Source: Xanthobacteraceae bacterium (lineage in GTDB: Bacteria; Pseudomonadota; Alphaproteobacteria; Rhizobiales; Xanthobacteraceae). From it: a stretch of DNA of 64,000 bases. The notes beneath the pieces were generated by a model. That model saw only the letters and a program-made list of their open reading frames with translations, searched no databases and was not told where the DNA came from. The translations under genes and the position numbers were made by a program. Shown here one piece after another: positions 1-64,000 of this stretch. Each line of letters opens with the position of its first letter. The stretch's first letter is position 1. The stretch is from assembly GCA_022844205.1 (NCBI GenBank), contig JALHMF010000001.1, positions 370,028 to 434,027 of the forward strand, in the 5' to 3' direction.

Positions 1-50
1 GCAACTGCCCGTGCTGATAGGTTGAATTGAGGGTCTAAGGGGATACGAGA

Positions 51-902
51 ATGGCTGACGCCCACACCAAGCATCACGATTACCACCTGGTCGATCCAAG
101 TCCCTGGCCGTTCATCGGCGCCTTCGCGTCGCTGCTGGTGACCGCCGGTGGCGTCTACTGGATGCGCGGCGGCACGCCGCTGATCGCGATCGCGGGCATC
201 ATCATCATCCTTTACGTCATGGTCGCCTGGTGGCGCGACGTCGTGATCGAAGCGAATACAGGCTACCACACCAAGGTCGTGCAGCTTCATCTCCGTTACG
301 GGATGATCCTGTTCATCGCCTCCGAGGTGATGTTCTTCGTGGCCTGGTTCTGGGCCTATTTCGAAGTGGCGCTGAATCCCGGCGACGTCCAACAGTATAT
401 GCGCAGCGAACTCACCGGCAGTCAGTGGCCGCCTGTGCCCACCGAGGATGCGCGCTTCAAGTCTACGTTTGACCCGTGGCACCTGCCGCTCCTGAACACG
501 CTGATCCTGCTCACGTCGGGCACGACGGTGACCTGGGCGCACCACGCGCTGATCGAAGGCGACCGCAAGAGCCTGAAGCAGGGCCTCTGGCTCACCATCA
601 TTCTCGGTGCGCTCTTCACCTGCGTGCAGGTCTACGAATACGCGCATGCGGCCTTCACCTATTCGGGCCACATCTACGGATCCACCTTCTTCATGGCCAC
701 CGGCTTCCACGGCGCGCATGTCCTGATCGGAACGATCTTCCTCGCCGTCTGCCTCTACCGCGTCTATCTCGGTCATTTCACACCGGAGCATCACTTCGGC
801 TTCGAGGCGGCTGCCTGGTACTGGCACTTTGTTGACGTGGTGTGGCTGTTCCTGTTCGCCTTCATCTATGTCTGGGGCGCAGGCACGCCCGTTCCGCACT
901 GA
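51..902 (+). CDS. ctaE: Cytochrome c oxidase subunit III
   Basis: Subunit III of the aa3-type terminal oxidase, an inner-membrane protein that stabilises the catalytic core of complex IV. The 283 residues start with a typical alphaproteobacterial N-terminus (HHDYHLVDPSPWP) followed by seven hydrophobic segments. The segment with FFVAWFWAYFE holds the conserved buried glutamate, and the GFHGAHVLIGT stretch near residue 220 is a family hallmark. Length matches the family. A DUF983 gene and SURF1 follow at short spacing, so this is the distal part of a cta operon whose earlier genes lie before the window. Confidence 0.97.
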   Translation: MADAHTKHHDYHLVDPSPWPFIGAFASLLVTAGGVYWMRGGTPLIAIAGIIIILYVMVAWWRDVVIEANTGYHTKVVQLHLRYGMILFIASEVMFFVAWFWAYFEVALNPGDVQQYMRSELTGSQWPPVPTEDARFKSTFDPWHLPLLNTLILLTSGTTVTWAHHALIEGDRKSLKQGLWLTIILGALFTCVQVYEYAHAAFTYSGHIYGSTFFMATGFHGAHVLIGTIFLAVCLYRVYLGHFTPEHHFGFEAAAWYWHFVDVVWLFLFAFIYVWGAGTPVPH

Positions 903-922
903 TCCCGTAGGCGGGGCGGGCC

Positions 923-1303
923 ATGACGGACGGCCTGTCCCGCGCGGGGGTATTCGCGGCCGGCCTTCGCTGCCGGTGTCCGCGCTGCCGCAATGGCAGG
1001 TTGTTCTCCGGCTATCTCACGCCAGCGAAAACATGCGAGCGTTGCGGCCTCGATTTTAGCTTCGCCGACGCGGGCGACGGCCCGGCGGTATTCGTGATCC
1101 TGGTCGCGGGCTTTCTTGTTGTCGGGCTGGCACTCGTCACGGAAATCTTCTGGCGACCGCCTTATTGGGTCCATGCCGCATTGTGGATTCCGCTGATGCT
1201 TGCCGTTACGCTCGGACTCCTTCGTCCCTTCAAGGGCGTATTGATCGCGCTGCAGTACCGGAACCAGGCGGAGGAAAGCCGATTCCAAAAAGAACAGCCG
1301 TAA
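923..1303 (+). CDS. DUF983 family protein in the cytochrome oxidase operon
   Basis: A 126-residue protein with an N-terminal zinc-ribbon-like set of cysteines (CRCPRC near residue 17 and CERCGLDFS near residue 38) and then two hydrophobic segments, the DUF983 layout. Genes of this family often sit between ctaE and SURF1 in alphaproteobacteria, as here, 20 bases after ctaE. A role in oxidase assembly is inferred from position only; the biochemical function is unknown. Confidence 0.85.
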   Translation: MTDGLSRAGVFAAGLRCRCPRCRNGRLFSGYLTPAKTCERCGLDFSFADAGDGPAVFVILVAGFLVVGLALVTEIFWRPPYWVHAALWIPLMLAVTLGLLRPFKGVLIALQYRNQAEESRFQKEQP

Positions 1304-2046
1304 GACGCGCAAGCGCGACACGGGGTCTGATTCTACCGGCGCTGTTCTCCGCAGCCGGCATCGCGATCCTGTTGAAGCTCGGCTTCTGGCAACTCGACCG
1401 GCTCGAGTGGAAGAACGAGCTGATCGCACGCATCCAGTCGCGCATGAGCGCGCCTTCCGTGCCGGCACCCGTTGAAGCGGAGTGGCCGAAGGTCAACGCC
1501 AAGACCGACGAATACCGGCGCGTGCGTGTAACCGGCACCTACAAGCACGAATACGAGGTGGCGGTCTTCACCGTGCTGTCGAAGCCGAAGGGCAATCTCT
1601 CCGGGCAGGGCTACTGGATCCTGACTCCGCTCGTGCAGCAAAACGGCAGCGTCATCATCGTGAACCGTGGCTTTGTCCCGCTCGCCTATCGCGACGCCGA
1701 CACGCGCAAGCACGGATTGCTCGCGGGACAGGTCACCGTGACCGGGCCGCTGCGGATGCCCGAGCAGGCCAATTGGTTCGCGCCGGAGAATGTCCCCTCG
1801 CACAACAACTGGTACCGCCGCGATCCCGCTGAAATCGCAAAGACACTGAAACTGAAACGTGTGGCGCCATTCTTGATCGACTCCGACGGCACGATAAACC
1901 CAAGTAAGCTGCCGCAGGGCGGCGAAACGCGGGTCGATTTCCCGAACAACCATCTTGGCTACGCGATTACCTGGTTTGGGCTCGCGGCGGCCCTTGCGGG
2001 CGTGTTTCTCGCCTTCGCCTGGCGAAGGCTTTCCGAGGGCGCCTGA
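1165..2046 (+). CDS. SURF1 family cytochrome oxidase assembly protein (start unresolved)
   Basis: SURF1 helps insert heme a into cytochrome oxidase subunit I. The recognisable protein runs from about base 1320: a first membrane helix ending in LGFWQLDRLEWK, a periplasmic domain with VNRGFVP, and a C-terminal helix after NNHLGYAITWFGLA. That architecture and the position after ctaE and DUF983 make the family clear. The start is the problem. No ATG, GTG or TTG lies near base 1300; the in-frame candidates are TTG 1165 and GTG 1183, both deep inside DUF983, and the next ATG (1444) would remove the first helix. The coordinate given is the outer limit and the true protein is probably about 240 residues. 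Confidence 0.85.
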   Translation: MGPCRIVDSADACRYARTPSSLQGRIDRAAVPEPGGGKPIPKRTAVRRASATRGLILPALFSAAGIAILLKLGFWQLDRLEWKNELIARIQSRMSAPSVPAPVEAEWPKVNAKTDEYRRVRVTGTYKHEYEVAVFTVLSKPKGNLSGQGYWILTPLVQQNGSVIIVNRGFVPLAYRDADTRKHGLLAGQVTVTGPLRMPEQANWFAPENVPSHNNWYRRDPAEIAKTLKLKRVAPFLIDSDGTINPSKLPQGGETRVDFPNNHLGYAITWFGLAAALAGVFLAFAWRRLSEGA

Positions 2047-2089
2047 TCGCCTTGCATCCGGCGAACCGGCTCCCTAGTTTGCAGCTTCC

Positions 2090-3505
2090 ATGCTTTATGT
2101 TTCCACGCGCGGCGCAACGCCGGCCATCTCATTCGCGGACGCACTGCTTGCCGGCCTCGCGCATGACGGCGGGCTGTATGTCCCGAAGTCCTGGCCGCGG
2201 CTGGAAGCGGCGCGCATCGCTTCCTTCAAGGGCAAAACCTATTCCGACGTGGCGTTTGAGGTGATCCAGCCGTTCGTTGCCGGCAGCATCAAGGATGCCG
2301 ACCTGAAGCGAATGATCGCGGAAGCCTACGCGAGCTTCGACCGTCCGGAAGTGGCACCGCTGGTGAATCTCGACGGCAACGAATGGCTGCTCGAACTGTT
2401 TCACGGTCCGACGCTCGCCTTCAAGGATGTGGCGATGCAGTTGATAGCCCGCCTGATGGATCACGTGCTTGCCGAGCGCGGCGAGCGGGCGACGATCGTG
2501 GGCGCGACCTCGGGCGACACCGGCGGTGCCGCCGTCGAGGCGTTCCGCGGGCGTGATCGCACAGACGTTGTGATCCTGTTTCCGGATGGCCGGGTCTCGG
2601 ACGTCCAGCGCCGGATGATGACGACGGCCACGGAAGCCAATGTATTCACGGCCGCGATCGACGGCACCTTCGATGACTGCCAGGCGATTGTGAAATCGCT
2701 GTTCAACGACCAGGATTTTCGCCGGCGCGTGAAGCTCTCCGGCATCAATTCGATCAACTGGGCACGCATCGTGGCGCAAACGGTCTATTATTTCACTGCC
2801 GCCGCGGCTCTTGGCGCACCCGACAAGAAAATTTCCTTCACTGTGCCGACCGGCAATTTCGGCGATATTTTTGCGGGCTTCGTCGCGAAGCAGATCGGAC
2901 TGCCGATCGATCGGCTCGTGATTGCAACCAACGTGAACGACATTCTTGTGCGCACGCTGGCGACCGGCGTGTATGAGCCGCACGGCGTCGTCGCAACGTC
3001 TTCGCCGGCCATGGACATTCAGGTGTCTTCGAATTTCGAGCGGCTGCTGTTCGAGGCGACCGGCCGCGACGCGGTCGGGGTACGGCGGATGATGGACGAA
3101 CTCTCGCAACAGAAAAAATTCGTGCTGCCCGAAAAAGCCTTGAAGGCAATTCGTGCGCATTTCGACGCGGACCGCGTCAGCGAGGCCGAAACCGGCAGGG
3201 CGATCAAAAATGTGTATACGAGATACAACTACCTCCTCGATCCTCACACGGCGGTAGGCGCCGTTGCCGCGCACCGGCGAAAAAATCCGCAAGCCGGACC
3301 GATGGTCATTCTCAGTACCGCCCATCCGGCGAAATTTCCCGAGGCGGTCGAAGCGGCGGCAGGCGTGTATCCCGCACTGCCCGCGCGGCACGCGGAACTG
3401 ATGCAAAAGCCGGAGCGCATCGACAGACTTCCCGCCTCCGCAGAGGCGGTTGCAAAATACGTGATTGAAAAAAGCCGTGCCGCGAAGGCAGGAGCGCCCG
3501 CATGA
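2090..3505 (+). CDS. thrC: Threonine synthase
   Basis: Converts O-phosphohomoserine to threonine with pyridoxal phosphate, the last step of threonine synthesis in the cytosol. At 471 residues it is the long form used by proteobacteria and yeast. The N-terminus (YVSTRGATPAISFADAL) is typical. The PLP lysine is Lys112 in GPTLAFKDVAMQ, and the phosphate-binding loop ATSGDTGGAAVEAF follows. Its stop overlaps the start of the next gene, the M16 peptidase, by four bases (ATGA), so the two are probably translationally coupled. thrC next to an M16 peptidase is a common rhizobial arrangement. Confidence 0.97.
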   Translation: MLYVSTRGATPAISFADALLAGLAHDGGLYVPKSWPRLEAARIASFKGKTYSDVAFEVIQPFVAGSIKDADLKRMIAEAYASFDRPEVAPLVNLDGNEWLLELFHGPTLAFKDVAMQLIARLMDHVLAERGERATIVGATSGDTGGAAVEAFRGRDRTDVVILFPDGRVSDVQRRMMTTATEANVFTAAIDGTFDDCQAIVKSLFNDQDFRRRVKLSGINSINWARIVAQTVYYFTAAAALGAPDKKISFTVPTGNFGDIFAGFVAKQIGLPIDRLVIATNVNDILVRTLATGVYEPHGVVATSSPAMDIQVSSNFERLLFEATGRDAVGVRRMMDELSQQKKFVLPEKALKAIRAHFDADRVSEAETGRAIKNVYTRYNYLLDPHTAVGAVAAHRRKNPQAGPMVILSTAHPAKFPEAVEAAAGVYPALPARHAELMQKPERIDRLPASAEAVAKYVIEKSRAAKAGAPA

Positions 3506-4773
3506 CCACGAAACTCGAAACGCTACCGAGCGGGTTAACGATCGTCACCGACCGCATGGAGCATCTGAAGACCGCTTCACTCGGCATCTGGATCGGCGCT
3601 GGCGCGCGTTATGAGGAGAAGGACGAGCACGGCATCTCGCATCTCCTGGAGCACATGGCGTTCAAGGGTACGCGCCGCCGCAGCGCCACCGACATTTCCC
3701 ATCAGATCGAAGCGGTGGGCGGTGATCTGAATGCTTCCACCGGCTATGAGACGACCGGCTATTACGCGCGTGTACTCGGCAGCGACGTGCCGCTCGCCCT
3801 CGATATTCTCTCGGATATCCTGACCCAGCCGAAATTCGACGCGGCCGAACTGCGCAAAGAACAAGGCGTCATCCTGCAGGAAATCGGCGCATCGAACGAT
3901 TCACCCGAGGATGTGCTGTTCGATCTTTTCCTCGGCCGCGCCTTTCCGGACCAGCCGCTCGGACGTCCCATTCTCGGCACGGTCGATTCGGTCCGCTCCT
4001 TCACGCCGGCGAAGCTGCGCGAGTACCTCGGCAGGCATTATTGCCAGCCGCGCATGATCGTCGCTGCCGCGGGCGACATCGAGCACGATTCCGTCGTGCT
4101 CGAAATCGCGCAGCGCCTCTCGAAGCTCCCTGTAACGAAAGCGCAAAGCGCGATGGCGGCGCATTATGCCGGCGGCCAGGTGCTCGGCAGCCGCGACATG
4201 GAACAGGCCATCCTTACACTCGGCCTGCCCGGAGCGTCGTACCTGAGCCCGGACTATTTCGCGACCATGATCTTCACCGTCGTGCTGGGCGGCGGCTCTT
4301 CCTCGCGGCTTTTCCAGGAAGCGCGCGAGAAGCGCGGGCTTTGTTATTCGATCTACGCCTATCAGCAGCCGTTCTTCGACACCGGCTTTGTCGGCATTTA
4401 CGCCGGAACGGACCCGGCCGATTCCGCCGAACTGATGTCGGTCGTCGTCGATCAAATCAACGACACGAGCGAGACGGCGGGCGAAGCGGAAATCGCCCGT
4501 GCAAAAGCAATGATGAAGGTCGGTCAGCTCGGCGTGCTGGAAAGCTCCAGCGGCCGCGCCGACCAGCTTGCGCGCCAGATGCTCGCTTATGGCCGTATCG
4601 TTCCGATGGACGAGATCGTCCGCAAGATCGAAGCGGTCACCGTCGAGGATGTGCGTGCGGCGGGCCGCCGCCTGCTGGCCGCCGGCAAGCCGACCTTCGC
4701 CGGGCTTGGCCCCGGGAATGGCCTTGAATCGGCCGCGCGTATCGCGGAAAGTTTGCAGCGCCGGGCGGCCTGA
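3502..4773 (+). CDS. M16 family zinc metallopeptidase (processing-peptidase-like)
   Basis: A 423-residue member of the pitrilysin/mitochondrial processing peptidase family. The inverted zinc motif HLLEH is at residues 47-51 and the third ligand is probably Glu127 in LQEIGA, so the active site looks complete. The C-terminal half has the glycine-rich loop (LGGGSSSRLFQE) used by M16 proteins to hold substrate. Bacterial relatives are cytosolic or periplasmic peptide-degrading enzymes; no signal peptide is visible here. It overlaps thrC and precedes an acetyltransferase gene by 24 bases. The physiological substrate cannot be told from sequence. Confidence 0.93.
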   Translation: MTTKLETLPSGLTIVTDRMEHLKTASLGIWIGAGARYEEKDEHGISHLLEHMAFKGTRRRSATDISHQIEAVGGDLNASTGYETTGYYARVLGSDVPLALDILSDILTQPKFDAAELRKEQGVILQEIGASNDSPEDVLFDLFLGRAFPDQPLGRPILGTVDSVRSFTPAKLREYLGRHYCQPRMIVAAAGDIEHDSVVLEIAQRLSKLPVTKAQSAMAAHYAGGQVLGSRDMEQAILTLGLPGASYLSPDYFATMIFTVVLGGGSSSRLFQEAREKRGLCYSIYAYQQPFFDTGFVGIYAGTDPADSAELMSVVVDQINDTSETAGEAEIARAKAMMKVGQLGVLESSSGRADQLARQMLAYGRIVPMDEIVRKIEAVTVEDVRAAGRRLLAAGKPTFAGLGPGNGLESAARIAESLQRRAA

Positions 4774-4797
4774 AGCCCGGCCTGTTCCGGCCATCGC

Positions 4798-5385
4798 ATG
4801 TCACTGTTCCCATCGTTCTCGTGGTCCGACCCGCTTCCTGTGATCGAAGGGAAGGGCGTCTTTTCCCGCGTGCCGCAGATGTCCGACTGGTCCGAATGGG
4901 CGCGGCTGCGTGCGGAAAGCCGCGTGTTTCTGGAGCCATGGGAGCCGATCTGGCCCGACGACGACCTGAAGCGGTCCGCGTTTCGCAGGCGCATACGCCG
5001 GTATTCGCACGAGATGCGGAACGACATCGGCTACCCATTTTTTGTTTATCGCGCTTCCGACCGGGTACTCGTCGGCGGCATCACACTCAACAATGTCCGG
5101 CGCGGCGTGGCACAGGCGGGGAGCCTAGGCTACTGGGTCGGGGCATCGCATGCCCACAAGGGATACATGTCGCATGCACTCACTGCGCTCTTGCCATTCG
5201 CGCACGGAACGCTGCGCATAAAGCGCATCGAAGCGGCTTGCCTGCCCCACAACACGGCTTCCGTGCGGCTTCTGGAAAAAGTCGGTTTCAGGCGCGAAGG
5301 GCTGGCCCGGCAATATCTTTGTATTGCCGGAGAATGGCAGGACCACTTGCTCTATGCGCACCTCGGTAGCGATCCGCCAGGCTGA
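4798..5385 (+). CDS. GNAT N-acetyltransferase, RimJ/RimL type
   Basis: A 195-residue GCN5-related acetyltransferase. The middle carries the GNAT core: VGGITLNNVRRG (beta strands 2-3), GYWVGASHAHKGYM (acetyl-CoA loop region), and HNTASVRLLEKVGF (the C-terminal N-x-x-S-x-x-x-x-E-K-x-G-F motif of RimJ/RimL proteins). The family acetylates N-termini of ribosomal proteins or small molecules; the substrate here is not known. It follows the M16 peptidase on the same strand and ends four bases before a convergent gene. Confidence 0.9.
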   Translation: MSLFPSFSWSDPLPVIEGKGVFSRVPQMSDWSEWARLRAESRVFLEPWEPIWPDDDLKRSAFRRRIRRYSHEMRNDIGYPFFVYRASDRVLVGGITLNNVRRGVAQAGSLGYWVGASHAHKGYMSHALTALLPFAHGTLRIKRIEAACLPHNTASVRLLEKVGFRREGLARQYLCIAGEWQDHLLYAHLGSDPPG

Positions 5386-5388
5386 ATC

Positions 5389-6567
5389 CTAGAAAGCGCA
5401 GACGCAGCTTTCCTTATGCACTTCGGCGATGGTGCCAAGCACCTTCTCGATGGCGCCGGTCAATGCCTGCCCGCGCTTGTTCGTTTCACCGAGCCATGCA
5501 GCCGTTTCCGCAAGCGACAGCGTTTCCATCTGTTCGTTATCGAGTTTCCTGCCGCGCAGGATCGCGGCCCGAATGACGGTCAGGAGAGAAAAGACGGAAG
5601 CGTTTTCGTCGATGCCTTCGATCTCGACGGATTTGGCGAGCCGCAGCACCAGTTCGCGCACATCGGACGCGACCGCATCCTTGCCGCTGAAGCGTGCGGC
5701 GGTGAGCGCGTGTGCCGTTGATTCCTTGAAGGCATCGAGACGCTTTGTGATCGGCAGCAAGCCCTCGCGGTATCCCGCGATCTGATAATAGTTGTTCGCG
5801 CACAGGCCGGGGTTCACGGGCTGGTTCGAGTAATTGGTCAGTTCCGAAACCCAGCGGATGACGAGGAACCGCATCCATTCCGTCGCCATCTGCGCGTCGG
5901 CGGCACCGCGTACCGTTAAAGGCGCAGCCAGCCGTTCTGCATTCATGATCTCGCCACGCCGAGCGTTGGTGCCCGGAAAGATGCGTGAGCCGGGAAGCGA
6001 TGGATCCGGGCGGCGCATTGCTTCCGCCGTATCACGGACTGTTTGCAGGACCCCGGAACGCAGCACGGAAAGTTTCTCGCGGAAGGCGCCGGCACAATCG
6101 GCAACAAGAATATTTGCCGTGCCGGTTCCGCGGATTTTCTCACCTGCCGCCGCTTCCACGGTGATTGTTTTTTTTGAAGCAGGGAAGGGCGCCTTCTCGA
6201 CTCGCAGCCGCAACAGCCGCCCGACGCTCGCTCCGGGCTCGATCTTCGCGATCTCGCCAGTGATCTTCCCGGCCTCCACTTTCCAGTTCGCCTGATTGTC
6301 GCCCTTCATGCCTTCGAACTGCACGGAGAGGCTGACCGGGCCGACGGCGTCCTTGGTCTCGTTCCGCACCGTGGCATTCAAGGTAACCAGCGCGCCGACC
6401 GGAAGCGGGCGGTCCTTCGCGGCGGAGCCTTGCGGCGTCACGATGACCGACAGTCTCGACGCTGAACCGCTCTGGGCGGAGAGTGGCGTAGCCATCAAAA
6501 ACATGCCGCCTATGGCGGCGAGCGCCAGCGGCATGGTGGAGATGCGGCCTGTTCGGGTTCCGGACAT
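5389..6567 (-). CDS. Secreted protein of unknown function
   Basis: Not recognised. The chosen start gives 392 residues beginning MSGTRTGRISTMPLALAAIG, with a clear signal peptide ending at TPLSAQS. Residues 40-150 look like an immunoglobulin-like or CARDB-like beta domain (alternating hydrophobic strands, VGALVTLNATVRNET). The C-terminal half is alpha-helical with scattered cysteines, including a final CVCAF. The open frame extends upstream to 6894, but that extension is arginine-rich and overlaps AsmA, so it is unlikely to be translated. ATG 6627 is an alternative start. The AsmA-like gene lies upstream on the same strand, suggesting a shared cell-envelope context. Confidence 0.6.
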   Translation of the reverse strand: MSGTRTGRISTMPLALAAIGGMFLMATPLSAQSGSASRLSVIVTPQGSAAKDRPLPVGALVTLNATVRNETKDAVGPVSLSVQFEGMKGDNQANWKVEAGKITGEIAKIEPGASVGRLLRLRVEKAPFPASKKTITVEAAAGEKIRGTGTANILVADCAGAFREKLSVLRSGVLQTVRDTAEAMRRPDPSLPGSRIFPGTNARRGEIMNAERLAAPLTVRGAADAQMATEWMRFLVIRWVSELTNYSNQPVNPGLCANNYYQIAGYREGLLPITKRLDAFKESTAHALTAARFSGKDAVASDVRELVLRLAKSVEIEGIDENASVFSLLTVIRAAILRGRKLDNEQMETLSLAETAAWLGETNKRGQALTGAIEKVLGTIAEVHKESCVCAF

Positions 6568-6676
6568 GTTGGAGATGAAACGCCTGCAGGGATTTTCTGT
6601 GCCGGGAATCTGTCGGCGCCTCACCATGCAATCCGGCTCACGCTTCCGCAAGTGGGCGACGGAACTTGATCCCGCC

Positions 6677-8614
6677 TCAGTGATTTGAGCGCTCCTCGGG
6701 AGTGGACATGCGCACGGATTTATCCGCATCGGTTTCTTCCGGAGATACCGGGGCGGCGGGCGCGACACCTTCCGTCTCTTGCTTACGCGCAGGTTCGGCG
6801 GACGGCGCCGCCGTCCCCGAACGCTGGAGAAGTGCTTCACCGTCTGGCAGGAGATAGGGCCGCGTCCAGGAACCTTGCACCACGAACGGAACATCGAACG
6901 CAGGCGTTCCCGATATCGATGTTGCCGGACGCACGAGCGTCGCGCGGCCTTTCAGATCGAAATCCTGATGAACGATCGAAGCCTCACCATTAAGCCGCAC
7001 CCGCATCAGCGTGTTTTCGATCTGCGCTTCCTCGACATTCGCCTTGCCGTTCTCGATTCGTAGTTTTGCCATCAACTTGTCGAATGTGGTGCGACCAGCA
7101 CCGAGTTCCGGGGCGCCGGAAAGCGGCCGCCGTTCCAGGCGGCGCAAAACCTGTTCGATGTTGATGCCGTTGATCGAACCTTGCGCGGCGGTGAGGTTCA
7201 GCCTGCCAGAAAGGTTGCGTACGATCGCTTCGGCATGCGGGCCGCCGCCTTCAACCGCGAAGTCGAGCGCGGCTTTTCCTTCCACGCGGCGAACGCCGAT
7301 GAGATCGCCGATGCCGCGGTCGAGGTCGAAATCGGTGATGTTGGCTTCCACTTTCATCAAGGGATCGCCACCCGGACCCGAACCGATTCCCATGCGTCCG
7401 CGCAACTTTCCCCCGTAGATTCCGGCTTCGCCGACCGATATCGCAAACTGTCCGCCTTTCATCGTAACGGACGCTGCAACGGGTGCCGCGGCCACCTTGC
7501 CCATCAGCACTTTCTTCGAGGACAGGCGAAGGTCGAAATCGAACGCATTGAGTTGCTGAAGTTTGATCGAATCGTGGCTCCAGCTTCCATCGCCAGGCGA
7601 GCGCAACGAGATCCCGCGAATGTAAGGCGAAAAATCCGCGCTATCGCTTGCGAGCGTCGCCTGCAAAAGGGTGCGGCCAGCTTCCCGCTTCAAGCCAACG
7701 CCGCCTTCGGAACGATTGCCGTCGAGGTCGAGCGAGACAGCCGTGAGCGTGAGGGCAGATGGCGTCAGCGCCGCCTGCGCTTTTAGTTTGAGTGGGCCGA
7801 AGCCGCCTTCGGTCAACGGCGTAACATCGACCAGTGAAAGCGCGCGACGCAGGGAAGCCGTATCGATGGAGAGCGGACCCTCGGCGAACATGCCATTGTT
7901 CACGCGTATATTGCCTTCGAACGCGGCCTTCAGAATCTGCGAGTCGAGACGCAGACGAAAACCGCTGTTGGCACCCTTGTTGAGCTGGATTGTATCCGCG
8001 ATGGAGAAGGTCATCTCCATCGGCATTAAGTTCCAGTGGAATGTACCTGCCGCGGTCATGCCGCTGCCGATCCAGGCGATCGAGGCATCTACATTGGTGA
8101 AGATTTCAGCGCGGTCGGGATTGATGCCGCGCAGTTCCACGTTGCCGTTGACGATGCGCAGTTCGGGCGGTGGGGTATCGTCGCGGCGGCCGCCGCTTGG
8201 CGCGCGCAGCGGCAGGCCGAGAATGACAAACCCCGTCTCGCGGGATTCGATGGAGAAATGCGGGCGCTCGAAGGTGAGGGAGGAGATTTCGACGTCGCCG
8301 GTCAGTAGCGGCAACAGCCGGACCGTTGCCAGCACCGATCCCGCGCTGAAACCGGGGGCCGCTCCGTCTCCGTGGTCGAGCTTTACGCCCTCAAGTCGAA
8401 TGATGGGACGGGGGAACACCGAAAGTTGCGCCCCGCCCTCAATGCGCGGAACGATCCCGGTCGCGGCAATCAGCGAGCGGCTTGCGGCGTTGCGCGCCGC
8501 CTGCTCCGAGACGAAATGCGGCAGGATAAACAACCCGGACGCCAGCACGAACAGCGCAGCCAGGGTACCAAGGCCGATGCGCTTCAGATGGGACCATGCG
8601 GTTGCATTCGGCAT
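6677..8614 (-). CDS. AsmA family protein
   Basis: A 645-residue envelope protein with an N-terminal membrane anchor (LGTLAALFVLASGLFILPHFV) and a long periplasmic beta-rich part. The N-terminal domain (VRLLPLLTGDVEISSLTFERP) and the C-terminal AsmA_2-like domain (NLSGRLNLTAAQGSINGINIEQVL) are typical of AsmA proteins, which belong to the bridge-like lipid-transfer group and affect outer-membrane assembly. The last 50 residues are charged and probably disordered. Start ATG 8614 directly precedes the basic anchor. Transcribed away from acetoacetyl-CoA synthetase. Confidence 0.9.
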   Translation of the reverse strand: MPNATAWSHLKRIGLGTLAALFVLASGLFILPHFVSEQAARNAASRSLIAATGIVPRIEGGAQLSVFPRPIIRLEGVKLDHGDGAAPGFSAGSVLATVRLLPLLTGDVEISSLTFERPHFSIESRETGFVILGLPLRAPSGGRRDDTPPPELRIVNGNVELRGINPDRAEIFTNVDASIAWIGSGMTAAGTFHWNLMPMEMTFSIADTIQLNKGANSGFRLRLDSQILKAAFEGNIRVNNGMFAEGPLSIDTASLRRALSLVDVTPLTEGGFGPLKLKAQAALTPSALTLTAVSLDLDGNRSEGGVGLKREAGRTLLQATLASDSADFSPYIRGISLRSPGDGSWSHDSIKLQQLNAFDFDLRLSSKKVLMGKVAAAPVAASVTMKGGQFAISVGEAGIYGGKLRGRMGIGSGPGGDPLMKVEANITDFDLDRGIGDLIGVRRVEGKAALDFAVEGGGPHAEAIVRNLSGRLNLTAAQGSINGINIEQVLRRLERRPLSGAPELGAGRTTFDKLMAKLRIENGKANVEEAQIENTLMRVRLNGEASIVHQDFDLKGRATLVRPATSISGTPAFDVPFVVQGSWTRPYLLPDGEALLQRSGTAAPSAEPARKQETEGVAPAAPVSPEETDADKSVRMSTPEERSNH

Positions 8615-8815
8615 CTAGATGCAAAACCCGTTACTGACGTGCGTTATTGAGGTGAATGAAAGGCAGAGGCGAAAGCACCCGGTCGGCCGCTAACGAGGGA
8701 CGAATTCTTCTCCTCCTATGTCCCTTTCATGGCCTGACATTGCAGGCCGGACTCGCTATGAATCCGGCATAGTCGGTACTTAAAATCATCCAGAAATCGG
8801 CGCGCGAAATATCCC

Positions 8816-10777
8816 ATGCCGGACACGACCGGGCAACCGCTTTGGACCCCCAAATCTTCCGACGTCGCTGCGAGCCAGGCGAGCCGCTTTCGCGAGGAGG
8901 TTAACCGTCTTCACGGGCAGAATCTCGCGAACTTCAAAGACCTCCATTCATGGTCGGTTACAAACCGGGCTGAATTCTGGAACCTGATCTGGGATTATTG
9001 CGGCGTTGTGGGCGAAAAGGGCCAGCGTCTGCTTGAGCATGCAGACCGGATGCCTGGCGCGAATTTTTTTCCTGACGCAAAGATCAATTTTGCCGAAAAC
9101 CTGCTGCGCGGCGGAAAAGGCGATGCAATCGTCTTCCGCGGCGAGGACAAAGTGGCGCGGCGGATGAGCCACGCCGAACTGCATGACCTTGTTTCCAAGT
9201 TGCAGCAGGCGCTAACGGCCGTTGGTGTCGGCAAGGGTGATCGTGTCGCAGCGATGCTGCCCAATCTGCCGGAAGCCGTCGCGTTGATGCTTGCGGTCAC
9301 TTCCATCGGCGCAATCTTTTCTTCCTGTTCGCCCGATTTCGGCGAGCGCGGCGTGCTCGACCGTTTCGGACAGATCGAACCGAAAGTATTCGTTTCCTGC
9401 GACGGCTACTGGTACGCCGGCAAGCGCATCTCCATCACCGATAAACTTGAGGCGATTGCATCGAAACTGCCTTCGGCGGCAAAGGTGGTGATCGTCCCCT
9501 ATCTCGGCGACGCTGATGCGGTGGCGGCGAAAGTGCCGCGCGGTCTGTCGCTTGATCAATTTCTCGATCCGTTTCCGGCCAAGCCCGTTACCTTCGCGCG
9601 GCTGCCGTTCAATCATCCGATTTATATTCTGTATTCATCCGGCACCACGGGCGTTCCGAAATGCATCGTGCACGGTGCCGGCGGCACGCTGCTGCAGCAT
9701 CTGAAAGAGCACCGGCTTCATTGCAACATCATGCCGGGCGAGCGGGTGTTCTACTTCACCACGCTCGGCTGGATGATGTGGAACTGGCTTGTCTCGGGAC
9801 TTGCCTGCGGCGCCACGCTCTGCCTGTTCGACGGCTCGCCGTTTCACCCGGTGCCGGAGGTCCTGTTCAATTACGCGCAGGATGAAAAGATCGCGGTCTT
9901 TGGCACTTCGGCCAAATACATCGATGCCGCCAAAAAAGCGGAGGTCGAGCCGATCCGCACGCACGATCTGTCCGCGATGCGGATGATGACCTCAACCGGC
10001 TCGCCGCTGGCGCCGGAAAGTTTCGATTACGTCTATCGATCCATCAAGAACGATTTTCATCTCGCTTCGATTTCCGGCGGCACCGATATCGTTTCCTGTT
10101 TCGTGCTGGGCGATCCGACTTCGCCGGTATGGAAGGGGGAAATCCAGGCGGCTGGCCTCGGCATGGCGGTGGATGTCTGGTCGGACGAAGGAAAACGTCT
10201 CGATCACGGTCGCGGCGAACTGGTTTGCACCAAGCCGTTCCCGTCAATGCCGGTGATGTTCTGGAACGACCCCGACGGCAAGAAATACAGCGCGGCTTAT
10301 TTCGAGCGTTTCCCCGGCATCTGGCATCACGGCGATTTCGCGGAATGGACCGAGCACGGCGGCATCGTCATCCACGGGCGCTCCGACGCGACACTCAATC
10401 CGCAAGGCGTCCGCATCGGCACGGCGGAAATCTATGCGCAGGTCGAGCAGATTCCGGATGTCGTGGAATCGATCGCGATCGGTCAGGAATGGGACAGCGA
10501 CGTGCGGATCGTTCTGTTCGTGCGGCTGCGTGACGGGGTCAAGCTCGATACGGCACTGACGGACCGCATCAAGAAGCAAATCCGCGAAGGCGCTTCGCCG
10601 CGCCATGTGCCGGCGAAAATCGTGGCGGTCGCCGATATTCCCCGCACGCGTTCCGGCAAGATCACTGAAATTGCCGTGCGCGAGGTGGTGCATGGCAGAG
10701 CGGTGAAGAACACCGAGGCGCTCGCCAATCCCGAAGCGCTGGAGCTTTATAAGAACATCCAGGCACTAACCACTTAA
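8816..10777 (+). CDS. Acetoacetyl-CoA synthetase (acetoacetate-CoA ligase)
   Basis: Activates acetoacetate with ATP and CoA in the cytosol, feeding ketone bodies from polyhydroxybutyrate breakdown into acetyl-CoA. The 653-residue protein opens with [18 protein letters not shown], characteristic of the acetoacetate branch rather than acetyl-CoA synthetase. The adenylate-forming motif [15 protein letters not shown] is near residue 275, the [12 protein letters not shown] stretch is typical, and the catalytic lysine is in [14 protein letters not shown] near the C-terminus. Two phasin genes lie 7 kb downstream, consistent with PHB metabolism. Monocistronic, between divergent and convergent neighbours. 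Confidence 0.94.
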
Positions 10778-10783
10778 CTCAAT

Positions 10784-10884
10784 CCGTCACCCTGAGGTGC
10801 CCGCGCAGAGCGCGGGCCTCGAAGGGCGACGGCCCGGGCCGTTCATCCTTCGAGGCTCGCTGCGCTCGCACCTCAGGATCACGG
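10784..10884. repeat. Palindromic intergenic repeat
   Basis: A roughly 100-base imperfect palindrome between convergent genes. The outer arms are CCGTCACCCTGAGGTGC (10784-10800) and GCACCTCAGGATCACGG (10868-10884); the inner part has shorter hairpins (CCGCGCagagCGCGG, and GGCCCGGGCC). The CTGAGG/GCGAGC/CTTCGAGG wording is typical of mobile-like palindromic repeats spread through Bradyrhizobium and Rhodopseudomonas chromosomes. It may also end transcription from both sides. Confidence 0.75.
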
Positions 10885-10909
10885 AAAAAGAGAACTGAAA
10901 AAATCTGAC

Positions 10910-12607
10910 CTAGCCGGCGCTACCGCCGGTACGTCCGCTCAGCACCATCAACGGCCGGCTCATGCGCGCGAGCAGGATGACCGGAACAAGTCCTGCCAGC
11001 ACGATCAGGAGTGCGGCCACGGCACCGTCTTCATAGGTGCCTCGCGAGGCTTCCGCATAGATATGCGTGGAAAGCGTCTCGAAGCCGAAGGGCCGCAGCA
11101 AAAGTGTGGCCGGCAATTCCTTCATGCAGTCAACGAAGACGAGGATCGCCGCGGCACCGAGCGCCGGACCCAGCAGCGGCAGATGCACCCGCCGCACGGT
11201 GCCGAATTTCGTCTCGCCAAGATTGCGCGCGGCGGCGTCGAGATTATGCGAGATTTTTGCGAAGCCCGCCTCGATGCCGCCCGTTGAGATGGTGAGGAAA
11301 CGGATCACATAGGCGAGCACGAGGGCGGCACCGGAGCCGGAGATGAGCAGGCCGGTGCCGATGCCAAACAACTGGCGGGAAACGGAATCGGCAAAATTGT
11401 CGAAAGCCGCGAGCGGCGTCAGCAAGCCGACGGCAAGCACCGTGCCCGGAATTGCATAGCCGAGGCTCGCGATGCGCGTGGCGGAGATCGCCGTACCCGT
11501 CCGGTCGAGCCGCACCGCGTAGGCGAGCACGGTGCCGAGCATGAGCGTCACGGCGGTTGCCGCGGCGGCGAACAGCACGCTGTTGCGCGCTTCCAGGATC
11601 AGGTTCGGCGAAAGGCCGAACTGCGCGATCCGCACCCAGGCTTCGTGCGCGAGATGCGCCGCCGGGATGACAAATCCGGCCAGCAGCGGAAGGAGACAGG
11701 CAACGAACGCGCCGAACGCGGAAATGCCGCTCAGTTGCAGCGGCGAGGGCGGGTGCGATTTCCGCGTGCCTCCGGAATAGCGCTGGTTCCGCCTGGCCCA
11801 GCGCTCCGCGAGCACCAGCAGCACGACAGCCGCCAGCATGAAGAGCGCGATCTGCGCCGCACCCGGCAGGCTGGAACGGTTCAGCCACGTTGCGTAGATC
11901 GAGACGGTCAGCGTACGAACGCCGAGGAATTCAGACGCGCCGATGTCGTTCAGTGCTTCCAGCATCGCGAGCGTCGCGCCCACGACAATTGCGGGCCGCG
12001 CCAGCGGCAGCGCCACGCGAAAGAAGGTGCGGGCGCCGCTCGCCCCCAGGGTACGCGCGACTTCCAGCACGGACGCCGATTGCATCAGGAACAGCGCCCG
12101 CGCCGGCAGATAGACATAGGGATAGAGCACGAAGGAAAGCAGCAGGATGCATCCCGGCAGCGAGCGCACATCCGGCAATGAGAAGCCTCTCACATCCGTA
12201 ATGCCGAGCAGCGCGCGGATCGCGGTCTGGATGGGGCCGAGCGGATGCAGCACGTCGAGATAGGCGAAGGCGACGATATAGGTCGGCACCGCGAGCGGCA
12301 GCAGCAGCGCCCAGTCGAAAAACGAGCGCCCTGGAAATTTGCAGGCCGTCACCAGCCATGCGGTGCCTGCACCGATCATGAAGGTGAGCAATCCAACACC
12401 CAGCAGCAGCGCGGCCGTCTGCTGCAGGGCGAATGGCAGCACGTAAGCCGCAAGATGAGGCCACAGATCGCCGGAATCCTCGAAGGCGATGACGATCAGC
12501 GCCGTGACGGGCGACATCACCACGGCGGCAATCAGCAATGCCGCCATGGTCCAGCCGTAACCGTCGCTGGTTCTGGCCGTGCGCGCGAGGGAGCGGATCG
12601 CCTGCAT
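10910..12607 (-). CDS. Ferric iron ABC transporter permease (FbpB/SfuB type)
   Basis: A 565-residue inner-membrane permease built as two tandem halves, each with about six hydrophobic segments, the fused layout of Fe(III) importers. Each half has an EAA-like loop: ARTLGASGARTFFRVALPLARPA in the first and AARNLGETKFGTVRRVHLPLLGPA in the second (each an A-x-x-x-G-x(9)-x-L-P pattern that docks the ATPase). Start ATG 12607 precedes the first helix; the frame continues upstream but overlaps the binding-protein gene. The binding protein lies 38 bases upstream. No ATPase gene is in the cluster, so the energy subunit must be encoded elsewhere. Confidence 0.92.
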   Translation of the reverse strand: MQAIRSLARTARTSDGYGWTMAALLIAAVVMSPVTALIVIAFEDSGDLWPHLAAYVLPFALQQTAALLLGVGLLTFMIGAGTAWLVTACKFPGRSFFDWALLLPLAVPTYIVAFAYLDVLHPLGPIQTAIRALLGITDVRGFSLPDVRSLPGCILLLSFVLYPYVYLPARALFLMQSASVLEVARTLGASGARTFFRVALPLARPAIVVGATLAMLEALNDIGASEFLGVRTLTVSIYATWLNRSSLPGAAQIALFMLAAVVLLVLAERWARRNQRYSGGTRKSHPPSPLQLSGISAFGAFVACLLPLLAGFVIPAAHLAHEAWVRIAQFGLSPNLILEARNSVLFAAAATAVTLMLGTVLAYAVRLDRTGTAISATRIASLGYAIPGTVLAVGLLTPLAAFDNFADSVSRQLFGIGTGLLISGSGAALVLAYVIRFLTISTGGIEAGFAKISHNLDAAARNLGETKFGTVRRVHLPLLGPALGAAAILVFVDCMKELPATLLLRPFGFETLSTHIYAEASRGTYEDGAVAALLIVLAGLVPVILLARMSRPLMVLSGRTGGSAG

Positions 12608-12645
12608 GGAGGAAAGGGCCGCGGGTTTGGCCCGCCGCCGTTCAA

Positions 12646-13677
12646 TCAGTTGTCGAATCCGGCCTTGTCGATCAGGACGCTCGCCTGTTTGCGGGCCTTG
12701 GCGATCGCGCGGAGATCGGTGGTGTCCGACTTCAGGGAGCCGAGTGCTTCGATGATCGGATCGTTCCTGGCGCCGGAGCGGGCCGGATATTCGTAGTTGG
12801 CCTGCGCATAGAGCGACTGCGCTTCGTTGGAGACGAGATATTCGAGGAGCTTGGTCGCGTTCGCCTTGTTCGGCGCATTCTTTGCGACCGAGGCGCCGGA
12901 GATGTTCACATGCGTGCCGCCGCCCTGGAAAGTCGGCAGCAGCACGTTGATCGCTTCGCCCCACTTCTTCTGTTCGTCGCCGCCTTTGCCGCTGCGCATC
13001 AGGCCGACGTAATAGGAGTTCGCAACGCCGATGTCGCAGATGCCGCCTAGAATGTCGCGCGCGACTTCGCGGTCGCCTCCGGCGGGCTTGCGGGCAAGAT
13101 TGGCCTTGATCCCTTTCAGCCACTCTTCGGTCTTGGCTTCGCCGTAGCGGACGAGGAAGGCGGCAACGAGTGCCGTATTGTAGGGATGCTGGCCGGAGCG
13201 GATGCAGATTTTGCCCTTCCACTTCGGATCGGCGAGGTCTTCATACGTGATCGCCGCTTCCTTCACGCGTTCCTTCGATGCGTACACAAGGCGGGCGCGT
13301 AGCGAGAGAGCGTACCAGTGACCGTTGGCATCGCGCAGATGCGCGGGCACGGCCGAAGACAGCGCTTCCGACGAAACGGCCTGCGTCACGTCCTGATCGA
13401 CCGTATCGATCAGGTTGCCGATATCCACGGTCATCAGCACGTCGGCGGGGGAATTGGCGCCTTCCGCCTTTACGCGCTGGGCGAGGCCGTCCTTGATGAA
13501 GACGGCGTTGACCTTGATCTTGGTATCTTTCGTGAAGGCATCCAGCAGCGGCTGGATCAGTCCCGGCTCGCGCGTCGTGTAGAGGTTCACTTCCTGCGCG
13601 CCCGCGGCGGATGCAAATCCGGCGGCTGCGATCGCTGCGGCGCATGCAAACGCGCGGGAATGGATGGAAAAATTCAT
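12646..13677 (-). CDS. Fe(III) ABC transporter substrate-binding protein (FbpA/FutA type)
   Basis: A periplasmic ferric-ion-binding protein that delivers iron to the adjacent permease. The 343 residues begin with a signal peptide (MNFSIHSRAFACAAAIAAAG, cleaved after SAAGAQ). EVNLYTTREPGLIQPLLDAF is the family's first strand and helix, and GICDIGVANSYYVGL holds the paired tyrosines that usually bind iron. Start 13677 is chosen over the upstream ATG because AGGAGA lies 5 bases before it. A near-consensus Irr box lies about 110 bases upstream, so iron control through Irr is likely. Confidence 0.93.
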   Translation of the reverse strand: MNFSIHSRAFACAAAIAAAGFASAAGAQEVNLYTTREPGLIQPLLDAFTKDTKIKVNAVFIKDGLAQRVKAEGANSPADVLMTVDIGNLIDTVDQDVTQAVSSEALSSAVPAHLRDANGHWYALSLRARLVYASKERVKEAAITYEDLADPKWKGKICIRSGQHPYNTALVAAFLVRYGEAKTEEWLKGIKANLARKPAGGDREVARDILGGICDIGVANSYYVGLMRSGKGGDEQKKWGEAINVLLPTFQGGGTHVNISGASVAKNAPNKANATKLLEYLVSNEAQSLYAQANYEYPARSGARNDPIIEALGSLKSDTTDLRAIAKARKQASVLIDKAGFDN

Positions 13678-13786
13678 TGGACTCTCCTGCAAACGGATTG
13701 GGCGGAGACAGAAACCGGCCGCGTCCTTGCCCTAAGCTTACGAACGTGGACCCGCACGTCAATGAAATCAGCCGTGATATCAATAG

Positions 13787-13803
13787 GTTAGATTGAATCT
13801 AAA
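13787..13803. promoter_or_regulatory. Probable Irr box (iron control element) for the ferric uptake operon
   Basis: Contains TTAGATTGAATCTAA (13788-13802), a perfect 6-bp inverted repeat with a 3-base spacer. Compared with the rhizobial iron control element TTTAGAA-N3-TTCTAAA, 11 of the 14 defined positions match. It lies upstream of the ferric-binding-protein gene, where Irr would act under low iron. Confidence 0.65.
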
Positions 13804-13898
13804 CTGTTTCTGATTGGAAGCGTTCGAAAGAGAAAATCAAAGCGCCCGCGCGCAGGCTTGCCGGCGGGCGCAATCTCACTCCGAAAAAGTGCGGAGGC

Positions 13899-14381
13899 TC
13901 AGTCTTCGTCCAGCTTGCCGATGTGTTTCTGGGAATAAAGTTCGAGGCCGACGGTCTTCACGAGATCGAGCTGCGTCTCGAGGAAGTCGATATGGCCTTC
14001 CTCATCGGTCATCAGTTCCTGGAACAGAATCTCGGACGGATAATCCTTCACGGAACGGCAATAGGCGGCTGCTTCCTGATACAGGTTGCGCGCGTCGTGC
14101 TCGGCGGCGAGATCCGATTCCAGCACTTCTTTCACGTTCTGGCCGATCCGAAGCGGGTCCAGCACCTGCATGTTCGGGAAGCCTTCGAGAAACAGGATGC
14201 GGTCCGTGAAACGGTCCGCATGATGCATTTCCTCAATCGATTCCTTCTTCCATTTCTTGGCGAGGTCCTTGAAGCCCCAATTGTCGAGCATCCGGTAATG
14301 CAGCCAGTACTGGTTGATGGCCGTCAGTTCGGAACGCAGGCCGCGGTTGAGATAATCAATGACTTTGGGATCGCCTTTCAT
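13899..14381 (-). CDS. bfr: Bacterioferritin
   Basis: Iron-storage protein that forms 24-subunit cytosolic shells with heme between subunit pairs. The 160-residue chain has every diiron ferroxidase ligand: Glu18, Glu51, His54, Glu94, Glu127 and His130. Met52, the axial heme ligand, is also present, so this is bacterioferritin and not heme-free ferritin. A good ribosome site (AGAAGG) precedes ATG 14381. bfd, encoding its release partner, lies 117 bases upstream on the same strand, with an Irr-like site between them. Confidence 0.97.
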
Positions 14382-14428
14382 GGGCCTTCTCTTTCGAATT
14401 GTAGAACGTCGATGATGAGTGAGGTCTA

Positions 14429-14445
14429 TTTAGAATTACTCAAAT
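14429..14445. promoter_or_regulatory. Possible Irr box upstream of bfr
   Basis: TTTAGAATTACTCAAAT matches the iron control element TTTAGAA-N3-TTCTAAA perfectly in its first half and at 4 of 7 positions in the second. It lies about 48 bases before the bfr start. Weaker than the ferric uptake site, but the same half-site recurs before bfd. Confidence 0.45.
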
Positions 14446-14498
14446 CTATAAGTCCAGCGCCGGGAGACACTAAAAACTTCGCGAAAAATTCAGGAAAA

Positions 14499-14729
14499 TT
14501 ATTCTGCCGGGGGCAGCTTTGTAGCCGGGCAGTCCACGGAGCAGGCGCCACAGGCGCGGCCCAACGCCTCGTCCATGATGGCGCGGATGGTGCGGGCGCA
14601 GCGGCCGCATTGCGGGCTGCAGCCGAGACAACGGTAAACCTCGATGGTCGTGCGCGGGCCGCTCTGCGCGGAACAGGTTTCCCGTACCTGAGTGTCTGAC
14701 AAGACGTTGCACGAACAGACGATCATCAA
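14499..14729 (-). CDS. bfd: Bacterioferritin-associated ferredoxin with extra cysteines
   Basis: Small [2Fe-2S] protein that reduces the iron core of bacterioferritin to release Fe(II). Of its 76 residues, Cys5, Cys7, Cys41 and Cys44 fit the Bfd pattern C-x-C-x(n)-C-x-x-C. Unusually there are further cysteines at 34 and 37, and a C-terminal group at 60, 63 and 67 (ACGACSVDCP) beyond the usual Bfd fold, which could bind another metal. It lies upstream of bfr and has its own TTTAGAA half-site in the promoter region. Confidence 0.92.
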   Translation of the reverse strand: MMIVCSCNVLSDTQVRETCSAQSGPRTTIEVYRCLGCSPQCGRCARTIRAIMDEALGRACGACSVDCPATKLPPAE

Positions 14730-14743
14730 ACCCTCTGCCGCTC

Positions 14744-14764
14744 TTTAGAATAACTATAAGTTAT
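14744..14764. promoter_or_regulatory. Possible Irr box and overlapping palindrome upstream of bfd
   Basis: TTTAGAATAACTATAAG (14744-14760) keeps the full first half of the Irr element and 4 of 7 positions in the second. Overlapping it is a perfect palindrome, ATAACT-ATA-AGTTAT (14750-14764). It sits 15-35 bases before the bfd start on the minus strand. Confidence 0.4.
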
Positions 14765-14831
14765 TGATGCCTCACGCTTTTTTCATCGCAGGGTTTTTCA
14801 GCAGCGTCAATTGGCGGATGAGATAGGCGGC

Positions 14832-17825
14832 TTACTCAGCCAAAACCCGAGTCGAGGGGAATGCCACCTCGATCAGCGTGCCGGCATTCACCGTGCTCTT
14901 GATGCCGAAAGTCGCGCGGTTCGCCTCGACGAGCGCTTTCGTCAGCGGCAAGCCGAGCCCGGTGCCGCCGCCTGAACTGACGCGCCCGCGCGTATTCACC
15001 TGACGGAACGGCTCCAGCGCCATCTTGATCTCGGCCTCCGACATCCCGATGCCGGTATCGCGCACGCGCAGATGCACTTCGCCATGTTCGGTAAGCATCG
15101 TGGAAACGATCACCTGGCCGCCGGGCTGTGTGAACTTGATGGAGTTGGAGAGAAGATTGAGCACGATCTGTCGGATCGAGCGGGCATCCGCCACCACCGC
15201 CGGAATCTCCGGCGACAGTGCCGTGCGGATGATGATGCGCTCGCGATTGGCCTGCGGCTGCATGATCGCCATGCACTGGCCTGCGATCTCGTTCAGGTTG
15301 ACGCTTGCGAAGTTCAGGTCGAGCTTGCCGGCTTCGATCTTGGAAAGATCGAGCAGGTCGTTGATCAGCGAGATCAGGTGTTCGCCGGACTGATGGATGT
15401 CCCGCAGATATTCGCGGTAGCGGTCGTTGCCGATAGGGCCGAAGCGCTCTTCCATCATCACCTCGGAAAAACCGAGGATCGCATTCAGCGGCGTGCGGAT
15501 CTCGTGGCTGATCTTGGCGAGAAATTCTGATTTCGCGCTGCTGGCACTTTCGGCGTGGCGCTTGGCGTGGATCAGGTCCTCTTCCGCGCGCTTCCACTGC
15601 GTAATGTCGCGGAACACGGCGCAGAATTTTCCATCGCTTTCGCCGACGCGGCCGAGCGTCATGAACAACGGAATGAGGCCGCCCTCACGCACGCGGCCGA
15701 TCACTTCGCGGCCGTCGTTCAAAACGCTCGCAACGCCGTTCGATGCCAAACCGTCGAGATAATCCATCGCGGCGCGATGGCTCTCCGGCGCGAACAGGGC
15801 GGTGAAATTCCGGCCTTCGATTTCGGACGATTCAAATCCGAACAGAGCCTCGGCGGAACGATTGAGGCCGAGCACATTGCCGCTCTGGTTGAGCAGTGCC
15901 ACGCCGTCCGTCGCCGTGTCGAGGATCGCGCGCAATTCGCGGGCGGTGGCTTCCGCCTCGCGCAGCGCCATTTCACCCGCTTCCATGCGCTCGTCCATGC
16001 CGGAGCCGGCACGGCGAAGCACATAGACGAGTGCGGTTTCGCCTTCCCAAGGCGCCGACAGGAGCCGCGCCTCGACCGGAAATTCCCCGCTGCGGCCGCT
16101 GATGCGAAGCGGCTTACCGGCCTCTTCCGAGTTGTCCGCGTCGAATTCCTGCGCGCCGGAAAAGAGCCGCGATAGCCCGCCGGCTTCCTGCAGTTCTTCC
16201 GCGCTGCGGAGGCCCAGCCAGTCGAGCAGCATCCGGTTGGCATAAAGAATGTGGTCCCCGCGATGCACGACCACGCCGAGCGGCAAGCGGTCGAGCACCG
16301 CGCGTTCGCCGTTGGTGGCGCGAAGCATCGCCGCGGCGGGTACTGTTTCGGCGGGTTTTACGGGCGAAGAAGTTTCAACATCGCGCGCCACTATATCCGA
16401 AGGCGGGCCGTTGCGCTTTCCGAACGATCTTTGTTCTTCCTCCGGCCGCTCATCGACCTTTTTCAAGCGGGAGCCAATCACGCGGGCGATTTCCCGGAAG
16501 GCATTGCGTTCGCCGGGCGTGAGTGCGGGGCGCTCCGGCTCCGGGGCCTTGTGTAGCGCCACGACGTTTTCCGGGCGATCAAGCATGGCGGGCGTTTCGT
16601 TTGCTGTTTCGGCCGGCGATGGCTGTGCCTCGGAAATGTCCTCGGCGGCAACGGGTGCCGATCGCTCAATCGCCTCGCGGAAAACGCCGAAGCCGCGATA
16701 GCCTTCGAATTCGCGCTCGCGGTTGAACACGGGCAGTGCGGCGAGATCGACCGGACGCGCGCGTTTGTCGTCCACGGGCCAGAGCACGGAAACACCCGAC
16801 CAGGTATCGCGGCGCGCGATCGCTTCGCTCACCGTGTCGGCGCCGGAAACCTGCTTTTCCAGCGCGATCATCTTCCAGTCCATGCCCGCGACCGAAGCGT
16901 TTGCTTCGCCGACCACGGCGGCTAGTTCGGAGGACACGCTGACGATTTTTCCTTCCGCGTCCGTCTGCCAGACGAAGCGCGAGGGTGCGCGAACGGGCTG
17001 AGTTTTTGTTTCTTCGGCGGGTTTTGCTTCGGCGGTGGAATCCGCCTCGACGTTGTCTTCAGAGGATTCGTTCAAGGAAGCAGCAAGGACAACGTCTTCA
17101 ACAGGAGCCGCCGGAGTTTCGTCAGCCTGCTGCACGGGCGCTTCCACGGCAGGCGCAGCTTCCACCGGCTTCGGCCGTGCGGGCTCGGCGATGACGGTCA
17201 GGAGCAGCGGCTGCTTCGCTTCGACCCTGCGAATGAAAATCTTGAGCACACCGAACGGGAATTCCGCGGCGCCTTCGGCGCGCGCCCTCGCCACGGCGGC
17301 ACTGGCACCCGGCAAAACTTCGGCGAGCGAACGCGCGCTGGTAAAGAGCACGCTCGCGGACGGATTGGCATGCAGGGGCTTGCCCTCGATATCCGTGAGC
17401 AGGATCGGGCTGCGCTCTCCGTCGAACAGAGCCTGCACGGCTTCAACGGCGTCGGGCATGCGCCCGGTTTCCGGACCAACGAGAAGTACTGCTTCCGACC
17501 CATCGGCGAGCACCAGCGGCGTACAGGAAAACGCGATGGTCTTTTCACCGGCGGCTGCGGGAAAGCGGATCCGCTCGGTCAGTGCCGAGCCATCCGGCGG
17601 CAAATCGGTGAGGAGTGCGCGGGCAATGTCCGTGAACGGCTTGAGCCTGTCCGCCTGCTCGGTGACGGCGCCCCAGCTCTCTGCGCCGATCAGGCCGAGT
17701 GCCGAAAAATTCGCAAAGCGCAGCGTGCCCTCATGATCGACGACAAGCGCCGGCGAAGCGCTCGCGACTAGTTTCGCGATCCGCGCATCGGTGATCGACT
17801 GGGCAAGCGAACTCAAGGTCTGCAT
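14832..17825 (-). CDS. PdhS-like PAS-domain sensor histidine kinase
   Basis: A 997-residue soluble histidine kinase. The first 600 residues hold two or three PAS-like regions separated by acidic, proline/alanine-rich linkers. A clear PAS domain (ILDTATDGVALLNQSGNVLGLN) precedes the kinase core. The HisKA dimerisation box FLAKISHEIRTPLNAILGF has its phospho-acceptor at about His774; the N-box (NLLSNSIKF), DTGIGM and GGGTGLGLPL complete the ATPase domain. No receiver domain or membrane helix is seen. The H-box and the following EERFGPIGNDRYREYLRDI closely recall PdhS/DivJ/PleC kinases that control DivK and asymmetric division in rhizobia and Brucella; that role is inferred. Confidence 0.85.
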   Translation of the reverse strand: MQTLSSLAQSITDARIAKLVASASPALVVDHEGTLRFANFSALGLIGAESWGAVTEQADRLKPFTDIARALLTDLPPDGSALTERIRFPAAAGEKTIAFSCTPLVLADGSEAVLLVGPETGRMPDAVEAVQALFDGERSPILLTDIEGKPLHANPSASVLFTSARSLAEVLPGASAAVARARAEGAAEFPFGVLKIFIRRVEAKQPLLLTVIAEPARPKPVEAAPAVEAPVQQADETPAAPVEDVVLAASLNESSEDNVEADSTAEAKPAEETKTQPVRAPSRFVWQTDAEGKIVSVSSELAAVVGEANASVAGMDWKMIALEKQVSGADTVSEAIARRDTWSGVSVLWPVDDKRARPVDLAALPVFNREREFEGYRGFGVFREAIERSAPVAAEDISEAQPSPAETANETPAMLDRPENVVALHKAPEPERPALTPGERNAFREIARVIGSRLKKVDERPEEEQRSFGKRNGPPSDIVARDVETSSPVKPAETVPAAAMLRATNGERAVLDRLPLGVVVHRGDHILYANRMLLDWLGLRSAEELQEAGGLSRLFSGAQEFDADNSEEAGKPLRISGRSGEFPVEARLLSAPWEGETALVYVLRRAGSGMDERMEAGEMALREAEATARELRAILDTATDGVALLNQSGNVLGLNRSAEALFGFESSEIEGRNFTALFAPESHRAAMDYLDGLASNGVASVLNDGREVIGRVREGGLIPLFMTLGRVGESDGKFCAVFRDITQWKRAEEDLIHAKRHAESASSAKSEFLAKISHEIRTPLNAILGFSEVMMEERFGPIGNDRYREYLRDIHQSGEHLISLINDLLDLSKIEAGKLDLNFASVNLNEIAGQCMAIMQPQANRERIIIRTALSPEIPAVVADARSIRQIVLNLLSNSIKFTQPGGQVIVSTMLTEHGEVHLRVRDTGIGMSEAEIKMALEPFRQVNTRGRVSSGGGTGLGLPLTKALVEANRATFGIKSTVNAGTLIEVAFPSTRVLAE

Positions 17826-18047
17826 GGAATTGCGGCAACGTCCCGTTTGTTTCCCCGGTATCGGACTTCTTCATAGGTCGATGAGGCTCTGAAATCCATG
17901 TTTGGCGGCAATTGCGGCGGCTTGATCGGCGTTGACGGTTAATTGCGTGGATGACGGCTGATTTGTGCCTGCGCATTTTGCGTTTATTTATCGCGGCACT
18001 GCGATAGGCTGGCCGTCAAGGTAAACAACGGCAGGGAGTGAGTGGCC

Positions 18048-18437
18048 ATGAAATCCCCCTTTGAGATGACACCGGAAATGAAAGCCTTCGCCGACCAGAG
18101 CAAGGCTTTCGCCGAACAGAGCATCGATACGGCTCGCAAGGCATTCCACAGCTATATCGACGCCACCCAGAAGGCGTTGGGCACCATGGGTACCGCGAGT
18201 TCCACCCATGCCAGCGTCACCGAACTGGGCCGCACGGCCATGAACTACGCCCAGGAAAATGTGACCGCCACTTTCACCTTTATCGACAAGGTGATGCGGG
18301 CGAAGGACCCGGCTGAGGTCATGAAGCTGCAGACCGATTTCGTGCAGGCGCAGATGCAGAAGCTCGGCGAGCAGACCAAGGCCATCGGCGAGGCGGCGGC
18401 GAAGTCCGCCATGGACGCGGCCAAGCCCCGGATGTGA
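18048..18437 (+). CDS. Phasin family protein, copy 1
   Basis: A 129-residue, nearly all alpha-helical, amphipathic protein of the phasin_2 type that coats polyhydroxyalkanoate granules. The pattern MTPEMKAFADQSKAFAEQS, then TARKAFHSYIDATQKAL and KLQTDFVQAQMQKLGEQTK, is typical. ATG 18048 is preferred over GTG 18042 because the ribosome site AGGGAG sits at better spacing. A second phasin lies 170 bases downstream, separated by a strong inverted repeat. Divergent from the PdhS-like kinase. Confidence 0.9.
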   Translation: MKSPFEMTPEMKAFADQSKAFAEQSIDTARKAFHSYIDATQKALGTMGTASSTHASVTELGRTAMNYAQENVTATFTFIDKVMRAKDPAEVMKLQTDFVQAQMQKLGEQTKAIGEAAAKSAMDAAKPRM

Positions 18438-18480
18438 TGGGCTTCCACTAGGCTCAACAGGCCAGGCCATCAGGGAACGA

Positions 18481-18514
18481 TTGTGCATTGCAAGAGTTAT
18501 ATTGCAATGCACAA
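18481..18514. promoter_or_regulatory. Perfect 13-bp inverted repeat between the phasin genes
   Basis: TTGTGCATTGCAA (18481-18493) and TTGCAATGCACAA (18502-18514) are exact complements around an 8-base loop. No T-run follows, so an operator is more likely than a terminator. The TGC-N3-GCA core recalls the sites of PHB regulators (PhaR/PhbF family), which control phasin genes. It lies about 95 bases before the second phasin start. Confidence 0.55.
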
Positions 18515-18607
18515 GAAAACCTGTTATGTGCTCACCATGAGCCTTGGAGCGCGTGAAGCGGCGGGCGTCCAGGCTTCCCGGAAATCGCCGCGACCGGACC
18601 CAAAACC

Positions 18608-19060
18608 ATGATCGATAACGACATCAAGAAGGCCGCCAAGGCCGCCGCCGCCCCGAAATTCGAGCCGAAATTCGAAGCGCCTGAAGCACTCCGCGCCTTC
18701 GCGGAAAAGGGCGTCGAGCAGGCGAAGGACACCTACGCCCGCATGAAGACTGCGGCCGAAGAGACCACGGACCTGTTGGAAGACGCTTATCTCAACGTCT
18801 CCAAGGGCGCGGCCAACTTCAACACGAAGGCACTTGAGGCGCTTCGTGCCAACGTCAATTCGAGCTTCGATTACACGACTCAACTACTCGCAACGAAGTC
18901 GCTCTCGGAAGCCATTGAGCTTTCCTCCACCCATGTCCGCAAGCAGTTCGACGCGCTCTCCACCCAGGCCAAGGAACTGTCGGCGCTGGCCCAGAAGGTC
19001 GCGACCGAAGCCTCCGAGCCGATGAAGGCCGCGGCCACCAAGACCTTCAAGGTCCAGTAA
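18608..19060 (+). CDS. Phasin family protein, copy 2
   Basis: A 150-residue helical phasin with a lysine/alanine/proline-rich N-terminus, then RAFAEKGVEQAKDTYARMK and SFDYTTQLLATKSLSEAIEL, stretches characteristic of the phasin domain (PF09361). The tail (KKAATKTFKVQ-like ending) is basic. Different enough from the upstream phasin to be an old duplication or a separate class. It has its own probable promoter and operator upstream and a hairpin terminator downstream. Confidence 0.93.
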   Translation: MIDNDIKKAAKAAAAPKFEPKFEAPEALRAFAEKGVEQAKDTYARMKTAAEETTDLLEDAYLNVSKGAANFNTKALEALRANVNSSFDYTTQLLATKSLSEAIELSSTHVRKQFDALSTQAKELSALAQKVATEASEPMKAAATKTFKVQ

Positions 19061-19084
19061 TCTCTCGGCTATAACTTGCTTCAG

Positions 19085-19112
19085 AGAGCCCGGGCTTTCC
19101 CCGGGCTCTTTG
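19085..19112 (+). terminator. Rho-independent terminator after the second phasin
   Basis: AGAGCCCGGG (19085-19094) pairs perfectly with CCCGGGCTCT (19100-19109), followed by a short T-run. It lies 25 bases after the phasin stop codon. Confidence 0.8.
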
Positions 19113-19175
19113 CGTATCGGGACGGCGCTTGAACCGGCGGACATTTGCCCCTAGCTTGCGCCGCGCCGATCTTGT

Positions 19176-19252
19176 GCAGCTGTAGCTCAGTTGGTTAGAG
19201 CGCCGGTCTGTGGAACCGGAGGTCGGTGGTTCGAGCCCACCCAGCTGTACCA
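19176..19252 (+). tRNA. tRNA-His (GTG anticodon)
   Basis: A 77-nucleotide cloverleaf: acceptor arm GCAGCTG, D arm GCTC...GAGC, anticodon arm CCGGT-CTGTGGA-ACCGG with anticodon GTG at 19210-19212, T arm GGTGG-TTCGAGC-CCACC, discriminator A73 and encoded CCA. The base before G1 is T, so the usual histidine identity base G-1 is not encoded, and G1 faces U72. This combination (no G-1, A73, G1-U72) is the known alphaproteobacterial variant of tRNA-His. Confidence 0.97.
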
Positions 19253-19321
19253 GTTCTTCAAGTCGCTTTGCTAAGCTCGCCTTGAACGAACAACCTCCTG
19301 CACTTTGATCGCCGGCGGCAG

Positions 19322-19492
19322 ATGGCCAAGTCCCACGTCCATGCCGAATGGAAGCCGGGCGGGCACCACCGCTTCACTTGCTGCGATCATGAACGCATTG
19401 CCGACGCGATCCCGAACGGCGTTGGTGCAAAGATCGACATGCCCGCGACATCGGAAAAAATCTGGCGCGCGTGCCGCAAGGCTCAGACGTAA
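19322..19492 (+). CDS. Possible 56-residue protein (uncertain)
   Basis: An ATG-started frame after tRNA-His encoding 56 residues with [19 protein letters not shown], rich in His and Cys. Third codon positions are mostly C or G, as in real genes here, but no clear ribosome site precedes it and it overlaps the end of the convergent aldo/keto reductase by 10 bases. Not recognised. It could be a small metal-binding protein, a remnant next to the tRNA, or chance. Confidence 0.3.
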
Positions 19493-20457
19493 ACCCGCTT
19501 CAAGGCGCCTTCGGGATAGCGTTCTCCCGCGGCGGAACCGCGCGGCACCGCGGCTTCGATCTTCGCAAGATCCTGCGGCATGAGTTTCACCGCGAGCGCG
19601 CCGACATTCTCTTCCATCCGTTCCATGCGCTTGGTACCGGGGATCGGAATGATGTCCTTGCCCTGCGCGAGCAGCCAGGCGAGCGCCAGTTGCGACACGG
19701 TGCAGCCCTTCTCGCCCGCGATGGCTTGCAGCTTGGCGACCAGTTCCAGATTCTTCTTCAGGTTGTCCGGCTGAAAGCGCGGATGTTCCTCCCGGCGGTC
19801 GCCTTTCACCTGATCCGCCGATGAGATGGCACCGGTGAGCATGCTGCGGCCGAGCGGCGAATAGGCAACGAAGGAAATCCCGAGCTCGCGCGTGACCGCG
19901 AGTGTCTCTTCCGCTTCTTTTCTGTAGAGAAGCGAATACTCGGTCTGGATCGCCGAGATCGGATGCACCTTGTGTGCGCGGCGGATCGTGTCGGGATGCG
20001 CTTCCGAAAGGCCGAGCGCCTTCACCTTGCCCTGCTGTACGAGTTTCGCCATTGCGCCGACGGTGTCTTCGATCGCGACGTTCGGATCGATGCGGTGCGC
20101 GTAGTAGAGATCGATATGATCGAAGCCTAGCCGCTGCAGGCTCGCGTCGCAGGCCTGCATCACATATTCCGGGCGGCCATCCACCTGACCGGACCCGATC
20201 AGGTTTCCGAATTTGGTCGCGAGCACGATCCTGTCTCGCTTGCCCTTGAACGCAGCACCCACAAGCTTTTCGTTATGCCCATTGCCGTAGATGTCGGCGC
20301 TGTCGAAAAAATCGATTCCACGCTCAAGCGCACGGTGCAGCACGGCGGTGGATACGGCATCGTCGCCCTTGCCGTAATTTCCGGACATGGACATGCAACC
20401 CAGACCGATGGCTGAAACCGAAATTCCGCTTTTGCCGAGTTGCCGCTGTTCGAGCAT
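19483..20457 (-). CDS. Aldo/keto reductase
   Basis: A 324-residue NADPH-dependent oxidoreductase with the (beta/alpha)8 fold of the AKR11/13-like group. [18 protein letters not shown] carries the catalytic Asp and Tyr; the catalytic Lys is in VLATKFGN, the His in LYYAHRID, and the cofactor-binding end is [20 protein letters not shown]. It likely reduces aldehydes or ketones in the cytosol; the substrate is unknown. ATG 20457 ([11 protein letters not shown]) is chosen because GGAG sits 11 bases upstream; a GTG at 20469 is the alternative. Confidence 0.93.
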
Positions 20458-20594
20458 TTTTGCTTTCACTCCATTGAGGTCCGAAAGTCTAGCAAACGGC
20501 GGCGATGACGGCCAACGTTTGTCTGAAATAATCCGACGGATTACGGTGTTCTATATGCAATGGTTAGCCGGCCAGTTATCGGAGAAAATAAAAA

Positions 20595-21215
20595 ATGCTC
20601 CTTTCACGAGTCTCAGCGGCCACTCTCGCGCTTGTTGTCCTTGCAGGTTTTGCCGCGGAGTGCATCGCACAGTCCCCGCCCATTCGTATCCGCGGCGAGA
20701 TCGTCAAGGCCGACGCTCAAAATGTTGTCATCAAGGGCCGCGATGGAAACGACTACACGGTGAAGCTCGCGGATAATGCGCGCATCGGTGCGATGGTGAA
20801 GTCCTCGCTCGCCGACATTAAGCCGAATTCCTATATCGGCGTCACCGCCATGCCAGCGGCCGACGGAAGCCAGCGCGCAATGGCCATTCACATTTTCATG
20901 GAAGCGCAACGCGGCACCGCGGAGGGGCACACGCCGTGGGATCGCGAACCCGGCAGCACGATGACCAATGCCACCGTGACCGAAGCCCCGGTAAGCGGCG
21001 TCGATGGCCAGACGATCAACGTCAAATACAAGGACGGTGAGAAGAAAATCGTAGTTCTGCCGCAGACCACCATCGTCGCGATGGAGCCCGGCGACCGCGG
21101 CGAGCTGAAGGCGGGCACCAAGGTCATCGTGTTCGGTGCGCGGAAACAGGATGACGGCAGTTTTGCTGCGCCCGCGATCAGCTATGGCCGCGCCGGAATA
21201 GAGCCGCCGATGTAA
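20595..21215 (+). CDS. Secreted protein of unknown function (DUF5666-like)
   Basis: A 206-residue exported protein. Residues 1-25 form a signal peptide ending in ECIAQS. The rest contains two similar beta-rich repeats: IRIRGEIVKADAQNVVIKGRDG (about residues 30-52) and APVSGVDGQTINVKYKDG (about 131-150), each followed by a turn resembling the OB-like DUF5666 fold. No catalytic motif was found. Followed by its own terminator, so probably monocistronic. Confidence 0.7.
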   Translation: MLLSRVSAATLALVVLAGFAAECIAQSPPIRIRGEIVKADAQNVVIKGRDGNDYTVKLADNARIGAMVKSSLADIKPNSYIGVTAMPAADGSQRAMAIHIFMEAQRGTAEGHTPWDREPGSTMTNATVTEAPVSGVDGQTINVKYKDGEKKIVVLPQTTIVAMEPGDRGELKAGTKVIVFGARKQDDGSFAAPAISYGRAGIEPPM

Positions 21216-21235
21216 TCGTCCGGTCTCGATCCGGC

Positions 21236-21258
21236 CGCCGCAGCCTGCGGCGGTTTTG
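21236..21258 (+). terminator. Rho-independent terminator
   Basis: CCGCCGC (21236-21242) pairs with GCGGCGG (21248-21254) and is followed by TTTT. It lies 20 bases after the stop of the secreted protein gene. Confidence 0.75.
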
Positions 21259-21368
21259 CTTCCGCGCAGAATCCTGCCTTGCATCAAGCTGCTCGCAAGT
21301 CTCGGCCGAATGGAGCGGCCGTCTTCACCGCGCCAATCGTGCAATCCAGCCGTTGCAAATCCGAGGTC

Positions 21369-21947
21369 TCAGCCTTTTTTCCGGTAAACCAGCAGTGTCT
21401 TGAACTCGCCTTCCTTCTCGACCGGCATTTCCTTTGACCATTCGGCGATGATCTTTTCCGCACGCTCGAACGCCATCGATTTCATGTAGAAAAGGATTCT
21501 TCCGCCCGGCTTTGTCTTTCTCGTCATGAGATCGAGCATCTGGCGGTCGGTCATGGCCCCGTAAGCCGCACTTTCCGGCCCCCAGAACTCGCACAGATGA
21601 AACAACGAGACGGCCTCGAATTCTGGCAACAGCTTCTCGTCGAGCAGGTAGATGTCCCCGAAGATCGCCTTGTATTTGCGCGATACCTTCGGCTTGTCGA
21701 TCGCAAGCTTGGTGTAAGCCTCGATCTCCTGCACCGACGCGGTGATCCCGAACACCGAATTGTTGGAGCCGTTCTCCGCGCAAGTGATGCCCACATGGTG
21801 ATGGGTGCCGGTGCCGAAGTGAAAGATCGCGCTGTCGCGGATTTTTTGATCTTCCAGCCAGTCGGTGAAATGGACGTCGCACGGGCACATGTCCACGATC
21901 AGGGGCCATCCGTCGGTGTAGTAGTTCATCGGTGAGGCTTCAGCCAA
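21369..21947 (-). CDS. Conserved protein resembling SAM-dependent methyltransferases
   Basis: A 192-residue cytosolic protein. IFHFGTGTHHHVGI near residue 42 resembles the G-x-G loop that binds S-adenosylmethionine, and a later EFEAVSLFHLCEFW...GGRILFYMKS layout resembles strands 4 and 5 of a class I methyltransferase. The fold assignment is tentative. The start is TTG at 21947, supported by a perfect AGGAGG 6 bases upstream; ATG 21929 lacks such a site. Alone between an unknown secreted protein and an ABC exporter. Confidence 0.65.
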   Translation of the reverse strand: MAEASPMNYYTDGWPLIVDMCPCDVHFTDWLEDQKIRDSAIFHFGTGTHHHVGITCAENGSNNSVFGITASVQEIEAYTKLAIDKPKVSRKYKAIFGDIYLLDEKLLPEFEAVSLFHLCEFWGPESAAYGAMTDRQMLDLMTRKTKPGGRILFYMKSMAFERAEKIIAEWSKEMPVEKEGEFKTLLVYRKKG

Positions 21948-21991
21948 GGCGTTCCTCCTGCGTTTTTTTTAGTATAGCGCAAATTGTGGAT

Positions 21992-23734
21992 TTATGCGGT
22001 CGGCGGTACCGGCCGCCGTGGCCGCGCGCGCGCTTCCAGGCCGTCGCGGGTTTCAATGGTCCGGCCATGCAGGTCGGCAAGCGAGCCGGTACGGCCGACG
22101 GAAATCACCGTCGTCTCCGGCAGTTGTCGCAGAAGCGACTTGTAGAGTTCGCGCCCCGTCGCCTCGTCGAAATTGGAGGTCGGCTCGTCAAGAAAAAGTA
22201 TATCGGGCTTCTTCAGCAGGGCGCGGGCAAGCCCGATGCGCTGCTGCTCGCCTCCCGACAGGGTGACGCTCCAGTCGGCTTCTTCGTCGAGTTGTCCTTC
22301 AAAACGCTCCAGGCCGACAAGCCGCAGCACTTCATGCAGCCGCTCGTCGCTCACTTCTCCCGCCGGCGTCGGGTAGGTGATTGCGGTCCTCAGCGAGCCG
22401 AGCGGGAAATAGATCGTCTGTGGCATGGCGAGCAGTTCGCTCTCCTTCGGAATTTCGACTGAACCCGTGCCGGTCTGCCAGATGCCGACGAGTGCCCGCA
22501 GCACGCTCGACTTGCCGGAGCCGGACGGCCCGGTGATGAGTGCTCGCTCGCCCGGCTTCAGCGAAAAGCCTTTCACGGACGCGATGTGCATGCCGTTCGG
22601 CAGGCTCACTTCGAGATCGGAGACCTTGATGCCTCCGTCGGTCTCCGGTTCGAACACGATGTGACGATCCGGATTGCGCGGCCTGTCCACGTCGGCAAGG
22701 GCGACGTTCAATTGCGCAACGCGGTCCATTGACGCCTTCCATTCGGCGATCCGCGCGTAAGAGTGCAGAAAAAATGCGAAGGCGACATCGACACGCTGAA
22801 ACGCGAACGAGGCCTGCATCAAAGTGCCGAGCGGCATGACGTTGGCGAAATAGCCGGGACTTGCCACGAGCATTGGAAACACGATGGATGCCTGTCCGTA
22901 ACCGGTCGTGAAGGCGGTGAGACCGGTCTGGCGCTTGATCAGCCGCGTCCAGTTCTTCACGAGTTCGCCAAAGCGGAAGTTCAGCAGCTTCCGTTCGATC
23001 GGTTCGCCGCGCATCAGCGCCACCGGCTCGGCGTGATCCCAGACGCGCACGATGGCGAACCGGAAATCGGATTCATAACGCTGCTGGTTGAAATTGTAGC
23101 CGATCAGCGGCTGGCCGATGAAATGCGCGATGGCGGTGCCGATGCTCGCATACAGGATCGCGATCCAAAAGAGATAGCCGGGGAAGCTGAAATCGGTGCC
23201 GAAGATCAGGAGCGGTGCCACGCTTGAAAGGCCCCATAGAATGTAAGCGAACGAGGTGAGGGCGATCAGGCTCCCCAGCAAATTGAATCCAAGCTCATGG
23301 GTTTTTTGCAGGAAGATCAGAATATCGTTCGCGATGCGCAGATGCGCGTTATCCACGTGCTTGTCGGTAAACTGCATGCGGTAGTGGCGGCCATCCGCCA
23401 CCCATTGCGAGACGTATTTCTCCGTCATCCAGCGCCGCCAGCGCATGATCAGCGTCTGACCGAAAAAGAACTGCCCCATGGTGGCAATTACGGTCCACGC
23501 CGCGATGCCGATGAACAGGAGCAGCGCCCAGACGAAATTATCCCAATTGCGATCCTGGATCGCGTTGAAGAAGTAGCCGTTCCAGACGTTGAATACGACG
23601 AGCGCATAGACCACGCCGAATTCGGAGATCACGACACCGGCGAGCAGTGCTCGCGCCTGCCATTTTTCCTCGGAGCGGAAATAGGGCAGGGCGAGTCCGA
23701 AAAATTCGCGAAAAATATCGATGACGCGGCGCAT
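21992..23734 (-). CDS. BacA/SbmA-like ABC exporter, copy 1 (altered H-loop)
   Basis: A 580-residue fusion of an SbmA/BacA-type membrane domain and an ABC ATPase (YddA/BclA group). The first 330 residues hold about six helices with the family motif NVWNGYFFNAIQDRNW. Walker A is GPSGSGKSS near residue 402, the signature LSGGEQQR near 492 and Walker B ILFLDEP near 512. The switch histidine expected after Walker B is Arg (VISVGRTGSL, near 548), whereas the two paralogues in this window keep His. Relatives import or export peptides and give resistance to host antimicrobial peptides in rhizobia. The open frame extends upstream to 23821 but ATG 23734 fits the family. Confidence 0.9.
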   Translation of the reverse strand: MRRVIDIFREFFGLALPYFRSEEKWQARALLAGVVISEFGVVYALVVFNVWNGYFFNAIQDRNWDNFVWALLLFIGIAAWTVIATMGQFFFGQTLIMRWRRWMTEKYVSQWVADGRHYRMQFTDKHVDNAHLRIANDILIFLQKTHELGFNLLGSLIALTSFAYILWGLSSVAPLLIFGTDFSFPGYLFWIAILYASIGTAIAHFIGQPLIGYNFNQQRYESDFRFAIVRVWDHAEPVALMRGEPIERKLLNFRFGELVKNWTRLIKRQTGLTAFTTGYGQASIVFPMLVASPGYFANVMPLGTLMQASFAFQRVDVAFAFFLHSYARIAEWKASMDRVAQLNVALADVDRPRNPDRHIVFEPETDGGIKVSDLEVSLPNGMHIASVKGFSLKPGERALITGPSGSGKSSVLRALVGIWQTGTGSVEIPKESELLAMPQTIYFPLGSLRTAITYPTPAGEVSDERLHEVLRLVGLERFEGQLDEEADWSVTLSGGEQQRIGLARALLKKPDILFLDEPTSNFDEATGRELYKSLLRQLPETTVISVGRTGSLADLHGRTIETRDGLEARARPRRPVPPTA

Positions 23735-23833
23735 GGAAGATCCCGGCGTTGAAAAAGGCCGCCGGACTATACATGGACGGCAAGCGGGGGCGAGCGGCCC
23801 CGCGGTATAGCGGATTTCCACTGGTTGGAGCGG

Positions 23834-25144
23834 CTAATGCTCGCTCACATAGCGCCGCCGGACACGCCGGACGATGAACCAGACGACCGCCACGATCACC
23901 GGTACGGAAGCCGCGGTTGCGATCGAGATATCGAATTTCAGGCCGTATTCGTGCGCGCCTTTGATGAGGTAGCTCACGAGACCGACCATGTAATAGGAGA
24001 TCGCTGCGACCGAGAGCCCTTCGACGGTCTGTTGGAGACGCAGCTGAGCGCGGCCCCGGTCGTTGATCGCGGTGAGCAAATCCCGGTTCTGGTTTTCGAG
24101 CGCCACATCGACGCGCGTACGAAGCAGGTTCGCGGCACGGGCAAGCTTTTCGGAAAGTCTCGACTGCCGCTCTTCAACCGTCGCAATGGTCCGCATCGCC
24201 GGCGCCATCCGGCGGCCGAGAAACGAAGTCCAGGTAGGCAGACCGCCGACCTTTCGTTCGCCGATTGTGTCGAGCCGCAGCTTCACGATTTCATAATAGG
24301 CGCGCGTGGCACCGAAGCGGTAGGCGCTTGCGGCGGCATCCGCCTCCAGTCCTGCCGCGAGTGCCGTGATCTCGTCGAGCATCTTGTGGTTCGAGCGCAA
24401 ATCGCCGCTTTGGCGTAACTCATCCGTCACTTCCGCCAGCCGCCGTTCGATCTTTCCGATGGCCGGAGAAATACGCTGCGCTTCCGGCAGGCCGAGCAGT
24501 GCGAGCGTCCGATAGGTTTCAAGCTCCAGCACCCGCTGAACCAGCGCGCCTACACGCTCCTGGGTCATTGAGCGATTGACCACGAGGATGCGGATGAACC
24601 CGTCGTCGTCCGGCTTGAAATCGGTGGCGAACATCGCAGCACCGTCGGAATTGTCGGCGGCGGCGAGACTTGCGAAATCGAAAAATTTTTGGAAGGTTAA
24701 ATCCTTGCCGGGGTCGCGGACGAGATGCAGGTCGATCGCTACCAACAGGGGGCCTGGCTGCGGGATTTGCGCCATGCCGGTGGCAAGGCTGGCAGCCTTC
24801 GGCGAAAACGGCATGCCGCTTCCCGCATCCGACGGCAGCTCCCATGTATAGGTTGAAAATTCCGCGTGGCTTTCCCACCGCAGCATCCCGCCGTCGAATT
24901 TGCTGCGATGATGTTTTGCGCCTTCCGGCGGCGGCTGCATGCCGCGCATGGCGCACAATGCCGTCAGCGCCTCGCGATCCGCTTGCGCTTGCGCGGCACC
25001 GCCAACAAAAGCGAACAACAAAACCCGGCGAGGGGTTTCGATAGGCGTGAAGGGGCGCGCGTGAAGCTCGCCCAGCACCGCATTGCGAAGCGGATGCGCG
25101 TAGAGCGACTTTCCTCCAGCGATCGTGACGCCTTTATCAGCCAT
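23834..25144 (-). CDS. DUF3422 family membrane-anchored protein
   Basis: About 436 residues. The N-terminal part (SLYAHPLRNAVLGELHARPF) is the DUF3422 signature. A helical middle follows, and the C-terminus holds two hydrophobic segments (AISYYMVGLVSYLIKGA and VPVIVAVVWFIVRRV) like a small magnesium-channel-type anchor. Function is unknown; the family is widespread in proteobacteria. ATG 25144 is preferred because GGCGGGA sits about 8 bases upstream. It is divergent from the cyanate operon, sharing a 250-base intergenic region. Confidence 0.85.
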   Translation of the reverse strand: MADKGVTIAGGKSLYAHPLRNAVLGELHARPFTPIETPRRVLLFAFVGGAAQAQADREALTALCAMRGMQPPPEGAKHHRSKFDGGMLRWESHAEFSTYTWELPSDAGSGMPFSPKAASLATGMAQIPQPGPLLVAIDLHLVRDPGKDLTFQKFFDFASLAAADNSDGAAMFATDFKPDDDGFIRILVVNRSMTQERVGALVQRVLELETYRTLALLGLPEAQRISPAIGKIERRLAEVTDELRQSGDLRSNHKMLDEITALAAGLEADAAASAYRFGATRAYYEIVKLRLDTIGERKVGGLPTWTSFLGRRMAPAMRTIATVEERQSRLSEKLARAANLLRTRVDVALENQNRDLLTAINDRGRAQLRLQQTVEGLSVAAISYYMVGLVSYLIKGAHEYGLKFDISIATAASVPVIVAVVWFIVRRVRRRYVSEH

Positions 25145-25340
25145 ATCCATTCCCGCCTGCCCGTTTGCCTCGCACCGGTGCCGCAATTTGGCAATTGCCG
25201 CTACTGTCGCGGCTTAATCGCCAGATGCGTAGACTACCGAATAGGCACATCCGGCTAAAATTTGATCGCCTCGATGCGAGGCTATCTGGAATACCGCGTT
25301 AGGGGATTGATCCCGCTTATTGAATCCGTTCGCAACCGCG

Positions 25341-25356
25341 TGGCACGACCATTGCT
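25341..25356 (+). promoter_or_regulatory. Sigma-54 promoter of the cyanate operon
   Basis: TGGCAC (25341-25346), a 5-base spacer, then TTGCT (25352-25356) gives the exact GG-N10-GC spacing of -24/-12 promoters. The first gene of the cyanate operon starts 43 bases downstream of the -12 element. This implies RpoN with an enhancer-binding protein, most likely NtrC, and so nitrogen control. No clear NtrC palindrome was found upstream. Confidence 0.8.
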
Positions 25357-25398
25357 CTTAACGCTCCTGCTTACCGCATTTCCCGGCAGGAGTTGCAG

Positions 25399-26787
25399 AT
25401 GTCCACCTTCGACAATCCATTTGATCCAAAGCGCCGTTTGAACCGCTCGGGCTGCGCCTGCGGCCAGCACACCAGTCAGGCCGCACACGATCACGCCGAA
25501 AGGCAGCTTCAATTGCAGACTGTCGCCGAAAGCGAGGACAAGCGTTTCGAGAATGCCGTCGCGAGCGCTGTCGTTCGTGCGATGTTTCCGCAAGACGCCG
25601 CCCGCCGTGCGTTCCTGAAATCGGTTGGCGCCTCTACCGCACTCGCTGCGATCTCGCAATTCTTCCCGCTCGCGGCCGCGACCGAAGTCTTTGCGCAGGG
25701 CGGCCCCATCGAGAAAAAGGACCTCAAGGTAGGTTTCATCCCGATCACCTGCGCCACCCCGATCATCATGGCGCATCCGATGGGTTTCTACACAAAGCAC
25801 GGCCTGAACGTTGAAGTGATCAAGACGGCCGGCTGGGCGGTCATCCGCGACAAGACGCTGAACAAGGAATACGACGCGGCCCACATGCTTTCGCCGATGC
25901 CGCTCGCGATTACCCTGGGCGTCGGTTCGAATGCAATTCCCTTCGCGGCCCCCGCGATCGAGAACATCAACGGCCAGGCCATCACGCTTTCCATCAAGCA
26001 CAAGGACAGGCGCGATCCGAAGGACTGGAAGGGCTTCAAGTTCGCCGTACCCTTCGACTATTCGATCCACAACTATCTGATCCGCTATTATCTCGCCGAA
26101 CATGGCCTCGATCCCGATACCGACGTGCAGATCCGCGCGGTCCCACCGCCGGAAATGGTGGCGAACCTCCGCGCCGACAATATCGACGGCTTTCTCGGCC
26201 CTGATCCGATGAACCAGCGCGCGGTCTTTGACGGCGTTGGCTTTATCCATCTGCTGACGAAGAATTTGTGGGAAGGGCATCCCTGCTGCGTGTTCGCCGC
26301 GTCGAAAGAGTTCATCACCCAGACGCCGAACACCTACGCCGCTCTCTTGAAGTCGATCATCGATGCGACTGCCTTCGCGAGCAAGGCGGAAAACCGCAAA
26401 CAAATCGCCGAAGCGATCGCGCCGGCGAATTACATCAACCAGCCCGTCACGGTGCTCGAACAGATTCTGACGGGGACTTTCGCCGACGGCCTCGGCAACG
26501 TGCAGAAAGTGCCGGACCGCGTCGACTTTGATCCGTTCCCCTGGGAATCCTTTGCGATCTGGATTCTGACCCAGATGAAGCGCTGGGGTCAGATCAAGGG
26601 CGATGTGAATTACGCGGAAGTGGCCAGGCAGGTCTATCTCGCCACCGATACGACCAGATTGATGAAAGAAGTGGGGCTGACACCTCCCGCCGTCACCACC
26701 AAATCTTTCTCCGTCATGGGCAAGGTTTTCGATCCATCCAAGCCGGAGGAATATCTCAAGAGCTTCCCGATCAAGCGGGCCACTTGA
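25399..26787 (+). CDS. cynA: Cyanate/nitrate ABC transporter substrate-binding protein (NrtA/CmpA family)
   Basis: A 462-residue exported binding protein of the NrtA/CmpA/SsuA-like group. A Tat signal (ARRAFLKSVGAS) begins near residue 67, after an unusually long hydrophilic N-terminus that contains GCACGQHTSQAAHDH, a Cys/His cluster. The mature part starts KDLKVGFIPITCATPIIMAH, the NrtA family's first strand. ATG 25399 has AGGAG 6 bases upstream. Because the operon ends in cyanase, cyanate is the likely substrate; nitrate or a related anion remains possible. Confidence 0.88.
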   Translation: MSTFDNPFDPKRRLNRSGCACGQHTSQAAHDHAERQLQLQTVAESEDKRFENAVASAVVRAMFPQDAARRAFLKSVGASTALAAISQFFPLAAATEVFAQGGPIEKKDLKVGFIPITCATPIIMAHPMGFYTKHGLNVEVIKTAGWAVIRDKTLNKEYDAAHMLSPMPLAITLGVGSNAIPFAAPAIENINGQAITLSIKHKDRRDPKDWKGFKFAVPFDYSIHNYLIRYYLAEHGLDPDTDVQIRAVPPPEMVANLRADNIDGFLGPDPMNQRAVFDGVGFIHLLTKNLWEGHPCCVFAASKEFITQTPNTYAALLKSIIDATAFASKAENRKQIAEAIAPANYINQPVTVLEQILTGTFADGLGNVQKVPDRVDFDPFPWESFAIWILTQMKRWGQIKGDVNYAEVARQVYLATDTTRLMKEVGLTPPAVTTKSFSVMGKVFDPSKPEEYLKSFPIKRAT

Positions 26788-26812
26788 TGATCTTGAGGCT
26801 GGCATCCGCCAA

Positions 26813-26932
26813 TTCACCTTCCCCGCACGCGGGGAGACCGGCGCGCTTCAGCGCGCCGGGTGAGGGCGCGTCGATTTTCTGTTGTGATCTGCTCCTCACC
26901 CCGACCCTCTCCCCGCAAGCGGGGAGAGGGAG
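26813..26932. repeat. Cluster of palindromic repeats between cynA and cynB
   Basis: Three perfect hairpins in a row: CCCCGC-AC-GCGGGG (26821-26834, written continuously in the sequence), CCGGCGCGC-TTCA-GCGCGCCGG (26838-26859), and CCCTCTCCCCGC (26905-26916) with GCGGGGAGAGGG (26919-26930). The last type is common in Bradyrhizobium-like intergenic regions. Its right arm ends 11 bases before the cynB start and supplies the only Shine-Dalgarno-like sequence (GGGAGAGGGAG). Confidence 0.8.
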
Positions 26933-26941
26933 AAAAATAAC

Positions 26942-27781
26942 ATGACCGGTTCGCTTTCGTTTCGTGCCGCCGTGGTCTCCATCGCACTGCTCGTAGCCTT
27001 TCTCCTCGCGTGGCATCTCGCCACGCGGGGCATCGGCCCCGTGCAGCCAATGGACCCGGAATACGCGAAGCTCATGGGCGCCACGGCAACGCAGGGAAAA
27101 TCCGCGATGCCCGGGCCGCTCGATGTGGGTGCGAAGCTCTGGGAGCATCTTAAAAGCCCGTTCTACGACAAGGGCCCGAACGACAAGGGCGTCGGCATTC
27201 AGCTTGCCTACTCGCTCGGACGCGTGCTGACCGGCTATCTGCTGGCGGTGCTGTTCGCGATCCCGATCGGTTTTCTGATCGGCATGTCTCCCTTGATGAG
27301 CAAGGCGCTCGATCCGTACATCCAAATTCTGAAGCCGATCTCGCCGCTCGCCTGGATGCCGCTGGCCCTCTACACGATCAAGGACTCCGGCCTCTCGGCG
27401 ATCTTCGTCATCTTCATATGCTCGCTCTGGCCGATGATGATCAACACCGCCTTCGGAGTCGCGGCGGTTCGCAAGGAATGGCTGAACGTCGCGCGCACGC
27501 TGGAAGTCGGCACCATCCGCCGCGCCTTCACCATCATTCTGCCGGCGGCCGCTCCGACCATTCTGACCGGCATGAGAATTTCCATCGGCATTGCCTGGCT
27601 CGTGATCGTCGCAGCCGAGATGCTCGTCGGCGGCACCGGCATCGGCTACTTCGTCTGGAACGAGTGGAACAATCTCTCCATCGTGAATGTCATCAACGCG
27701 ATCCTGTTCATCGGTCTTGTCGGCATGGTGCTCGATCAGGTGCTCGCGCGGCTAACCCGTCTCGTGACGTTTCCGGAGTGA
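26942..27781 (+). CDS. cynB: Cyanate/nitrate ABC transporter permease (NrtB family)
   Basis: A 279-residue inner-membrane permease with about six helices. Its EAA loop RTLEVGTIRRAFTIILPAAAPTILTG (split here as the G near residue 187 with LPAAAP after it) docks the ATPase. The family is NrtB/SsuC/TauC. It is the second gene of the operon, with the ATPase gene starting two bases after its stop. The region before it is a palindromic repeat that may hide the ribosome site. Confidence 0.9.
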   Translation: MTGSLSFRAAVVSIALLVAFLLAWHLATRGIGPVQPMDPEYAKLMGATATQGKSAMPGPLDVGAKLWEHLKSPFYDKGPNDKGVGIQLAYSLGRVLTGYLLAVLFAIPIGFLIGMSPLMSKALDPYIQILKPISPLAWMPLALYTIKDSGLSAIFVIFICSLWPMMINTAFGVAAVRKEWLNVARTLEVGTIRRAFTIILPAAAPTILTGMRISIGIAWLVIVAAEMLVGGTGIGYFVWNEWNNLSIVNVINAILFIGLVGMVLDQVLARLTRLVTFPE

Positions 27782-27783
27782 GC

Positions 27784-28692
27784 ATGTCCGACAAATTCAT
27801 CTCCATCGAAGACATCTCGCGCAGCTATCCCGCACCCTCGGGCGGCAAGACGACCATCTTCAAGAATCTCTGGCTGCCGATGAAGCGCGGCGAGTTCACT
27901 TGCATCATCGGCCATTCCGGCTGCGGCAAGACGACGGTGCTGAACATTCTCGCCGGTCTGGATGTGCCGTCGAGCGGCGAGGTGATCGTGGACGGGCAGG
28001 CGATCGAAGGCCCCTCGCTCGATCGCGCGGTGATCTTCCAGAGCCACGCGCTGCTGCCCTGGCGCAGCGTGATGGGCAACGTATCCTACGCGGTGTCTTC
28101 GAAATGGCGGAAATGGCCGGGCGCGCAGATCCGCGAACAGGCACAGAAATTCATCGATCTCGTTGGATTGACTGGCTCCGAGCACAAGAAACCGGCGGAG
28201 CTCTCCGGCGGCATGAAACAGCGCGTCGGCATTGCGCGCGCCCTCTCCATCGAGCCGAAGATCATGCTGATGGACGAGCCGTTTTCGGCGCTCGACGCGC
28301 TCACGCGCGGCACGTTGCAGGACGAGGTCCGCCGCATCTGCCAGACCACTGGTCAGACCGTGTTCATGATTACGCACGACGTGGACGAGGCGATTTATCT
28401 CGCTGACAAGATCGTGCTCATGACCAACGGGCCCGGGGCGGTGCTTGCCGAGATCGTCGAGAACCCGTTGCCGCGAGACCGCAAGCGCACCGACTTCCAC
28501 AAGCACCCGCTCTATTACTCCGTGCGCAACCACATCATCGATTTTCTGGTCGAACGCAGCCGCACCTTTGTGGCGAACACGAAGGACTTCAACCCGCGCA
28601 ACGTGCCGGTGGTCGTGCCGCGCGCGGTGGAGCCATCGCTTGCGGCGAGTGATGGTCCGCGCCTGCGCGCGACGCAGACAGGAACGAACTAG
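27784..28692 (+). CDS. cynD: Cyanate/nitrate ABC transporter ATP-binding protein (NrtD family)
   Basis: A 302-residue ATPase that powers the adjacent permease. Walker A is GHSGCGKTT near residue 43, the signature is LSGGMKQRVGIARAL, Walker B is IMLMDEPFSALD and the switch histidine is in MITHDVDEAI. A C-terminal extension of about 70 residues (after FLVERSRTF) is proline- and arginine-rich. ATG 27784 is used; longer frames upstream lie inside the permease gene. Two-base spacing to cynB indicates coupled translation. Confidence 0.93.
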   Translation: MSDKFISIEDISRSYPAPSGGKTTIFKNLWLPMKRGEFTCIIGHSGCGKTTVLNILAGLDVPSSGEVIVDGQAIEGPSLDRAVIFQSHALLPWRSVMGNVSYAVSSKWRKWPGAQIREQAQKFIDLVGLTGSEHKKPAELSGGMKQRVGIARALSIEPKIMLMDEPFSALDALTRGTLQDEVRRICQTTGQTVFMITHDVDEAIYLADKIVLMTNGPGAVLAEIVENPLPRDRKRTDFHKHPLYYSVRNHIIDFLVERSRTFVANTKDFNPRNVPVVVPRAVEPSLAASDGPRLRATQTGTN

Positions 28693-28735
28693 ATTTCGAA
28701 CGCCAAGCACAGCCAGGACAGCAACGGAGACAAAA

Positions 28736-29224
28736 ATGAAACGCGAGCAACTGACCGAGAAGATTCTCGACATCAAGCGAGAGAAGGGTTGGACCTGGAA
28801 ACAGATTTGCGAAAAGATCGGCGGCTTTTCAGAGACGCTGATCGTCGGCGCCTGCCTCGGACAGATGAAACTCACGAAGCCGCAGGCGGCGAAGGCCGCC
28901 GAACTGTTCGGGCTTTCGAAGAGCGAGGAAAAACTCCTCAACGAGATTCCCTATCGCGGCACGGGTACACCGATGCCGCCGGCGGACCCGCTCATCTATC
29001 GTTTCTATGAAATGGTGATGGTGAACGGCCCCGCATGGAAGGCGCTGATCGAGGAGGAATTCGGCGACGGCATCATGTCGGCGATCGACTTCGACTTCCT
29101 GATGGAGCGCGTCGCCCATCCGAAAGGCGACCGTGTCAAGTTCACGATGTCGGGCAAGTTCCTGCCGTACAAATATTACGGCGCCTCGGGCAACATACCG
29201 GAATACGGATACAAGGAAGAATGA
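28736..29224 (+). CDS. cynS: Cyanase (cyanate hydratase)
   Basis: Converts cyanate and bicarbonate to ammonia and two CO2 as a cytosolic decamer. The 162 residues include the conserved active site: Arg89 and Glu92 in DPLIYRFYEMV, and Ser115 in GIMSAIDF, at the same spacing as Arg96, Glu99 and Ser122 of the E. coli enzyme. The C-terminus KFLPYKYYGASG is typical. GGAGA precedes the ATG. It ends the operon and shows that the transporter upstream serves cyanate as a nitrogen source. Confidence 0.97.
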   Translation: MKREQLTEKILDIKREKGWTWKQICEKIGGFSETLIVGACLGQMKLTKPQAAKAAELFGLSKSEEKLLNEIPYRGTGTPMPPADPLIYRFYEMVMVNGPAWKALIEEEFGDGIMSAIDFDFLMERVAHPKGDRVKFTMSGKFLPYKYYGASGNIPEYGYKEE

Positions 29225-29238
29225 GGTTTCCGGAATGG

Positions 29239-29299
29239 TCCGGCCTCACCCTTCGAGACGCGACAGGCGCGCGCATCTGAGGGGGAGGCCGGAGTTTTT
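29239..29299 (+). terminator. Rho-independent terminator of the cyanate operon
   Basis: TCCGGCCTC (29239-29247) pairs with GAGGCCGGA (29285-29293), followed by GTTTTT. The stem extends inward with one mismatch. The loop has the CTTCGAGACGCG...CGCGC wording of the local palindromic repeats, so a repeat seems to have been taken over as a terminator. Confidence 0.7.
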
Positions 29300-29320
29300 C
29301 TACTCGAACAAATACACGTC

Positions 29321-29788
29321 TCAATTTGTTTTAGCGGCAGCCTTCTCCGCTTTCGCGATGTCTTCCTCAAGGTCCGCCAGTTCCTCGCATCCCTTCGGGC
29401 AGAGCTTTTTCAATCGCGCGAGATTGGCGCGCGCCTTCTCCATCTGATTGGTTTCGATGAACATCTCGCCCTGATATTCGAGTGCGCTCAGGTGATTGGG
29501 ATCAAGCTGCAGCGCGCGTGCGTAATGAACCGCTGCCTGCTTGTAGTCGCCGGTCTTGCGCAGGCTGAAGCCGAGCAGGTTGTGAACGTCGGCGTGATCG
29601 TATTTGGGCAGCAGCGGTTTCAAATCCGTGAGCGCGCCCTGAAAATCCTTCGCCTTGATCTTGACGCGGATCGCGGTCAGTTCGGCGGGTGCCTTGTTGT
29701 CCGGCGAGAAATTGTCAAAGGCGGAAGCGGGCAGAGCAAACAACACGCCGGCAACGATCATCGAAAGGAATTTGATCCAGGTTTGCAT
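29321..29788 (-). CDS. Exported TPR-repeat protein
   Basis: A 155-residue protein with a signal peptide (WIKFLSMIVAGVLFALPASAF) followed by two to three tetratricopeptide repeats: DVHNLLGFSLRKTGDYKQAAVHYARAL and HLSALEYQGEMFIETNQMEKARANL follow the TPR pattern of paired helices. The C-terminus (KLCPKGCEELADLEEDI) has two cysteines that could form a disulfide. TPRs bind proteins; the partner is unknown. ATG 29788 has GGAGGA 4 bases upstream, which fixes the start despite a longer open frame. Confidence 0.88.
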   Translation of the reverse strand: MQTWIKFLSMIVAGVLFALPASAFDNFSPDNKAPAELTAIRVKIKAKDFQGALTDLKPLLPKYDHADVHNLLGFSLRKTGDYKQAAVHYARALQLDPNHLSALEYQGEMFIETNQMEKARANLARLKKLCPKGCEELADLEEDIAKAEKAAAKTN

Positions 29789-29980
29789 CGTTTCCTCCAG
29801 GCGTTTTTCCTGCCACCTTTCTGGCAATCTATCATGACGGCTTCTCTGTGGAAGCAGCCGCAATCCCGCGAAAAAACGCAATTTTTCGTGTTGCTTGCTT
29901 GTGCGCCCTCCATCGGCCAAATTGCGGCGCCCGCAGTCATGGCCCCGCGCCGAGGCGGCCGGGCTTTTTGGAGTATTCGC

Positions 29981-30766
29981 ATGGCCGCCGAGACCGGCTC
30001 GCGCCCGCGCGTCGGGCTCTTTGCCACCTGCCTGGTCGATCTGATCCGCCCGAGCATCGGCTTTGCGTCCGCGAAACTCATCGAGGATTCCGGCTGCACC
30101 GTCGAAGTGCCGCTGCAAACCTGCTGCGGCCAGCCCGCATTCAACAGCGGTGACCGCAAGACGACGCGCGCGATGGCCGAACAGATGATCGAGGCCTTCG
30201 AGCCCTATGACTACATCGTCGTGCCTTCGGGCTCCTGCGCGGGCATGATCAAGATGCATTACCCCGAACTGTTCGCGGGCGACCCCGCCTGGATGCCGCG
30301 CGTGGAAGCGCTTTGCCGCCGTGTGTTTGAGCTGATGAGTTTTCTCGTGGACGTGCGCAAGCTCGATCGCGTCAATGCGATTTACGAAGGCACGGTGACG
30401 TATCATGACTCATGCTCCGGTTTGCGGGAACTGGGCGTGAAGGCGCAGCCGCGTAAATTGCTGTCCGGCATCACGGGCCTGAACATCGCCGAGATGAAAG
30501 ACAGCGATGTGTGCTGCGGCTTCGGCGGTACCTTTTGCGTGAAATATGCGGAAATCTCCAACGCCATTGTCGAGAAGAAAGTCGAGAACATCGCCGCGAC
30601 CGGCGCGCCGACTTTGCTCGCGGGCGATCTCGGCTGCCTGATGAACATGGCGGGCAAGCTGCAGCGGCTGCAAAAGCCGGTGGCTGTGCGTCATGTGGCG
30701 GAGTTGCTAGCCGGCATGGGGAACGAGCCGGCCATCGGCGAACCCGCGAAGGCGTCATCGAAATGA
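29981..30766 (+). CDS. lutA: L-lactate dehydrogenase complex protein LutA (Fe-S subunit)
   Basis: First subunit of the LutABC complex that oxidises L-lactate to pyruvate. The 261 residues contain two CCG cysteine domains: VEVPLQTCCGQPAFNSGD near residue 45 and DVCCGFGGTFCVKYAEIS near 180, plus CLVDLIRP at the start; these bind an iron-sulfur cluster. ATG 29981 has GGAG 7 bases upstream; longer frames have no support. Its stop overlaps the next start (ATGA). The operon continues with an acetyltransferase, lutB and lutC. Confidence 0.93.
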   Translation: MAAETGSRPRVGLFATCLVDLIRPSIGFASAKLIEDSGCTVEVPLQTCCGQPAFNSGDRKTTRAMAEQMIEAFEPYDYIVVPSGSCAGMIKMHYPELFAGDPAWMPRVEALCRRVFELMSFLVDVRKLDRVNAIYEGTVTYHDSCSGLRELGVKAQPRKLLSGITGLNIAEMKDSDVCCGFGGTFCVKYAEISNAIVEKKVENIAATGAPTLLAGDLGCLMNMAGKLQRLQKPVAVRHVAELLAGMGNEPAIGEPAKASSK

Positions 30767-31290
30767 GTGCAGCGCTCGCCAGAAAAGATCGCGCGATCCG
30801 TGCGCGCTACGGGGTGGCTGCCGACGCGGCGGCGATCACCCGCATCTATAATCAGGGCATCGAGGACCGGGTCGCGACGTTTGAGACGGCGAGCCGTTCC
30901 GTGCAAGACATCGAAAAATGGTTCGATACCGGCCGCACCGTTGTTGTCGTGGAAGCGGATGGCGAGGTACTCGCCTATGCCACGGCGTTCATCTATCGCG
31001 AGCGTGAATGTTATTCCGGCGTGCGGGAATTTTCCGTCTACGTGGACCGCAATGCCCGCGGCATGGGCCTTGGCCGCGCGGCGCTTGAAGCATTGATCGA
31101 GGCCGCAAGGGCGCGCGGCGACTGGAAACTTTTGTCGCGCGTGTTCCCCGAAAACGGCGCGAGCCTGAAGCTGCTTGCTTCGCTCGGCTTTCGCGAAGTC
31201 GGCACTTATAAAAATCACGCGAAGCTCGATGGAAGATGGCGTGATGTCTTCATCGTCGAAAAGCTGCTCGGCGAAGGCGAGAACGCATGA
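30763..31290 (+). CDS. GNAT acetyltransferase inserted in the lut operon
   Basis: A 175-residue acetyltransferase of the phosphinothricin acetyltransferase (Pat/Bar) type. IRARYGVAADAAAITRIYNQGIEDR is the usual N-terminal strand and helix, EFSVYVDRNARGMGLGRAALEALI is the acetyl-CoA-binding motif A (R-x-x-G-x-G), and the end SLGFREVGTYKNHAKLDGRW is typical. Both ends overlap neighbours by four bases (ATGA), so it is cotranslated with lutA and lutB. Detoxifying an amino-acid-like amine is the usual role; a link to lactate use is not obvious. Confidence 0.92.
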   Translation: MSAALARKDRAIRARYGVAADAAAITRIYNQGIEDRVATFETASRSVQDIEKWFDTGRTVVVVEADGEVLAYATAFIYRERECYSGVREFSVYVDRNARGMGLGRAALEALIEAARARGDWKLLSRVFPENGASLKLLASLGFREVGTYKNHAKLDGRWRDVFIVEKLLGEGENA

Positions 31291-32723
31291 GCCACCCGAT
31301 CAAGTCGCCGCAGTTCAAGGAAAACGCGCACGAGGCGTTGCAGGACGCGCAGTTGCAAAAGGCGCTTGGCAAGATTGAGACCGGCGCGGTCGCCCGCCGC
31401 CGCTCGGCGGCCGAGCATCTGCCGGAATTTGAGCGCCTGCGCGACTCCGCGCGCGACATCAAGAACCACACGCTTGCGCATCTCGATCTCTATCTGGAGC
31501 AATACGAAAAGCGGGTGAACGAGCAGGGCGGCCACGTCCATTGGGCCGTCACCGCCGAGGACATGCGCCAGATCGTGCTCGATATCTGCAAAAAGGCCAA
31601 CGCCCGGATTGTCACCAAGGGCAAGAGCATGATCGGCGAGGAGGTCGCGCTCAACGACTTTCTGGAAAAGAATAACATCGTTCCGGTCGAAACGGACCTT
31701 GGCGAATACATCATCCAAATTCGCAACGAGGCGCCCTCGCACATCATCTTTCCGGTTCTGCACCTGAACAAGGAAGAGATTGAAGAAGATTTCCGCCGCG
31801 TTCATACAAACCTGCCGGTAGGTAGGAATATCAAGGAGCCAGCAGAACTGCTGGCTGAGGCGCGCACCGTGCTGCGCGAGAAATTCCTTGCGGCCGATGT
31901 AGGCATTACCGGGGCAAATTTCCTCGTTGCGGAAACCGGTACGTCGCTGATCGTTACCAACGAAGGTAACGGCGATCTCACTCAGACGTTGCCCAAAGTG
32001 CATATCGTGCTGGCATCAATCGAGAAAGTCGTGCCGACGCTGGAAGACGTCTCGCAGATGCTGCGCGTGCTGGCACGCTCCGCCACAGGGCAGGAAATTT
32101 CCATCTACACGACCTTCTCCACCGGCCCGCGCCGCAAGGAAGACGTGGACGGTCCCGGCGAATATCACGTCATCCTGCTCGACAACGGCCGTTCGGCGAT
32201 GCTCGCGGGACAGTTCCGCGACATGCTCCGCTGCATCCGTTGTGGTGCGTGCATGAACCATTGCCCGGTTTACGGAGCGGTCGGCGGGCATGCCTATGGG
32301 TGGGTCTATCCCGGCCCGATGGGGGCGGTGCTGACACCTTCGCTTATCGGCGTGGACAAGGCGGGGCACCTTCCGAATGCCTCCACCTTCTGCGGCCGCT
32401 GCGAGGAAGTCTGCCCGGTTCGCATTCCGCTGCCGAAAATGATGCGGCATTGGCGCGAGCGGGAATTCGAGCGGCATCTTTCGCCCGCCACCGTGCGGAG
32501 CGGCCTCAAGGTTTGGTCCTTCTTCGCGCTGCGTCCCACGCTCTACGGATTTTTCGCGGGGCTGGGCATGAACCTGCTGGCATCGCTTGGAAGAACGAAA
32601 GGCCGTTTCCGCTGGCTTCCGCTCGCCGGCGGCTGGACCCGGTACCGCGACTTCCCGGTTCCGCAGGGCGAGACGTTTCAGTCGCGCTGGAAGAACCGCC
32701 AGCGCGCGGAGAAGAAACCATGA
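31287..32723 (+). CDS. lutB: Lactate utilization protein LutB (Fe-S subunit)
   Basis: The 478-residue iron-sulfur subunit of LutABC. An N-terminal LUD domain (VTKGKSMIGEEVALNDFLE, then ETDLGEYIIQIRNEAPSH) is followed by two ferredoxin-type clusters: CIRCGACMNHCP near residue 315 and CGRCEEVCPVRIP near 368. The C-terminus is basic and may touch the membrane. It overlaps the acetyltransferase before it and lutC after it by four bases each, so the operon is tightly coupled. Confidence 0.95.
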   Translation: MSHPIKSPQFKENAHEALQDAQLQKALGKIETGAVARRRSAAEHLPEFERLRDSARDIKNHTLAHLDLYLEQYEKRVNEQGGHVHWAVTAEDMRQIVLDICKKANARIVTKGKSMIGEEVALNDFLEKNNIVPVETDLGEYIIQIRNEAPSHIIFPVLHLNKEEIEEDFRRVHTNLPVGRNIKEPAELLAEARTVLREKFLAADVGITGANFLVAETGTSLIVTNEGNGDLTQTLPKVHIVLASIEKVVPTLEDVSQMLRVLARSATGQEISIYTTFSTGPRRKEDVDGPGEYHVILLDNGRSAMLAGQFRDMLRCIRCGACMNHCPVYGAVGGHAYGWVYPGPMGAVLTPSLIGVDKAGHLPNASTFCGRCEEVCPVRIPLPKMMRHWREREFERHLSPATVRSGLKVWSFFALRPTLYGFFAGLGMNLLASLGRTKGRFRWLPLAGGWTRYRDFPVPQGETFQSRWKNRQRAEKKP

Positions 32724-33394
32724 GCGCGCGCGACACCGTCCTCGGTTCGATCCGCCGCTCGCTCGGCGCCAGCGGCAATGAAACCATGCGCGGCCAGACG
32801 GTCGACGATCGTCTCGCGCGGCATCCGAAAGGGATCATTCCGAAACGCGGAGAGGGGTCGAAAGCCGAGCGCCTGGCACTCTTCAAGACGATGATCGAGC
32901 AAGCCTTCGCAACGGTTTCGATTCTAAAGTCGTCCGACGAGATTCCGTCCGCGGTGGCCGCTCACCTTCGCTCGAAGAACCTCCCGATGGAAATCCGCCG
33001 CGGGGAAGACGCGCGCCTCGCGAATGCGCCTTGGCAAAATGAAAAGACGCTATCCGTCACCACCGGACCCTCCGATGGAAAGCAGCTTGCCGCGATTTCC
33101 CATGCTTATGGCGCCGTCGCCGAAACCGGCACGCTGGTGCTCGTCTCGGGGCCGGAAAACCCCACGACCCTGAGCTTCTTGCCGGAACACCATATCGTGG
33201 TGCTCGACGCTGGCGAGATCGAGGGCAACTACGAGGCGGTCTGGGATCGTATCCGCGAGAAATATGGACGGGGCATCATGCCGCGCACCGTGAACTGGAT
33301 TTCCGGCCCGTCCCGCACCGCTGACATCGAGCAGGTGCTGCTGCAGGGCGCGCACGGCCCCCGCACCTTGCATGTGCTCGTGATAGACAAGTAA
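32720..33394 (+). CDS. lutC: Lactate utilization protein LutC
   Basis: A 224-residue LUD-domain protein, third subunit of LutABC. The conserved end of the domain, GAVAETGTLVLVSG...LSFLPEHHIVVL followed by TVNWISGPSRTADIEQVL, is clear. The N-terminus (ARDTVLGSIRRSLG) is typical. It overlaps lutB by four bases. The next gene starts only 10 bases downstream, so the transcript may continue into the membrane hydrolase-like gene. Confidence 0.94.
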   Translation: MSARDTVLGSIRRSLGASGNETMRGQTVDDRLARHPKGIIPKRGEGSKAERLALFKTMIEQAFATVSILKSSDEIPSAVAAHLRSKNLPMEIRRGEDARLANAPWQNEKTLSVTTGPSDGKQLAAISHAYGAVAETGTLVLVSGPENPTTLSFLPEHHIVVLDAGEIEGNYEAVWDRIREKYGRGIMPRTVNWISGPSRTADIEQVLLQGAHGPRTLHVLVIDK

Positions 33395-33404
33395 AAGACG
33401 CCGC

Positions 33405-34661
33405 ATGACCGCTCCCGTCGTCCAGAAACGCGATGTCGTTTTCATCTGCGGCTATGAAATCGCTCCGCCGGAAATCCACCACCGGCGCTTCGAGCGCGAA
33501 CTCGCGCGCATGAAGCAGACATGGAACGTGGAGGCAAAACTTTCGCCGTGCACGATGAAGGAAAACAAGCAGTTCGGCGAATGGTCGCTGGAAACGAGCG
33601 GCCCCAACTGGAAGGTCGATACCAACTACAAGATCTTCTGGTGGGGCGACCTGATTGCGACCGACTTTGAGATGGCGCCGTGGAAGCGGCTGTGGGCGGG
33701 GCTCGCGGCGTTTTTCGATTTCACGATTTCCGGCGCGCTCTTTCACTACTTCAGGATGAACTGGCGCTACGCGCTGTTCTTTCTGTATCCGTATTTTCTG
33801 TTCGCAATGGCGGGCGTCGCCGGTTATTTCATCGCGCGCTATGCGCTGGCCTGGCTGGCGCCCGGCTTCCAGTACTCGCTGATCGCATCGGTCGCTACAG
33901 GCCTTGCCTGGTCGTTCGGCTCTTTGCTGTTGCCGCCAAGACCTTTTTACATCGCGTATCTCTTCAACGACTGGCACTTCGCGCATGAGCTGGTGCATGG
34001 GCGTCGCCTGGCGCTGAACGCGCGGCTCGATCGTTTTGCGAAGGAGCTGATCGATATTGTGAGAAATTCCACCGCCGATGAAATCGTGCTCGTCGGGCAT
34101 TCGCTCGGCGCCGTGCAGGTGATCGATGTCGTCTCCCGTGCCAAGCGCATGGACGCGACGTTCGGAAAAAACGGTTCGCCGGTGCGCATCCTCACGGTCG
34201 GCTCCTCGCTGCTCAAGATCGGCCTTCATCCCGGCGCAAATTATCTGCGCGAGGCGACGCGGGAAGTTGCGAACGATCCGAATTTCTACTGGATTGAATT
34301 CCAGGCGCTCTCCGACATGGTGAATTTCTACAAGTCTAATCCGGTCGGAGACATGGGCCTGCCGCTCACCGGAAGCCCGACCGTGCAGATTGTCCGCATC
34401 AAGCACATGCTCGCGAAGAAAACCTATGATGGCCTGAAGCGCGATTTCTTTCGCGTGCATCGCCAGTTCGTCATGGGCAACGAGCAGCGCTACTTCTACG
34501 ATTACTACATGATCTGCTGCGGACCCATTGCGCTGCCCGACCGCGTCTCCTATCACGACGGCGCGGTGAAGGCGTTTGCACCCGACGGCTCGTTCGATCC
34601 TTCGATGGTGCGCACCGGCAATGTTTCCGGTTCGGTCAAAAGCAAGAAGGCGAAGGATTGA
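33405..34661 (+). CDS. Membrane protein with alpha/beta-hydrolase-like domain
   Basis: A 418-residue protein of unknown function. Residues 95-185 hold three hydrophobic segments (RYALFFLYPYFLFAMAGVAG, then YSLIASVATGLAWSFGSLL). After them comes a hydrolase-like region with ADEIVLVGHSLGAVQVIDVV near residue 228, where GHSLG is the nucleophile elbow of lipases and esterases. The N-terminal strand RDVVFICGYE also fits that fold, so the membrane part may be an insertion. The last 60 residues contain FYDYYMICCGP. It starts 10 bases after lutC and overlaps the following methyltransferase gene by one base. Confidence 0.75.
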   Translation: MTAPVVQKRDVVFICGYEIAPPEIHHRRFERELARMKQTWNVEAKLSPCTMKENKQFGEWSLETSGPNWKVDTNYKIFWWGDLIATDFEMAPWKRLWAGLAAFFDFTISGALFHYFRMNWRYALFFLYPYFLFAMAGVAGYFIARYALAWLAPGFQYSLIASVATGLAWSFGSLLLPPRPFYIAYLFNDWHFAHELVHGRRLALNARLDRFAKELIDIVRNSTADEIVLVGHSLGAVQVIDVVSRAKRMDATFGKNGSPVRILTVGSSLLKIGLHPGANYLREATREVANDPNFYWIEFQALSDMVNFYKSNPVGDMGLPLTGSPTVQIVRIKHMLAKKTYDGLKRDFFRVHRQFVMGNEQRYFYDYYMICCGPIALPDRVSYHDGAVKAFAPDGSFDPSMVRTGNVSGSVKSKKAKD

Positions 34662-35245
34662 TGACCCCGACAATCGCCAAGGCAATCTGGTGCTGCTTCG
34701 TCATCGCTTGGTGGGCGATGCGCTATCCGCACGAGCGCAAGGCGAAGAAGGCCGGCGTCGTGGCGAGCAGGCGCGATACGCAGGAGATGCTGCTGCTCGG
34801 CATCTCGCTGTCGGGCCTCGGCATCGTTCCGATGATCTACGTCTTCACGAAGTTCGGCGGCATCGGCGAGCGGACGTTCATCCCGTCGCTTGCATGGCTC
34901 GGGCTGCTGCTCGCCCTTGGCGCGCTTTTGTTTTTTTATCGCACGCACCAGCAGCTCGGGCGGAACTGGTCGGTATCGCTGGAATTGCGCGACAAGCACC
35001 AACTGGTCGTCAGCGGGGTCTACCGCTATGTGCGCCATCCGATGTATTCGGCGTTCTTCCTCTGGGCGGTCGCGCAGGCGCTATTGCTGCCGAACTGGAT
35101 CGCGGGTTTTTCCGGGCTTGCCGGTTTTGGAACGTTGTTCTTCTTCCGGGTAGGGCGCGAAGAGGAACTCATGATCGAGGCGTTTGGCGATCAGTATCGC
35201 CATTACATGGCGCGTACGGCCCGCGTGATTCCCTTCATCTACTGA
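34661..35245 (+). CDS. Isoprenylcysteine carboxyl methyltransferase-like membrane protein
   Basis: A 194-residue inner-membrane methyltransferase of the ICMT/PEMT family. It has four to five helices and the conserved C-terminal core VYRYVRHPMYSAFF, then REEELMIEAFGDQYRHYMART, where the His-Pro and Glu-Glu elements bind S-adenosylmethionine. Bacterial members methylate lipids or small molecules, and the substrate here is unknown. ATG 34661 shares its A with the stop codon of the membrane hydrolase gene, which suggests the two proteins act together on a lipid-like substrate (inference). Confidence 0.88.
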   Translation: MTPTIAKAIWCCFVIAWWAMRYPHERKAKKAGVVASRRDTQEMLLLGISLSGLGIVPMIYVFTKFGGIGERTFIPSLAWLGLLLALGALLFFYRTHQQLGRNWSVSLELRDKHQLVVSGVYRYVRHPMYSAFFLWAVAQALLLPNWIAGFSGLAGFGTLFFFRVGREEELMIEAFGDQYRHYMARTARVIPFIY

Positions 35246-35494
35246 CTAGGTCCGGGTTCCATCCCGGTCGGCGCGTAGCCCTATATGAATGAATGGGGGG
35301 CGAGGCTCTGCCCCCTGAATTCGCGTGAAATTTGCGTGACTTATTGGCAACATCTTAACGGAATGTCCTCGTAATCCGGGTGCGGCGACGTTGCGGACTA
35401 GCCCGTTTCTGACCCCCTCACTATAAAGCTCGCGGGGCGGGGAGTGCCGGACGGCTGGGGCCATGGCATCCACTCAAGAGCCAACGAGTTTCGA

Positions 35495-36472
35495 ATGATG
35501 CTGGACGTGCGCAAATCCGGAATCCTGTCGGCGCTCCTTGCAGCGGTTTTTCTGACCGCTCAGTCGCCGGCGCTCGGCCAGGACGCGGTGGAATATTATC
35601 GCTTGGTCGCGGCCGGGAAGAACATCAATACAAAAAGCCTGAATCCGAAAGAGTCGAAGGATCGCGGCGTTGTCGTTTACGTAATGCGCGGCTGGCTCGA
35701 TGTGTTCTCGACCGGCATGGATGACCTCGCCGACAAGATGAAGCGCCGCGGGATCAACGCGGTTGCGATGTCGCATAGCGACCATCTCACCGTGGCCGCG
35801 GAGATCATCGCCCGCCACAAGCAGGGCATCAAGGAACGTCCAGTGCTGGTCGGCCATTCGCTGGGCGCCAATGCCACCGCGTCGATGGCCACTGAGTTGA
35901 GCAAGGCCGGCATTCACGTGCCGCTGATCGTGATGTTCGACCCGACGGTCGTGCAGAGTGTTCCGTCCAATGTCGGGCGCGCGGTGAACTTCTACCAGTC
36001 GAACAACGGCTGGGGCGTGAAGGTCGAAGCGGCGAGGGGCTTCAGGGGCAAGCTGGAGAACATCGATCTTTACAAGGAAGAGCTTGGCCATACCGGCATC
36101 GACAAGTCGCCAAAGCTGCATCTCCAGTCGATATCCTATGTTCAGGGGCTGCGCGGCGTGCGAGATTCTGATCTGCAGGAAGCGGCGCGCCCGCGCCAGA
36201 AGCTCGAAACGGCGGGGGGAGAAACGAAATCCACCACGCCGGTCGCGACCGGCGAACAGAAGGCCGTGGCGGGGCCTTCCGGATTGCAAGAAGTGAAGCC
36301 GGCCGCCCTGGCTCCGCTCGGCAGCTCGATCGAACCGAAAACGTCCGCTGCGTCCGCCGCAAGCGAATCAAAGCCCGCAGAAAAAACCACCACGGAGAAG
36401 CCTAGCAGCGCATCTTCCAATGACTCCTCGCCGCCCGGGCTTTTCTCGGACGTAAAACGCCCGACGCTTTGA
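35495..36472 (+). CDS. Secreted alpha/beta-hydrolase-like protein with disordered tail
   Basis: About 325 residues. A signal peptide (SGILSALLAAVFLTAQSPALG) is followed by a lipase-like domain: VVVYVMRGWLDVFSTGMDDLA, then RPVLVGHSLGANATASMA near residue 130 with the G-x-S-x-G nucleophile, and LIVMFDPT, which may carry the acidic residue. From about residue 235 the chain is rich in Ala, Ser, Thr, Pro, Lys and Glu and must be disordered. It probably acts in the periplasm. It resembles the lipase part of the membrane hydrolase upstream (both GHSLGA). Start chosen at the ATG just before the signal peptide. Confidence 0.75.
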   Translation: MMLDVRKSGILSALLAAVFLTAQSPALGQDAVEYYRLVAAGKNINTKSLNPKESKDRGVVVYVMRGWLDVFSTGMDDLADKMKRRGINAVAMSHSDHLTVAAEIIARHKQGIKERPVLVGHSLGANATASMATELSKAGIHVPLIVMFDPTVVQSVPSNVGRAVNFYQSNNGWGVKVEAARGFRGKLENIDLYKEELGHTGIDKSPKLHLQSISYVQGLRGVRDSDLQEAARPRQKLETAGGETKSTTPVATGEQKAVAGPSGLQEVKPAALAPLGSSIEPKTSAASAASESKPAEKTTTEKPSSASSNDSSPPGLFSDVKRPTL

Positions 36473-36610
36473 TTTCCTGTCATGTCCTACGAATGCGGGA
36501 CATCCAGTATCCATGGATCGCGCGGTATTTACCCGATCGCTTGCTTTATCAGGCGATGAGACTCGTTTTCGTGTTTGCGCTATCTGCTACATTCCCCTCG
36601 GGAGAATGAA

Positions 36611-38101
36611 ATGGTTGCCATGCCGGCCCTCGATCAGGATGTGCTCGCCCGCCGCGCCGCGGTGGTGGCTGCTTTGAGCGCGATCGTACCGGGAGAAGGC
36701 GTGATCGACACCGAGACCGGCATGCGGCCTTACGAGTCGGATGGCCTGACCGCCTACCGCCAGCTCCCGATGGTGGTGGTGCTGCCGGAAACGGTCGAGC
36801 AGGTCTCGCAGATTCTGAAATACTGTTACGAGCAGAACATCAAGGTGGTGCCGCGCGGCGCCGGCACCTCGCTTTCAGGCGGGGCCTTGCCGCTCGGCGA
36901 CGGCGTGCTGCTTGGTTTGTCCAAGTTTAACCGTGTGCTGGATATCGACTATGAAAACCGCGCGGTGGTGGCGCAGCCCGGCGTCACCAATCTCGGCATC
37001 TCCAATGCGGTCTCGGACCGGGGCTTTTACTACGCACCCGATCCGTCCTCGCAGATCGCCTGCACCATCGGCGGCAATGTCGCGGAAAATTCCGGCGGCG
37101 TGCATTGCCTGAAATATGGAATGACCACGAACAACATTCTCGGCGTGGAAATGGTGTTGATCACCGGCGAGATCGTCCGCATCGGCGGAAAATTTCTCGA
37201 CTCTGGCGGCTACGATCTTCTCGCCCTTATTTGCGGCTCCGAAGGCCTGCTCGGCGTCGTCACCGAGGTCACGGTACGCATCCTGAAAAAGCCGGAAACC
37301 GCGCGCGCTCTGCTGGTCGGGTTTCCTACTTCCGAAGCGGCGGGTGATTGTGTCGCGAAGATCATCGGCGCGGGTATCATTCCCGGCGGCATGGAGATGA
37401 TGGACCGCCCGGCGATCATGGCGGCCGAAGCCTTCGTCCACGCAGGCTACCCGCTCGACGTCGAAGCGCTGCTGATCGTTGAACTCGACGGGCCGGAAGC
37501 GGAAGTGAACCAGTTGCTGGAAAGCGTCAGCAAGATCGCGGAAGCCTGTGGATCAAGCACGCTGCGCGTGTCCACCTCCGAAAAAGAAAGACTCAAATTC
37601 TGGGCCGGCCGCAAGGCAGCGTTCCCCGCCGTTGGCCGTCTCGCGCCGGACTATTACTGCATGGACGGCACGATCCCGCGCCGACGTCTGCCGGATGTGC
37701 TGACGCGCATCCGCGAGCTTTCCGAAAAATACGGGTTGCAGGTCGCGAACGTCTTTCATGCCGGCGACGGCAACCTGCATCCGCTCATTCTTTATGATGC
37801 GAACAAGGCGGACGAACTGGACCGCGCGGAAAAATTCGGCAGCGATATTCTGAGGTACTGCGTGGAGGTCGGCGGTGTGCTCACCGGCGAACATGGCGTC
37901 GGCGTCGAGAAGCGCGACCTGATGCCGACGATGTTCAACGAAATCGATCTCGCCCAGCAGCAGCGCGTCAAATGCGCGTTCGACGACCGCGGCCTGCTCA
38001 ATCCCGGCAAGGTGTTCCCGACGCTGCATCGCTGCGCCGAACTTGGCCGCATGCATGTGAAGGGCGGCAAGGTGCCGTTTCCCGAATTGCCGCGCTTCTG
38101 A
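36611..38101 (+). CDS. glcD: Glycolate oxidase subunit GlcD (FAD-linked)
   Basis: FAD-binding catalytic subunit that oxidises glycolate (or D-lactate) to glyoxylate. The 496 residues include the PCMH-type FAD domain: VVPRGAGTSLSGGALP near residue 82, SQIACTIGGNVAENSGG and GGYDLLALICGSEGLLGVVTEV. The C-terminal FAD-oxidase domain has VFHAGDGNLHPLI and TGEHGVGVEKRDLM. GGGAG lies about 7 bases before ATG 36611, and length matches GlcD. Its stop overlaps the glcE start. Confidence 0.96.
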   Translation: MVAMPALDQDVLARRAAVVAALSAIVPGEGVIDTETGMRPYESDGLTAYRQLPMVVVLPETVEQVSQILKYCYEQNIKVVPRGAGTSLSGGALPLGDGVLLGLSKFNRVLDIDYENRAVVAQPGVTNLGISNAVSDRGFYYAPDPSSQIACTIGGNVAENSGGVHCLKYGMTTNNILGVEMVLITGEIVRIGGKFLDSGGYDLLALICGSEGLLGVVTEVTVRILKKPETARALLVGFPTSEAAGDCVAKIIGAGIIPGGMEMMDRPAIMAAEAFVHAGYPLDVEALLIVELDGPEAEVNQLLESVSKIAEACGSSTLRVSTSEKERLKFWAGRKAAFPAVGRLAPDYYCMDGTIPRRRLPDVLTRIRELSEKYGLQVANVFHAGDGNLHPLILYDANKADELDRAEKFGSDILRYCVEVGGVLTGEHGVGVEKRDLMPTMFNEIDLAQQQRVKCAFDDRGLLNPGKVFPTLHRCAELGRMHVKGGKVPFPELPRF

Positions 38102-39318
38102 TGACCGGCACCATCACACCCCGTGACGAAAAAGACATCGTCGAAGCCGTCACGGCTGCCGCCTCGCGCGAGCAGACGATGGAGATCGTCGGCCACGGCA
38201 CCAAGGCCGGCATCGGCCGCGCGTCGCAGACTGAAATCACGCTCGATCTCTCGCAGATCAAGGGCATCTCGCTCTATGAACCCGATGAACTGATCCTGTC
38301 CGCCAAGGGCGGAACGCCGGTCGCGGAGATCGAGAAGCTGCTCGCCGACAACAATCAGGAGCTTTCCTTTGAGCCGATGGATTTCGATGCGCTGCTGAAT
38401 GTCCAAGCTGGGCGGGGCACGCTCGCCGGCATGATCGCGGCGAATCTTTCCGGGCCCCGCCGGATCAAGGCGGGTGCGGTGCGCGACTACGCGCTCGGCG
38501 TGAACGCCGTGTCGGGCCGCGGTGAAATCTTCAAGTCGGGCGGGCGCGTGGTCAAGAATGTGACAGGCTACGATCTTTCGAAATTCGTCGCGGGTTCCTG
38601 GGGCACGCTTGCGGTGATGACGGACCTCACGATCAAGGTGCTGCCGGCGTCTGAGGACGCGGCCACCGTGCTGGTGCTCGGCCTTGATGCCGCGAAAGCG
38701 CGTGAAGCGATGTCCGCCGCGATGGGCTCAAGCTGCGAGGTTTCAGCGGCGGCTCACCTGCCGGAGCGCGCCGCCGCTAAAATCACTGGCACCGCGGCCG
38801 CCAAAGCGGGCCGCGCGTTGACGGCGCTGCGGCTCGAGGGCATTCCCGTCTCGATCGCGTATCGAAAAGCAAAACTTGAGGAATTGCTCAAGAGTTTTGG
38901 CAGGCTCGGCGCGCTGGACCGCAGTGAGACGCTCTCATTCTGGCGCGCCGTGCGCGACGTGCTTCCGTTTGCCGACAAGACTCAGCGCGCGGTCTGGCGC
39001 ATTTCAACTGCACCAACCGAAGGCCCGAAAGTCGGCGCCGCCATTACCGCTGCGACCGGCGCTGAAGTTTTCTACGACTGGGGCGGCGGACTGGTCTGGG
39101 CGGAAATGCCGGGTCTGTTGCCCGAAGAGAATGCGATCCGGGAAGCGCTCGGCGGCGCGGGTCATGCAACACTGATGCGTGCCGATCCCACGATGCGGGC
39201 GAGTGCGGCTCCCTTCGAGCCGCTCGATGCGGGTCTTGCGGCCCTGATCCAGCGCGTCAAAGTGAGCTTCGATCCCAAAGGCATCCTCAATCCCGGCCGT
39301 ATGTACGCAGGCGTCTGA
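38101..39318 (+). CDS. glcE: Glycolate oxidase subunit GlcE (FAD-binding)
   Basis: The second flavin subunit of glycolate oxidase, 405 residues. It has a shorter FAD-binding domain (MEIVGHGTKAGIGR, then VQAGRGTLAGMIAANLSGPRR and GGRVVKNVTGYDLSKFVAGSWGTL) and ends with the family's SFDPKGILNPGRMYAG. ATG 38101 shares a base with the glcD stop. The Fe-S subunit glcF does not follow directly; a BacA-like ABC gene lies in between. Confidence 0.95.
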   Translation: MTGTITPRDEKDIVEAVTAAASREQTMEIVGHGTKAGIGRASQTEITLDLSQIKGISLYEPDELILSAKGGTPVAEIEKLLADNNQELSFEPMDFDALLNVQAGRGTLAGMIAANLSGPRRIKAGAVRDYALGVNAVSGRGEIFKSGGRVVKNVTGYDLSKFVAGSWGTLAVMTDLTIKVLPASEDAATVLVLGLDAAKAREAMSAAMGSSCEVSAAAHLPERAAAKITGTAAAKAGRALTALRLEGIPVSIAYRKAKLEELLKSFGRLGALDRSETLSFWRAVRDVLPFADKTQRAVWRISTAPTEGPKVGAAITAATGAEVFYDWGGGLVWAEMPGLLPEENAIREALGGAGHATLMRADPTMRASAAPFEPLDAGLAALIQRVKVSFDPKGILNPGRMYAGV

Positions 39319-39400
39319 TCTTCGTTCCACGCATGGAACTTTCGCACGGCCGGTAGATTGATACAGCCTGCCGTGCCTGCGCGCGGCCTGCTCCCGGGTC

Positions 39401-41305
39401 ATGCAAGTGCCAGCGTCCTCCGACCTCGACAAATCCAAGCGGAAATACCTGCTGCGCCGCTTTTGGCAAACCGCGTCGGGCTTCTGGCTTGGCGAACGCC
39501 GCGTGGTTGCCTGGACGCTGACGCTGATCCTGATCGCCATCGTGGCGGGACAGGTGTTCATCCAGTACCGCATCAATGTCTGGAATCGCGCGATCTTCGA
39601 CGCGCTGGAGAAAAAAGATGCCGGCGAGGTCTTCACGCAGGCGCTTATTTTTCTGCCACTCGCACTGACTAGTATCGGACTTGCCGTCGCGATCGTTTTC
39701 ACGCGCATGACCACGCAACGGCGGTGGCGTGGATGGCTAACCGAACGCATTGTCGACCGCTGGCTGACGAATGGGCGGTATTTTCATCTCAATCTCGTCA
39801 AGGGCGACCACGACAATCCGGAATACCGGATGGCCGAGGACGTGCGCATCGCAAGCGAAGCGCCGGTGGATTTCGCCGCCGGGTTGCTGTCGGCGTTCCT
39901 TTCCGCCGCCACCTTTATCGCGGTGCTGTGGTTTGTCGGCGGTGCCCTCACGTTCGAACTTGGCGGCGTCAGCTACACGATCCCGGGATTCCTCGTGCTC
40001 GCGGCGGTGGTTTATGCCGTACTCGCCAGCAGTGCCATGGCCTTTATCGGACGCAGTTATGTCCGGGCATCCGAAAACAAGAGCCAGCAGGAAGCCGAAT
40101 TCCGTTACGTCCTCACCCGGTTGCGTGAAAACGGTGAAAGCATCGCGCTGATTGCCGGCGAGGAAGAAGAAAAAATCGGCCTGCGTGAATCGATGAAGGG
40201 TGTTCTGCGGAGCTGGCGCGAAATGTGCCGCCAGTTCATGCGCACGACCACCGTGGCGCAGACAAGCTTTCTCGTGGCCCCGGTGATTCCGGTCATCCTG
40301 TCGGCTCCGAAATTCCTGACCGGCGAAATGAGCCTCGGACAGGTGATGCAGGCGGCGTCCGCCTTCGTCACGGTGCAGACCGCATTCAACTGGCTCGTGG
40401 ACAATTATCCGCGGTTTGCCGATTGGGCCGCTTCCGCCCGGCGCGTCTCTTCCTTGATTGTTTCGCTCGATGCGCTTGAAAAGGCGGAAGCCGAGGATGA
40501 AGGCTGGGGCCGCATCGAACAGGGCGAGGCGAGCAAAGGGAACGTCCTCGAACTTCATAACGTCTCCGTCACGCTCGACGACGGCACCGTCGTCGTGAAC
40601 GACGCTGACGTGCGGATCAAGCCGGGCGAGCGCGTGCTGTTCGTAGGCGAATCCGGCAGCGGCAAGAGCACGCTGGTCCGCGCCATCGCCGGTCTCTGGC
40701 CGTGGGGCAAAGGCAAGATCCTGAAAGCCCCTGGCATCGATATGTTCCTGATGCCGCAGCGTCCGTACATTCCGATCGGCGCCTTGCGCCGCGCGGTGAT
40801 CTATCCGAAGGCGGCGGAGGAGGTGGACAGCAAGCAAGTGGTGGAGGCGCTGAAGGCCGTCGGTCTGGAGATGCACGAAGAGCGTCTCGACGAAGAAGGC
40901 CCGTGGGATCAAACCTTGTCCGGCGGCGAGAAACAGCGCGTCGCCTTCGCGCGGCTCCTCATCCACAGGCCGCAGGTGATCGTGATGGACGAAGCGACCG
41001 CGGCCCTCGACAAGGACAGCCAGACCGAACTGATGCAACTCATCCATAAAAAGCTGCCGGATACGACCATCATCAGCGTCGGCCACCGGCCTGAACTGGA
41101 AGCCTTCCACGACCGCAAGATCACGCTGGAGCACAAGCCCGGCGGAGCACGCATCGTGCAGGATATTGAGCTTCCCTCATCCCGGCAGCCCGGTCTCCTG
41201 CAACGCATCTTGCGGCGCGACGGCCGCGACAAGCCGCCGCTGTCCGTGCCGGAGCGGCATCCCGGGGACCGGCTTGCGAAGCCGGAGGGGAATTCCGGCG
41301 CTTAA
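39401..41305 (+). CDS. BacA/SbmA-like ABC exporter, copy 2, inside the glc operon
   Basis: A 634-residue fusion of an SbmA/BacA-type membrane domain and an ABC ATPase. The motif NVWNRAIFDALEKKD near residue 58 marks the family. Walker A is GESGSGKST near residue 416, the signature LSGGEKQRVAFARL near 506, Walker B VIVMDEATAALD near 526, and the switch His is in SVGHRPEL. A 50-residue basic/proline-rich C-terminal tail is not shared with copies 1 and 3. It lies 82 bases after glcE and 38 before glcF on the same strand, so it is probably cotranscribed with them. Confidence 0.92.
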   Translation: MQVPASSDLDKSKRKYLLRRFWQTASGFWLGERRVVAWTLTLILIAIVAGQVFIQYRINVWNRAIFDALEKKDAGEVFTQALIFLPLALTSIGLAVAIVFTRMTTQRRWRGWLTERIVDRWLTNGRYFHLNLVKGDHDNPEYRMAEDVRIASEAPVDFAAGLLSAFLSAATFIAVLWFVGGALTFELGGVSYTIPGFLVLAAVVYAVLASSAMAFIGRSYVRASENKSQQEAEFRYVLTRLRENGESIALIAGEEEEKIGLRESMKGVLRSWREMCRQFMRTTTVAQTSFLVAPVIPVILSAPKFLTGEMSLGQVMQAASAFVTVQTAFNWLVDNYPRFADWAASARRVSSLIVSLDALEKAEAEDEGWGRIEQGEASKGNVLELHNVSVTLDDGTVVVNDADVRIKPGERVLFVGESGSGKSTLVRAIAGLWPWGKGKILKAPGIDMFLMPQRPYIPIGALRRAVIYPKAAEEVDSKQVVEALKAVGLEMHEERLDEEGPWDQTLSGGEKQRVAFARLLIHRPQVIVMDEATAALDKDSQTELMQLIHKKLPDTTIISVGHRPELEAFHDRKITLEHKPGGARIVQDIELPSSRQPGLLQRILRRDGRDKPPLSVPERHPGDRLAKPEGNSGA

Positions 41306-41343
41306 GCCTCCCTTCACCGGCGGGAATTTGCTACATCCTCCGC

Positions 41344-42651
41344 ATGCAAACGCACTTCTCGCTTGCGCAGCTCGCGGACCCCGGCATCAAGGAAGCGGAC
41401 AAAATTCTCCGCGCTTGCGTGCATTGCGGTTTCTGCACGGCGACTTGCCCGACCTATGTGCTGCTTGGCGATGAACTCGACAGCCCGCGCGGCCGGATTT
41501 ATCTCATCAAGCAGATGCTGGAGCAGGGACAGGCGGCGACGGAGGAAGTGGTCACGCATATCGATCGCTGTCTGTCGTGCCTCTCCTGCATGACGACCTG
41601 CCCGTCGGGTGTTCACTACATGCATCTCGTCGATCATGCGCGCGTGCATATCGAGAAGACTTACACACGCCCCTGGCTCGACCGCACGCTGCGCGAAACG
41701 CTCGCGAAGCTGATGCCCTATCCCGCCCGCTTCCGGCTCGCGCTCATTTTTGGTGCATTTGGAAAGCCGCTTGCGCCGCTCTTCAATCTTGTCGGCCTGA
41801 ATCAGATTGGCGCGATGCTACGGCTGGCGCCCTGGTTGCCCGTAAAAAAATCCGCGCACGCGCAGGGTGCCGTGCTGAAAGCCGGCGGCGTCCGCAAGGG
41901 ACGTGTCGCGCTGATGTCCGGCTGCGTCGATCAGGTGGTGGCGCCGTCGATCCGCGATGCCGCGATCAGGCTCCTCACCCGCCACGGCATCGAAGTCGTA
42001 CTCCCGAAGGGTGAAGCCTGCTGCGGCTCGCTCTCGCATCACATGGGCCGCGAGCATGAGGCGCTCGGTTTCGTGCGTAATAATGTCGATGCCTGGACGC
42101 GCGAGATTGACGGCGAGGGGATCGACGCGATCCTGATTACCGCATCCGGCTGCGGGACGACGGTGAAGGATTACGGCTTCATGCTGCGCCTCGACCCGGC
42201 CTATGCGGCAAAGGCGGCCAAAGTCTCAAGCCTGGCCAAGGATATTACCGAATACATGGCCGGCTTCGGCCTTGCCGCGCCGGCGGCGAAGCGGGCGCTG
42301 AAAGTCGCCTATCATTCCGCCTGCTCCATGCAGCACGGCCAGCAGATCACCGAACAGCCGAAGGCGCTTCTAACAGCTGCGGGCTTCACGGTGAAAGATG
42401 TGCCCGAAGGCCATCTCTGCTGCGGCTCTGCCGGTACCTACAACATGTTGCAGCCGGAGATTGCGGGCCGGCTGCTGGCACGCAAGGTCGCCAACATCGA
42501 GAGCCTGAAGCCCGACCTCATCGCGACGGGTAACATCGGCTGCATGCGCCAGATCGCCAGCGCGACGGGGGTGCCGATCGTTCACACGGTCGAACTGCTG
42601 GACTGGGCTACGGGCGGTCCGGCCCCGGCGGCTTTAGCGTCTTCGGTCTGA
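41344..42651 (+). CDS. glcF: Glycolate oxidase iron-sulfur subunit GlcF
   Basis: Electron-transfer subunit of glycolate oxidase, 435 residues. Two 4Fe-4S motifs lie near residues 30 and 80 (CVHCGFCTATCP and CLSCLSCMTTCPSGV). Two CCG domains follow (GEACCGSLSHHMG near residue 225 and GHLCCGSAGTYNMLQ near 360), with SGCVDQVVAP before the first. It passes electrons from GlcDE to the quinone pool at the membrane. Malate synthase, which uses the glyoxylate made, is the next gene. Confidence 0.96.
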   Translation: MQTHFSLAQLADPGIKEADKILRACVHCGFCTATCPTYVLLGDELDSPRGRIYLIKQMLEQGQAATEEVVTHIDRCLSCLSCMTTCPSGVHYMHLVDHARVHIEKTYTRPWLDRTLRETLAKLMPYPARFRLALIFGAFGKPLAPLFNLVGLNQIGAMLRLAPWLPVKKSAHAQGAVLKAGGVRKGRVALMSGCVDQVVAPSIRDAAIRLLTRHGIEVVLPKGEACCGSLSHHMGREHEALGFVRNNVDAWTREIDGEGIDAILITASGCGTTVKDYGFMLRLDPAYAAKAAKVSSLAKDITEYMAGFGLAAPAAKRALKVAYHSACSMQHGQQITEQPKALLTAAGFTVKDVPEGHLCCGSAGTYNMLQPEIAGRLLARKVANIESLKPDLIATGNIGCMRQIASATGVPIVHTVELLDWATGGPAPAALASSV

Positions 42652-42773
42652 GCGAGTCACAACTGTAAAAACGGTACCTGTATTTGTGTGCCGATCCTGC
42701 GGTCAGCGCGGCATTTGGCGTCAAGGTATAGGCCAAATGGTCGATGGAACTTATCCGTCTCCCTGCTACTAAA

Positions 42774-42812
42774 GAGGAGGAGGGATGCCGCCGGGCTTGG
42801 CGTCTCCTCCTC
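42774..42812 (+). promoter_or_regulatory. Hairpin in the malate synthase leader
   Basis: GAGGAGGAG (42774-42782) pairs exactly with CTCCTCCTC (42804-42812) around a GC-rich loop. It lies 66 bases before the malate synthase start and has no T-run. The left arm resembles a ribosome site and could matter in mRNA folding. The loop contains a 15-base sequence that recurs after the gene at 44702-44716. Confidence 0.5.
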
Positions 42813-42877
42813 ATGGTCATTGCCGGGAATAGCCGCCCCAACATTTCAAGGCGGCGGACGAGTTCGAAGGAGCATTC

Positions 42878-44668
42878 ATGGCGAAGAAGAAAAAGAAGAC
42901 CGCGAAGGCCAGAACCCGAAAGAATGCGAAACAGCGGAAGCAGGCTGCCCGCAAGACCGCGCGCCGCTCCGCAAAGAAATCCGTGCGCAAGGCGAAGGCC
43001 TTTAAGCCTGTAAAGAACAGCGCCAAAAAATCTGCCAAGAAGAGCGCGAGGAAATCCGCGCCCGCGCGCGTTGTCAGCGCCGTGCCATCGGTCGTGATCA
43101 AGGGCCCGATGGGTCCGCGCTTCGATGAAGTCCTGACCAAAGACGCGCTCGCCTTCCTCGCCGAACTGCATGCGAAGTTCGACGGCCGCCGCCGCGAACT
43201 GCTTAAAATGCGCGAGGCCTATCAGGCCCGCCTCGACAGCGGAAAGCTGCCGGACTTCCTGCCGGAGACGAAAAAAATCCGCGACAGCGAATGGAAGATC
43301 GCGGCGCTGCCAAAAGACCTGCACGATCGCCGCGTCGAGATCACCGGGCCGGTCGACCGCAAGATGGTCATCAACGCGCTGAATTCCGGCGCGGAAGTCT
43401 ACATGGCTGACTTCGAGGACTCCTGTTCGCCGCTCTGGGCGAACCTGATTGAGGGCCAGATCAACCTGAAGGACCGTTGGTCGGGCAGGCTCTCGTTTAT
43501 CGACCCGAAAAACGGCAAATCCTACCAGCTCGGCGACCAGCCCGCGACCCTCGTTGTTCGTCCGCGCGGCTGGCATCTCGAGGAAGAGCACGCACAGGTG
43601 AAGGGCCGCCCGGTTTCGGGCTCGCTCTTCGACTTCGGCCTCTACTTTTTTCACAACGCGAAGCAGGCGCTTGCTAGCGGCTCCGGTCCTTACTTCTATC
43701 TTGCCAAGACCGAGACGCATCTCGAAGCGCGGCTCTGGAACGACGTCTTCCTGTTCGCGCAGAAGAAGTTCGGCATGAAGCCCGGCACCATCAAGGCGAC
43801 GGTGCTGATCGAAACGCTCCCGGCCGCGTTCGAGATGGACGAAATCCTCTATGAACTTCGCGAGCACATCGCGGGTCTCAACGCCGGCCGCTGGGATTAC
43901 ATTTTCTCGTTCATCAAGCGGCTCGGAAAGAACAAGCGGTTCCTGACGCCCGACCGCTCCGTGATGACGATGGACAAGGCGTTCCTGCGCGCCTACGCGC
44001 TGCAACTGATCAAGACCTGCCACCGCCGCGGCGCGTTCGCGATGGGCGGCATGGCCGCGCAGATTCCGGTGAAGGGCGACGAAGCCAAGAACCAGGCGGC
44101 TTTCGCGAAAGTTCGCGCGGATAAGGAGCGTGAAGCGGGCGACGGCAATGACGGTACCTGGGTCGCGCATCCGGATCTCGTTCCGGTCGCCGCCGAAGTG
44201 TTCAACCGCCTGATGCCGAAACCGAACCAGCTCGACAAGGCGCGGGGCGATGTGCAGATCACCCGCGACCAGATGCTGGAAGTTCACGCCGGCGAACGCA
44301 CCGAAGCGGGCCTGCGCGAGAACATCCGCGTCGGCATCCAGTATATCGAAGCCTGGCTGGAAGGCCGCGGGGCGGTGCCGCTCTACAACCTGATGGAAGA
44401 CGCCGCGACCGCCGAGATCAGCCGTGCGCAGGTCTGGCAGTGGCTCTATCACGGAGCCGCGCTGAACGACGGCCGTGTGGTGACCCCGGACCTCTTCAAG
44501 GAGATTTTGAAGGACGAGATGGCGAAAGTGCGCGAAGCGATCGGCCCGGCCCATTACGACGCCGGCCGCTTCCGGCAGGCCACCGAACTCTTCAGCGAAA
44601 TGTCGCTTTCGAGCGATTTCGGGGAGTTCCTGACGATCCCGGCCTACCGGCTGATTGTCGCGGCTTAA
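42878..44668 (+). CDS. Malate synthase A with a histone-H1-like N-terminal tail
   Basis: Condenses glyoxylate with acetyl-CoA to malate, completing glycolate use from the glc genes upstream. Residues from about 75 form a normal malate synthase A: YMADFEDSCSPLW, the family signature EHIAGLNAGRWDYIFS near residue 330 and GDGNDGTWVAHPDLVPVA. The first 64 residues are extra: 30 Lys or Arg, no Asp or Glu, with repeated A-K-K-S motifs like histone H1 or H1-like bacterial DNA-binding tails. An AAGGAG site 5 bases before ATG 42878 shows that the tail is translated. The full length is 596 residues against about 530 for the family. The tail's role is unknown; DNA, RNA or polyphosphate binding are options. 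Confidence 0.93.
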   Translation: MAKKKKKTAKARTRKNAKQRKQAARKTARRSAKKSVRKAKAFKPVKNSAKKSAKKSARKSAPARVVSAVPSVVIKGPMGPRFDEVLTKDALAFLAELHAKFDGRRRELLKMREAYQARLDSGKLPDFLPETKKIRDSEWKIAALPKDLHDRRVEITGPVDRKMVINALNSGAEVYMADFEDSCSPLWANLIEGQINLKDRWSGRLSFIDPKNGKSYQLGDQPATLVVRPRGWHLEEEHAQVKGRPVSGSLFDFGLYFFHNAKQALASGSGPYFYLAKTETHLEARLWNDVFLFAQKKFGMKPGTIKATVLIETLPAAFEMDEILYELREHIAGLNAGRWDYIFSFIKRLGKNKRFLTPDRSVMTMDKAFLRAYALQLIKTCHRRGAFAMGGMAAQIPVKGDEAKNQAAFAKVRADKEREAGDGNDGTWVAHPDLVPVAAEVFNRLMPKPNQLDKARGDVQITRDQMLEVHAGERTEAGLRENIRVGIQYIEAWLEGRGAVPLYNLMEDAATAEISRAQVWQWLYHGAALNDGRVVTPDLFKEILKDEMAKVREAIGPAHYDAGRFRQATELFSEMSLSSDFGEFLTIPAYRLIVAA

Positions 44669-44682
44669 CCGGGCAAAATCCG

Positions 44683-44732
44683 CCTTATCCTGAGGATCGG
44701 TGCCGGGCTTGGCGTCCCGATCAAGGGTAAGG
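44683..44732. repeat. Imperfect palindrome after malate synthase
   Basis: CCTTATCC...GGATCGG at the left and CCGATC...GGGTAAGG at the right form an imperfect stem around GCCGGGCTTGGCGTC (44702-44716). That 15-base core is identical to 42790-42804 in the leader of the same gene. It looks like a member of the Bradyrhizobium-type intergenic repeats and may act as a terminator. Confidence 0.5.
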
Positions 44733-44851
44733 TGGCCCGCGCGGATGCTTAAACCGGGCGCTGCGAGTACAATTGAACTCAATGCGGCCTTACGATTTGG
44801 TCATACGTACCCCATATAGGGAACAACCACTCCTCCAGCCTCCGGTTTGTC

Positions 44852-45199
44852 ATGGCATTTGATTACAAGGCTTCGGCCGAATTTTTCGCGGGACGCAGCC
44901 AGCGCGGCTCTCGTCCCATGATGTATCGCCGTTTCAACAAAGCAGCGGATGCTTTGCGGTATGCGATCGAGGAATTGCCGGCGGCCAATTTTCTGGGCGC
45001 CATCCTCGATGTGGAAGGCAAGCGCTATCGCCACGATGCAATGCGCAGCCTCTACGATTCACCCGAATATCCGCTGAAGCGGATGAAGGTCAAAAAAAAG
45101 GCCGAGGTGAAATCCGAGACGGCCGAGACGCCCGGGGGGAAATCCGAGGCGAGTAAATCCGCGCGCCCGAAGGAAAAAGAACAGGTCGGGGCAAGATAA
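44852..45199 (+). CDS. Small conserved protein with lysine-rich tail
   Basis: A 115-residue protein, not recognised as a named family but of a type common in rhizobia. Residues 1-75 are compact (FFAGRSQRGSRPMMYRRFNK, then AIEELPAANFLGAILDVEG and RHDAMRSLYDSPEYPL). Residues 76-115 are a lysine/glutamate-rich disordered tail. No signal peptide or membrane segment is seen. It lies between malate synthase and a Crp/Fnr regulator, both of which also carry basic tails. Confidence 0.7.
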   Translation: MAFDYKASAEFFAGRSQRGSRPMMYRRFNKAADALRYAIEELPAANFLGAILDVEGKRYRHDAMRSLYDSPEYPLKRMKVKKKAEVKSETAETPGGKSEASKSARPKEKEQVGAR

Positions 45200-45368
45200 A
45201 TCGCCGTCATTTGCGCAGCCGATTTTGAACCATGGCCGGACAATAGGCGCAAAGCGCGGTCTTCGTACCTGAATTCCCGGCCATTTTCGTTTGCGCCAAC
45301 GGCCTCGAATATCGATTTATTTAGAGCCACAAATCATCTATACTGTTTTCTATATTCAAGAAATTGAG

Positions 45369-45396
45369 CGCCGCTCGCCGCTCGCCGCTCGCCGTT
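45369..45396. repeat. Tandem heptamer repeat upstream of the Crp/Fnr gene
   Basis: Three exact copies of CGCCGCT (45369-45389) and one variant CGCCGTT (45390-45396) in the leader of the Crp/Fnr gene, about 93 bases before its start. Such short repeats can change copy number. Confidence 0.75.
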
Positions 45397-45488
45397 CGGT
45401 TGCGATGTCAGCAATCTTCGCGTCGTGAGCAATTTTATACAGTTGTATTTCCCCGATTGGCGCAAGCTGTCAACGCACAGGGAATCGA

Positions 45489-46229
45489 ATGAAAAAAAAG
45501 AAAAACCGCCAGCCCGCCAGGAAATCAAAGGCCAGCCCCCGTTTTGACCTCGTGGAATTTTTCGAAACGGGAGCCAAGGGGCGAACGATTTCCAAGCACC
45601 CCAAAAGCCAGATCATTTTTACGCAGGGCGATGCTGCGGACTCCATTTTCTACATCAAAAAAGGCCAGGTAAAAGTCACCGTCGTCTCCAAGCAGGGTAA
45701 GGAAGCCGTAGTCGCCCTGCTCGGCGTGAACGAGTTCCTGGGCGAGGGATGTCTGATCGGCCAAACCAAACGCCTGGCAACGGCCAGTGCAATGATCGAC
45801 TCCGTTACGATGCAAGTGGACAAAAGTGAAGTCCTTCGGGTCCTCCGCGACGAACCGGTATTTTCCCGGATGTTTATCGCCCATATCCTGGCGAGAAATG
45901 CCCGCGTGGAAGCAGACCTGGTGGATCAATTGTTCAATTCAACCGAGAAGCGGCTTGCCCGGCTGTTGCTGCTGCTGGCCAATTTCGGCAAGGAAGGCAA
46001 GCCGGAACCGATCATTGCAAAAATAAGTCAGGAAACGCTCGCGGAAATGGTCGGCACCACCCGCTCCCGCGTCAGCCATTTCATGAACAAGTTCCGCAAT
46101 TTGGGTTTCATCGAATATAACGGCCATCTCGAAATTCATAGCTCGCTGCTGAGCGTTGTGCTGAACGAAGTGCCACGGACGGTTGAAGTGCCAAGGAAGG
46201 TTAAGGTCGCCAGTGTAACGACCGCCTGA
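45489..46229 (+). CDS. Crp/Fnr family transcriptional regulator
   Basis: A 246-residue cytosolic regulator. A basic N-terminal tail (MKKKKNRQPARKSKASPR) precedes a cyclic-nucleotide-binding-like domain (IIFTQGDAADSIFYIKKGQVKVTV, then LGVNEFLGEGCLIG). A winged helix follows with the recognition helix in ETLAEMVGTTRSRVSHFMNKF. No FNR-type cysteines are present and the cAMP-binding arginine pattern is incomplete, so the ligand is unknown. AGGGA lies 5 bases before the start. The leader carries a heptamer repeat, and a strong terminator follows 155 bases downstream. Confidence 0.92.
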   Translation: MKKKKNRQPARKSKASPRFDLVEFFETGAKGRTISKHPKSQIIFTQGDAADSIFYIKKGQVKVTVVSKQGKEAVVALLGVNEFLGEGCLIGQTKRLATASAMIDSVTMQVDKSEVLRVLRDEPVFSRMFIAHILARNARVEADLVDQLFNSTEKRLARLLLLLANFGKEGKPEPIIAKISQETLAEMVGTTRSRVSHFMNKFRNLGFIEYNGHLEIHSSLLSVVLNEVPRTVEVPRKVKVASVTTA

Positions 46230-46383
46230 GGCTTCCGATTTATTTTCAGATGTGAGCGGTATTGATCAGTTTTCGCCCATACCTCGTGTGAAGCTACAGG
46301 CTGCCTCGCAGGCCCCCCGTGCTGCAAGTTCCAGCCACCTGCGAAGCGTGATCTGGAAAATCCCCCTCAAACAATCCAGATCC

Positions 46384-46429
46384 GGTGCCCGCCGACAGGT
46401 CGCCCCCTGAGTTCGGCGGGCGCCTTTTT
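46384..46429 (+). terminator. Rho-independent terminator before the HisKA_2 kinase
   Basis: GGTGCCCGCCGA (46384-46395) pairs with TCGGCGGGCGCC (46413-46424) and is followed by TTTTT. It could end the Crp/Fnr transcript or act as an attenuator in the leader of the kinase gene 43 bases downstream. It argues against the kinase starting at its longest frame (46385). Confidence 0.8.
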
Positions 46430-46471
46430 CAGAAGGGGCTCTTGTCGCAGCAGACAGCGGGAGTAGCGGCC

Positions 46472-47254
46472 ATGAGTATTACCGGGCGGATAATCGGATA
46501 TCAGTTTCCTGAGCGGCGTGCGGAGGGACCTGATACCCGCGCGCAGCGGCAAAGCGATGCGCTGGCCGCCGAACTGCGGAAGGCTCATGGCCGTGAACAG
46601 GTATTACTCACCGAAAAGCACGACCTGTCGCAGCATCAGGCGATGCTTGCGGAGGAATTCGAGCACCGGCTTATGAACAGCCTCCAATTGATATCGAGTC
46701 TCCTGAGCCTCCAGAGCAAGGCCGCAACGACGCCGGAAACCGCAAACCAGTTGAACATCGCGTCGTTGCGCGTCGCCGCCCTTGGGCGCGTGCATCATCG
46801 CCTGCATCTTCTCGATCATGAAAAAACAGTGGAGTTCGGGCAGTATCTGAAAAATCTCTGCGAGGATCTGACGGGTCTTCTGTTCGAGAATAAGGACGGT
46901 TTTGCCATTACGTGTGAGAGCACGAAGGCCGATATACCGACAGAGTTTGCGATTCCGCTCGGGTTTCTGGTCAATGAACTGATCACGAACGCGTCGAAAT
47001 ATGCCGTCGGCAATATCACCGTCCGGTTCGAAAACATCTCGCCCGCCCGTCACTCGCTTTCAGTCACCGATGACGGACCCGGATTGCCGGCGGACTTCGA
47101 CCCCAGCAAGAGCAAAGGGCTCGGAATGAAAATTGTACGCACACTGGTGAAGCAGGTTGGCGGCGAGTTGTATTTTGCGAACGGTGAAAACGGTGATGGA
47201 ACGATTTTCACGGTGATGTTCCATTCTGACCGCAATGCAGTTCGGGGAACGTAA
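46472..47254 (+). CDS. Soluble sensor histidine kinase, HisKA_2 type
   Basis: A 260-residue kinase with almost no input domain. A short coiled-coil-like region (residues 20-60) leads into the HisKA_2 box LAEEFEHRLMNSLQLISSLLSLQ with the phospho-accepting histidine, then an HATPase domain: FLVNELITNASKYA (N-box), VTDDGPGLPADFD (G1) and KGLGMKIVRTLVKQVGGEL (G2). No membrane helix is seen. GGGAG lies 8 bases before ATG 46472. Kinases of this type in alphaproteobacteria often feed PhyR-like general stress regulators; no PhyR or sigma factor gene is adjacent, so that remains speculation. Confidence 0.87.
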   Translation: MSITGRIIGYQFPERRAEGPDTRAQRQSDALAAELRKAHGREQVLLTEKHDLSQHQAMLAEEFEHRLMNSLQLISSLLSLQSKAATTPETANQLNIASLRVAALGRVHHRLHLLDHEKTVEFGQYLKNLCEDLTGLLFENKDGFAITCESTKADIPTEFAIPLGFLVNELITNASKYAVGNITVRFENISPARHSLSVTDDGPGLPADFDPSKSKGLGMKIVRTLVKQVGGELYFANGENGDGTIFTVMFHSDRNAVRGT

Positions 47255-47305
47255 GTACAAGCGAGGGGTTGTCCATCGGGCTATCAGCCCAAAGGAGTCC
47301 ACCAC

Positions 47306-47500
47306 ATGACCAATCAGGACAACAAGCAGCCGCAGCAGGGCGGGCAGAGCGACAAGCCTGACCAGCAGACCCAGCAGCCCGGCCAGGGCGGACAGCAGGG
47401 CGGTCAGCCCAACGCACCGAAGCCCGGACAGCAGAGCCAGCAGCCGGATCAGCCTGCAAAACCCGGCCAGCAGCAACAGCACAGCGGAACGAACCGCTGA
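47306..47500 (+). CDS. Gln/Pro/Gly-rich 64-residue protein
   Basis: A low-complexity protein built from variants of Q-P-G-Q-G-G-Q and K-P-G-Q-Q, without hydrophobic segments, cysteines or a signal peptide. It must be disordered. A good ribosome site (AAAGGAG) 9 bases before the ATG and a perfect terminator just after the stop show it is a real gene. It lies between a histidine kinase and dodecin. Function is unknown; hydrophilin-like stress protection is one possibility. Confidence 0.75.
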   Translation: MTNQDNKQPQQGGQSDKPDQQTQQPGQGGQQGGQPNAPKPGQQSQQPDQPAKPGQQQQHSGTNR

Positions 47501-47508
47501 ATCGAAAA

Positions 47509-47537
47509 AACACCTCGCCTCGGCGAGGTGTTTTTTT
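47509..47537 (+). terminator. Rho-independent terminator
   Basis: AACACCTCGCC (47509-47519) pairs perfectly with GGCGAGGTGTT (47522-47532), followed by a T-run. It lies 9 bases after the stop of the Gln/Pro-rich gene. A run of A before the stem makes it work in both directions. Confidence 0.95.
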
Positions 47538-47613
47538 CGTTTGAGACATTTTGCGGTTTCGGCGCCCGTCCAGCGGGATTCCCGGAATACAATTTTTCAT
47601 GGAGGAGACAGCA

Positions 47614-47817
47614 ATGGCGATCGCAAGAGTGACGGAAATCATTTCCAGCTCGCAGACGAGTTTTGAGGATGCCGTTCAGAAGGGCGTTGCCCGCGCGAGC
47701 GAGACGCTCAAGAACGTCGAAGGCGCATGGGTCAAGGCGCAAAAGGTAATCGTAAAGGGTGGAAAGATCACCGAGTATCGCGTCAACTTGAAGGTCACAT
47801 TCATCCTGACCGAATGA
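47614..47817 (+). CDS. Dodecin family flavin-binding protein
   Basis: A 67-residue member of the dodecin family, which forms hollow dodecamers that store flavin and protect against photoreactive riboflavin. The sequence follows the family closely: ARVTEIISSSQTSFEDAVQKGVARA (split by a helix), ETLKNVEGAWVKAQKV with the tryptophan that stacks on flavin, and ITEYRVNLKVTFIL. ATG 47614 has GGAGGA 7 bases upstream, preferred over ATG 47599. It stands between a terminator and the GlsB-like gene. Confidence 0.95.
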   Translation: MAIARVTEIISSSQTSFEDAVQKGVARASETLKNVEGAWVKAQKVIVKGGKITEYRVNLKVTFILTE

Positions 47818-47887
47818 AGGTGAGCAATTCCGGACAGTTTTATCCGCGAGGCGGGCGTAGCATCGCCTGTATCACAAGGATGGAAAA

Positions 47888-48178
47888 ATGAATATGTCAG
47901 GTGAAAGTCTTCTTGTCGTACTGGTGATCGGGCTCATTGCCGGATGGCTGGCCGGACAGATCATGCGAGGTACCGGCTTTGGAATCGTGGGGGATATTAT
48001 CATCGGTATAGTCGGCGCCTTTATCGGCAGCTGGCTGCTTCCTCAGCTCGGGATCAATCTCGGCACCGGCCTGGTCGCTGCCATCGTCAACGCCACCATC
48101 GGCGCGGTAATCCTGCTGTTCATCATCGGGCTTGTACGTGGAAACGCCGGATGGCGTGGAGGCTGGGGCAGGCGCTAA
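47888..48178 (+). CDS. GlsB/YeaQ/YmgE family membrane stress protein
   Basis: A 96-residue inner-membrane protein with three helices and the typical glycine-rich pattern: LIAGWLAGQIMRGTGFGIVG, then DIIIGIVGAFIGSWLLPQLG and IVNATIGAVILLFIIGLV. The family (transglycosylase-associated, PF04226) is induced by stress; the exact role is unknown. AAGGATGG precedes ATG 47888. It follows dodecin, and a bidirectional terminator follows. Confidence 0.93.
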   Translation: MNMSGESLLVVLVIGLIAGWLAGQIMRGTGFGIVGDIIIGIVGAFIGSWLLPQLGINLGTGLVAAIVNATIGAVILLFIIGLVRGNAGWRGGWGRR

Positions 48179-48216
48179 TAATCCAACCGCAAATAACCGG
48201 ATCGAATTTTCAACAC

Positions 48217-48246
48217 GCAATGGCCGGGCAATTCCCCGGCCATTGC
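48217..48246. terminator. Bidirectional terminator between convergent genes
   Basis: GCAATGGCCGGG (48217-48228) pairs perfectly with CCCGGCCATTGC (48235-48246) around a 6-base loop. It separates the GlsB-like gene from the ATP-grasp gene and abuts the latter's stop codon. The T-run is short (TTATTG). Confidence 0.75.
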
Positions 48247-49284
48247 TTATTGTTCGGCTCCGATCCCCATCATTCGCCCGCGCGCGAGACCAAGCTGCAA
48301 GATGCGGGTGAGCAGGCGACGATAGCTCAGCTTCGCGTGCGCGGCGGACTGCGCGAATTCCTCTTCCTTCGCGATTTCGGGATTGGGATTGGCCTCAATG
48401 TAATAGGGGACATTGTCCGCGGACAGGCGGAAATCCACGCGCGCGTAGCCATCGAGATCGAGCGTGCGGCAGACGCGCTTCGCGATCCGCTCGATCTTCG
48501 CCCGCAACTGCGGGCTTAGATCTTTGGCGGGGCCATGAATGATGCCGCGCTTCTCCTGATAGCCGACATCGTGCTTTACCTTTTCCGTCGCAATCCGGTG
48601 CGCGCTTTCGGGCAGGCTGCCGAAATCAAGCTCCCACACCGGCAGCACGCGCAGCCGGTCGTTGCCGATCACGCCCACATATAACTCGCGCCCCTCTATA
48701 TACTGCTCCACCAGCGCGCCGGTGCCGATCTGTTCGTGGATAAAGGCGACGCGCTCCTTCAGCTTTTCGTCGGTCTCCACCACCGACGCCTGCGAGATGC
48801 CGAGCGAGGCGTCCTCGTTCACGCTCTTCACGATCAATGGGAGCGTCAGCCGCGCTGGCCGATGCACTTTTCGTCCGCGTGGAAACACCGCGAACGGCGG
48901 CACCGGGATACGGTGATAATGCAGCAGCTTCTTGGAAAGATCCTTGCCGCGCGAGAGCATCATGCCGCGCGGATTGCAGCCGGTGTAGGGGACGCGGATC
49001 AGTTCCAGATAGCTCGCCACGTTTTGGTCGTAGATCGCCTCGCCGTGAAACTGCTCCAGCAGATTGAACACGATGTCCGGTTTCCAGCTGTCCAAGGCGT
49101 CGCGGATCGGACGCAGCTCGTCCTGCACGCCGAGCGCCTTCACCTCATGCTTGAGGGATCGCAACGTGCTGCAAACATCGTATTCGGTCTTCCAGACATT
49201 GATTTCCGCCTCCGAATACCCCTTCGATGACTCCGGCGGCACGAAATCCGGATGCATCAGCACCAGAACGCGCAGCGGTTTCAT
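48247..49284 (-). CDS. ATP-grasp ligase, D-Ala-D-Ala-ligase-like
   Basis: A 345-residue ATP-grasp enzyme. An N-terminal Rossmann-like part (PLRVLVLMHPDFVPPE) is followed by IVFNLLEQFHGE and the grip: VPYTGCNPRGMMLSRGKDLSKKLL, LPLIVKSVNEDASLGIS (ATP lysine and loop), LVEQYIEGRELYVGVIG and the Mg site GYARVDFRL...YYIEANPNPEI. It resembles D-alanine-D-alanine ligases but no mur or other cell-wall gene is nearby, so another peptide bond is likely. It starts 10 bases after the end of the putative peptidase gene and is surely cotranscribed with it. Confidence 0.88.
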   Translation of the reverse strand: MKPLRVLVLMHPDFVPPESSKGYSEAEINVWKTEYDVCSTLRSLKHEVKALGVQDELRPIRDALDSWKPDIVFNLLEQFHGEAIYDQNVASYLELIRVPYTGCNPRGMMLSRGKDLSKKLLHYHRIPVPPFAVFPRGRKVHRPARLTLPLIVKSVNEDASLGISQASVVETDEKLKERVAFIHEQIGTGALVEQYIEGRELYVGVIGNDRLRVLPVWELDFGSLPESAHRIATEKVKHDVGYQEKRGIIHGPAKDLSPQLRAKIERIAKRVCRTLDLDGYARVDFRLSADNVPYYIEANPNPEIAKEEEFAQSAAHAKLSYRRLLTRILQLGLARGRMMGIGAEQ

Positions 49285-49294
49285 GTTTGTCCCG

Positions 49295-50323
49295 TCATAG
49301 GGCGAACCATTGCCGCCGCGCCGGACCAAACAGCGAATGCACGGTGCGCGCGGTGAGGAGTACCGCGAAATCCATGATCAGTTTCCGCTCGTTGCCGGGC
49401 GCGCGCAGGTTCATCTTGCGGCATAACTCGATCATCTCATCGAGAAGTGAATCGATTGTAAGCTGGTATTCGCCGGTCCAGCGGGAGACCAGAGAGCGCA
49501 ATTCCGTGCGGTTATGCCGGATGAAGGCGGTGGCTTTCTTCGAGTGACGGTGACGTGGATCGGCGGAAAAAATCCTGAACAGATCGCGGTCGAACGACTT
49601 GCCCGGACTGTCCACGGCGTAGAGCGCCTGTTTCCGCTTGTAGTGCTCGCCCAGCGTCATGCGGTTGCTGCGCAACGGCTCCACTTCAATGCGGCGGGTT
49701 AGCAATGGGCGCTGCTCGGCGATCTCCTTCATCGTCTCGTCCACATATTGCAGCTTCTTTAAAGCGCCCCACCCTTCGTAACGCTTCCTCCAGTTCGAAC
49801 GCGGTTTCAGCCAGACCGCGAATGTCTCCGCGAAATCCTCGTCGGGATGGCTTTGCGCGTACCAAAGGCGTAGATGCTGGACGAAATTCTTGCTCGCGGG
49901 ATTCGGCCGGTAATAGCTCGGATAGCGCTGCGATGAGGCGCCGAAAATTTGCTGCCATTTCCGGCGGCGATGCAGCTTGTAGGAATGTTGCAGGACGTGA
50001 CCCGCTTCATGCCGCAGGATGCGCATGCACTCCGGCACCGTTCCGCCTTCGACGTCGATGATCATTCTGCGCTCGAGCCGCATCAGGCGCGGATGCGCGA
50101 GATAGAACGGGATCGCGATGCCGGGCGTCGTATCCGGGCTGAACCATTCGGTGGAGAGCCAGGCATGCGGTCGGATACGGATGCCCCGCTCTTTCAGCTC
50201 CCCGTCAAGTTCACGCAGGCATTCTTCCAGCCAGGTGCCGCGGATACGGATGTTCAGGTCCCGCAGCCGGAGCTGCAGGAGTTTCTCGTCCGGATAATGG
50301 GCCCAGGGAACTTTGGCGGACAT
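49295..50323 (-). CDS. Putative zinc metallopeptidase (HEAGH), partner of the ATP-grasp gene
   Basis: A 342-residue soluble protein. MRILRHEAGHVLQHSY gives an HExxH motif at His105-His109, and HPDEDFAETFAVWL supplies a likely third ligand, Glu166, as in the putative zinc-binding peptidase family PF15887. The chain is arginine- and tryptophan-rich with no signal peptide or membrane segment. The last 100 residues are helical. The gene directly precedes the ATP-grasp ligase gene, so a joint role in making or trimming a peptide is possible. Substrate unknown. Confidence 0.75.
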   Translation of the reverse strand: MSAKVPWAHYPDEKLLQLRLRDLNIRIRGTWLEECLRELDGELKERGIRIRPHAWLSTEWFSPDTTPGIAIPFYLAHPRLMRLERRMIIDVEGGTVPECMRILRHEAGHVLQHSYKLHRRRKWQQIFGASSQRYPSYYRPNPASKNFVQHLRLWYAQSHPDEDFAETFAVWLKPRSNWRKRYEGWGALKKLQYVDETMKEIAEQRPLLTRRIEVEPLRSNRMTLGEHYKRKQALYAVDSPGKSFDRDLFRIFSADPRHRHSKKATAFIRHNRTELRSLVSRWTGEYQLTIDSLLDEMIELCRKMNLRAPGNERKLIMDFAVLLTARTVHSLFGPARRQWFAL

Positions 50324-50509
50324 GTCGGCTTTTTAATAGGAAAGGCGATGGCTACGAAATTGCCAACTTATGTCTAAAGCGGCAACAGGCTTGATTTCAG
50401 CCCTGGCGCGAGCGTGCGGCAGGATGAAACGAAAATAGCCTGCAAGGGGGGGTGCGTCGGGCATATAGTTTGCTTCGTGTGATTCGTCACCACCGAGGAG
50501 GATGTCCTC

Positions 50510-51004
50510 ATGATGTGCGTGCGAATCCTGAAGGCGGCTGTTGCCGCATTGGTGATCACGGGCGTGAGTACAACTCATGCCGCCCCGCCGGAATCCGAAT
50601 TCAGCCGGCGCGTGGATGAATTGGTACGCTGGATTTCCGAAAATTCCGAATATCCGAGCGCGATGAAGCAGCGGCCGGATTTCGTGTTCCTGCCGCCGCA
50701 AACCATTCGTACTGCTTTTTCCCGCAAGGGGCTTGGCTACAGCGACCAGTCAAGCAGCGTGCGCGCGGTGCAGGTAAAGGGCGCGATCTACCTGCCTGAA
50801 ACGTTCAGTCTCGGCCGCGACGATTTCATGCTGCTGCACGAACTCGTCCATCATCTGCAGGATGAGAGCGAGCAAAAATTCGACTGCCTCGCGGAACGCG
50901 AACGCGAAGCCTACAAGCTGCAAAGCCGGTTCGTTGCGGAAACGGGTGTTGGAGATTCGCCGAACGATATGTTCATGCTGATGCTCCGCTGCGACATCCG
51001 CTAA
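50510..51004 (+). CDS. Secreted HExxH protein (DUF6647-like)
   Basis: A 164-residue exported protein. A signal peptide ends near STTHAAP. The core has FMLLHELVHHLQDES, an HExxH motif at His110-His114, and a possible third ligand in CLAEREREAYKLQ (Glu129 or Glu133). That is the minimal make-up of a small gluzincin-like peptidase. One cysteine pair (Cys126 and Cys161) may form a disulfide. GAGGAGG precedes the tandem ATG start. It is divergent from the HEAGH peptidase gene, 186 bases away. Confidence 0.75.
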   Translation: MMCVRILKAAVAALVITGVSTTHAAPPESEFSRRVDELVRWISENSEYPSAMKQRPDFVFLPPQTIRTAFSRKGLGYSDQSSSVRAVQVKGAIYLPETFSLGRDDFMLLHELVHHLQDESEQKFDCLAEREREAYKLQSRFVAETGVGDSPNDMFMLMLRCDIR

Positions 51005-51178
51005 AAGAGTTGCAAAACGAAATTGGTTCCGCGCGAAATTTTCAAATCGCGCTACAATTTTCTGCGTGAGAAAAAAACGCAGGAACCACCTCCCATCAAA
51101 GGCGTTCTGATCACTGTCCTGGCCGCATGAGTGGCCGGGCAACATGCAAAACGCTTAGTCGCGAAAGGGAGATGACCC

Positions 51179-51589
51179 ATGCGGAACAAGATTTTGATGG
51201 CTGGCGCGGTTTGCGCCGTGCTGGCGTTGCCGTTCGCGGCAAGCGCGCAGGATGGAGCCGGTACGGCGGCAGGTGCCGCGACCGGGGCCGTTGGCGGCGC
51301 CCTTGTGGGCGGTCCGGTTGGTGCCGTGGTTGGCGGCATAGGTGGCGCGATCGTGGGCGGCATCTCGGATGCCCATTCGCAGCGCTTCCGCACCTATGCG
51401 GAGCGCGAGGCACGCGACGACTATCGCTATGATCGCGAAGTCGTGGTCGGCGCCGAGCTTCCCGCGACGGTGGTCTATCGCGATGTGCCGGCCGAATACG
51501 GCGTGCGTGAGTATCGCTATACGCGGGTGAACGGCCGCGTGGTGCTTGTCGATCCCCGCACCCGCCGCATCGTGCAGATCGTCGATTAA
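51179..51589 (+). CDS. Exported DUF1236 domain protein with glycine-zipper region
   Basis: A 136-residue secreted protein. A signal peptide ends at FAASAQ, and then comes an alanine/glycine-rich zipper (residues 27-63, GGALVGGPVGAVVGGIGGA) that can insert in membranes. The C-terminal part, ELPATVVYRDVPAEYGVREYRY...VLVDPRTRRIVQIVD, is the DUF1236 domain abundant in Bradyrhizobium relatives. AAAGGGAG precedes the start. Function is unknown. A bidirectional terminator follows. Confidence 0.85.
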   Translation: MRNKILMAGAVCAVLALPFAASAQDGAGTAAGAATGAVGGALVGGPVGAVVGGIGGAIVGGISDAHSQRFRTYAEREARDDYRYDREVVVGAELPATVVYRDVPAEYGVREYRYTRVNGRVVLVDPRTRRIVQIVD

Positions 51590-51609
51590 GACGCAGCTGA
51601 CGAAAAAAA

Positions 51610-51647
51610 CCCGCCGTGGTGAAAAACCGCGGCGGGGATTTTTGTTT
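51610..51647. terminator. Bidirectional Rho-independent terminator
   Basis: CCCGCCGTGGT (51610-51620) pairs with ACCGCGGCGGG (51626-51636) with one G-T pair. Runs of T follow on the plus strand, and an A-run precedes the stem, giving T on the minus strand. It serves the convergent DUF1236 and L,D-transpeptidase genes. Confidence 0.9.
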
Positions 51648-51664
51648 GTTCAATCTGCTTGCGC

Positions 51665-52549
51665 TTACAGCACGACGACTTTGGCGCCGATCTTCACCTT
51701 GTTGTAGAGGTCGATCACATCGTCGTTACGCATCCGGAAGCACCCTGATGACACGGCCTGGCCGATCGTGTGCGGCTCATTGGAGCCGTGGATGCGGTAG
51801 AGCGATGAACCAAGATAGATCGCGCGCGCGCCGAGCGGATTCTCCGGTCCACCTGCCATGAAGGTCGGCAGATCGGGACGGCGCTTCAGCATGTCGTCCG
51901 GCGGGCGCCAGTCCGGCCATTCCTTTTTGTCGGTGACGGACTTCGTGCCCTTCCACTCAAAACCGGGGCGTCCGACGCCGATGCCGTAGCGCGTCGCCTT
52001 GCCGTTATCTTCGATGTAGTAGAGAAATTTCTTGTCGGTATCGATCACGACGCTGCCCGGCTTTTCCTTCGTCTCGTAATTCACCGACTGCTTGAGGAAG
52101 CGCGGATCGAACTGCGGCTTCGCCGGGATCGCGGCGACGCGGTAGATCGGGTCGATGTCGCCGCGCGGCGCCTGGATTAGCGGGCCGCGCGGATCGCGGC
52201 CGCGCACTTCTTCCCACGGGCGCTGGTAGTAGTTACGCGGCAGGCTGTCGCGCGGCGCACTCTGTCCGGTGAAAAGATATTCAATGAAGCCGCCGCCGAG
52301 TTCGCCCGGACGGTGACGGGGCTGCTGCTGTCCTTCGGCGAAATCCGGCTGCGGGGAGCGGTCGCGCGCGCTGCGTTGCGGCTGGACCGTACCGAAGCCG
52401 CGTTCGCGGCGGACCGGGCGTTCCTCGGCGCTGGCACGCTGCGAATAGATCACCTGCGTCCCGGACTGGGCGACATGGAAAGGCCTGTCATCCTCGGCGA
52501 ATGCCGGGGAGGCGGAAGCCAGAAAGAGAGGGAGAATGAGTTTGCGCAT
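51665..52549 (-). CDS. L,D-transpeptidase (YkuD family)
   Basis: A 294-residue periplasmic enzyme that forms 3-3 peptidoglycan cross-links or attaches proteins to peptidoglycan. A signal peptide (LILPLFLASASPAFAED) precedes a 100-residue disordered Gln/Arg/Pro-rich segment. The YkuD domain starts at SVVIDTDKKFLYYIEDNG and holds the active site YRIHGSNEPHTIG...VSSGCFRM with the catalytic His and Cys. All key residues are present. Several paralogues are usual in rhizobia. Confidence 0.94.
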   Translation of the reverse strand: MRKLILPLFLASASPAFAEDDRPFHVAQSGTQVIYSQRASAEERPVRRERGFGTVQPQRSARDRSPQPDFAEGQQQPRHRPGELGGGFIEYLFTGQSAPRDSLPRNYYQRPWEEVRGRDPRGPLIQAPRGDIDPIYRVAAIPAKPQFDPRFLKQSVNYETKEKPGSVVIDTDKKFLYYIEDNGKATRYGIGVGRPGFEWKGTKSVTDKKEWPDWRPPDDMLKRRPDLPTFMAGGPENPLGARAIYLGSSLYRIHGSNEPHTIGQAVSSGCFRMRNDDVIDLYNKVKIGAKVVVL

Positions 52550-52702
52550 CGCGGTACTCGATACTGTTCGTCGCGCGCCTGATTCCGGCGGCCTCCTATG
52601 CCTAACGCTTTGTGACGACTGTTTGGTAAACGATTTCGCACGGCGGAATCCGCCTGGCCTTTCGTTGCGATTATGGTTGATGAATGGTTACGAACGGCCG
52701 GT

Positions 52703-53887
52703 TCAAGGCTTGCGGACGGCCAGAAAGCCGAACAGCGACAGCACGACCACGCCCGCGACCAAGGCGAGCCCGGCTGAGGGCGAGAACTGCTCGATGACGA
52801 GCGCAACGACAAGAGGTGCTGCCGCCTGCAGGATCAGCGATGGGCCGGCAATGCGCCCCAGCGTCCGGCCGTAACCCTTCGGCCCGAAGAGCGCCAGCGG
52901 CACCGAGCCGCGCGCCAGCGTGATCAGCCCGTTGGTGACTCCGAACATCACCGCGAATGCGATCGCGACCGGCGTGGAAACGCCGAGCAGCGCCAGCATC
53001 GTGAACGCAACGATCAAGAGCCCGACCGCGAAACGCGCGATGTTCAGAGGGTGCAGATTGCGTGCGAACATGAACTCGCAAAGCCGCGCCGACACTTGCG
53101 CCGGTCCGAACAGCGTGCCGATCAGCACAGCGGTTCCCTTGTCGAGTCCGAGGCGCTCGAAAATCGACAACATATGCGCGGAGAGGGCGGAGGGGACGAA
53201 GGCGTAGGCCGCGAAACTCGCGATCACGACAAAGAACGCAAAGCCCGTAGCCTTGATGTGTTTTCCCTTCGGCGCTTTGGTGCCGTCCGGCATCCTGCCG
53301 GCTGTTGCCTTTTCGCGGGGCAGAGTGACGGCGAGGATCGGCGCGCAGAAACAAGCAAGCACGATGGCATAAACGGTGTAGGCCCCGCGCCACCCGGAAG
53401 TTTCCATGAGGAAATAAGTAACGGGCCAGCTTACGGTCGATGCGAAGCCGCCAAAAAATGTAAGCAGCGTGATGGGCCGTCGCGCACCCGCACCGAAAAT
53501 TCTGCCGAGCGTCGCGAAAGCGGGATCATAGAGTGACGCCGCGAGTGCCACTCCAAGTACCCCCCACACCGCGATATAGGCCGCCGGATGCGTGACGTTA
53601 ATGAGCCCGATCAACCCGGCGGCCCCGATCAGCGAGCCAACAGGCATCACGGAGTGCCCGCCATAGCGGTCGATCAGCGAGCCGACGAAAGGCGCCACGA
53701 GGCCGCCCGTGAGCAGGCCGAACGAAAATCCGCCCATCGAGAAGGCAAGCGACCAGCCCCGTTCGGCCGCAATCGCCGGTAGCGTCAGCACCGGCGGATA
53801 GAACAGCGTTCCCCAGGCGATGATCTGCGTGACGCCGAGAATCGGAATGGCACGCCACTGGCTGGAGAAACTGTTCAGGAAGGACAT
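52703..53887 (-). CDS. MFS transporter
   Basis: A 394-residue inner-membrane carrier with about 12 helices. The loop between helices 2 and 3 has VGSLIDRYGGHSVMPVG, a version of the MFS signature G-x-x-x-D-R-x-G. A central cytosolic loop (PREKATAGRMPDGTKAPKG) separates the halves. The substrate is unknown; the layout resembles carboxylate carriers. ATG 53887 is used, and an in-frame ATG at 53935 would add 16 residues. Neither has a good ribosome site. Confidence 0.88.
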   Translation of the reverse strand: MSFLNSFSSQWRAIPILGVTQIIAWGTLFYPPVLTLPAIAAERGWSLAFSMGGFSFGLLTGGLVAPFVGSLIDRYGGHSVMPVGSLIGAAGLIGLINVTHPAAYIAVWGVLGVALAASLYDPAFATLGRIFGAGARRPITLLTFFGGFASTVSWPVTYFLMETSGWRGAYTVYAIVLACFCAPILAVTLPREKATAGRMPDGTKAPKGKHIKATGFAFFVVIASFAAYAFVPSALSAHMLSIFERLGLDKGTAVLIGTLFGPAQVSARLCEFMFARNLHPLNIARFAVGLLIVAFTMLALLGVSTPVAIAFAVMFGVTNGLITLARGSVPLALFGPKGYGRTLGRIAGPSLILQAAAPLVVALVIEQFSPSAGLALVAGVVVLSLFGFLAVRKP

Positions 53888-54018
53888 GCGTGATGTTCGC
53901 GAATCTTCGGCAGGCGGATAGGCGGAGCAAAGCATAACAGCAATGCGGGTGCTTGCGTATCGCGCGGGCTCCGAACCGGCTAGTTTACCCGCTTACGCCG
54001 ATGTTCACGCGGAACCCC

Positions 54019-54780
54019 ATGCAATTCGATCTGTGGTTTTATCTGGTCGGTCTGACCACCGCCTTTCTCGTCTCGGTTAGCAAGGGAGCGTTCGGCGGCG
54101 GGCTTGCGATTCTTTCCGTTCCACTCTTGTCGCTCGTGATGTCGCCGATCGAAGCCGCGATCGTCACCGCACCGCTCGTCCTCGTGATGGATGTCGTGGC
54201 GATCGGCCAGTTTGGGCCGAGCACCTGGTCGAAACCGGACTTGCGCTGGATGGTGCCCGGCCTGATGGCGGGCATCGCAATCGGCTACTTCTTTTTCACC
54301 GCGGTCGATCCGAATTTTGTCAATCTCGGTATCGGTGTCATCACGCTTGCCTTCGCGCTCGACTATTTTCTGCGGCGCAGAATGGCGCCGGCAACGCATC
54401 CGCCGTCGCCATGGCTGGCGAGCATTGCGGGCATCGCATCCGGCTTCACGACGTTCGTAGCACATGCCGGCGGCCCGCCCGCGAACATGTATCTGCTGCG
54501 GCGCGGGCTGCATAAGACGGTTTATGTGGGCACGCTGCTCGCGATCTTTTTTTTCGGAAATATCGTCAAGATCGTGCCCTACGGCATTCTGGCACTCGCG
54601 CGTCCCGACACGCTCTGGGCGGCGGCACTACTCACGCCCGCGGTGCCGCTCGGTGTCTGGCTCGGCAAGAAATTGCACGATCGCCTCGACCAGCAGCAGC
54701 TTATCTTCTGGGCCTATGTGCTGCTCACCGTCGCCGCCGCACGGCTTCTCTATTCGGCGATCCGCGTGCAATTTGGTTGA
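54019..54780 (+). CDS. TauE/SafE family sulfite/anion exporter
   Basis: A 253-residue inner-membrane protein with about seven to eight helices. The N-terminal repeat FLVSVSKGAFGGGLAILSVPLL and the central GIASGFTTFVAHAGGPPANMYLLRRGL are the two halves of the TauE/SafE signature. Members export sulfite, sulfoacetate or other organosulfur anions. The start could also be ATG 54001. It is divergent from the MFS gene and convergent with the TRAP operon. Confidence 0.9.
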   Translation: MQFDLWFYLVGLTTAFLVSVSKGAFGGGLAILSVPLLSLVMSPIEAAIVTAPLVLVMDVVAIGQFGPSTWSKPDLRWMVPGLMAGIAIGYFFFTAVDPNFVNLGIGVITLAFALDYFLRRRMAPATHPPSPWLASIAGIASGFTTFVAHAGGPPANMYLLRRGLHKTVYVGTLLAIFFFGNIVKIVPYGILALARPDTLWAAALLTPAVPLGVWLGKKLHDRLDQQQLIFWAYVLLTVAAARLLYSAIRVQFG

Positions 54781-54793
54781 TCGAGCGAAAAAG

Positions 54794-54816
54794 GCGCGGA
54801 GTGACCCGCGCTTTTT
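54794..54816. terminator. Bidirectional terminator between tauE-like and dctM genes
   Basis: GCGCGG (54794-54799) pairs with CCGCGC (54806-54811), flanked by AAAAAG on the left and TTTTT on the right, so it can work in both directions between the convergent genes. Confidence 0.8.
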
Positions 54817-54829
54817 GTAGCGATCGCAG

Positions 54830-56155
54830 TTACCAGCCGATGACTCGCGGCAGCCAGGTCGCTATGGCGGGGAAGAAGAACACGATCACGAGCGCCAGCA
54901 CTTGCATCAGCACGAAGGGAATGATGCCGCGATAGATGTCCCCTGTCGAAACCTCGGGTGGTGTCACACCGCGCAGGAAGAAGAGCGCCCATCCGAAAGG
55001 CGGTGTCAGAAACGATGTCTGAAGGTTCACACAAATCAAGGTCGCGAGCCACACCATGTCCACCTGCGCTGCCATGAACACGGGCAGGAACAAGGGTACG
55101 GCGATATACGAAATCTCGATCCACTCGATGAAGAAGCCGAGCACGAAAATGATGAGCATCAGGAACCAGATGTCCGCATTGATGCCGCCCGGAAGGAACG
55201 CAAAGAAGTCCTTGACGAGGTCCTCACCGCGCAGGCCGCGAAAGGCGAGCGCAAACACCTGCGCGCAGATGAGGATGAACATCATCATCGCGGTGATCTT
55301 GGTGGTCGCCTGAACCGTCTCGCGCAGCACGCGCCAGCTAAGACGGCCGGTGATGGCGGCGATCAGGATCGAGCCAAGCGCACCCATGGACGCTGCTTCC
55401 GAGGGTGCCGCGATCCCGGCAATGATCGAACCGAGTACCGCGCCAACGAGGCCGATCGGCGGTGCCACCACCTTGAACACTTTAACCGCAAGCTGTGAAC
55501 CGGAGGTGAGCGCACGCTCTTCCTTCGGCACCGGCGGCACGAGATCGGGCCGGACGATTCCCAGTATCAAAATGTAAATGACGTAGATTCCCGCGAGCAT
55601 CAGTCCGGGAATCATTGCCGCTGCAAACAGAGTGCCGACGGACTCGTTCAGAATATCCGCGAGCAGAATCAGAATGAGACTTGGCGGGATGATCTGCCCC
55701 AGCGTTCCCGAGGCGCAAATGACGCCGCAAGCAAGACCCTTGTTGTAGCCGCGCCGGAGCATCCCAGGCAGCGTCAGCAAGCCCAGCGTGACGACAGTGG
55801 CACCGACGATCCCGGTGGTAGCACCCATCAGAACGCCGACAAGGACGATGCCGATGCCGAGGCCGCCGCGCAGCGAGCCGGCCACAAGGCCGATCACGTC
55901 CATCAGGTCTTCGGCGAGCTTCGAGCGCTCGAGCATCATGCCCATGAACACGAATAAGGGAATCGCAAGCAGCGTCGCGTTGGTGACGACTCCGAATATC
56001 CGGTGAGGCAACAGGCTGAACAGTGCCGTTCCGAAGCCGAGGACACCGAATACAAACCCCGTGGTCGCCAGCGTGAGCGCGACCGGAATGCCCATCATCA
56101 GCAAGACGAAGAACGCCACCAGCATCAGGATGGCGAGAATTTCATACGACAACAT
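54830..56155 (-). CDS. TRAP transporter large permease (DctM type)
   Basis: The 441-residue ion-coupled permease subunit of a tripartite TRAP importer, with about 12 helices. ATLLAIPLFVFMGMMLERSKLAEDL (in two parts) and GATTGIVGATVVTLGLLTLPGML and GTLGQIIPPSLILILLAD are the conserved blocks of the DctM family. Start ATG 56155 overlaps the stop of the small subunit gene (ATGA). With the binding protein and small permease upstream, the order is P-Q-M. Confidence 0.94.
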   Translation of the reverse strand: MLSYEILAILMLVAFFVLLMMGIPVALTLATTGFVFGVLGFGTALFSLLPHRIFGVVTNATLLAIPLFVFMGMMLERSKLAEDLMDVIGLVAGSLRGGLGIGIVLVGVLMGATTGIVGATVVTLGLLTLPGMLRRGYNKGLACGVICASGTLGQIIPPSLILILLADILNESVGTLFAAAMIPGLMLAGIYVIYILILGIVRPDLVPPVPKEERALTSGSQLAVKVFKVVAPPIGLVGAVLGSIIAGIAAPSEAASMGALGSILIAAITGRLSWRVLRETVQATTKITAMMMFILICAQVFALAFRGLRGEDLVKDFFAFLPGGINADIWFLMLIIFVLGFFIEWIEISYIAVPLFLPVFMAAQVDMVWLATLICVNLQTSFLTPPFGWALFFLRGVTPPEVSTGDIYRGIIPFVLMQVLALVIVFFFPAIATWLPRVIGW

Positions 56156-56658
56156 CAGGCGCTCCGGAATTTCAGCCAGGCTTTGATGGCTTCGGAAAAG
56201 GACTGGATGAAAAACAGCGCGAAGCCGAGCGGGATCATCGCTTTGATGATGTAACGATGATCGAGGCCGCCCGGATTGGGCGAGCCCTCGGTGATGACCC
56301 ACGACTGCTTCACGTAATGAAGCGACAGCCAGATCACGAGCACGGAAAGGGTCATCCCGAGAATGGCGGTGATCACGTCAACCAGGTGCTTGTTGCGCTC
56401 GCTGAAATACTGGAACAGCACGTCCACGCGCACATGCTCGCCCTGTTGCAGCGCGTAGGACATGCCAAAGAGACAGATCGGCACGAGGATGTGCCACTCC
56501 AGCTCCTGCGACCAGATGAACCCGATCGAGAAACCGTAGCGAAGCAAGACGTTCGCGCTCATCACGAGCGCGATCACGAGCGCGAGCCACGAAATGGCGC
56601 GGCCGGCGAGATCGGTAAAGCGGTCGATCCCGCCGGCCAGTTTTTCCGCCGTATTCAC
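56155..56658 (-). CDS. TRAP transporter small permease (DctQ type)
   Basis: A 167-residue four-helix membrane subunit of the TRAP importer. SWLALVIALVMSANVLLRYGF and FIWSQELEWHILVPICLFG contain the conserved DctQ pattern (R-Y near helix 1, then S-x-E-L-x-W). It starts 4 bases after the binding-protein stop and overlaps the large permease start. Confidence 0.92.
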   Translation of the reverse strand: MNTAEKLAGGIDRFTDLAGRAISWLALVIALVMSANVLLRYGFSIGFIWSQELEWHILVPICLFGMSYALQQGEHVRVDVLFQYFSERNKHLVDVITAILGMTLSVLVIWLSLHYVKQSWVITEGSPNPGGLDHRYIIKAMIPLGFALFFIQSFSEAIKAWLKFRSA

Positions 56659-56662
56659 CCGC

Positions 56663-57748
56663 TCAGGCCTTGCGGATCTTGGTGTGATAGATCAGCTCGC
56701 TGAGATCGGCCCAGGAATCGTACTTGGCCTTGTAGGCCATGTAGGAGTCGTGAACCTTCTTCGTGACAGGGTCCTTGGCGACGGCTTCGTCGAGAATCTT
56801 CGTCGTCGTCTCGCGCAGCGCCTTCACAATTTCATCCGGCAGCGGCTGCGCAATGATGCCTTGATTCTTCACAAGGTCTTCCATCGCTTCAGCATTGTTT
56901 TTCTGGCACCACGCCTCGGAGATCACGTTGCATGCGGCGCAGGCGTTTTCCACTACGGCTTTCAGATCGGCCGGCAGGCTTTCCCACTTCGCCTTGTTGA
57001 TCGTGAGTTCGCTCGCAGTGGCCATCTCGTGCCAGCCGGTCGTGTAGTAATATTTCGCCACCTTGTGCAGGCCGAGCTGGCGATCGAGGAAGGGACCGAC
57101 GAATTCCGCCGCGTCGATGACGCCGCGTTCAAGGTTCGGGAAGATTTCGCCCGGCGCGATCAGGCGCGAGTCGACTCCAAGCTCCTTGTAGACGCGTCCC
57201 GCAAGACCCGGGATGCGCATCTTCAGGCCCTTCAGATCATCGACCGTCTTGATCTCCTTGCGGAACCATCCGGTCATCTGCACGCCGGTGTTGCCGCAAA
57301 GGAAAGGCACAAGATTGAAGCGGTCGTACACTTCACGCCAGAGCTGCGCGCCGCCGCCGTCATAGTACCAGCCGTTGAAGCCCTGGAAGTTCAGGCCGAA
57401 AGGCACGGCCGTAAAGTATTGCGCGGCGAAGCTCTTGCCGGTCCAGAAATAGGAGTTTGCGTAATTCATCTCCACTGTACCCGACGAGACTGCATCGAAC
57501 CCTTCTGCCGCTGGGATCAACTCGCCGGCGCCGTAGAACGTGATCTTGATGCGGCCGCCGGACATGTCGTCGATGCGTTTGACGAGATCCTTGGCGCTGC
57601 CTGGCCCAGTCGAATAGAACGCTGCGTTAGGCCCGTAAAAGCTGGTCATCTTCCAGTTGAAGGTGGTCTGTGCCCGAACCACCGCTGGCGCGGCGACAGT
57701 GCCAACCGCCCCCGCCAATGCTAATTTCGTGAAATCCCTGCGTCGCAT
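56663..57748 (-). CDS. TRAP transporter substrate-binding protein (DctP family, 2-oxo/monocarboxylate type)
   Basis: A 361-residue periplasmic binding protein. It begins with a Tat-type signal (MRRRDFTKLALAGAVG, cleaved after VVRAQ). TTFNWKMTSFYGPNAAFYS and GELIPAAEGFDAVSSGTVEM, and the arginine in LKMRIPGLAG that binds the substrate carboxylate, point to the TakP-like group that carries 2-oxoacids or lactate-like monocarboxylates. GGGAG lies 6 bases before ATG 57748. Such a substrate would suit the lactate and glycolate oxidases elsewhere in the window (inference). Confidence 0.9.
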   Translation of the reverse strand: MRRRDFTKLALAGAVGTVAAPAVVRAQTTFNWKMTSFYGPNAAFYSTGPGSAKDLVKRIDDMSGGRIKITFYGAGELIPAAEGFDAVSSGTVEMNYANSYFWTGKSFAAQYFTAVPFGLNFQGFNGWYYDGGGAQLWREVYDRFNLVPFLCGNTGVQMTGWFRKEIKTVDDLKGLKMRIPGLAGRVYKELGVDSRLIAPGEIFPNLERGVIDAAEFVGPFLDRQLGLHKVAKYYYTTGWHEMATASELTINKAKWESLPADLKAVVENACAACNVISEAWCQKNNAEAMEDLVKNQGIIAQPLPDEIVKALRETTTKILDEAVAKDPVTKKVHDSYMAYKAKYDSWADLSELIYHTKIRKA

Positions 57749-58011
57749 GAACAACTCCCGATGTGAGGAAGGCTTCATCTGTAAGCAACCGACATGCCAT
57801 TCAATCCTGGCCCGCTGACATGATCCTGAACCGTCCCTAGAGGAAATCAAGCACACGCGATGAAAATAGTGGCAGTGCCATGCCTACGTGACGATCAGTT
57901 GCCTTATGGCGAACCAAGTTCAGCGGTTTTCTTCCGCGCCGCATGAAGATTCTCCCACCTTTGCTCATTGCAGTGCAAAACCACTAAAGCCCACGCAGCA
58001 GGAGTGCTCAC

Positions 58012-59745
58012 TTGCGCCAGCTTTTCTCGACCTTCGCCGATGTGCGCCGTCTCGCCACCCCCTTTTTCAAGGGAGAGGAGCGCTGGCCGGCGAGAACGCT
58101 GCTCGCAATCGTCGTGGCGCTCGAACTGTCACTCGTCGGCCTGAACGTCGTCTACAATTCCTGGAACGCACGCTTCTACGATTCGCTGCAAAACAAGGAC
58201 TGGGAAGTCTTCAAGCGCGAACTGCTGTTTTTCTCGGTGCTGGCGGCGTTCTTCATCATTGCGGCGGTGTACAAGCTCTATATGCAGCAATGGCTGCGCA
58301 TCCGCTGGCGCCGGTGGATGAACGAAAAATACCTCGACCGCTGGCTGCATGACAGCGCGCACTACCGCATGCGGCTCACCGGCGACGTGGCGGACAATCC
58401 CGACCAGCGCATCGCGGAAGACCTTGAGCAGTTCACCCAGCGCACGATCGAGCTCGGCCTTGGTCTCCTGAGTGCGGTTGTTACACTCGTATCTTTCATC
58501 GTCATTCTGTGGAGTCTATCAAGCTCGATGGCGATGCCATTCTTTGGCGGCGATATCGTAATCCCCGGCTATCTTGTCTGGGCGGCGTTGATCTACTCAG
58601 TCGTTGGCACCTGGCTCGCGCACGTGATCGGCCGCGCGCTGGTGTTTCTGAATTTCAATCAGCAACGGCTGGAGGCGGACTACCGCTATCACCTGGTGCG
58701 TATGCGCGAGAACGGCGAACAGATCGCGCTGCTGAACGGCGAGGACGCGGAGAACCGCCAGCTTGGCGGGCGTTTTGGCCGGCTGGTTGGAAACTTCTTC
58801 AATCTGATGGGCGCGCAGAAGCGGCTGACCTGGTTCACCGCGGGCTTCGCGCAAATCGCGATTATTTTTCCGTTCATCGTGGTCAGCCCCGCGTATTTTT
58901 CCGGCGCGGTGACGCTCGGCGTACTGACGCAGACCGCCCTCGCGTTCGGGCAGGTGCAGTCGTCGCTTAGCTACATCGTCAATGTCTATGCGGTGCTCGC
59001 CGAATGGCGTTCGGTGGTGCAGCGGCTGACGGGCTTCGAGAAATCCATTGCCGATGCCGAACGCATCAAGGATCACACGGAAATCGCAGTCGCGGGCAAT
59101 GGCAGCGATGCGTTGAAGCTATCCGGACTCGAAGTGCGCCTGCCTACGGGCGTGCCGGTGGTCGCGGCCGGAAATCTTGTCGTCGAGAATGCCGGGCACA
59201 TACTGATCACCGGAAAATCCGGTTCCGGCAAATCCACCCTGTTCCGCGCGATTGCGGGCATCTGGCCCTTTGGAAAAGGCAGGATCGAGATCGGGCGCGG
59301 AAAGAAACTGCTGGTGCTGCCACAGAAGCCCTACCTGCCGTTCGGGCGGCTGGATGAGGCGCTCGCCTATCCGGAAGCGCCGGAAAAGCACAAGCCGGAA
59401 GAACTGATCGGAGTCCTTCGCGCAGTCGGCCTCGACAAGCTCATCGAAAGGCTGCACGAAGAATCTTCCTGGCCGCATGTGCTTTCGGTCGGCGAGCAGC
59501 AGCGATTGTCGTTCGCCCGCGCCTTGCTCGCAAGCCCGGACATTCTGTTGCTGGACGAGGCGACCTCGGCCGTGGACGAAACGGCGGAATCTTCGCTCTA
59601 CAAATTGTTGTATGAGCGGTTGCCGGGCGTCACGGTCGTTTCCATCGGCCATCGCACCACGCTGAAATCGCTGCATGGGCGCTCCATCCGGCTGGAGCAA
59701 TCTGGACAAGGCTTGGTCGAGGCAAGAGCGGCACCCGCGACCTGA
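58012..59745 (+). CDS. BacA/SbmA-like ABC exporter, copy 3
   Basis: A 577-residue fusion of an SbmA/BacA-type membrane domain and an ABC ATPase. VVYNSWNARFYDSLQNKDW near residue 46 is the family motif. Walker A is GKSGSGKST near residue 401, the signature LSVGEQQRLSFARAL near 491, Walker B ILLLDEATSAVD near 511, and the switch His in SIGHRTTL near 547. Start is TTG 58012, with AGGAG 7 bases upstream; no ATG fits. Closer in layout to copy 1 (21992-23734) than to copy 2. Divergent from the TRAP operon. Confidence 0.92.
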   Translation: MRQLFSTFADVRRLATPFFKGEERWPARTLLAIVVALELSLVGLNVVYNSWNARFYDSLQNKDWEVFKRELLFFSVLAAFFIIAAVYKLYMQQWLRIRWRRWMNEKYLDRWLHDSAHYRMRLTGDVADNPDQRIAEDLEQFTQRTIELGLGLLSAVVTLVSFIVILWSLSSSMAMPFFGGDIVIPGYLVWAALIYSVVGTWLAHVIGRALVFLNFNQQRLEADYRYHLVRMRENGEQIALLNGEDAENRQLGGRFGRLVGNFFNLMGAQKRLTWFTAGFAQIAIIFPFIVVSPAYFSGAVTLGVLTQTALAFGQVQSSLSYIVNVYAVLAEWRSVVQRLTGFEKSIADAERIKDHTEIAVAGNGSDALKLSGLEVRLPTGVPVVAAGNLVVENAGHILITGKSGSGKSTLFRAIAGIWPFGKGRIEIGRGKKLLVLPQKPYLPFGRLDEALAYPEAPEKHKPEELIGVLRAVGLDKLIERLHEESSWPHVLSVGEQQRLSFARALLASPDILLLDEATSAVDETAESSLYKLLYERLPGVTVVSIGHRTTLKSLHGRSIRLEQSGQGLVEARAAPAT

Positions 59746-59895
59746 GGTGTTTCAATTCCAGCGATTCGGCTAGAGCCGCGGGCCAAGCAGGAAGAGATGG
59801 AGCCCGGTGGATGGGTGCGCGTGTAGTGCATGCCCACCATCGCAAGGCCCACGGCGGAAGCCGCGACCCATGGCGAACTGTTAGTCCCCGAAATT

Positions 59896-60720
59896 TCAAC
59901 CGAGTGTAACGCCTGCCTGCGCGAGCAGCCTTGGCAAATTGTCGCTTGCGAAAAATTTGTGCTCGGCCTCCCGCTGTTCCTGAAGAGGATCGCGCGCCCG
60001 CAATTCGTCGTCCACGAAGCCGGGGTGGCACATGATCAGTCCGCCGGATGGCATGCCTTTCAAAAACGATGCGAACAGATCGGCGTAGTTCTTCGTGGAA
60101 GCAAAATCATAAGCGCCCGCAAAAGCCCGATTGGTTGCGAGCGCTCGCGCGCGCGCCTGTGCCGGAAAACCCGCATTCAGCAACGCTAGAAAACGGGCCT
60201 TCGGCTCGCCGGAAAAAAGCACAGGCGTGGCGGGTGAGCACTGACGCACCCATGCGCGCGGGGCCATGCGCGCGACCGTATCGAGAAACGCGCCCCGCAG
60301 CACAGGCTGCAGTTGCACATGCTGATGTCCGTCCACGAAATCGGGCGTGCGTCCGAACGCGGTTCGGAAAGCGTTGAACTGCGCCTTGATTTCCTCGACC
60401 GCGGCCGTCCTCGAGATGCGCCCCCAGTTCAGCGGATTGAGATACCCGGTCACCGAGGGAAATTTACCGTCATCTGTTTTCAACGGCGATGCCACGAGCG
60501 GTTTGAAGCCGCCGGTCAGCGTGACATGCAGGCCGGTCTCAAAACGGATCGGCGATGTTGTCTCGCCAAGTTTAGCCGCCTCCTCGCGCAAGCCCGGAAA
60601 CACCGTCATCACGGAGGTTGCGTTCAACCGGCCGAGCGCAATCAATTCGCGGATGGAACGGGACACGCCGGGGGCGAGCGCATAATCGTCCGCGCACAGG
60701 ACGATCCGGCGCAGGCTCAT
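59896..60720 (-). CDS. ChbG/HpnK-type polysaccharide deacetylase-like protein
   Basis: A 274-residue YdjC/ChbG-family carbohydrate deacetylase. The metal site is visible: IVLCADDYALAPGVSRSIREL (Asp-Asp near residue 10), ETGLHVTLTGG (His near 65) and VDGHQHVQLQPVLR (His-x-His near 130). Relatives remove acetyl groups from chito-oligosaccharides or act on hopanoid intermediates (HpnK). The gene abuts the glycosyltransferase stop codon directly, so both act in one pathway, probably building a lipid-linked sugar. Confidence 0.88.
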   Translation of the reverse strand: MSLRRIVLCADDYALAPGVSRSIRELIALGRLNATSVMTVFPGLREEAAKLGETTSPIRFETGLHVTLTGGFKPLVASPLKTDDGKFPSVTGYLNPLNWGRISRTAAVEEIKAQFNAFRTAFGRTPDFVDGHQHVQLQPVLRGAFLDTVARMAPRAWVRQCSPATPVLFSGEPKARFLALLNAGFPAQARARALATNRAFAGAYDFASTKNYADLFASFLKGMPSGGLIMCHPGFVDDELRARDPLQEQREAEHKFFASDNLPRLLAQAGVTLG

Positions 60721-61752
60721 TTACTCCGCGGCCTCGCGCGGAGAATTCTTCGGGCTTCGCTTTTCGTCAGCCACTTTCAGCTGATGATCGGCGATGAAAT
60801 AGACGGGCCGGCCTTTCAGCTCGAACAGAATCTTTGCGATGTATTCGCCCATGATGCCGATCATCATGAGCTGTACACCTCCGATCACCATCATACCGAC
60901 GAATAGCGAGGGATAGCCGGCAACGTCCTTTCCGTAGACAATCGTCTCAAACAGAATCCAGCCGCCGAACAGAAAAGCGGTCACGGAAAGCATAAGCCCG
61001 AGAAAACTCGCAAAGCGCAGCGGAGCGGCGGAGAAAGCCGTGAGCCCTTCCACCGAAAGACCAAGCAGCGTGGCGAGGCTCCAGCTTGAACGGCCATGAC
61101 TGCGTTGCGCCGGCTCATACGGCACACGCACCTGACGAAAGCCGATCCAGCTCGACAGGCCCTTGAAGAAGCGGCTGCGCTCCGGAAGCCGTCGTAACGC
61201 TTCCGCCGCGCGCGGAGACAGCAGCCGGAAGTCTCCGGCATCGACCGGAATCTTGTGCCGCGCGCCCCAGTTCAGCACGCGATAAAACGAATAAGTCAGG
61301 AAGCGCTTGGTCGCGGACTCATTCGACCGATGCGCCTTCGCCGTATAAACGACGTCGTAGTTCTCGGCGCGCCATAGTTGTACAAGCCGGTCCGCGAGTT
61401 CCGGCGGATGCTGTCCATCGCCGTCCATGAACAGGAGTGCGGCGAAACGCGCGTGATCGAGTCCCGCGGCCATCGCCGCTTCCTTGCCGAAATTGCGCGA
61501 TAAGGAAACGACTTGCACGTCGTTTGCTTCGGCGGGAAGGGAGCGGGCGATGGAAAGCGTCTCATCGCGGCTGCCGTCATCGACGTAAACGAACTCAGTG
61601 CGAATGCCGTAGGACTTTGCGATGCGCGCGGCGAATGCAACCAGCCGCTCATGCAGGGCAGGCAGGCCCTCCGCCTCGTTATAAACCGGAACGACCACGG
61701 AAAGGCTGTCGCCGTCGGTCATTCCCTTCAGGTTTCCCCTGTCCTGCGCCAT
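60721..61752 (-). CDS. Family 2 glycosyltransferase, GtrB/dolichol-phosphate-mannose-synthase-like
   Basis: A 343-residue membrane-bound transferase. The GT2 domain starts SVVVPVYNEAEGLPALHERL (near residue 20) and has YVDDGSRDET, LFMDGDGQHPPEL (the D-x-D metal site) and SFYRVLNWGARHKIP. Two C-terminal helices (FLGLMLSVTAFLFGGWILF and SLFVGMMVIGGVQLMMIG) match GtrB, which loads glucose onto undecaprenyl phosphate. ATG 61752 has AAGGA 5 bases upstream; ATG 61722 is the alternative. GtrA is divergent next to it and the deacetylase follows. Confidence 0.92.
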   Translation of the reverse strand: MAQDRGNLKGMTDGDSLSVVVPVYNEAEGLPALHERLVAFAARIAKSYGIRTEFVYVDDGSRDETLSIARSLPAEANDVQVVSLSRNFGKEAAMAAGLDHARFAALLFMDGDGQHPPELADRLVQLWRAENYDVVYTAKAHRSNESATKRFLTYSFYRVLNWGARHKIPVDAGDFRLLSPRAAEALRRLPERSRFFKGLSSWIGFRQVRVPYEPAQRSHGRSSWSLATLLGLSVEGLTAFSAAPLRFASFLGLMLSVTAFLFGGWILFETIVYGKDVAGYPSLFVGMMVIGGVQLMMIGIMGEYIAKILFELKGRPVYFIADHQLKVADEKRSPKNSPREAAE

Positions 61753-61812
61753 GTTAGTCCTTGTCAGCGCGCGATTCGGCCCCATCCCGCCCGCTTTCCC
61801 CGGAGTGTCCTC

Positions 61813-62199
61813 TTGTACGCATTGTTCGTCCAGATGTTCCGCTTTGGCCTTGTCGGCTTCGTTAATGCGGGCGTGGACGTAGCCGTTTTCTTCCTGGCCC
61901 TTGCAACCATCACCAATTCGCTGGTGGCGGCGAATTTCTGCGCCTGGGTCGTTGCGGTGACCTGCTCCTATTTTCTCAATTCGCGCTTCACCTTCGCCGG
62001 CGCTTCCGGACGTGCCCTAAGCCTGAAGGGTTATCTGATGTTTGTGCTGACACAGGTCGGCGGTTTCGTGGCGCATACGGCGATGCTGGTGGTCTCGGCG
62101 CCCTACGTTCCGCTCTGGCTGGCGAAACTCCTCGGCATCGGTGTGGGCTTCGTGGTGAATTTCACGCTGGCGCGGGCAATCGTGTTCCGGAATCAATAA
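61813..62199 (+). CDS. GtrA family lipid-linked sugar flippase-like protein
   Basis: A 128-residue protein with four helices of the GtrA type: FRFGLVGFVNAGVDVAVFFL, then FCAWVVAVTCSYFLNSRFTF (the N-S-R-x-T-F motif) and LGIGVGFVVNFTLARAIVF. GtrA proteins are thought to move undecaprenyl-linked sugars across the inner membrane. Start is TTG 61813 with GGAG 7 bases upstream; ATG 61834 would cut into the first helix. It is divergent from the GtrB-like gene. Confidence 0.9.
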   Translation: MYALFVQMFRFGLVGFVNAGVDVAVFFLALATITNSLVAANFCAWVVAVTCSYFLNSRFTFAGASGRALSLKGYLMFVLTQVGGFVAHTAMLVVSAPYVPLWLAKLLGIGVGFVVNFTLARAIVFRNQ

Positions 62200-62204
62200 A
62201 AAAC

Positions 62205-63179
62205 TCAGCGATTGAGCCGCGCCTCGAGTGCATCCCAGAGCGAATTCTCGCGCTCGAACACGAATTCCGGCGAAGTGACCATCACGGTTTCCGCGCCCTG
62301 CTCGCGCAGGAAAATCGCAAGGTCGTGCACCGTCTTCGGGGGGCAGAGCAGCGTCAACATGCCAGAGGAAGTCGGCCCGCCCAGCGGGGCGATCACGCCG
62401 AAACGGTCCTTGGCTTCCGCGACCATCTCGGCATCCGCTTCCTTGAAGCGCGTGCGGACTTCCCGCATCGTTCTTGCGCGGCGTTCGGCGGCCACACGGT
62501 CGAGCAAGGCGCGCGCGGCGGCACGCTCTTCATCGCCCCAGTGGGCGGTGAGGGAAGCGACGAGATTCGCCTGTGAGCGCAGCATCACGCCATCGTCGAT
62601 TACCTTCAGGCCATTGGCGGCGAGTGTCGTGCCGGTCGTGGTGATGTCCACGATCAGTTCGGCGGCGCCTGTTGCCGGTGCGCCCTCGGTCGCGCCAAGG
62701 CTTTCGACGGTGCGGTAGTCCGAAATGTTGTGGCGCGCGAAGAACTCGCGCGTCAGGTTCACGTATTTCGTGGCGATGCGCATGCGCTGTCTGCGCTTGT
62801 GATGAAACGCGGTCGCCACATCGTCGAGGTCGCGCATGTTGCGCACATCGATCCATGCCTGCGGCACGGCGACGACCACATTCGCATTGCCAAATCCGAG
62901 TTCGTCGATCAGCAGCACCTTTTTATCGGCGTTCGGAATCATTTCGCGCACGAGGTCTTCGCCCGTGACGCCGAAATGAATGGTCCCGTTCGCAAGGTGA
63001 TTGGTGATCTCGGAGGCCGAAAGATAGACGACCTCGATGCCGCCGATTTCCGGCACGGTGCCGCGATACTCGCGCCCGCCGCGCGGCTGCACGAGCGACA
63101 TGCCGGCCCGCTTGAAGAACGCGTGGGCGTTCTCCATGAGGCGGCCTTTCGAGGGCACTCCGATGACGAGGGCGCTCAT
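62205..63179 (-). CDS. hisG: ATP phosphoribosyltransferase (first step of histidine synthesis)
   Basis: Joins ATP and PRPP to phosphoribosyl-ATP, committing carbon to histidine. The 324 residues start [19 protein letters not shown]. The PRPP loop is in [18 protein letters not shown] (Asp-Ile-Thr-Thr-Thr-Gly-Thr-Thr) near residue 178. Length exceeds the short form (about 210) usually paired with HisZ, yet hisZ directly precedes and overlaps it (ATGA). This longer form is seen in alphaproteobacteria; the extra C-terminal part is not the standard ACT-like regulatory domain as far as I can tell. Confidence 0.95.
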
Positions 63180-64000
63180 GCGGCACCTCCCGCCTGTTCC
63201 AGCTCCTCGATCCAGGCTGCGAAGCCGACCGCGGGTACCGGCTCGGCGCTGCCGAGCAGCGAAAGCAGCCCGTCATAGCGGCCACCGGCGGCGAGCGGAT
63301 ATTTTACCCGGCCGGACGTGTCGTAAATCTCGAACACCATGCCGGAGTAGTAGTCGAGCGCGCGTCCGAAGGCGGTGGCGAATTTGATGGTCGATACATC
63401 CACGCCGCCGGCCGCCATGAAGCCGGCGCGCTTCTCAAACGTGTCGAGTGCCGCATCGAGATCGAGCTTGGCATCCTTGGCAAGCGAGCGCAGCGAGGCG
63501 AGTGCGTCATCGGGATCGCCTTCGATGGTCAGATAGCGTTCGAGTGCCGCCGTCGTGTCGCCGTCGAGGCTACTGGTGACGCCGAGCGAGGCCTGCTCCA
63601 GAAACCGCTCCGCGATTTCCTCCCCCGTGCGTCCGCCTACGGCGGAAATGCCGGCGATCGAAAAGAGATCGGTGACGAAAGCGCGCGCCGCTTTCGGGTC
63701 GGAGCCTTCGAGCGCGGCGAGAACGCCCGCGTGAGTCGAGCGCGTGCCGGGTGCAAGCTTCAATGTCGCAAGGTCCGCTTCCAGTGTGCCGGTGCGATTG
63801 AAATCCTTCAAGAGACGCCGCTGCCAGACCGGCGGCAGTTTGAGTGCCGCGACGAGTGCGGAAAACAATCCGACATCGCCCATGCGAATTTCCGGCGTGT
63901 TGACGCCATATTGCTTTGCGGATTCAAGCGCCAGCGAAAGACATTCGGCGTCCGCCGCCTCGAAGTCCTCGCGGCCGAGCGACTCGATGCCGGCCTGAAG
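63176..64000 (-). CDS. hisZ: ATP phosphoribosyltransferase regulatory subunit (5' end outside window)
   Basis: HisRS-like regulatory partner of HisG. The visible 274 residues run from [20 protein letters not shown] at the window edge through a class II synthetase-like core with [21 protein letters not shown] (histidine-binding region) and [13 protein letters not shown]. The first part, including the start codon, lies beyond base 64000. In this order of bacteria hisS usually precedes it. It overlaps hisG by four bases, so the subunits are made together. Confidence 0.93.

Follow-up and report, generated by a model that had tools for sequence, protein, structure and literature searches.

In the 64,000-nucleotide stretch of Xanthobacteraceae DNA that we analyzed (here, the window), a gene for a putative zinc peptidase is followed by one for an ATP-grasp ligase with the fold of D-Ala-D-Ala ligases (Ddl), and wherever one of these two genes was found in related genomes, the other lay beside it. 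Given this both-or-neither distribution in Bradyrhizobium and related soil bacteria and the constant adjacency, ligase and peptidase almost certainly form one small pathway. Using profile searches, we detected an orthologue of the ligase in 44 of 150 genomes of the family and the peptidase in exactly the same 44, adjacent in all of them. Within the class, 4 of 289 genomes had both genes, adjacent in 4/4, and the peptidase, searched against 84,980 species genomes, hit 23 loci, every one with the ligase directly downstream (23/23). The other ligase matches in the class genomes at an E value of 1e-30 were only distant paralogues, in genomes G071 and G131; a GNAT gene and a second ATP-grasp gene adjoin one of the G071 paralogues and the G131 ones. 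The original prediction had taken this pairing of a bond maker with a peptidase for a functional unit and had named rare co-occurrence in a neighborhood analysis as the outcome that would count against it. The two genes co-occur without exception, and the genome has a separate Ddl (see below); the pairing is therefore a functional unit, as had been proposed, and the two roles suggested for it, synthesis plus trimming of a small peptide or reversible tailing of a protein, are both candidates.

Several genera (e.g., g409, g426, g430, g443, and g448) contain both carriers and near-complete non-carriers, which indicates that the pair was gained or lost whole more than once. The ligase and peptidase trees were correlated (Pearson coefficient of 0.80, with none of 999 permutations as high), a result that is expected for a pair traveling together and that, among related sequences, is no proof by itself. 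Both genes are under strong purifying selection (dN/dS of 0.05 to 0.13 and 0.06 to 0.20 over ten genome pairs).

Within the operon, the peptidase gene comes first (positions 49295..50323, minus strand) and encodes a 342-amino-acid soluble HEAGH zincin, a divergent relative of PF15887 (Peptidase_Mx), and the ligase gene comes second (48247..49284, minus strand; 345 amino acids; Ddl-fold ATP-grasp). The spacer from the peptidase stop to the ligase ATG measures 10 bases (49285..49294, minus strand). Coordinates and strand of a HEAGH peptidase gene and an ATP-grasp gene 10 bases apart were thus borne out. In keeping with a soluble peptidase, neither protein has a hydrophobic segment resembling a signal peptide or a membrane anchor, the maximum 19-residue Kyte-Doolittle means being 1.3 and 0.8. 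In all 43 related loci that we read, the genes instead overlap by 4 bases, of the ATGA or GTGA type (2 of the 43 display the overlap as −1, the alignment there beginning one residue later). The window copy has lost this overlap and carries the 10-base spacer, and the old ATGA has been left at the peptidase stop (49295..49298, minus strand; window line ..CGCCCTATGACGGGACAAACATGAAACCG) as a relic of the overlapping start of its relatives, here out of frame with the ligase.

The ligase matches the Ddl C-terminal domain (PF07478; 91.7 bits, E value of 6e-26), and its predicted structure (mean pLDDT of 72, pTM of 0.62) is close to solved Ddl structures (Foldseek E value of 2e-20; VIA Z score of 22.7 over 300 residues). 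It shares with Ddl the fold and the ATP and magnesium residues but is not the dcw gene and falls far under the curated NCBIfam cut-offs for Ddl, reaching about half of them (120.7 versus 245.65 bits for TIGR01205 and 128.6 versus 243 for PRK01372). A better Ddl match in the same genome (143 versus 93 bits) follows murB on another contig, C10. With this ddl placed after murB, we rejected the window ligase as the only Ddl of the cell, the other finding that had been named as refuting the prediction. About 800 bases after that ddl (locus L003, near position 86031 of contig C10 of genome G000), there is also a partial Ddl C-terminal match in a 206-amino-acid frame, close to a stretch of N, and this is either a duplicate fragment or an assembly artefact.

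Ligase residues were mapped to those of Ddl by profile alignment to the solved enzymes. K114, K153, E193, R282, D284, E297, and N299, which bind ATP, magnesium, and the intermediate, are invariant in 44/44 sequences, while the Ser-Leu pair that holds the carboxylate of the second D-Ala (S281-L282 in Escherichia coli DdlB) is replaced in all 44 by E or Q followed by E, D, or V. With the fold residues kept and the Ser-Leu pair lost, the enzyme would, from what is known of its family, still form an amide bond via an acyl phosphate, and its acceptor, judging from these residues, is not expected to be D-alanine. As a guess, an acceptor that is basic or carries an amine would fit the acidic loop that has replaced the carboxylate-binding one. 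The counterparts of Ddl E15 and H63 (E25/E27 and H80) are variable, mostly retained, and were not used as evidence. An apparent change of Ddl Tyr216 to His238, seen in a MAFFT alignment, was dropped, as the profile alignment to solved Ddls gives a conserved Tyr242. As to other ATP-grasp families, the ligase lies just under the cut-off of the RimK family (PF08443; 20.2 versus 21 bits), is not circularly permuted, and is not of the graspetide type.

Some loci with other ATP-grasp ligases deserve mention. In two class genomes (L040 and L041), a KamA-like radical SAM gene, two tandem Ddl-like ATP-grasp genes, and a GNAT gene stand in a row, an arrangement suggestive of a cluster that makes peptides from beta-amino acids. 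On a Bradyrhizobium barranii plasmid (L131, 1072-5837), genes for a lysine 2,3-aminomutase, a gamma-glutamyltransferase, a 7TM protein, and an ATP-grasp ligase follow one another. Near a Sinorhizobium ATP-grasp gene, what had looked like a "zinc ribbon" gene proved to encode the zinc ribbon of a recombinase.

The peptidase matches PF15887 with 35.3 bits (gathering cut-off of 27; E value of 1e-8) over 71 residues (103-173), a partial match that covers profile positions 90-165 of 236. Four residues, H105, E106, H109, and E166, are invariant in 44/44 sequences. The first three belong to the HEAGH motif (residues 105-109; codons at 49997..50011, minus strand) and are invariant in distant phage relatives as well; E166 lies in HPDEDFAET (residues 159-167; codons at 49823..49849, minus strand), a second signature common to PF15887 proteins, and is the probable third zinc ligand. 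Full-length PF15887 proteins share this HExGH plus HPxEDFAET core with the peptidase (hhalign probability of 95% over 72 columns) but have an N-terminal zinc ribbon (PF10005; present, for instance, in the L091 protein) that is absent from the window peptidase. The two also differ in their other N- and C-terminal regions and in charge, the ribbon-bearing proteins being acidic and the pair peptidase consistently basic (median net charge of +17, with its ligase near neutral), and only the latter has a fixed ligase partner of its own. The fold model had a mean pLDDT of 76, with loop 133-162 below 50 and fair values elsewhere. By structure, the model resembles zincins weakly (VIA Z score of 8.3 at best), and searches by sequence gave no convincing solved relative, which leaves the motif as the basis for calling the protein a zincin. 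Zinc hydrolysis is what family knowledge would predict for it.

When the genes lying up to about 6 kb from the pair were clustered across 43 loci, no conserved third gene emerged, the next most frequent neighbor families occurring in only 7/43. Likewise, no small open reading frame (ORF) of at least 20 amino acids was conserved within 700 bases on either side; flanking small ORFs were common to at most 6 closely related loci of the 43. In 31/37 cases, the next gene after the ligase runs in the opposite direction, and the operon thus usually ends with the ligase. Upstream, EcfG, RpoH, RpoN, and sigma-70 promoter patterns were found at 0 to 1 of 44 loci, with no class standing out, and a stress or heat shock promoter for the pair was rejected on these grounds. 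Models of anti-phage defense and phage-protein families gave no match to the pair. The original prediction had also described the surroundings as free of cell wall genes. This does not strictly hold for the window, where an L,D-transpeptidase gene (YkuD; E value of 9e-21) is found 1.3 kb away at 51665-52549 (minus strand), but that gene is outside the operon and no neighbor is conserved with the pair. The divergent neighbor (50510-51004, plus strand), some 190 bases from the pair, encodes a small putative secreted HExxH protein (DUF6647; HELVH) and is not conserved beside the pair elsewhere.

In the explanation that we favor, the two genes form a single operon with translational coupling, and their products are soluble cytosolic enzymes that serve one pathway, would be made in a fixed ratio, and would need nothing else at the locus. 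The ligase would activate a carboxylate with ATP as an acyl phosphate and join it to an amine, as its family does, so that a peptide or protein acquires an amide, and the peptidase would cut that molecule by hydrolyzing an amide or peptide bond. The likeliest reading is that, as in the case of RimK and RimB, the two enzymes counteract or edit one another at the end of a peptide or protein, adding and removing residues, and we give this about even chances. That both act on the same bond in opposite directions is inferred with less support. The observations in favor are the obligate pairing, the intact catalytic residues, the purifying selection, the lack of a third gene or precursor, and the separate Ddl. 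A more specific form can be put forward only tentatively: in Bradyrhizobium and its relatives, the ligase might write an amide-linked residue or tail on a protein or peptide end and the zinc peptidase erase it, the target being possibly, because the peptidase is basic, a large acidic partner such as the ribosome. If true, such a reversible end modification would be the zinc-peptidase counterpart of RimK/RimB.

The strongest competitor, which we regard as possible although doubtful, is the synthesis of a small nonribosomal peptide in one direction, in which the peptidase would cut a larger precursor to free an amino acid or a peptide for the ligase to extend or cap. Relatives of the ligase (31 to 37% identity) cluster with genes for KamA (lysine 2,3-aminomutase), 2,3-diaminopropionate, and gamma-glutamyltransferase or with tandem ATP-grasp and GNAT genes, and this company of unusual-amino-acid genes favors small peptides over protein tailing. 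Along similar lines, for two branches of graspetide-type ATP-grasps that lack precursors, it has been suggested that the peptides come from peptidases (PMC8939145). However, the pair has no conserved neighbor that would make amino acids, transport a product, or tailor it.

Alternatively, the peptidase could regulate or mature the ligase, or both could serve one process without a common substrate, which we consider improbable. The tight translational coupling fits a fixed ratio, and the contrast between a strongly basic peptidase and a near-neutral ligase could mean different partners, but an alignment of 26 ligases showed no conserved extension beyond the Ddl fold, and nothing in it looks like a processed pro-region. 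It is more improbable still that the pair makes a graspetide or another ribosomally synthesized and posttranslationally modified peptide (RiPP), in which the ligase would cross-link a ribosomal precursor and the peptidase remove its leader. ATP-grasps and zincin peptidases do occur together in some graspetide loci (PMC8939145), but the ligase of the pair is Ddl-like. Furthermore, the sparse sharing of small ORFs described above speaks against this proposal, and a RiPP precursor was rejected for all 43 loci within the 700 bases on either side.

In glycopeptide resistance, VanA and VanX are a ligase and a zinc dipeptidase encoded in one operon, so that a Ddl-fold ligase and a zinc peptidase are combined there as they are here. 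A cell wall role of this kind, with the ligase making D-Ala-D-X and the peptidase destroying D-Ala-D-Ala, has the Ddl/Van fold of the ligase and the nearby L,D-transpeptidase gene on its side but is the least credible of all, as the peptidase is of another family with a different motif (no VanX-type [M15] match in Pfam or NCBIfam at E values up to 1), the ligase has lost the D-Ala-binding residues in all 44 sequences, no wall gene is conserved with the pair, and a separate Ddl is present.

Returning to the preferred reading, opposition or editing on one molecule, the closest parallel is the Pseudomonas RimABK system, in which an ATP-grasp (RimK) and a protease (RimB) have been experimentally described as a pair, with RimB removing the glutamates that RimK adds to a ribosomal protein (PMC11957791). 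In both cases, an ATP-grasp ligase and a protease are encoded together. However, RimB is a retropepsin-like aspartic protease, unrelated to the zinc HExxH peptidase of the pair; the pair ligase is of the Ddl type and not of the RimK family; and there is no RimA-like third gene beside it. The Anbu operon, which encodes a circularly permuted ATP-grasp, alpha-E, a transglutaminase, and Anbu, is a predicted system for peptide synthesis or tagging that includes a peptidase (PMC5666114, PMC6376114). It differs in that none of its proteins is conserved beside the 43 pair loci, the pair ligase is not permuted, and the peptidase is a zincin. Full-length PF15887 genes, on the other hand, adjoin a transglutaminase-DUF2126 amidoligase gene in 3/14 loci of the genomes of this family. 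Proteins of this kind (zinc ribbon plus zincin) are encoded beside a transglutaminase-DUF2126 gene in L091, L093, and L095 and near one in L090; in two of these loci, L091 and L095, the transglutaminase-DUF2126 gene has a circularly permuted ATP-grasp/alpha-E gene as its neighbor. Full-length PF15887 is a possible extra member of the Anbu-type gene neighborhood.

ATP-grasp ligase plus peptidase as a kind is therefore already known or predicted elsewhere, and the earlier statement that no pathway with this pair had been described is too broad in general (RimK/RimB, the predicted Anbu operon, and VanA/VanX). It stands for these two families: in the open-access literature, we found no paper on this pair of families, its strict pairing, or its two-gene form (the 2009 amidoligase survey of Iyer and colleagues, outside that scope, may mention it) and none on expression or essentiality of the pair. 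Modules of an ATP-grasp ligase and a peptidase are suspected of producing hidden peptide metabolites and of protein tagging in bacteria, and most proposals about them rest on varied gene neighborhoods, while here the module is minimal and the two partners are always the same. Since this fixed pair occurs in genetically tractable Bradyrhizobium-type genomes, a role as a module that makes and cuts an amide is directly testable.

A more distant version of the pair was found on viral contigs (L116/L129), where a peptidase relative (36 to 38% identity) is followed, after about 60 bases and in the same order, by a ligase with 37% identity. Phage tail genes, a tRNA-Phe gene, the pair, and a glycosidase-like gene succeed each other there; given the tail genes and the tRNA-Phe gene before the pair, we read it as host DNA beside an integrated phage. 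Neither the window peptidase nor its distant relative was found by tblastn in phage and plasmid collections, and within that scope we rejected carriage on phages or plasmids. In an eight-sequence alignment of the peptidase, R-H-E-x-G-H and H-P-D-E-D-F-A-E-T-F-A were invariant; further phage copies depart from the second motif by single changes. In other phage relatives, the peptidase domain occurs with no ligase nearby, in some cases fused behind a HAD-like domain, which indicates that the peptidase chemistry does not need the ligase. Phage contigs with the peptidase core alone include L117 (2971-3612), L118 (2533-3705), L119 (2341-3672), and L134-L139, one of them 181 kb long; the core is often fused to a preceding HAD-like domain ("DFDGT" or "DWDGT") at the N terminus, and its gene comes directly after portal-like genes in L118 and L119.
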